The translations under genes were made by a program, and so were the position numbers. This document shows positions 1-24,439 of a stretch of 24,439 nucleotides of DNA, in pieces (position 1 is the first letter of the stretch; each line of letters opens with the position of its first letter). The notes below the pieces were generated by a model. That model ran no database searches. It was not told the origin of the DNA and saw nothing but the letters and a program-made list of their open reading frames with translations. This DNA is from a virus: positions 1-24,439 of the IMG/VR virus record IMGVR_UViG_3300009593_000118. The stretch is one strand, 5' to 3'.

Positions 1-583
1 AATAGTAAGTATAAATATGTTTGGATTTCGTGTTAATGTAAAAAATATTTTCATCTCCACTTTCAAATCTACGTTTTAATTCTCTACCATATGGTGTCTT
101 GTCTTGATTCAAAGAACGAGAATGATATTTTTTACCATCAACCATTAATACTCTACCAGGTGCAGTAGTTCCTAAATAATTAAAGTTAGTTGCTTTATAA
201 ATCACACCCGTATGACCCTCTTCTTCATCTGCAAATGAAACTATCACCTCTATATCTGTATTTTGTTTTAACCATTTAAAAGTTTGTCCTATGAAATAAC
301 TTTCTGTATTCTTGGGTGTATCATCAATACAAACTAACCTTCTCAATTCAAAACACTTATCGGGATTAATAGGATTATATTTTTTAGCTGTATGTGGCAT
401 AGAAGGCATAGCATACATCATCGCACCTATCATTTCTGGTAAACCAAACTTACCCTCTCTATACAATCCAAAATGATAATAAGATTGTATACCATTAACG
501 TTATGTGAATAATGGTGCTTCTCAATAAATTTTACTATGGAATTTCTCTGTACGAGTTCTACTGTAAAATCAGTTACTTTCAT
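1..583 (-). CDS. Mom-like DNA adenine modification protein (partial, 3' end off window)
   Basis: The gene starts at ATG 583 inside the end of the 5' nuclease gene (14-bp overlap) and runs off the left edge after about 194 codons. It was translated by hand from the minus strand. It carries a run typical of phage Mom-like, GNAT-fold proteins: an ELRRLVCIDDTPKNTESYFI segment, then TFKWLKQNTD, then SFADEEEGHTGVIYKATNF and YLG. The end KSKHIYTYY resembles the usual C terminus of the family, so only a few residues are probably missing. Mu Mom changes adenine in phage DNA to an acetamido form and so protects it from host restriction; the same role is inferred here. It is the last visible gene of the replication operon, which fits a DNA-acting enzyme. 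The start is chosen because there is no other ATG before the conserved region and the overlap suggests translational coupling. Family assignment is from motif memory, not a search. Confidence 0.78.
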   Translation of the reverse strand, partial: MKVTDFTVELVQRNSIVKFIEKHHYSHNVNGIQSYYHFGLYREGKFGLPEMIGAMMYAMPSMPHTAKKYNPINPDKCFELRRLVCIDDTPKNTESYFIGQTFKWLKQNTDIEVIVSFADEEEGHTGVIYKATNFNYLGTTAPGRVLMVDGKKYHSRSLNQDKTPYGRELKRRFESGDENIFYINTKSKHIYTYY

Positions 584-1592
584 TTGTCTTCTTTGCATAA
601 CGATTTAATTGATTAAAGTTTGTAAGTAACCAACTATTAAGATTAGGAAGTGCTGTAAATAATTTATCTTCTAAAAACATTTTTTCGAATTGAAATTTAA
701 TCAATTGATTGATAGGTTGATTTACTCTATCAATTATTTTTGTTTTAGTAGAACCTGAAATGTCTACATCTGATAATTGCATTAATCTGTAATTCATTTC
801 TATAGTATCTTTTGATTCTGGTAATTCAGTAACAACTTCATTCATATCAACTATACGACTTTCACTTAAAAATGGTAATTTTTTTTGTATAGTTTTTAAA
901 CCTAAACCACGAACACCTGATATATTGTCTGACTTATCACCATCTAATACTCTATACCAAATATAGTTATGTGATGATATACCATATTCATCTAATACAG
1001 CTTGTTCATCATACAATTTCTTTTTAGTCGGACTCCATATTTTTATCCTACCATTTGCCAACTGAAGAAAGTCTTTATCAGTAGACATAATAGTTATCTG
1101 TGATTTAGTTAAAACTTGTCTACAAATATATCCTATTGTATCATCTGCTTCTATGTTATCATACGATAGTACAGTAATAGGTAATGTATCTAAATACTCA
1201 ACAACACGTTGTAGTTGCATAATCATATTTTGTTTCTCATCTTCTTGAGAAGCAAAATCATATGCACGATTTACTCTGTATTTAGTTTTTCTATTTTGTT
1301 TGTACTTAGGATATATTTTTCTACGGCGGTTAGACCCACCCTTACCATCAAATACTATGATGACACGGGTAGGACTAAACATATTTATTGCGTAACCAAT
1401 ACTTCTAAGAAAACCAACTATTCCACCAACGTGAATACCATCATCGTTAGTAGTTGGTATAACACTAAACACTCTAATAAAAGTATTTAGGCCATCTATT
1501 ACAAGTACTTTATCATTTGGATTACCGCCGTCTAATGAGCCACCTTTTTTCTTTATCTCTTCAAGAATAGAAAGATACTTTTTGTTACTCAC
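570..1592 (-). CDS. FEN-type 5'-3' exonuclease / RNase H-like nuclease
   Basis: A 340-residue PIN/FEN nuclease of the T4 RNase H and Pol I 5'-nuclease group, which removes RNA primers and flaps during lagging-strand synthesis. The expected metal-binding acids are visible in order: D33 in VIDGLN, D82 in FDGKGG followed by the basic RRRKIYPKYK arch segment, E148/D150/D151 in EADD, D172/D174 in STDKD, and D217/D219/D222 in LDGDKSDNISGV. The last leads into the helix-hairpin-helix run GVRGLGLKT. Length matches the family (T4 RNase H is about 305). It starts with GTG at 1592, overlapping the uvsX stop by 8 bp, with GAGGAG four bases upstream. Its end overlaps the mom-like gene. The extra 20-25 residues at the N terminus, before VLVIDG, are unusual. 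Confidence 0.93.
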   Translation of the reverse strand: MSNKKYLSILEEIKKKGGSLDGGNPNDKVLVIDGLNTFIRVFSVIPTTNDDGIHVGGIVGFLRSIGYAINMFSPTRVIIVFDGKGGSNRRRKIYPKYKQNRKTKYRVNRAYDFASQEDEKQNMIMQLQRVVEYLDTLPITVLSYDNIEADDTIGYICRQVLTKSQITIMSTDKDFLQLANGRIKIWSPTKKKLYDEQAVLDEYGISSHNYIWYRVLDGDKSDNISGVRGLGLKTIQKKLPFLSESRIVDMNEVVTELPESKDTIEMNYRLMQLSDVDISGSTKTKIIDRVNQPINQLIKFQFEKMFLEDKLFTALPNLNSWLLTNFNQLNRYAKKTNESN

Positions 1593-2676
1593 TAGTCTCC
1601 TCTTCTATTGTCACGTCATCAATACCAAAGTTTTTCTCATATTTAAGAACAACTTTATCGCAAATTAAATTGTAACAATAATCTTTGAAGTCTTTATCTT
1701 GTAGTTTTTCAGACCAATCTTTAGATTGAAATTTAATTTCATCACCTAAGTGATTATCCATAGTGTACCATGCACCACCTTGTTTAACAAGTTTATGGTC
1801 TTTTAATGCGGTTAACCAACTACCATCATCATCAATACCAGTTTCAAAATACAATTCAAAATCAGCGTGTCTCATTGGAGGCCCAAGTCTATTCTTTATT
1901 ACTTGTGCTCTCATTTTCATACCAATGGTATTCTTTTTAGAGTCTTTGATTTGACCAGTATTCTTTAACCTGATACGAGTTGAAGCGTGAAATGGTAACG
2001 CTTTACCACCACTTGTAGTCCACGGGTCTCCAAACATTACACCAAGTTTTTGTCTGAGTTGATTGGTGAATACTAAAGCTATCTTTTGTCTACCAATCAT
2101 TTGAGTAATCTTTCTCATAGCTTTCGATAGAATGATTGCTTTACTTGTTGCCCAACCATCTTTATCAAACTCAGCTTCTAATTCTACTTTCGTTGATGCA
2201 GCTGCAAGTGAATCTACAAGAATAGTTACTAATCTATTTTTATCAGACTCACGAACTTTTGAAACTATCTCTTCTATAGCTGTGAATATATCTTCTACTG
2301 TTTCTAAATGTAGATATAACATACTTTGTACATCCACACCAATAGATTCTAAAAACTCTTTACTAACTGCAGTCTCTGTATCTATATAAACAGCGACTCC
2401 ACCTTTCTTTTGAGTTTCAGCTAACATATGAGCACCAAGTAGTGATTTACCACTTGATTCTAATCCGTTTAATTCTGTAATACGACCTACTGCAATACCA
2501 CCATTTGGTTTATTTGATATTGCTAAGTCTAACATAGTAGAACCTGTGGATATAAAATCTTTTATATCTGTGGGTGTAGTATCTGTTCCGTCCAAGAAGT
2601 ATGCTACTTTCATATCCTTGAACTGTTTATTAATAGTGTCAGCTAAGACACCGGCTAATTCGTCTCTTGTAGACAT
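1585..2676 (-). CDS. uvsX: UvsX, RecA-like recombinase
   Basis: A RecA/UvsX strand-exchange protein of 363 residues, which forms filaments on single-stranded DNA and drives recombination-dependent replication. Walker A is GLESSGKS (about 71-78), Walker B is ILVD (about 152-155), YIDTE (about 97-101) is the RecA-type acid strand, and FTNQLRQK with WTTSGGKAL covers the DNA-binding L2 region. The C terminus is strongly acidic (DDVTIEEETSE), as in RecA proteins. An in-frame TTG at 2688 would add four residues, but that TTG lies in the ribosome site itself. The ATG at 2676 with GGAG six bases upstream is the better start. A structured leader fills the gap to the SSB gene. The stop overlaps the start of the 5' nuclease gene. 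Confidence 0.95.
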   Translation of the reverse strand: MSTRDELAGVLADTINKQFKDMKVAYFLDGTDTTPTDIKDFISTGSTMLDLAISNKPNGGIAVGRITELNGLESSGKSLLGAHMLAETQKKGGVAVYIDTETAVSKEFLESIGVDVQSMLYLHLETVEDIFTAIEEIVSKVRESDKNRLVTILVDSLAAASTKVELEAEFDKDGWATSKAIILSKAMRKITQMIGRQKIALVFTNQLRQKLGVMFGDPWTTSGGKALPFHASTRIRLKNTGQIKDSKKNTIGMKMRAQVIKNRLGPPMRHADFELYFETGIDDDGSWLTALKDHKLVKQGGAWYTMDNHLGDEIKFQSKDWSEKLQDKDFKDYCYNLICDKVVLKYEKNFGIDDVTIEEETSE

Positions 2677-2700
2677 ATATTTCTCCAATTAAAGTGTTAG

Positions 2701-2776
2701 TGAAAATGGGTGGTTAGGCGTACAATAACAGCCAACTCTGGTCTTCAATCTGTAGACTGCCACCCATGGTTTTTCA
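2701..2776 (-). promoter_or_regulatory. Structured RNA leader between SSB and uvsX
   Basis: This element fills almost the entire gap, starting one base after the SSB stop codon and ending just before the uvsX ribosome site. On the coding strand, outer arms AUGGGUGG (2767-2760) and CCACCCAU (2713-2706) pair perfectly over 8 bp. Flanking UGAAA/UUUCA can add 5 bp across a bulge. Inside, CAGUC-UACA-GAUUG forms a 5-bp tetraloop hairpin, and GUUGGC pairs with GCC(U)AAC around an 11-base loop, giving a three-way-junction shape. I do not recognise it as a known riboswitch. It could control uvsX translation, attenuate transcription or be a processing site. Pairing is read by eye; function is unknown. 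Confidence 0.55.
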
Positions 2777-2777
2777 T

Positions 2778-3530
2778 TTAGCTATTAAACAAGTCATCAA
2801 ATGCATCTGATGTTTCTTTTTTATCAAATGATTTTTTTGAAGTATCGTTAGTTTCACTAACTGTTTCTTCTTCATCTTCTGAACTACCACTTAGATATTC
2901 ATTAAGAGCTTCTGTTAACTCGTCATATGAACGTTCTTGATAAATATCTGTAATATTCTTCTGAGTTTCATTGATTGATTCTAACAATGATGCATCCTCT
3001 GTAATTGGAGTTTGATTAGGCTTTACCCTAATTGTTGTTGATGGAAAGGATTTTCCCGTCTCTTCTGCTGTCTTAAACTCAACAGCAATATCACGACCAC
3101 TAACAGCATCTGTGATATCACCGTAGTCTGGGTCAGCGATTATTGAAAGCAGTTCTTGATAAACTGTTTTACCAAATCCCCAAAATCTCACACCTTGTGA
3201 TTCTTCACCTCTTACAACGATAGGAGCATAAGTTCTCATTTTTGCTTCTACTTTTTTACCGAGACGATAATCATCTTTTGAACCAGTTGATTTTAGTTTT
3301 TGAGCAAACTCTTCAATCGGGTCTGGTCTACCAAAAGATATTGGTGAAAGATAGTTCTTACCTGCCAAGCCATAGTGAAAATATAACTCAATAAAAGGAT
3401 TATCTTTATTGAACTTATAAGGTACAATTCTAACTATCTGTTGACCTGGAGAAGGTTTCCATAAATTAGATGTTCTTGTATTTGTAGCTTGAAGTTGATT
3501 AAGACGGTTCTTGATTGCATTTAAATCCAT
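2778..3530 (-). CDS. 32: gp32-like single-stranded DNA-binding protein
   Basis: A 250-residue T4 gp32-type SSB that coats single-stranded DNA and organises the phage replication and recombination machinery. The N-terminal part is basic (KNRLNQLQ). It is followed by WKPSPGQQIVRIVPYKF, the opening of the OB-fold core in phage gp32 homologues, then YFHYGLAGKNYLSPISFG and RFWGFGKTVYQELL. The C terminus is a long acidic tail (SSEDEEETVSE... DAFDDLFNS), as expected for the protein-recruiting tail. It has no cysteine at all, so the zinc site of T4 gp32 (His and three Cys) is absent. The ATG is preceded by AAGGAA at good spacing. The leader resembles a gp32 autoregulatory site. Assignment rests on the core motif, the acidic tail and position next to uvsX. 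Confidence 0.88.
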   Translation of the reverse strand: MDLNAIKNRLNQLQATNTRTSNLWKPSPGQQIVRIVPYKFNKDNPFIELYFHYGLAGKNYLSPISFGRPDPIEEFAQKLKSTGSKDDYRLGKKVEAKMRTYAPIVVRGEESQGVRFWGFGKTVYQELLSIIADPDYGDITDAVSGRDIAVEFKTAEETGKSFPSTTIRVKPNQTPITEDASLLESINETQKNITDIYQERSYDELTEALNEYLSGSSEDEEETVSETNDTSKKSFDKKETSDAFDDLFNS

Positions 3531-3592
3531 TTTCTATTCCTTATTTTTAATTGTTAATTTGTTAATTGTTAATCAGTATAACCTGATTCTAT
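3531..3592 (-). promoter_or_regulatory. Candidate autoregulatory leader of the SSB gene
   Basis: On the coding strand this leader begins with a perfect 6-bp hairpin (AATCAG, loop GTTATA, CTGATT; 3588-3571). It continues as an A/U-only-like tract, with almost no G, down to the AAGGAA ribosome site. The loop GUUA could pair with UAAC just downstream, giving a weak pseudoknot. In T4, gp32 represses its own translation by nucleating at a 5' pseudoknot and spreading over an unstructured A/U-rich ribosome-binding region. The layout here is the same in outline. The hairpin and tract are seen; autoregulation is inferred. Confidence 0.5.
3547..3573. repeat. 12-bp direct repeat in the SSB leader, period 15
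   Basis: TTAATTGTTAAT occurs at 3547-3558 and again at 3562-3573, separated by TTG. Each copy is itself an imperfect palindrome. On the mRNA the copies read AUUAACAAUUAA and lie between the leader hairpin and the SSB ribosome site, so they could be SSB-binding registers or an operator. Confidence 0.6.
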
Positions 3593-3603
3593 TATAAGTA
3601 TAA
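3593..3603 (-). promoter_or_regulatory. Intergenic ATAYTTAT motif upstream of SSB
   Basis: Coding-strand reading TTATACTTATA, about 62 bases before the SSB start and just upstream of the leader hairpin. If the motif is a promoter, the transcript would include the whole hairpin and repeat leader. This is the best-placed copy for that role. Confidence 0.35.
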
Positions 3604-3632
3604 TATATATTTCGTAAATAAATTTTTTTTTG

Positions 3633-4040
3633 CTAGTTGTTCCAAGTTTTCACATCTACTATTGAGTAGATTCTTGTAGGTATTTTATTGAGACCTGATT
3701 CGTTCGTTAGTAGTAAAGAGTTTCTATAATTATTCCAGTCTATTGGATATGATTTATCTAACCTACCACCATTTAATTCACGAATCAAATCATTTAGAGC
3801 ATTGATTGTATAAAGTGTATTTGATTGTTTTTTTCTATGTAGTGAGATTGTATCTGGTACATCTTGTATTGCATCTTCATCATACTCTACGTTATAAGTA
3901 CAGATTAATTGATGATGGTCATCTTCATTTTGAAATACATAAATCTTATCAAAAACAATTTCATTACAAGCGATGATAACATCAATCGTTTCTTTGAAAT
4001 GATTTCTTTTAGTAAATGTACAGAGTAGTTGTGTTCTCAT
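3633..4040 (-). CDS. Conserved-looking hypothetical protein, 135 residues
   Basis: I do not recognise a named family. The protein is soluble, mixed alpha/beta in composition, with no membrane segment or signal peptide. Notable segments are NTLYTINALNDLIRELNGG and KSYPIDWNNYRNSLLLTN, with IPTRIYSIVDV at the C terminus. This layout recalls small unnamed proteins near replication genes of marine T4-like phages, from memory only. It starts at an ATG overlapping the stop of the 643-residue gene by one base (TAATG), so its translation is probably coupled to that gene. The 90-base A/T-rich gap after it holds the SSB leader. Position between polymerase and SSB suggests a replication-linked or regulatory role, but nothing in the sequence proves it. 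It is not RegA-like. Confidence 0.75.
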   Translation of the reverse strand: MRTQLLCTFTKRNHFKETIDVIIACNEIVFDKIYVFQNEDDHHQLICTYNVEYDEDAIQDVPDTISLHRKKQSNTLYTINALNDLIRELNGGRLDKSYPIDWNNYRNSLLLTNESGLNKIPTRIYSIVDVKTWNN

Positions 4041-5971
4041 TATTTTTTCCCCTTAAAACAATTTTGCATATCTGTACTATACGTCATCGTGTTATTTGTT
4101 TTTCCTGTTGCTCCTTCTTTGGAACGATATGTTTTGTAACCTACTTCAGTTCTATTATTATCTTTATCAACTATATAGGTAAATACTCTTTTTCCTGTTA
4201 CAATAGTTTTTTCTTTATCAGCATATTGTAATTCATCTGATTCTTCAAGTTTAAAATTATCTTTAAAATCTTTAGAGTCTTTAACATTTAAACACCCTTT
4301 CAAAACTTCACCATCAACTATATTACCACCCATATTGACATCCATCGATGCTCCCATAATACTTTCAGGATTTCCTTCTTCATATTCTTTAGGTGGGTAA
4401 TCCATCATAGTGAAATGAAAAGCTCTACTTGCTTCTTCAGCTTCCATACTAGTTCCAAATCCTGGATTTGATTTATTTAATTGATTAACTCGTTCTCTTT
4501 GTAGATTGACAACCCTCTCTCTTTGTAATGATAAATTTTTTCTCACGTCTATCCCGTCAATATCTGGATTATCTTTTTGTAAAGTCAACGATACTTTATT
4601 GATTACTTTAGTTTCATTAGTTTTTCCCTTACCGTCGGCAACTAATTTTCTAATCATTTCATATTTTTCTTGTGGTGTTAATTCATCAATCGATTTATCA
4701 TCAGGTAAGTAATCTTTGAATTGTTTTTTTAATACACCACCTTTACCAAATAATGCGGTATCTATATTTTTCTTTAGTGTACCTTTATCTTTTTCAATAA
4801 TATCTATTTGGTCTTTAATTGGTAACTCAGTTAATCTTTTAGCTATCGGAATAGCTTGATTATTATAATTTTCTTCAATGTCATTTATTTTTTCTGATAT
4901 TTCATCTACTATTTTTTTAGCTTTTTGTTTTTTATCATCTGGTATATCAGATTTATCAATGTAACTTTTATAGTTTTCACCTTCTTGTATAATAGTTGAA
5001 TTATCTTGAATATCTGATGTAGCTGTTTTGTCTGAATGAAACTGAAGTAATAAATTACCCTTATCATCTTCAACAAAAGTACCAGTATCGGATGGATTCA
5101 TTCCACCACCACCTGCTTTTATGAAAGTTATCGCATCTTCTTTGTCTACTTCTTGTCCATTAGGTAAAATAACCTTATTAGCATTTTCAACAGATTTTAC
5201 TTGGGCATCTATCGAATCTTTAGCACCATAAAAAGTTAGAGTTTTTTGAGAGTTACCAAACTTCTTTTCTTCTTGTAATCTCTTAACTCTTTTTTGAGTT
5301 CTTTCGTGTTTCTTTTTAGCTGACCGAGCAGATACAATACATTTTGACCAAAGTTTTTTATTTTCAATACCATCAGGTGCTTTACCTGTTCCTGGAGTTA
5401 GTGCTTGTTCTTGTCCTAACTTAGTGTCTTTAGTTTTTTCATACATATCTCTAGCTAATTCTTCTTCTGTCATATCTGGATTTTCATTTAGTGTATGTAC
5501 ACCCTCACCTGAAACTATTTCATTAAATGCTGAACCTGCTCCTCCTGGAGCTGGTTTCATACCAGTTGCTTTTTGGTATCCAGTGTAACCATATTTGAAC
5601 ATATCATTTTTTACTTGATTATCACCTTCTGAAGTATCTCCAGATACTATACTCGTTTTTTTCTTTTTAGGTTCTTTATCTTTTTTAACTTTTTCAATCT
5701 CATCTTCAGAAGCATCTTTAGTAACTAAATCTTGTGTATCTGGATTATGAGTTTGAACTGGATAAACATTACCACTATCTTTGTTCTTTACGATATCAAC
5801 TTCAAGTAAATTTTGCATTAAACCATCAATTACTTCATAAGGCCAACCATTCTCATATAATATCTGAGATAAGTGGTGCAAATGATTAGTGTCTTTTGGA
5901 TTAGGTTGACCATTGTGAACTCTATAACCCCATTCTATAAGTATGTCGTCAAAATCGATTTTCTGGTTCAT
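4040..5971 (-). CDS. Large charged hypothetical protein, 643 residues
   Basis: Function unknown. I place the start at ATG 5971 rather than at an upstream start at 6019, because it overlaps the polymerase stop as ATGA and has AAGGA seven bases upstream. The first 55 residues (IDFDDILIEWGYRVHNGQPN ... ILYENGWPYEVIDGLMQNLL) look like a compact helical domain that I recall at the N termini of other large, poorly described marine phage proteins. Residues about 75-260 are low-complexity and Lys/Glu/Asp-rich, with a strongly basic helix (SARSAKKKHERTQKRVKRLQ). The middle is helical and probably coiled coil. The C terminus ends in YKTYRSKEGATGKTNNTM and a Cys-Phe tail. There are no membrane segments. 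It could be a virion-packaged or DNA-associated protein despite its place among replication genes. It is translationally coupled on both sides. Confidence 0.8.
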   Translation of the reverse strand: MNQKIDFDDILIEWGYRVHNGQPNPKDTNHLHHLSQILYENGWPYEVIDGLMQNLLEVDIVKNKDSGNVYPVQTHNPDTQDLVTKDASEDEIEKVKKDKEPKKKKTSIVSGDTSEGDNQVKNDMFKYGYTGYQKATGMKPAPGGAGSAFNEIVSGEGVHTLNENPDMTEEELARDMYEKTKDTKLGQEQALTPGTGKAPDGIENKKLWSKCIVSARSAKKKHERTQKRVKRLQEEKKFGNSQKTLTFYGAKDSIDAQVKSVENANKVILPNGQEVDKEDAITFIKAGGGGMNPSDTGTFVEDDKGNLLLQFHSDKTATSDIQDNSTIIQEGENYKSYIDKSDIPDDKKQKAKKIVDEISEKINDIEENYNNQAIPIAKRLTELPIKDQIDIIEKDKGTLKKNIDTALFGKGGVLKKQFKDYLPDDKSIDELTPQEKYEMIRKLVADGKGKTNETKVINKVSLTLQKDNPDIDGIDVRKNLSLQRERVVNLQRERVNQLNKSNPGFGTSMEAEEASRAFHFTMMDYPPKEYEEGNPESIMGASMDVNMGGNIVDGEVLKGCLNVKDSKDFKDNFKLEESDELQYADKEKTIVTGKRVFTYIVDKDNNRTEVGYKTYRSKEGATGKTNNTMTYSTDMQNCFKGKK

Positions 5972-7245
5972 ACAAATTTCCTTGTAATATCTTTCATTTC
6001 GTGATAATTCAAACCCCAACTAACTTTAACTGGATATTTACCATCTTGTTCTAAAACATCTTTTACTTTTTTTAGATAACCTATACCATCTTTCATATTA
6101 AAGTCAAACAAAAAACTATCATATGAGTACAATACTAATTTACTATCATATTCTTTAATCTGAGGTATTAACTTGTTCAACACTCTCATATTGTTTTCTG
6201 TTTCCATAAGTTGTATCGTGTAATTGAACAACTTGTTAGCATTCATATCTTTTAAATTAGATTTGAATATCTTTCTCATATAAATATCGGACTCAAGAAA
6301 TTCTCTGTCCTTAAACTCATACCATAATTGACTAATATATTCACTAACTTTTTCAAAATATGGATTAACTTCTGTAACTTCTTGTGGTATATAACCATAT
6401 AAATATTGAAACGAAAGCTTCTTTGCTTCTTCATAATCAACACCATAGAACTGAGCCATATGTTCGTGAACTGAATCTTGTGGGAACTCATAGTTAACTT
6501 TATCTGCAATCAATCTCAAGTGATAAGCATCGAAGTCCATCTCTACTAACACACCATCACCATCGAATCTACTAATAAATTTTTCTCTACTACCATCACT
6601 CTTATTTAGTGCTGCAAAGTTAATACCACCAAATCTATTACTTGGTCTACCTGTACTCGTGTACAAGTTATACTCAGTATACTTTATACCATCAACACTC
6701 TGTATACCATTTGATTCAACGTAAGTTAAATTGTCAAGTACTTCGTTATTGTATGACATATTGACTGAATCACTATATTTATCTATTTTATCTCGCATAA
6801 CTTTACTTAATTGTCTACAATAGTCTAAGTGTTTTAATATTGGAATGATTTTATTGATATCAGATTTTTTATAATACTTCATCTGAAAGAAGTTATGAGC
6901 ATTAGTTGATATATCTTCTAACGAAATTGGTTTGTTTTCTTCACCATAGGTCAATAGATTAGTATCAACAACATTATTAATTGATATTAAATGTGATAAT
7001 TGTTTTTTGTTTGAAGTGTATTTTGTAGTATCTGAATTTAAATCAGGGATATCTATATTGAGTGCTTCACTATGATTAAAAGGCAAGATATACTCTTTTC
7101 CATCAAACAACTGAACATAAAGTAAACATAAATCATCTTCTATCGGATGTTTGTTTTCATCGTTTTGAATTGGAATGATAATACTGTTTTGAGAACTATA
7201 ACCTTTTAAGAACTCAGATAACTGATTCTTATTTTCTATTATCAT
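5968..7245 (-). CDS. Family A DNA polymerase, short form without evident proofreading domain
   Basis: A 425-residue Pol I-type polymerase, about half the length of a full family A enzyme. Thumb/palm entry is YTEYNLYTSTGRPSNRFGG (T198-G199-R200, the TGR motif). Motif A is MDFDAYHLRLIAD, with catalytic D237 but His242 where most family members have Glu. Motif B is KKLSFQYLYG, keeping K275, F279, Y283 and G284 but not the upstream Arg. Motif C is YSYDSFLFDF, keeping catalytic D376 but reading YDS instead of HDE. Residues 1-140 may be a remnant of the 3'-5' exonuclease fold (LYVQLFDGKEYILPFNHSEA), but I cannot identify its metal-binding acids. It sits between thyX (8 bp gap) and the 643-residue gene (ATGA overlap). 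It may work with a separately encoded exonuclease, or be the phage replicase on its own. Confidence 0.85.
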   Translation of the reverse strand: MIIENKNQLSEFLKGYSSQNSIIIPIQNDENKHPIEDDLCLLYVQLFDGKEYILPFNHSEALNIDIPDLNSDTTKYTSNKKQLSHLISINNVVDTNLLTYGEENKPISLEDISTNAHNFFQMKYYKKSDINKIIPILKHLDYCRQLSKVMRDKIDKYSDSVNMSYNNEVLDNLTYVESNGIQSVDGIKYTEYNLYTSTGRPSNRFGGINFAALNKSDGSREKFISRFDGDGVLVEMDFDAYHLRLIADKVNYEFPQDSVHEHMAQFYGVDYEEAKKLSFQYLYGYIPQEVTEVNPYFEKVSEYISQLWYEFKDREFLESDIYMRKIFKSNLKDMNANKLFNYTIQLMETENNMRVLNKLIPQIKEYDSKLVLYSYDSFLFDFNMKDGIGYLKKVKDVLEQDGKYPVKVSWGLNYHEMKDITRKFV

Positions 7246-7253
7246 TTATAACC

Positions 7254-7949
7254 TTAATTATCGAAGTAAATTTCACTCCATAATTTACTACTTTCTGGGT
7301 ACAATGTCAAGACAATTTTTTTCATCGCCTTAGCATATTCTTGAATCTCTACTTGTGATGTTGGTTCATCTCTAAGTTCTATAAAGTTCATCATAGATTG
7401 AAAAGATGCTGTCCACCATACTTTTGTATAAACTGTAAGTGGTAAGATACTACGAGCTTGTTCACGAGCCATACCCATATCTAACAACTCTTTGTAAGTC
7501 TCTATGGTTTTTGTTTGAGTTTCTCTCCACTTCATTGTAGCTGCTATTTGGTCATCGACTAAACCATCACTAGCTTGTTTGTTATCTTCTGATTGTTTAC
7601 GGAACTCTGTTGGTTCATAGAACTCATCATAAGGAACATACCTACCACTAATCTCATTCCAAGCATGGTCTTTAGTAACGTGACTTGATGTTGTCTCTAT
7701 ACCCACAACGTGTTTATACCATTGTCTCATAACGAACTCTGGTGCTTTAATGATAAACATTGCGTGTTGATGTCTGAATGGTGAGTGGTGTTTGTGTTTA
7801 ATTAAGAAACGTGATAACTTTCTGTCTTTATCTGTGAACTCTTCACTAAAACCATCAAATGATACACGAGCAGCATTTACTGGAGTTAAATCATCACCAA
7901 GTGAATCTACTAACTCAATATATCCTTTATCTAATACATCGATTTTCAT
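7254..7949 (-). CDS. thyX: ThyX, flavin-dependent thymidylate synthase
   Basis: A 231-residue ThyX, which makes dTMP from dUMP with FAD, NADPH and methylenetetrahydrofolate and so feeds A/T-rich phage DNA synthesis. The N terminus has the usual VNAARVSF, then HHSPFRHQ, then the signature region MRQWYKH followed by NEISGRY (98-104). The C-terminal REQARSILPLTVYTKVWWT and the run LRDEPTSQVEIQEYA complete the family pattern. The signature is split: about 17 residues lie between His80 and Asn98, where the compact ThyX motif has about five. I recall the longer form from other phage ThyX proteins. AAAGG precedes the ATG. It is the first gene of the replication block, separated from the baseplate block by a 32-bp gap holding an ATAYTTAT motif. 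Confidence 0.93.
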   Translation of the reverse strand: MKIDVLDKGYIELVDSLGDDLTPVNAARVSFDGFSEEFTDKDRKLSRFLIKHKHHSPFRHQHAMFIIKAPEFVMRQWYKHVVGIETTSSHVTKDHAWNEISGRYVPYDEFYEPTEFRKQSEDNKQASDGLVDDQIAATMKWRETQTKTIETYKELLDMGMAREQARSILPLTVYTKVWWTASFQSMMNFIELRDEPTSQVEIQEYAKAMKKIVLTLYPESSKLWSEIYFDN

Positions 7950-7969
7950 TTTTTATAACCTTTGTTTAC

Positions 7970-7980
7970 TATAAGTATTT
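7970..7980 (-). promoter_or_regulatory. Intergenic ATAYTTAT motif upstream of thyX
   Basis: Coding-strand reading AAATACTTATA, one base past the preceding gene's stop codon and about 20 bases before the thyX start. It sits exactly at the boundary between the structural and replication blocks. Confidence 0.35.
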
Positions 7981-7981
7981 G

Positions 7982-8590
7982 TTATTTTTTCAAACGATTC
8001 AATTTATTTTCTATGTCATCTTTAGAACCAATTGACGGTTTCCAATACTGTAATGGAAATAAAAGTACTGAAATACCCGGAAATGGGTCATCAGCATTTA
8101 GTGTTGTGATTAAATTTGACCTACCTACTTCAGTTTTTAAACCTGATATCAACCAATTTAATTTTATGTAATCGTATAAATTATTTTTTGTTCTAAATGT
8201 TTGTTTACTAACTTCGAAGACAGGTTGTGTTTTATCATTTGATTTTTGAACAAAATATCTATTAATACTACCGAATTTATAATCTTCATCTGTTGGTTTT
8301 GGTATAAATGATTGTGGGTATGGTGTTCTAATTGGTTTTTTAATATCAATATATTGTTTAAAAGTAGTTTGATTTTTAAGTCTTCTTATAATTTTAGATT
8401 TTTTAGTACTAAACAAACCAGTCATATAGATTTCTTTCATATCATCAGTATAATATATTGAGTATCGAGTATTCGCTTTCACAGGACCACTTGTATTATC
8501 GAATATAAATTCATTAGGTTCAGTTAACAAGCCTTCTATAACTCGTGTTGAACTTAGTTTTGTATTGTATATTTGTTGTTTAGTACTCAT
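7982..8590 (-). CDS. Hypothetical protein in the baseplate cluster, 202 residues
   Basis: I do not recognise the family. No signal peptide or membrane segment is seen. The first half is basic (TKKSKIIRRLKNQTTFKQYI). The middle is Pro/Tyr-rich (PIRTPYPQSFIPKPTDEDY). The second half has hydrophobic strands (GISVLLFPLQYWKPS) and ends in a charged helix (KDDIENKLNRLKK). It begins 5 bp after the hub gene stop, without a clear ribosome site, so it is probably coupled to hub translation. As the last gene of the baseplate block it is most likely a minor baseplate or assembly protein. That is inferred from position only. Confidence 0.72.
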   Translation of the reverse strand: MSTKQQIYNTKLSSTRVIEGLLTEPNEFIFDNTSGPVKANTRYSIYYTDDMKEIYMTGLFSTKKSKIIRRLKNQTTFKQYIDIKKPIRTPYPQSFIPKPTDEDYKFGSINRYFVQKSNDKTQPVFEVSKQTFRTKNNLYDYIKLNWLISGLKTEVGRSNLITTLNADDPFPGISVLLFPLQYWKPSIGSKDDIENKLNRLKK

Positions 8591-8595
8591 TATTT

Positions 8596-11500
8596 TTATT
8601 CTTTATCTTTTCTAGCCGCTTCTTCTACTATACTTTTACTATTTCCACCTGTATAATCTTCAGGTTCTATCAAATCAAAAACATCAGCATATTTATCGAC
8701 CCCTTTTAAGAAGCCTCTATATGGAATTGTAACGAAACCCCAAAAACTCTCATCTGATTTTCTTTTATTATTTTCATCAAATTTTGTTTGAATAATTGAG
8801 TCAGGTATTTGTTCTTCAATGGTTCTTAAAAATTCAAGTCTAACTCTATCTCTATTTTTTTGATATTCAGGTTTGTCTCTTGCTGTTAATTTTTTCTTTT
8901 TAGTACCAACTTTACCTAAATAAACTTTTGAAAGTGATGTTCTCATTTTACCAACGAGTGTTACTTTCCAACCTGAATCAGTTACATTGTGATTCACACT
9001 AACAATTTGGAACACACTTCTATCTTGATACCTTTGTGGTAAATATGTTGAATGAAAAGAATTCCCAGGATATATACCACCGATACCGTCAATTTCTAAT
9101 TCTATTTCCAATGGTATCAACAAAGGTACATTATCATTATTTGTCTTACCTAAATACGTAGTTTTGTCTCGAGCGTTTTCAATAAATTCACTTCTCATTT
9201 CACCTGATTCGTAATCATATTTTGATGCAAAAGTATCTATAAATTCTGCTCTTTTAGCATTGAATGCACCTGCTATACCTTTTCTAAAATCTTGTATAAG
9301 TTTTTGTTCTCCTGTCTGTATTTGTTGACTTGGTAATAAATTTGGATTACCACCTGGTACTGGGAATAAATCTAAAATTTCCATAAGTGCTTTATCTGAA
9401 AATAACATTTCTAAATCAAAATCACTAAGTTGTGATATGTTTGGTAAAGGTCTATTAGAAACATCTTTAAATTTATTATTTATTGCAATGTTGAAATCTT
9501 TTTTTATTTCAGCTTTCATAGCATCTTCATCAGCCTTACGTTTTTTCTCAACTGATATACCTAACACGTGTTGTACTAAATCTGATTTCATCCAATTAAG
9601 TATTTTTTGACTAGTACTAACAACTAATTCGTTTTTTTCGTCTTTTTTACTAGGTTCTATTTCGTGAGAATTTCTAATAGCTATATCAGTACCTACAAAT
9701 CTAGCATCAACTTTATCACTAGCTATAGCACTAACAGCCACACCTTCAGGTGAATGATTAGAAGCTATATTATCAGGTTCTCGAATAAAATCACCAACAT
9801 TAGAACCATACATAGTTGCTATTTGTAAAGATGACGGTATTTTTGCCTGGATGTTTTGACTTTTTACTAAACTATCTGTTTGCCAAACAGGGAAATAAAA
9901 TACACCAGGTTGATTAGTGATTTCACTCTTACTATTGAATATAGTTTTATATTTAGTACTTGATATCATATCTTTATCTGAAAAGTCTATAAACGAAGTA
10001 TTGTTGTCAATTATTTTTAATCTTTCTTGGTCTAATTCATCTTGAACTATTTCAAGATTCCATATTCCACTACCACCAACACTACTCATATTAGTTAAAA
10101 GTTGTTTCATACCTTCAAGTATATTCATTGGTTCTATTTGAGCGTTTGAGTCACTTGTATCTAATACATCGAAAGCTTTTTTAATCATCTTAGTGTTGAC
10201 TAAAATGTTTCTCATAAAACCTTGATTACCACCAAAGTAACCTCTACCTAATTCTTTTGAAATACCATAAGTATCAAATGTTTTTGTACTATCTTCAGTT
10301 GAAAAAGGGTTAAAATTTTCTTTGACGAATTCAGCTAAACCAGTGACATATGGTACATCACCTTCGATAACGTTGTTTTGAGCTTTTGGATTGAGTGAAA
10401 AACTACCAGGTTCGTCATTATTGCTTGGTATTGTTCTATTTTTCAAAGGAAAAAATTGGCCAGGTAAAATATATTCTTTAAAATTATATGTTTCAAAATA
10501 ATCACTATTTCGTATTCTTACACTTTCGTATGTACTATCTTCATTTTGTTCTACTGACCTAAAACGACCAACAATATCACCATCTTTATTTGTAAGTGTT
10601 ACGAATTGAGATAAAATGTAATCTTCAAACCAACCCCAACGAACCCATACATCATCAGTAGCACCATAATCACCTCTTTGACAAATAATATAGTTATTTT
10701 TTTCACAGAAAAAAGTTCTGTTTTTATCAGTACCGGACGCTGTTTGTGCTTTAGGTACTGCATTAGTTATTTGTTTCGATATTATACCTTCTTTTGGTGT
10801 TACTGTTCTTTCTATTACGACTACTTCTCCCCGCCGTTCTTCCGTTGTATCTTCGAAATCTAAAGCTAAAGTTTGAATGTAGTTATCAATCGTTCTGAGA
10901 AAAGCTTTGAACTGAACGTTAGTATTTAGTGCATAATTTGAATCTTTGTTAACTATATCAGTATATTCTAATTTAGCTGTTTTATCATCTTGTTCTGTAT
11001 TTTTTTGAAGACCTTTAAATAAATTTACACCTTGACTCATAATCATCGTCTGACAATCAAAACCACCGTCTTCTCTTGTTGAATATTCATAGTTTGAAAC
11101 AATTCCAGACATAACATCTAAATTACCATGACTTTCTAAGATTTTTTCTCTATAGTTTGCATAAGCACTTTTTTTTATTTTACCAATGTCACCTGAACCG
11201 AAGCCTGATAGTTCTCTGAAGTTCGGTAAGTCGTAAACATCAGTTGAATTGTATACCCAACCCCATTCAATTAAAACAGACCTACCGTGTTGTAAAAAGT
11301 GAGGTGTTAATCTATCTATATCGTCAAAACTCCAACAAGTCCAATTAATTGTTGCTCTTCTTGTTGCTTTTGAACCACCTAAAAATTCAGCATCAACTGA
11401 TTTCACACCTGGTATAGGTCTTTTTAGACTTTTACTGTAAATTTCATTGTAACCACTTGGAATAGTGTTATCTTCTTTAAGTTCACCACCCATCAAAACC

Positions 11501-11691
11501 ACGGGTTCTTCTAAACCTGATGACATTCTTAAAAATGGTGTTCTCGTTGCCATCATATCATAAGTTAACTCAGGTAAATCACTCGTGTTTGTTTCACCTA
11601 TTTCAAACTCTCTAGTTTTACGACTTAAAACTTTTTGTTTTTGATTTAGTCTTCGTTGTATATTTGCTGGGATTGGTTCTAAATTAATCAT
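8596..11691 (-). CDS. Baseplate hub-like protein, 1031 residues
   Basis: A long structural protein, probably the baseplate hub that caps the tail tube (role of T4 gp27 or gpD-type hubs). Near the N terminus, about 60-150, is PIPGVKSVDAEFLGGSKATR followed by INWTCWSFDDIDRLTPHFL and RSVLIEWGW, a run I associate with hub proteins of marine T4-like phages. Near the C terminus, about 859-920, ELEIDGIGGIYPGNSF ... FQIVSVNHNV..SGWKVTLVGKMR is a hub-type beta domain that recurs in phage hub and late-control proteins. The middle is long and unassigned. No lysozyme or peptidase motif was seen. AAGG precedes the ATG. It lies directly after the gp53-like gene in the compact baseplate operon. Confidence is high for baseplate role and moderate for hub identity. 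Confidence 0.72.
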   Translation of the reverse strand: MINLEPIPANIQRRLNQKQKVLSRKTREFEIGETNTSDLPELTYDMMATRTPFLRMSSGLEEPVVLMGGELKEDNTIPSGYNEIYSKSLKRPIPGVKSVDAEFLGGSKATRRATINWTCWSFDDIDRLTPHFLQHGRSVLIEWGWVYNSTDVYDLPNFRELSGFGSGDIGKIKKSAYANYREKILESHGNLDVMSGIVSNYEYSTREDGGFDCQTMIMSQGVNLFKGLQKNTEQDDKTAKLEYTDIVNKDSNYALNTNVQFKAFLRTIDNYIQTLALDFEDTTEERRGEVVVIERTVTPKEGIISKQITNAVPKAQTASGTDKNRTFFCEKNNYIICQRGDYGATDDVWVRWGWFEDYILSQFVTLTNKDGDIVGRFRSVEQNEDSTYESVRIRNSDYFETYNFKEYILPGQFFPLKNRTIPSNNDEPGSFSLNPKAQNNVIEGDVPYVTGLAEFVKENFNPFSTEDSTKTFDTYGISKELGRGYFGGNQGFMRNILVNTKMIKKAFDVLDTSDSNAQIEPMNILEGMKQLLTNMSSVGGSGIWNLEIVQDELDQERLKIIDNNTSFIDFSDKDMISSTKYKTIFNSKSEITNQPGVFYFPVWQTDSLVKSQNIQAKIPSSLQIATMYGSNVGDFIREPDNIASNHSPEGVAVSAIASDKVDARFVGTDIAIRNSHEIEPSKKDEKNELVVSTSQKILNWMKSDLVQHVLGISVEKKRKADEDAMKAEIKKDFNIAINNKFKDVSNRPLPNISQLSDFDLEMLFSDKALMEILDLFPVPGGNPNLLPSQQIQTGEQKLIQDFRKGIAGAFNAKRAEFIDTFASKYDYESGEMRSEFIENARDKTTYLGKTNNDNVPLLIPLEIELEIDGIGGIYPGNSFHSTYLPQRYQDRSVFQIVSVNHNVTDSGWKVTLVGKMRTSLSKVYLGKVGTKKKKLTARDKPEYQKNRDRVRLEFLRTIEEQIPDSIIQTKFDENNKRKSDESFWGFVTIPYRGFLKGVDKYADVFDLIEPEDYTGGNSKSIVEEAARKDKE

Positions 11692-11703
11692 TTAAAAACC
11701 TTG

Positions 11704-12021
11704 TTAATAACCGTTTCGACTTGAACCAGTTGAATTGATTTCATTAAAATCTTCTATAATTTTTGTTATGTCTGTTGGTATTCTTAGTTGAGTACCTGGT
11801 GTCAAAGCAGCTATACCTCTGATACCATTTGTTTTTGCAATAATCCACCAAAGAGTAGTATCACCGTAAAATCTATATGCCAACTGTTCTAATCTATCAC
11901 CAAATACTGAAGTGATAAATTTATCTGTATTTTGGATTGGTATATCTGGATAGTAAGTAGTAGTATATACTCTTTTACCGGATTTATCTATTTTTTTATC
12001 TATTTTGTTGTATCTTCTCAT
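11704..12021 (-). CDS. 53: gp53-like baseplate wedge protein with LysM-type fold
   Basis: A 105-residue protein whose residues about 35-90 read as a LysM-like module: FGDRLEQLAYRFYGDTTLWW, then IIAKTNG, then LTPGTQLRIP. T4 gp53 carries this module and clamps adjacent baseplate wedges around the hub. The N-terminal strand (KRVYTTTYYPDIP) is typical of the small phage versions. T4 gp53 is about 196 residues, so this is a short form. It starts 5 bp after the preceding stop, without a clear ribosome site, implying coupling. It is flanked by two large baseplate proteins. Confidence 0.8.
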   Translation of the reverse strand: MRRYNKIDKKIDKSGKRVYTTTYYPDIPIQNTDKFITSVFGDRLEQLAYRFYGDTTLWWIIAKTNGIRGIAALTPGTQLRIPTDITKIIEDFNEINSTGSSRNGY

Positions 12022-12026
12022 AATTT

Positions 12027-13547
12027 TTAATATGGGTCTTGTAAAGTTGTTTCTTTTATCCAGGGTAATTCATAATGTTTTGATGTGCTAGTTGGTAATC
12101 GTTTACCTATGTATACAAAAGTGACAGCTGTTTGTATGTATTTTGGTAATTGTAAACCCTCTTCGATTTCCCAAGTCCCGTTGTCTTGAACTGTATGTGT
12201 AAGACCACTGATATAACCAGGTGTGTCATTGTACATATCACCGATAGTCAACTCACAAAATGGGGCTATCATTGCTTGACCACCACCATTGATATCACCA
12301 AGAGATGGATATGTCAAACCAGATAGATAATTTATTTTTTCCCATAATACCTCTAATTCTTCTTTTGATTTAGGGTAAATATCAAACGTAAAACTTATTT
12401 CACGTTGTGTCCCTTGATAAACATAAACACTATCTGGTCTTCCAATATATCTTTCAGGTGAATACTCTGGTGTAAAAGTATCTGTTATACCACTTAGGAT
12501 AGCTCTAAACACTATGTAGTTTCCAGAGTTGACATCTTTAAATCTAAATGGTATAAAATCTAAAGTATCTTCAGTTTCATTGAAATATCTTGCTATATTA
12601 CCACCATCAGATTCATCTATCTCACCAAATTCATCAAATCTTTTACCATAAGGTATCAAGTTAACTTTATCACCACCTTTTTGGTCTATACCTTTGACTA
12701 TTTTTTGATAAAAATTTAATTTATCACCTTTTGAAGTTTTAATATCTGGTACTTCATTAGATGATAAACCTAATAAACCACCTAAACTCAAATCAATATC
12801 TTTATAACGTGCTTGATTTGCTGGTGCTGCTAATTTTGACAAATTTAAACCATTGAATGAAGGTAATAAACCTTTTAGATTTTTTCTTATACTATCACTA
12901 AATGGTATATCAATATGACGTGGTGTTTTTATGAAACCTTGAGCATTTATCATTGGTGATAAAGGGTTATAAATATTTGCTCTTTCACCTAAATCACCAC
13001 CTACATTGAACGTTTGTAAAAATTGTTGTTTTAAAAGATATGTTGCACCTTGACCTGATTTAGTTAAGAAATCTGTTGTACGACCTATGTCAGCAAGTAC
13101 TCTACTAGCGTAAGTGCTAGCTCCACCTCTGATTAATTCTACATTGTTACCAACAACTGGTGAGTTACTTAGATTCCATCGTTGACCGACATCTCTTATA
13201 ACATATGGTTGTGTGTTACCAAACTTACCTTTACGTAGACCTAATGAATCTGTAGTACTTCTACCTCTAGCATAGTAATCATCTTTTATATTGTCCCATG
13301 CTATCTTTAATTTAGAATCTTCTCTGTTGACTGGTTCTTGATATCGATTTTTTTCATTAAAAATAGGGTTTTGAGAGAAACCTTCAATAACAAACTTTGT
13401 ATCGTTTTTAGCATGTCTAACAGTAAAACCTTTTGCATCAGTATTTGTAAAGTAGTCAACAGCTTTTGTAGTAGTGGTACTTTTTTTAGGTGTGGTACTA
13501 GACCTTGTGATATTTGATAATTTTGATTTTAAAGTTACTAATGCCAT
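12027..13547 (-). CDS. Baseplate / tail-tube-initiator-like protein, 506 residues
   Basis: The N terminus is Ser/Thr-rich and low in structure (TRSSTTPKKSTTTTKAV). The C-terminal 190 residues form the recognisable part: FRFKDVNSGNYIVFRAILSG, then TDTFTPEYSPERYIGRPDSV, YQGTQREISFTFDIYPKS, EELEVLWEKINYLSGLTYPS and later CELTIGDMYNDTPGYISGLT. This pattern is shared by proteins that dock the tail tube onto the baseplate in many contractile phages, analogous to T4 gp48/gp54. It starts 2 bp after the tape measure stop. Placement between the tape measure and the gp53-like gene fits a tube initiator or cap. The exact T4 counterpart is not certain. Confidence 0.65.
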   Translation of the reverse strand: MALVTLKSKLSNITRSSTTPKKSTTTTKAVDYFTNTDAKGFTVRHAKNDTKFVIEGFSQNPIFNEKNRYQEPVNREDSKLKIAWDNIKDDYYARGRSTTDSLGLRKGKFGNTQPYVIRDVGQRWNLSNSPVVGNNVELIRGGASTYASRVLADIGRTTDFLTKSGQGATYLLKQQFLQTFNVGGDLGERANIYNPLSPMINAQGFIKTPRHIDIPFSDSIRKNLKGLLPSFNGLNLSKLAAPANQARYKDIDLSLGGLLGLSSNEVPDIKTSKGDKLNFYQKIVKGIDQKGGDKVNLIPYGKRFDEFGEIDESDGGNIARYFNETEDTLDFIPFRFKDVNSGNYIVFRAILSGITDTFTPEYSPERYIGRPDSVYVYQGTQREISFTFDIYPKSKEELEVLWEKINYLSGLTYPSLGDINGGGQAMIAPFCELTIGDMYNDTPGYISGLTHTVQDNGTWEIEEGLQLPKYIQTAVTFVYIGKRLPTSTSKHYELPWIKETTLQDPY

Positions 13548-13549
13548 AA

Positions 13550-15082
13550 TTAATCTCTCAAGTAACCTGTATTAGATACGATTTTTCTTAAATAACCATG
13601 TGCTTCTGTATCACTTGATTGTGTAGCACCTGCTGCACTAGCACCAGCTGCTGCACCTGTTGCACTTATTTCTTGACCTCTAACTATTCTTGCTACGTCT
13701 TCAACTGTTTGACCTACTGATTCTGCAAGTGATTGTCTTGCAAGAGCATTCATTTCATTAAACTCAGCTTCACTACCAACTATATTTTTTATTTCTTCCG
13801 CTAGACCTACTTGGTCACCTACGAAAGCTAGTTGACGAGCTTTATCAAGGTTTATTTCTCTACCAACTAATAAAGATGCCTCTAATTGTTTTTCAATACT
13901 TGTTTCAAAATCTAATAATGAGTCTGTTGCTTTAACTATATTATCAAAACTTAAACCTAATTTTTTAGCCTCTACTGCAGCCCTAAATAAATTGTCACCA
14001 CCATCTCTTGAAAACTTAGCAAAGAACTCTGCATTTGATGCAATTTCTGCAAATACTTGACCTGGTGCTACACCTGCTTGTTGTGCTAGTGCACTTAATG
14101 ATTTGATTTGTGCTATTGCACCTTTTTCACCAGCTGCTCCTAGAGCATCAAATATTGGTAATAATTTTGAAGCACTACTTGCACTTACACCTAAAGTACC
14201 CTCAAGTTTTACGAACTCACGAACTAATTGTGTTGTAAGTTTAGTTTGACCACCTAAGTTATTGAGAATTTCTTTTTGAATCGTTGCAATATCATCAGAT
14301 GTCATATCGTACAATTTAGCTTCGAAACCAAGTGCTTTTTGTTGAAATGCTAATTTAGTTGAAGTTGCAAGAGTTAAACCTAATTCTTTTCTAGTGGACT
14401 GTATTCTTTTACCAAAGTCAATAAACTCTGAAACTACTAATGCTGCAGCAGCTGCTATACCCATTGGTAAACCAATTGTAGAAAGTAGATTTTTACCACC
14501 TTCATTTAAAAAACCCATCAAACCAACACTTTTTTTGGTTTGTTTTGAAAATTCTGCTTGACCTTTTACTATTCTGTCTACTATATCTTCTTCTTGACCT
14601 AAAGCTGTTAATCTCTTTTGTAGATTGTCTAAGTTTTCTTGACCAACTTTACTTATAATATCTGCTCTTGTTAATTCACCTTCAGTACCCTCTACTAAGT
14701 TTTCTAATATTTGCTTATCAATACTCTCAAAACGTTCTAATGCTAGCATTCGTGATTTATAAACTTTTGTTTTATTGTTTTCACCTTGCATAATTTTACG
14801 AATTGCATTTATACTATTTCGCTCTGCATTACCAGTTATACCTGCTGACCGTAATCTCTCACCAGCATCAGAAGCAGAAAACTTTGCTATTTGTTCTTTG
14901 TATTGAAGGTGTTTTTGTTCTGAGTCTTCTATTCTTTTTTCAAATTTGAGTTGTTGTTCAACCTTTACAATAATTTTATCTAAATCTGAAAGTTCTTTAG
15001 CGGTAATATTTTGCTTTTGTTTGAGTATTTTCAAACTCTCTCGTTGTAGTTCTAATTCTTGTATAGTTTGTTTTTGTGCCAT
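13550..15082 (-). CDS. Tail tape measure protein
   Basis: A 510-residue, mostly helical protein. Residues 1-70 are a Lys/Glu/Gln-rich coiled coil. Residues about 200-221 (LLSTIGLPMGIAAAAALVVS) form one hydrophobic segment, as in tape measure proteins. It continues with Ala-rich helices (KLLPIFDALGAAGEKGAIAQ; FNEMNALARQSLAESVGQT) and an Ala/Gly linker near the C terminus. Tape measures set tail length and are ejected into the host; T4 gp29 is 590 residues, so this would give a somewhat shorter tail. It follows the chaperone block, the standard position. It begins 2 bp after the 88-residue gene, without a Shine-Dalgarno sequence, which suggests translational coupling. Confidence 0.8.
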   Translation of the reverse strand: MAQKQTIQELELQRESLKILKQKQNITAKELSDLDKIIVKVEQQLKFEKRIEDSEQKHLQYKEQIAKFSASDAGERLRSAGITGNAERNSINAIRKIMQGENNKTKVYKSRMLALERFESIDKQILENLVEGTEGELTRADIISKVGQENLDNLQKRLTALGQEEDIVDRIVKGQAEFSKQTKKSVGLMGFLNEGGKNLLSTIGLPMGIAAAAALVVSEFIDFGKRIQSTRKELGLTLATSTKLAFQQKALGFEAKLYDMTSDDIATIQKEILNNLGGQTKLTTQLVREFVKLEGTLGVSASSASKLLPIFDALGAAGEKGAIAQIKSLSALAQQAGVAPGQVFAEIASNAEFFAKFSRDGGDNLFRAAVEAKKLGLSFDNIVKATDSLLDFETSIEKQLEASLLVGREINLDKARQLAFVGDQVGLAEEIKNIVGSEAEFNEMNALARQSLAESVGQTVEDVARIVRGQEISATGAAAGASAAGATQSSDTEAHGYLRKIVSNTGYLRD

Positions 15083-15084
15083 AT

Positions 15085-15351
15085 TTAAATACTATAATTT
15101 TTTTCGATATCTTTGATTTGTTCTGGTGATAGTTTTGAATATAAAGATTTAAGATTTTTTTCCATAGCTTTACTATTAGCTCTTATTTTTTCAACATTAG
15201 CTTTTAACTTTGGATTTTTATTAATAATTTTTTCAATAGCTTTTTTATCAGAAGATTTTATAGGTTTAGTTTTACCTAATGATTTACCTAAAACAGTGCC
15301 TAAAGTTGCAGCTAATAAATTTGATAATATACTTTCATTGATTTTTGCCAT
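15085..15351 (-). CDS. Small helical protein between chaperone and tape measure, 88 residues
   Basis: An 88-residue protein with an N-terminal hydrophobic stretch (SILSNLLAATLGTVLGKSLG) rich in small residues, then a basic helical body (KAIEKIINKNPKLKANVEKI) ending in SPEQIKDIEKNYSI. An in-frame TTG at 15390 would add 13 residues. The ATG at 15351 has CGGAG seven bases upstream, and the extra codons overlap the ATAYTTAT motif, so I choose the ATG. Function unknown. Its place immediately before the tape measure gene suggests a minor tail or tape-measure-associated protein. Confidence 0.75.
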   Translation of the reverse strand: MAKINESILSNLLAATLGTVLGKSLGKTKPIKSSDKKAIEKIINKNPKLKANVEKIRANSKAMEKNLKSLYSKLSPEQIKDIEKNYSI

Positions 15352-15388
15352 TGTATTCTCCGAATTAAAAAGAGTGTTATAACTCAAC

Positions 15389-15399
15389 AATAAATATCA
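15389..15399 (-). promoter_or_regulatory. Intergenic ATAYTTAT motif upstream of the 88-residue gene
   Basis: Coding-strand reading TGATATTTATT, about 38 bases before the chosen ATG and 14 bases past the stop codon of the frameshifted chaperone extension. Confidence 0.35.
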
Positions 15400-15412
15400 A
15401 TTAGACTAAAAT

Positions 15413-15617
15413 TTATTTTTTATACTTGTTAATTTGTTTTTGTGTTTCTTCCGCTTCTTTTTTGTAGTATGAATGTAGTCTTTTCAAATAAAAAGAGCGT
15501 AAATATACAGGTAAGTTGTAAGCTTCACTAAAAGTGAAACCACCTTTTGAATGAAGAATTAATTGAAATATTTCTTCGTGGATACCCCTTTTATATTCGG
15601 GTGTCAGGCCAAAAAAA
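15413..15617 (-). CDS. Frameshifted C-terminal extension of the tail-assembly chaperone
   Basis: In the frame one base ahead of the chaperone frame, 65 sense codons run from GGC (15610) to TAA (15415-15413). They begin GLTPEYKRGIHEEIFQLILH, continue SKGGFTFSEAYNLPVYLRSF and end in a charged helix (KKEAEETQKQINKYKK). The frame has no ATG, GTG or TTG in its first half and is closed upstream by a TGA, so it is unlikely to be made on its own. Joining at UUU UUU by +1 gives 241 + 65 = 306 residues; by -2 gives 307. The -1 frame stops after two codons. The composition looks like a real protein, with a strong amphipathic helix and the NLPVYLRSFYLKRL patch. Lambda GT and similar two-part chaperones are the closest known logic. 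The join is inferred. Confidence 0.68.
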
Positions 15618-16334
15618 TCGGACGGTGACTGGGATAGTCACCAACGTCTCCTTCCCGTCTATCTCTACAAAAGTTGACATATCGACATCTGGTGTTCTTT
15701 TCAACATATGTCTTCTGAACTCAATAGAATCAATGGAAAGAAATTCGTTATCTACAAAATTGTTAATGTGTTTCTTATCTGTTTTACCATCTACAGATAA
15801 AATAATATGTTTTAATCTTGTAGTTAATTCTGGTGAACTGTCTTTAGCAATTTTCTGTATAGCTTTTACTTCTTCATCAATATTATTTTCATCATTACCT
15901 GTTAAAAGTTTATACGTGATTTCTCTTTCTGAATTAGGTAACTTAAAACTAAATTCATTATTACCTTTAACTACATCATCAAAATCCATTGCTATAGGTT
16001 CTAACTTAGATAAATCAATAGTTACTTCTGTGCCTTGATATTCGAATTTATACTCTTTACCATAACCAAGAATACGTGCAGATACCATAATAGCATTTTT
16101 GTCACCAACTAATAAATCACTAACTTTAATTTTTTTATCGATTATTAAAGCTTCTAGTAATTTATCTATTACTGTACCTTGTTGTATTAAGTTCTGAGAA
16201 GTAAGAATATCTTCTTCTTTTGCAGTCATATATTTAATTTCTACTTTACCACTTGATAGTGGATGACCTTGTGGGTAGAAATACCCTTTGGATGGTAAAT
16301 CAACCATCTCTGTAGGGAATTTGTAATCAGCCAT
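15591..16334 (-). CDS. 26: gp26/T4_baseplate-family tail-assembly chaperone, unshifted form
   Basis: A 247-residue member of the family named T4 base plate protein (T4 gp26-like). The N terminus is diagnostic: VDLPSKGYFYPQGHPLSSGK, then VEIKYMTAKEEDILTSQNL. The middle contains two beta-rich halves and a helical stretch (NNIDEEVKAIQKIAKD). The end is VTIPVTVRFFWPDTRI. The gene lies between tube and tape measure, where tail-assembly chaperones lie in most tailed phages, and it ends in a T7 slippery run followed by an open second frame. I therefore call it a chaperone rather than a virion hub protein. AGGAG lies six bases before the ATG. The last 14 or so codons before the T run are unusually G/C-ending. 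Confidence 0.85.
   Translation of the reverse strand: MADYKFPTEMVDLPSKGYFYPQGHPLSSGKVEIKYMTAKEEDILTSQNLIQQGTVIDKLLEALIIDKKIKVSDLLVGDKNAIMVSARILGYGKEYKFEYQGTEVTIDLSKLEPIAMDFDDVVKGNNEFSFKLPNSEREITYKLLTGNDENNIDEEVKAIQKIAKDSSPELTTRLKHIILSVDGKTDKKHINNFVDNEFLSIDSIEFRRHMLKRTPDVDMSTFVEIDGKETLVTIPVTVRFFWPDTRI
15611..15642 (-). promoter_or_regulatory. Candidate programmed frameshift site with upstream hairpin
   Basis: The mRNA reads CGA UUU UUU UGG CCU; the seven U are at 15617-15611. A tRNA-Phe on UUU can re-pair on UUU one base forward (+1) or two back (-2), and both enter the open 65-codon frame. Six bases upstream lies a perfect hairpin, GGTGACT-ATCCC-AGTCACC (15642-15624). Further upstream, AAGGAG (about 15654-15649) is a strong internal Shine-Dalgarno sequence. 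Hairpin, slip run and open frame are seen directly; recoding is inferred. Transcriptional slippage on the U run is an alternative mechanism. Confidence 0.65.
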
Positions 16335-16371
16335 AAATGACTCCTATGTGAGATTAATTTTTAAAACCAAT

Positions 16372-16382
16372 TATAAATATAA
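16372..16382 (-). promoter_or_regulatory. Intergenic ATAYTTAT motif upstream of the chaperone gene
   Basis: Coding-strand reading TTATATTTATA, about 38 bases before the chaperone ATG and 20 bases after the stop of the 51-residue gene. Confidence 0.35.
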
Positions 16383-16402
16383 CCTTTGTACGTGAATAAC
16401 AA

Positions 16403-16558
16403 TTATTTTTTACCAGGCATTACCTTGTCTTTGATAGGTTTAAGAACCATATCGAAAACGATATCGTCATACTTGGTTGGTGTCATTTTAACAATTTTCT
16501 CTAATGCGTAAATAACAACCAAAATGTATTCCCAATTTGCTACTATCCAATCACTCAT
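16403..16558 (-). CDS. Small putative membrane protein, 51 residues
   Basis: A short gene found by reading the gap between tube and chaperone. It starts at ATG 16558 with AGGAG seven bases upstream and ends at TAA 16405-16403. Residues 1-24 (MSDWIVANWEYILVVIYALE and KIVK) form one hydrophobic, probably membrane-associated helix. This is followed by TPTKYDDIVFDMVLKPIKDK and a basic tail (VMPGKK). I recall similar short proteins in marine phages, sometimes called holin-like, but a single short helix is not enough to assign lysis function. It begins 9 bp after the tube stop and is probably co-transcribed with it. It could instead be a minor tail protein. Confidence 0.75.
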   Translation of the reverse strand: MSDWIVANWEYILVVIYALEKIVKMTPTKYDDIVFDMVLKPIKDKVMPGKK

Positions 16559-16567
16559 TTTATTCTC

Positions 16568-17053
16568 CTAGAATTGTAAGATTGCGTAATCGTATTTAAG
16601 TGTTAATGTAATTTCAGCAGGGTCACTTGTAGCATAATCTAAATCACCAAAGTTAGCCTGTTCAATATATGTACCTTTTAATGTCCACTCTTCTACTACA
16701 TCACCAACTGGACCTAACATATTAAAAGTCACATCTTTCTTATACATATCTGAATAACCATCACGACCTGTTACAGATTCGTGTGATAGTCTAACCCATT
16801 CCATAACTGCTTGAGCAGCACTTGGTACTACTGGGTCATAAAGTACTATGTCAATCGGTTGCCAAGCACCTTTTCCTTTTATATATCTTTTTACGTTTAT
16901 ATGGTCAAGTATAATTTCCTCGAACTGTATTTGAGGTCTGTTACCTGCTTTGATTAGATATGCTGGTACACCTTCAATGTACATAATGAACCGATTTTTA
17001 GTTTTCGGTTCAAACGGAGTAAACATAATTTCTGAAGGGTCTAATGTAGCCAT
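16568..17053 (-). CDS. 19: Tail tube protein (gp19-like)
   Basis: A 161-residue tail tube protomer, which stacks as hexamers inside the sheath. Typical features are the N-terminal FTPFEPKTKNRFIMYIEGVP, then PAYLIKAGNRPQIQFEEI, the central IVLYDPVVPSAAQAVMEWVR and MYKKDVTFNMLGPVGDVVEE, and the end DPAEITLTLKYDYAIL. T4 gp19 is 163 residues, so the length fits. AGGAG precedes the ATG. It lies directly after the sheath gene, separated by a strong terminator and an ATAYTTAT motif, so it may have its own transcription start. That would fit the need for many copies. Confidence 0.94.
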   Translation of the reverse strand: MATLDPSEIMFTPFEPKTKNRFIMYIEGVPAYLIKAGNRPQIQFEEIILDHINVKRYIKGKGAWQPIDIVLYDPVVPSAAQAVMEWVRLSHESVTGRDGYSDMYKKDVTFNMLGPVGDVVEEWTLKGTYIEQANFGDLDYATSDPAEITLTLKYDYAILQF

Positions 17054-17087
17054 TAAAATTCTCCTAAGTTCTATTTAATTCTTCAAT

Positions 17088-17098
17088 AATAAATATCA
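17088..17098 (-). promoter_or_regulatory. Intergenic ATAYTTAT motif upstream of the tube gene
   Basis: Coding-strand reading TGATATTTATT, about 35 bases before the tube ATG and 35 bases downstream of the terminator. Since the terminator should stop most sheath transcripts, a new start here is likely, and this motif is the best candidate in the gap. Confidence 0.42.
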
Positions 17099-17132
17099 TT
17101 TAATCAAATTTTCGATAATTTTAATATAAACA

Positions 17133-17160
17133 AAAAACCCCCACCGAAGTGAGGGTTTTT
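17133..17160 (-). terminator. Rho-independent terminator after the sheath gene
   Basis: On the coding strand, AAAAACCCUCAC pairs over 12 bp with GUGGGGGUUUUU around a UUCG loop closed by C-G, the very stable tetraloop. It is followed directly by a U run. One pair is U-G on this strand but becomes a C-A mismatch on the other, so the hairpin is best formed in minus-strand transcripts. It starts about 30 bases past the sheath stop. Confidence 0.9.
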
Positions 17161-17191
17161 AGTATACGGTACATTTTTTTATAAGTCAAAC

Positions 17192-19621
17192 TTATTCAGG
17201 GAATGTTGCTCCTGTTGGTTGAACAACAAAGTCTAATACTATAAACTCTGCAGTTCTTGTAGGTTGAATAAAGATTTGACCTACTAGTTGATTTCTATCT
17301 ACAACATCTGGTGTGTTGTTAGTATCATCCATTACTACTCTGAATGCACTTAGACCACTGTTTGCTTGAACTTGTTCTAAATAAGGATTAACAATGTTCA
17401 AGAAACGATTTCTTAATGCTTGATTGTTTTGTTCAAATACTAAGAATCTTGAAGATGATGCAATGAACTTTCTCAATGCAATCAATAATCTACGTACATT
17501 AACTCTGTCTAATGCTGATGGTTTAGACTGAAGTGTTTTCTGTCCAAACACAACGACACCTTGACCTGGGAATGAAGCTATTGGATTGATTCTGTTTTCA
17601 TACAAATCATCACGTTCAGCATGAGTCAATCTTGTCTTAGCTTCTATTACTGAAGTTAGACCACCACGATTAAGACCTGCTGGTGCAAACCATTCGTGAG
17701 CTACTCTATCTGTATTTGAGATAACACCTGGTAATACTACTGAAGGTGGTACCCAAACTGGTCTTGATGTATCTCTATCTTCCATCTTAACCCAAGGATA
17801 ATAAGTAGCTGCATAATTAGTATCAAGTGTTTTGATTGTACTAATCACAGTTTGAATTGTATCACTATATCCACTAGCATCCATAATATACATAGCATCA
17901 GCTCTAGCCTCAACTTTAGATATTGCATGATTTGTTACTGTAGAGTGTAAACCGTGAATAATACCTGGAGTTGCTAATAAATTAATATCGAACTCATCTG
18001 GATTACTAATAGCGTTTATTGCTCTTTTGTAAGCTACTGAACCACTTGTTGTTGCTGATGAACAGTTGAATCCCATTGTATTTGTGTTTACAATTTCTGC
18101 ACCTGTCTTATATCTTCTAGCTGGATTACTACCATCAAAACCAAACTGAAATGGAACAACAAACTTTCTCTGTTGTACTGCTGAGTTTGATAATGATATC
18201 TTAGTTGATGCATTTGCATATGTTGAACCTAATGTACTAGCATCTGTATTACCATTGAAGTCTTCAAGTGACATAGTAACGTTACTACCATTACCTGAAC
18301 TTACAGGGATTGGAGCTAGATATTGTACGTTGTCATCTGCAATGTCATCAGTAATTAAATCGACACCAAAAGCTACACTTGAATCAAATGTACCATTACT
18401 ATCAGTCTGGTCAGATTTGAATGAAGCTGTTGGTACTGTTGTTGTACCAGGGACTGGGTTTCTTAATTTGTCGTGTCCCATTGGCACTACACCTTTAGAT
18501 GAACCTACGAATTTACCATCTTTGATTATTAAACCATCACCATCATAATCACCCATACGAATGTATTTACTTATATTTTCGTAATTACCATAATGAGTAA
18601 GTTTTCCATTTGAATCAATCTCTGTCCATCTATCACCAATTCTCTTTGCAAAGAAGTTAGTTGATAATGGGTCAAGTGTTAAATTATCATATTGTTCAAG
18701 TATAATCTCATCACCATGTTTAATAACTTGTAATGAGAAAGTACCATAATCTGAACCCGCTACGTCAGTATCAGGTCTTACATTAAGAATTTTAACTTTG
18801 TATGTTGTATTTACATCAGTACCATGAGATTGTGTGTAAACTCTGAATAAATTAGTTCTTGTACCATTAGATATTTGTGATTGTATATAAGGTGTTCTAC
18901 CAAACATATAATCTTTGTTACCTGTAAATGATGAAGCATTACCCAAAGTATCAAATGATGTTGTACCAGTGAAATCTAAGTCATCTGAACCAACACTTAT
19001 TGAAGCTGAGTTTGCATTACTTAAACCAGAAGCTGCTTGTTTAAATACTTTATAAACATATACTGAAGATGTATTACCACCAGACTTTGTTGATTGTGGG
19101 TCGGAAGATATTACTTTATCAATGAAGTTTGCACTACCAGTATCAAATGATAATGTATATGTCTCAAGACTTACATCACTACCAGTCACTTGAAGTGTAA
19201 ATTCACTATGATTGTTTACATATACACTACCACTGATTGTACTTTCACTCAAATCAGCTGTTGCTGATGTACCAAGTGAAGGTGCTAAGATTGCTAATGA
19301 TGATGTAGTAGTACCAGATGTAATTGAACCTAATCTAATACTATCAACTTTGTATCCACCTAAACCTAATACTCTTACTATTGTTACTACACCTGCACTA
19401 CGTAGATATTGTTCTACTGTGTACGGTGTATAAAATCTTGCATCTGTGCCACCAAACACTTCTTCAAATTCTTGATATGAAGTTATTTGTGTTGGCGTAA
19501 ATGCAGGTCCAATCTTTGTTGGACCTATTATTGCTGCACCTATTTCACCAATTCCTACTGGAAGAAATGAAAGGTCTCTTTCACGAGTAAAGACACCTGG
19601 TGACACAATTCGTTCTGCCAT
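17192..19621 (-). CDS. 18: Contractile tail sheath protein (gp18-like)
   Basis: An 809-residue sheath subunit. The N terminus VSPGVFTRERDLSFLPVGIG, followed by AAIIGPTKIGPAFTPTQITS and FGGTDARFYTPYTVEQYL, is the classic sheath start. The C-terminal core includes FPGQGVVVFGQKTLQSKPSA, LDRVNVRRLLIALRKFIASS and a final beta strand (TAEFIVLDFVVQPTGATF), which gives the inter-subunit handshake. The middle 300 or so residues are Ser/Thr/Gly-rich and variable, as in other sheath proteins, where an exposed domain is inserted. T4 gp18 is 659 residues, so this has a larger surface domain. AGGAG precedes the ATG. The gene is followed by a strong terminator. Confidence 0.95.
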   Translation of the reverse strand: MAERIVSPGVFTRERDLSFLPVGIGEIGAAIIGPTKIGPAFTPTQITSYQEFEEVFGGTDARFYTPYTVEQYLRSAGVVTIVRVLGLGGYKVDSIRLGSITSGTTTSSLAILAPSLGTSATADLSESTISGSVYVNNHSEFTLQVTGSDVSLETYTLSFDTGSANFIDKVISSDPQSTKSGGNTSSVYVYKVFKQAASGLSNANSASISVGSDDLDFTGTTSFDTLGNASSFTGNKDYMFGRTPYIQSQISNGTRTNLFRVYTQSHGTDVNTTYKVKILNVRPDTDVAGSDYGTFSLQVIKHGDEIILEQYDNLTLDPLSTNFFAKRIGDRWTEIDSNGKLTHYGNYENISKYIRMGDYDGDGLIIKDGKFVGSSKGVVPMGHDKLRNPVPGTTTVPTASFKSDQTDSNGTFDSSVAFGVDLITDDIADDNVQYLAPIPVSSGNGSNVTMSLEDFNGNTDASTLGSTYANASTKISLSNSAVQQRKFVVPFQFGFDGSNPARRYKTGAEIVNTNTMGFNCSSATTSGSVAYKRAINAISNPDEFDINLLATPGIIHGLHSTVTNHAISKVEARADAMYIMDASGYSDTIQTVISTIKTLDTNYAATYYPWVKMEDRDTSRPVWVPPSVVLPGVISNTDRVAHEWFAPAGLNRGGLTSVIEAKTRLTHAERDDLYENRINPIASFPGQGVVVFGQKTLQSKPSALDRVNVRRLLIALRKFIASSSRFLVFEQNNQALRNRFLNIVNPYLEQVQANSGLSAFRVVMDDTNNTPDVVDRNQLVGQIFIQPTRTAEFIVLDFVVQPTGATFPE

Positions 19622-19675
19622 ATTTTTTCTCCTAAAATCTTACTTAAAAGATGTTACAAAATGTACTTATTCCTC

Positions 19676-19686
19676 TATAAATATAA
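19676..19686 (-). promoter_or_regulatory. Intergenic ATAYTTAT motif upstream of the sheath gene
   Basis: Coding-strand reading TTATATTTATA, about 55 bases before the sheath ATG, in a 111-base A/T-rich gap that holds no gene. Read on the plus strand the same site is an exact TATAAATA, the T4 late promoter core, but pointing away from the sheath gene. Confidence 0.38.
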
Positions 19687-19732
19687 GGTAAATTACCTAA
19701 AATATATATTTTGGAGAATTATTTAAACAAAT

Positions 19733-20011
19733 TTATGAATTAGTTGGTGTAAAGACACCTGATTCAGGGTCAAGCTGACCTGGTCCATACTTTTCGTTTA
19801 ATTTCTGCACTAAATCTTGTTCTTGTTCTTGAACTTCAACGTATTTAGTCTGTAAATCACTTTCACGTTTATTTAAATCACTTATTTGTTGATTTAATAA
19901 TATTCTTTGAACTGAAACTTGGCCTAATTCAGCTTGTTTTTTAGTGTAACTATCTTGTAAGTCACGAAGAGATTTCATTTCCTCTTCTGTGAATTTAATA
20001 TCGTCTACCAT
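19733..20011 (-). CDS. Coiled-coil protein, tandem paralogue B, 92 residues
   Basis: An almost entirely helical protein: a Gln/Glu/Lys-rich coiled coil (residues about 6-72), then KYGPGQLDPESGVFTPTNS. It shares its layout and its C-terminal motif (KYGxGxLDxxxGVFxP) with the gene just upstream, so the two arose by duplication. Its ATG overlaps the upstream stop by one base (TAATG), giving coupled, probably equimolar translation. Function unknown. Position between fibre and sheath genes suggests a small structural or assembly protein, possibly forming a heteromeric coiled coil with its partner. Confidence 0.82.
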   Translation of the reverse strand: MVDDIKFTEEEMKSLRDLQDSYTKKQAELGQVSVQRILLNQQISDLNKRESDLQTKYVEVQEQEQDLVQKLNEKYGPGQLDPESGVFTPTNS

Positions 20012-20304
20012 TACTGTTCAGAAGGGACAAATACACCACGTTGTACATCAAGTGAACCAGCACCATATTTTGATTCAATCTTTTGTGCAAATTCTGCTTC
20101 TTTTTGTGAAATAGCTGCTAGTTGTTGTTTCAACTGAGTTTCTTGTGATTCAAGTTGAATTCTTCTAACTGCTAAAGCTCCTAGAGATTGTTGAACTTGT
20201 TGATTAGTCTGTAAAATCTCTTGAACTTGTTCTTTTTCACTCTCTGAAAGAGGTGTTTCATTAGAAGGTGTTTCTTCTACTACTTTTGTTTCTTCATTTG
20301 CCAT
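20011..20304 (-). CDS. Coiled-coil protein, tandem paralogue A, 97 residues
   Basis: It starts with an acidic, Thr/Ser-rich 20-residue segment, then a long coiled coil with regular hydrophobic spacing (QQSLGALAVRRIQLESQETQ, LKQQLAAISQKEAEFAQK). It ends SKYGAGSLDVQRGVFVPSEQ. The coiled coil and the C-terminal motif match the next gene. AGGAG precedes the ATG, whereas paralogue B has only the TAATG overlap, so A probably drives translation of both. No membrane segment is seen. I do not know the function. Confidence 0.82.
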   Translation of the reverse strand: MANEETKVVEETPSNETPLSESEKEQVQEILQTNQQVQQSLGALAVRRIQLESQETQLKQQLAAISQKEAEFAQKIESKYGAGSLDVQRGVFVPSEQ

Positions 20305-20334
20305 AATTAAGGTCTCCTATTATAACTTTATTAC

Positions 20335-20345
20335 TATAAGTATCA
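20335..20345 (-). promoter_or_regulatory. Intergenic ATAYTTAT motif upstream of paralogue A
   Basis: Coding-strand reading TGATACTTATA, about 30 bases before the start of paralogue A, immediately after the stop of the 67-residue gene. Confidence 0.35.
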
Positions 20346-20346
20346 A

Positions 20347-20550
20347 TTAAACGAGTATAACTTTATATTTTCTGCCAGTTCCATCAGAACCACTTAACTC
20401 GTTCATTTTACTTGACGCTGCGGCTTCAGTAGTATACTCCCATATTTGGTCAGCACTACCACTTAACTTCGCCACATACGTATTTCTTTGTGCCCATGCT
20501 GGGTCACCTGCTTGAGGGTTTGGTATTAATTGTTTAACTACTCGCCACAT
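20347..20550 (-). CDS. Small hypothetical protein, 67 residues
   Basis: A 67-residue protein with a two-strand, helix, strand look: MWRVVKQLIPNP, then WAQRNTYVAKLSG, then EYTTEAAASSKMNELSGSD, then GRKYKVILV. I recall similar short proteins in marine phage structural regions, with no known role. AAGGA precedes the ATG at good spacing. It lies between the glycosyltransferase and the coiled-coil pair, with ATAYTTAT motifs on both sides, so it may be an independent unit. The small size and compact fold could suit a decoration or adaptor protein. Confidence 0.75.
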   Translation of the reverse strand: MWRVVKQLIPNPQAGDPAWAQRNTYVAKLSGSADQIWEYTTEAAASSKMNELSGSDGTGRKYKVILV

Positions 20551-20569
20551 AATTTTTTCCTTGTTTGTA

Positions 20570-20580
20570 TATAAATATTA
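20570..20580 (-). promoter_or_regulatory. Intergenic ATAYTTAT motif upstream of the 67-residue gene
   Basis: Coding-strand reading TAATATTTATA, directly abutting the stop codon of the glycosyltransferase gene and about 20 bases before the next ATG. Confidence 0.35.
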
Positions 20581-21216
20581 CTAAATATACATTTCTTTTA
20601 GATGATTCACTCTTAATTGTGGTAAAATAGTTGGTTTTATACCACATTTTTCCCAAACATCAAGACAAAACGTAGCATCTTCGGATACATTTTCACTATG
20701 GTCACCGATTGTCACCATTCTTTGTCTAAAATAAGGATATTCTAATTCTTTTATTATACTTGAAGCAATTTTTGTAAATCCGAACCCACAATAACTAGCC
20801 TCAAATGGTTCTTCTCTCTGTATAATCTCATCCTGATGATAAAACTTCATATGTAGATTTGATTCAAAATAATCTTCATCCCAATCAGCTATCATCGCTA
20901 ATCCACTTAATTCTTTAATATACCAACCACTACAAAAATCATAACTACTTTCTAACAATGTACATAATTGTTGATAATTAAATTGTTGGTCTGCATCTAT
21001 CCATACTAAATTATCAAATCTATCAATCAAGTTAGTAGGGTTTGTATAACCACCACCATCAGTACATAACCAATTTCTAGCATCTACGTGTGTTCGACCT
21101 ACTACTGTAAAAATCTCACCATCTAAATTACGACACCATTCTTGTAAGTTTAAAAATTGTGGTAACAAACGACCACTAATTGTATTATAAATTGGTATTA
21201 AAAAAGCATATTTCAT
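20581..21216 (-). CDS. GT-A-fold glycosyltransferase-like protein
   Basis: A 211-residue protein with a nucleotide-sugar transferase layout: the first strand KYAFLIPIYN, then FDNLVWIDADQQF with the D74-A-D76 metal-binding DxD motif, and later SEDATFCLDVWEKCGIKP followed by RVNHLKEM. These match the ED and late His positions of GT2-like enzymes. It probably adds sugar to a phage product or host surface. In this place, between the tail fibre and sheath genes, glycosylation of a fibre or virion protein is plausible but unproven. There is no signal peptide. No Shine-Dalgarno sequence precedes the ATG, which is unusual here, and an ATAYTTAT motif lies only seven bases upstream. The length is short for GT2, so a minimal catalytic domain. 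Confidence 0.72.
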   Translation of the reverse strand: MKYAFLIPIYNTISGRLLPQFLNLQEWCRNLDGEIFTVVGRTHVDARNWLCTDGGGYTNPTNLIDRFDNLVWIDADQQFNYQQLCTLLESSYDFCSGWYIKELSGLAMIADWDEDYFESNLHMKFYHQDEIIQREEPFEASYCGFGFTKIASSIIKELEYPYFRQRMVTIGDHSENVSEDATFCLDVWEKCGIKPTILPQLRVNHLKEMYI

Positions 21217-21222
21217 TATTGA

Positions 21223-21233
21223 TATAAATATAA
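21223..21233 (-). promoter_or_regulatory. Intergenic ATAYTTAT motif upstream of the glycosyltransferase gene
   Basis: Coding-strand reading TTATATTTATA, ending only seven bases before the ATG. A promoter this close would give a nearly leaderless mRNA, which would agree with the missing ribosome site, or it may show that the motif is not a promoter. Confidence 0.33.
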
Positions 21234-21255
21234 CAAATATTTTGTAAATTAAAAA

Positions 21256-23712
21256 TTATAAAACCATACCACTTATTATCATTTTACTACTAGCTACTAA
21301 ATTACCAGTGCTTGCTTCAATTTTAAACCCTTTCCAATATGATGCATGTCTATCGTTATTGTTTCTAAAAGCACCGTGTTGTAGACAATAACCAAGACCA
21401 GTTTCATAACCCATTAACTCAAATTTAGCAAAAGGTCTAAAATTAGAACCTCTATCACCATCACCTGTATAATTGTGATTAGTAAATTTACTTGGGAAAT
21501 TTCGTGTATCACCTGTCGTGACGTTATAAACATCTATTTGACCATATATACCACCTGAATCATCAGCCCAACAATTATCAAAAATTGTCATCATATTTGT
21601 ATTACTGTAGGCACCACCAGCATACCCACTAGAACCATGCGCCATAGTTTGTTTGTGACCATAATATTGACTTCCATCTGAAGTTAGACCACCACCACTA
21701 TTGTACAAAAAAGTAAAATAGACTTCTGCACCATCAGAAGCTACGTTTATGTAAGGGATAACGATTTTAAAGTGGGAATAAAAATTATCATTAAAACAAT
21801 TCTCTGATTGCATGTGACCAGCAGCACTATTCAAACTAACCACATCAAGAACTTCCCAATTACCTGAAAATCTTGCTGGAGCGCCAATCCTACCTACAAC
21901 TTCACCACTACCAGATACTTGTAATTTTTCAGCTCCGTCAACTTGTATTGATACACCTGAACCATCTTTTGCATTACTTACATCTGCTCCTATCTCTAAA
22001 CTACCTGCTGAACTATTAGCATTTAGAGCAATATATGTATTGCTTGCATGATTAGCATCTACTAACCGTATTGTAGGTTCGTTGGAATAAATGTGTAAAC
22101 TACCGCTTGGTGAAATCGTTCCAATACCAACTAGTCCTCTATCTAGTACTAGATTGTCATTATAAGAACTACCTGCATTTGTCAAATCAAAGGTATGTTT
22201 TACAAGACCACTACTAACATCTTGAGTTAATGATAGTTGATAATTACCATCATTGTCATATCTCCAAATAGAAGCCTTTCCTCCACTTGGGTTGTTGTGA
22301 ATTATATATCCATCATTTGAAATAAGCATTTTTTGACTAACAGTAACATTAGCATCAGCAGATTGGTCTGTTCTCTCGTCTGAATAGAAATAAAATCCAC
22401 CATTGTAAATTTCCATTGTGGCAGCTTCTTCATTTGCTCTCATAAATTTAGCTTGATTACTAGCATCATAATAGTAGTTATGCCCAAGTCCAGTTACTCC
22501 TCCTTGAGCAGAGGAAGTACCAGAATAAAGAGTACCTTCAGCTCCAATTTCAAGTGCTGTTCTACCAACTCTAGCCATATCAATGCTAGATTTACCAATA
22601 CCGACATTGCCACCAGCTACAATTCTCATTCTCTCTGAAGTATTAGTACCAAAAATAAGAGCATCGTTTTCAAAATTATATACATACGCTTCTGTTCCTA
22701 TTGCAGCAACATACATTCCGTCTCCAGTTCCTTCTCCAGCATCAGAATCAGTTAAATGTAATCTTGCGGCAGTAGCATTACTAATATGAAGACCTCCACC
22801 ACTATGAAAAGTAGGACTATCTGTCCCGATGCCGACATTACCAGAGTTGTTAATAACCATTCTTGGTGTTGATTCCGAATCACCATCAGCAGAACCATTA
22901 TAAAGTTCTAACTTTCCACTACTACCACGTATTTCTAAGTCATTTCCTGCAAGTCTAAATATACCTTTATACTCACCACCATCGTTTAATTGTATAGCTG
23001 GTGATGATGCATTATAGATTTCAAGCATTTCTACTGGATTATTTGTGCCTATACCTAGTTTACCACCATTGTTTATGTAACTATTTTCACTAGCATGAGC
23101 TGATAATCTTAATTTTAAAGAACCACCATCATACATATCAAGTTTACCAGAATCATTACTCTCTTGAATAAATCTAAGTAGTTCACTACCTGCCGAACTC
23201 AAGACTGAAAAACCAGAGTTATTACCACTCGACTTGACAGTAAATGAATGATTTGTATCACTAAAACCAAAACCAGAACCAGAACCAGCTATCATTTTAT
23301 CTGTAATACTTAGGTTACCATCATTTACATCTAATGAACCACTAATATTCAATGAACCAGTCATATTGTGAACATCATCCATTGAGTTACCAGTTTTGGT
23401 TGAACCACTTGTGAACAAAATTGATGCGGATGTGAACTCGGTGTGAATTTCTTGAGCCGTTAGTGTTCCAGTAGCCGTGATGTTATTAAACGTTGGTGAA
23501 TTGGAAGTACCAACACCTTGAGCAGTACCACTACCCTCTATTGTTGCAACTCGTGTTGAAAAACTTGAACTTGCAGCATTAAACGACCCAGATATATCAG
23601 AATGTATTTGAGCAGAACCAGATACAAGTGTTTTAGTAGATTGTACAATACTTCTACTACCTGATAGATTACCTTCAGTGCCTAAATTTATTTTTACTTT
23701 AGTTAACGACAT
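21256..23712 (-). CDS. Tail fibre protein with VGIGT repeats, 818 residues
   Basis: A long fibre protein for host recognition. Residues 1-65 (NLSGSRSIVQSTKTLVSGSA, then ISGSFNAASSSFSTRV) are the attachment-like region. The shaft has repeats LGIGTNNP (219-226), VGIGTDSP (293-300), VGIGKSS (370-376) and VGIGTISP (528-535), each followed by a short beta segment such as LHI or LEI. This repeat is common in trimeric beta-rich phage fibres. The C-terminal 200 residues (from about 620, HFKIVIPYINVASDGAEVYF onward, ending STGNLVASSKMIISGMVL) look like a globular tip domain and probably bind the receptor. No intramolecular chaperone motif was seen. The start is 8 bp after the previous stop, with only weak AGG. 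Confidence 0.88.
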   Translation of the reverse strand: MSLTKVKINLGTEGNLSGSRSIVQSTKTLVSGSAQIHSDISGSFNAASSSFSTRVATIEGSGTAQGVGTSNSPTFNNITATGTLTAQEIHTEFTSASILFTSGSTKTGNSMDDVHNMTGSLNISGSLDVNDGNLSITDKMIAGSGSGFGFSDTNHSFTVKSSGNNSGFSVLSSAGSELLRFIQESNDSGKLDMYDGGSLKLRLSAHASENSYINNGGKLGIGTNNPVEMLEIYNASSPAIQLNDGGEYKGIFRLAGNDLEIRGSSGKLELYNGSADGDSESTPRMVINNSGNVGIGTDSPTFHSGGGLHISNATAARLHLTDSDAGEGTGDGMYVAAIGTEAYVYNFENDALIFGTNTSERMRIVAGGNVGIGKSSIDMARVGRTALEIGAEGTLYSGTSSAQGGVTGLGHNYYYDASNQAKFMRANEEAATMEIYNGGFYFYSDERTDQSADANVTVSQKMLISNDGYIIHNNPSGGKASIWRYDNDGNYQLSLTQDVSSGLVKHTFDLTNAGSSYNDNLVLDRGLVGIGTISPSGSLHIYSNEPTIRLVDANHASNTYIALNANSSAGSLEIGADVSNAKDGSGVSIQVDGAEKLQVSGSGEVVGRIGAPARFSGNWEVLDVVSLNSAAGHMQSENCFNDNFYSHFKIVIPYINVASDGAEVYFTFLYNSGGGLTSDGSQYYGHKQTMAHGSSGYAGGAYSNTNMMTIFDNCWADDSGGIYGQIDVYNVTTGDTRNFPSKFTNHNYTGDGDRGSNFRPFAKFELMGYETGLGYCLQHGAFRNNNDRHASYWKGFKIEASTGNLVASSKMIISGMVL

Positions 23713-23720
23713 AAATATTT

Positions 23721-23981
23721 TTATAAACCTAAACTTTGACTTGTTTGAAAGTTAGACCAAGAGGCTGATACTTGTGGTGTCCAAAATGATGCTGTCATGG
23801 TCTTTACTGTAGCCTCATCTTCTATACCATTAACATTATCACCTATCTGAAAAGATACTCTGTGATAAGTAGAAGACAACTCCACACCATCTTCGTATAT
23901 CGTTGTTTTTTTTCTTTGTTGAATATGCTTATAAGGTGTCCTTATTTCATAATCAAATTCATCTTCTTTTGTTAAAGCCAT
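23721..23981 (-). CDS. Small hypothetical protein in the fibre cluster, 86 residues
   Basis: An 86-residue soluble protein: EDEFDYEIRTPYKHIQQRKK, then TTIYEDGVELSSTYHRVSFQ, then DEATVKTMTASFWTPQVSAS. The segment EDGVELSxxxHR recurs, from memory, in small unnamed genes beside marine phage tail fibres. AGGAG precedes the ATG, about ten bases away. It is flanked by two fibre genes with gaps of 8 and 26 bp. It may be a fibre chaperone, adaptor or minor fibre component; nothing in the sequence decides this. Confidence 0.75.
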   Translation of the reverse strand: MALTKEDEFDYEIRTPYKHIQQRKKTTIYEDGVELSSTYHRVSFQIGDNVNGIEDEATVKTMTASFWTPQVSASWSNFQTSQSLGL

Positions 23982-24007
23982 TATTATTTTTCTCCTATAT
24001 TTAAAAT

Positions 24008-24439
24008 TTATGCTGCCAGATAAGTAATTACAAAGTGAGCTCTAAAATACGAACTTGTTGATGGACTATTATAATCTATTGGTACGAACCCATTACCAGT
24101 ATCATAGTAATAAAGATAACAATCTGTACTACCAGGGCTGACATATCCACCAATTGGAAATCTACCACTTTGCCAATTACCTGTAGGGTGTATGTGACAA
24201 GTAAAATCTGCATTGTCACCGTTGTCTCTTGATGCTGCTGTAAATGGTAAACCTGTCAATATAAAGTAACCACTACCTGTATTGACACTAAAACTTTGAA
24301 CTCTAAAACAACCTTGAGCTACAACAATATTACCTACTTTTGTGTATTTACCACCCTGGTCTGCGTGATAACTAACACTACTATAAGCACCAGATGACGG
24401 GCCAACTGTTGGTTCCCAATTACCTTCTTCGTAATCATC
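24008..24439 (-). CDS. Tail-fibre-like protein, C-terminal part (5' end off window)
   Basis: The reading frame is open from the right edge to the stop at 24008, giving 143 residues, so this is the 3' end of a longer gene and not a short gene starting at the TTG near 24259. The visible part begins DDYEEGNWEPTVGPSSGAYS, then QGGKYTKVGNIVVAQGCF and GSGYFILTGLPFTAASRDNG. This is the common C-terminal beta domain of marine phage fibres and other virion surface proteins (EG.W.PT ... G.YTKVGN.V ... GLPF). It ends FRAHFVITYLAA. It is probably a second receptor-binding or fibre protein, upstream of the 818-residue fibre in the same transcript. Confidence 0.82.
   Translation of the reverse strand, partial: DDYEEGNWEPTVGPSSGAYSSVSYHADQGGKYTKVGNIVVAQGCFRVQSFSVNTGSGYFILTGLPFTAASRDNGDNADFTCHIHPTGNWQSGRFPIGGYVSPGSTDCYLYYYDTGNGFVPIDYNSPSTSSYFRAHFVITYLAA

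Follow-up and report, generated by a model that had tools for sequence, protein, structure and literature searches.

The window analyzed here, a stretch of 24,439 nucleotides of viral DNA, encodes on its minus strand a tail sheath gene and, in this order, a tail tube gene, a gene of the T4 gp26 family, and a tape-measure-like gene. The gp26-family gene and its surroundings contain the following features, listed in the direction of reading.

16568 to 17053, minus strand: tail tube protein (gp19-like; phrog_4542, E 1.4e-27), upstream neighbor of the putative chaperone gene
15591 to 16334, minus strand: predicted short form (TAC-N), gp26 family, 247 aa, 0 frame (open reading frame; phrog_150; AlphaFold2 pLDDT 89)
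15648 to 15653, minus strand: Shine-Dalgarno (SD)-like AAGGAG, spelled by AAG and GAG, both minority codons (anti-SD pairing across the family peaks at -36 to -27)
15624 to 15642, minus strand: upstream hairpin GGUGAC-UAUCCCA-GUCACC, its 3' base 6 nt before the U7 run (shuffles, covariation, clade conservation)
15618 to 15620, minus strand: CGA codon directly 5' of the slip codons, a minority Arg codon (11/150), invariant in the window clade
15611 to 15617, minus strand: U7 of the putative slip site CGA-UUU-UUU-UGG, invariant in 24 window-clade representatives (UUU-YUU-U in 93/93 relatives)
15612 to 15614, minus strand: proposed P-site codon UUU, part of the U7 slip site
15609 to 15611, minus strand: proposed A-site codon UGG, at the 3' edge of the U7 slip site
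15591 to 15593, minus strand: 0-frame stop codon closing the short form (sequence)
15413 to 15610, minus strand: predicted +1-frame extension (TAC-C), 65 codons plus TAA, without a start codon (open frame, dN/dS, helical model)
15085 to 15390, minus strand: small open reading frame between the putative chaperone and tape measure genes
13550 to 15082, minus strand: probable tape measure protein, 510 residues, the downstream neighbor (similarity to a phage immuto protein)

Residues 5 to 242 of the 247-residue N protein match phrog_150, named "baseplate hub" (E 1.1e-9 in a profile search; E 5.2e-12 in the search over the window), and PF12322 gave no match to this protein at E ≤ 1. The protein encoded at 13550 to 15082 shares 35% identity over 105 aa (E 2e-14) with a protein annotated as tape measure in Flavobacterium phage immuto, and the small open reading frame before it has no convincing family match. 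The order of tube, gp26-family gene, and tape-measure-like gene is alike in the window and its relatives; this order and the similarity to the immuto protein agree with the initial annotation, which had placed the gene after the tube and before the tape measure.

The 3' end of the gene reads CGA UUU UUU UGG CCU GAC ACC CGA AUA UAA, and translation in the 0 frame ends in VRFFWPDTRI followed by the stop. Reading in the +1 frame gives RFF-GLTPEYKRGIHEEIFQLILHSKGGFTFSEAYNLPVYLRSFYLKRLHSYYKKEAEETQKQINKYKK, which continues for 65 codons past FF to a TAA at 15413 to 15415, and the -1 frame gives FFLA-stop. From these letters the initial annotation had proposed a frameshift in the U run, with further protein-like sequence open to a +1 or -2 shift and closed to a -1 shift after two codons. 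Its sequence and coordinates (U7 at 15611 to 15617, stop at 15591 to 15593) are accurate, the 65 codons without a start are there in the window, with the +1 frame open in relatives too, and the early -1 stop is as described.

All 38 IMG/VR relatives that span the junction carry CGATTTTTTTGGCC and an open +1 frame. In a further, more distant set, 80/80 relatives extend furthest in the +1 frame, with UUUUUUUGG as the slip site in 58, UUUCUUUGG in 20, and UUUCUUUAC in 2. Removal of near copies left 93 non-redundant relatives, with TTTTTTTGGCCT in 72, TTTCTTTGGCCT in 18, TTTCTTTACCCT in 2, and TTTTTTTGGCCA in 1; UUU-YUU-U(GG/AC)-CC and the +1 frame are kept in every one, and just three have a +1-frame ATG close to the junction. 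Conservation of the slip site (UUU-YUU-U) and of the second open frame, which the initial annotation had proposed to check by alignment of homologs, extends to 93/93, far more than chance would give. At synonymous sites, no other five-codon stretch of the gene is as conserved within the window clade as ACC-x-CGA-UUU-UUU, in which the two minority codons, ACC and CGA, are invariant among the 24 representatives, as are the two UUU codons. Within the extension, 61% of changes fall at third positions of the +1 frame, and the median dN/dS is 0.08, compared to 0.25 for the end of the upstream gene. Comparison of the relatives shows a conserved second frame with selection on it, and by these substitution measures the extension is under strong purifying selection.

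The extension alone found no family match in family libraries, and tblastn with it among named phages gave convincing matches only in Microcystis phages, Flavobacterium phages, and one uncultured jumbo phage. In the immuto locus, a 36-codon "hypothetical protein" is annotated within the +1 extension (4839 to 4949) and the fusion was missed. Relative L040 has an early frame break in its N gene (locus ~3784 to 3870) with a normal junction, probably a local indel or assembly fault. A gene for the extension only, with its own start and no slippery run, which the initial annotation had named as contrary evidence, is not found in the +1 branch; T4 does encode gp51 separately, but that protein includes an N domain of its own.

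In which direction would ribosomes shift at this site? The initial annotation had allowed for +1 or -2, and the evidence from relatives favors the first and disfavors the second. Variant sites read UUU CUU UGG, UUU CUA (LR756508), and UUC UUU CGU (GXN1). Judged by hand, full re-pairing at UUC-UUU-CGU of GXN1 is possible only from UUU to UUC at +1, and -2 never works; in the UUU-CUU-UGG and UUU-CUA relatives, the best re-pairing is also at +1. In bacterial RF2 the slip codon is CUU_U, and before a stop UUU ranks with the next slipperiest codons (PMC10885494; PMC5009743). The pattern of the sites therefore favors +1 over -2 as the direction of the shift. A -2 ribosomal frameshift, as in phage Mu, would yield the same fusion with one extra Phe (RFFFGL), since -2 and +1 enter the same frame, and the U7 of the window does let tRNA-Phe re-pair at -2. 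However, it has no workable re-pairing in GXN1, whereas the +1 step from UUU to UUC is perfect there, and the UUU CUU UGG relatives (18/93 plus two UUUCUUUAC) fit an RF2-type CUU_U +1 slip. We regard the -2 shift as improbable, although it fares best among the alternatives.

Slippage of RNA polymerase on the T7 run with help from the nascent hairpin is marginally less probable again. It would generate mRNAs minus one U that encode the long form; the U7 run is a possible slippage site, and the hairpin before it resembles the stem-loop-stimulated slippage described in PMC5009743. Yet UUUCUUU in 20/93 relatives and UUUCUA in relative L048 leave a homopolymer of at most three and keep the same frame, in L048 together with a hairpin, and a conserved SD-like element points to the ribosome. 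Because those 20 relatives lack a homopolymer sufficient for transcriptional slippage, we infer that a ribosomal +1 shift is the explanation common to the sites of the family.

The SD-like element was recognized because anti-SD pairing peaks sharply at -36 to -27, where the mean duplex energy is about -7 compared to about 0 over most of the gene (-8.1 observed versus -3.3 in synonymous shuffles). The residues encoded there vary (EEV, KEF, GGV, EGV) and GGAGG-like sequence persists. The element lies ~26 nt upstream of the slip site, and between the two is a hairpin that in the window has a z score of -3.9 against synonymous shuffles. In the window clade, GGUGAC-N7-GUCACC and its register variants have a mean z of -3.1 versus -0.3 for control windows, their pairs covary (the covariation score was reached in 0/500 shuffles), and the hairpin is present in 26/26 sequences, where synonymous shuffles predict 8.1 ± 2.0. 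Over the non-redundant relatives it occurs in 64/93 (expected, 25 ± 3.8; maximum, 34 in 200 shuffles), but outside the window clade in only 38/67 (expected, 16.7 ± 3.1). In Microcystis phage Mel-JY01 and jumbo phage LR756508 this position is occupied by hairpins of a different build, and in Flavobacterium phage immuto, RM378, GXN1, and LIS04 no hairpin is present in the region upstream of the slip site. RNA structure 3' of the slip site is weak (mean z, -0.5).

According to the review PMC5009743, the +1 shift of RF2 is stimulated by a 5' SD, synthetic tests indicate that +1 shifting could also be stimulated by a stem-loop on the 5' side, and in T4 gene 60 bypassing a 5' stem-loop is believed to pull the mRNA. 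The window family resembles bacterial RF2 (prfB) in its P-site CUU or UUU followed by U and in its upstream SD-like stimulator. In RF2, however, the SD adjoins the slip codon and the A site holds UGA, whereas here the SD-like element is ~26 nt off, a hairpin stands between, and the A site holds UGG; the RF2-type cassette with an adjacent SD and UGA in the A site is not found in the window. Because a spacing of ~26 nt far exceeds that of RF2, action of the SD-like element would need the hairpin or some other explanation. Under loose criteria, 60 sequences have a distance from SD to slip site of about 9 nt, rather than about 26 nt, once the hairpin is looped out. We infer that the shift is stimulated by both elements, the SD-like sequence and the hairpin that follows it.

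The same upstream region invites another reading, in which AAGGAG and an in-frame GTG six bases on recruit ribosomes near the slip site and internal initiation makes the C-terminal part. AAGGAG-like sequence with GTG is present in 21 to 22 of 24 window-clade members, and an internal start, 26', is annotated in T4 gene 26. Against this, ribosomes starting there would still need a shift to enter the extension frame, relative L035 has no GTG, and outside the window clade the SD-like element persists with no regular start codon after it. As an explanation for the family, an internal start was rejected, as a start codon is not regular beyond the window clade, and we consider it very unlikely for the locus. 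At 15639 to 15653 of the window (minus strand), AAGGAG with the in-frame GTG six bases on does resemble a start signal, as it does in most of the clade. A sequencing error or a decayed gene, the former raised by the initial annotation as reads with six T, is refuted by the comparative data and has next to no likelihood: nothing speaks in its favor, every independent assembly has U7 or UUUCUUU, and the extension is under strong purifying selection.

We return to a programmed +1 shift, and consider it very probable that the locus is a two-product tail assembly chaperone gene of the gp26/gp51 family (phrog_150) in which ribosomal +1 frameshifting makes the long form. The programmed, two-part design proposed at the outset draws support from the site in more than 90 non-redundant sequences, from gene order, and, weakly, from the fold. 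From the pattern of slip sites, the mechanism would be ribosomal and its direction +1. The majority of ribosomes would read the 0 frame to the stop and make the short form. A minority, with UUU (CUU in relatives) in the P site meeting UGG in the A site, would move forward one base, re-pair on UUU, and resume reading from GGC, so that the long form would end in a helical C-terminal domain of 65 residues. The hairpin may bring the SD nearer to the slip site or pull the mRNA forward. On the model of lambda gpG/gpGT, coating of the tape measure protein would fall to the short form and recruitment of tube subunits to the extension.

The lambda G/GT pair and the window share a short and a long form from one gene, a position between tube and tape measure, and an extension without a start codon; lambda differs in its protein family and its -1 shift, compared to a proposed +1 shift at UUU-YUU-UGG preceded by a hairpin and, farther upstream, an SD-like element. 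Among other tail chaperones, that of Mu uses a -2 shift and those of certain further phages a +1 shift. Family, position, and fold together suggest the chaperone role in the window. When the N part and the extension were folded as separate chains with AlphaFold2, the N part (15594 to 16334) reached a pLDDT of 89 and the extension was modeled as three helices with a pLDDT of 90. The two best solved structures for the N-part model after realignment were YqbN, presumably a phage-derived chaperone relative (Z 5.1, residues 1 to 93), and the HK97 tail assembly chaperone 2ob9 (Z 4.5, residues 125 to 216), both middling scores. The modeled fold weakly supports the chaperone assignment, and these matches would not stand alone. 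A sequence search of solved structures with the fused profile gave no relevant match. That residues 1 to 93 and 125 to 216 match different tail-chaperone-like structures hints at two tandem chaperone-like domains.

Tail chaperone shifts have been described as widely conserved except in T4 (review, PMC5009743). PF12322 and phrog_150 each match T4 gp26 (208 aa) as well as T4 gp51 (249 aa). The two proteins are similar to each other, gp51 being a gp26 domain with an extra C-terminal stretch (phrog_150 positions 235 to 280), and their genes are separate and on opposite strands. Within the shared PHROG family, gp26 resembles the short form of the window and gp51 the long form, but T4 has two genes and no frameshift. 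In cyanophages and related myoviruses, gp26 ends in U UUU UUC NNN stop, with small variations, and the gp51-like part lies in the -1 frame. Among additional contigs of this kind, 80/80 have the -1 frame open, an SD-like element lies at -18 to -9, about 10 nt upstream, in 71/78, and no upstream hairpin was found (z 0.1). Cyanophages (Kyanoviridae) and the window thus have a homologous N protein and a second-frame C-terminal part at the matching FF position, but the cyanophages combine -1 with a close SD and no hairpin, whereas the window combines +1 with a distant SD and a hairpin. The cyanophage-type site (U-UUU-UUC) is not found in the window, where the -1 frame stops after two codons, and the close relatives are all +1. 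Several other cyanophages have the gp51-like -1 extension annotated as a separate gene with an internal start, and in Synechococcus phage ACG-2014b it is unannotated (locus 2212 to 2391).

How are the two shift types and the T4 genes related? In profile comparison, window-type extensions align with cyanophage -1 extensions over 46 columns (E 1.3e-4; probability, 53%), and the whole fusion has no significant match to the T4 gp51 set (E 0.41). The protein tree places 19 +1 sequences and the outlier LR756511 on one side of a 100/100 branch, with the -1 and T4 sequences on the opposite side, where gp26 and gp51 group together beside the -1 rows, a long-branch placement that is unsure. LR756511, on the +1 side, has GGG-UUU-U, a heptamer of the -1 type (locus ~4700 to 4771), and its C-terminal-like frame could alternatively start at its own ATG. 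Complete +1 genomes have neither a second phrog_150 match nor a phrog_634 match. Because of the grouping in the tree, the direction of the shift probably changed once or a few times in the family, and the two genes of T4 look like a shift replaced by duplication.

The chaperone assignment of T4-like genes is already known. Vladimirov, Gautam and Davidson (2022, Virology 566:9-15) reportedly identified the tail assembly chaperone genes of T4-like phages and made the case that these phages use a mechanism different from frameshifting, and PMC12846349 credits polyT -1 signals in T4-like TAC-N genes to them. The initial annotation's view of the family as true tail assembly chaperones is supported, but as a recasting it is not new. 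No report of the +1 site was found in the open-access literature; the +1 mode, the cassette of SD and hairpin, and the change of direction within a family appear new. A switch of direction at a homologous site, a T4 duplication beside the -1 branch, and the SD-hairpin-slip arrangement as a new +1 stimulator together form a reading to which we give an even chance.

If that reading is true, the SD-hairpin-slip unit would stimulate +1 shifting in a new way, the hairpin setting the working distance of the SD or drawing the mRNA forward. Standard reporters could be used to dissect this +1 signal, with its hairpin and its internal SD-like element. The long form was missed by gene annotation in the +1 genomes examined. 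The family of T4 gp26 and gp51 appears to recode in most sampled members, in two opposite directions, with the T4 genes beside the -1 branch, which makes it possible to test how the T4 arrangement arose and how the direction switched.
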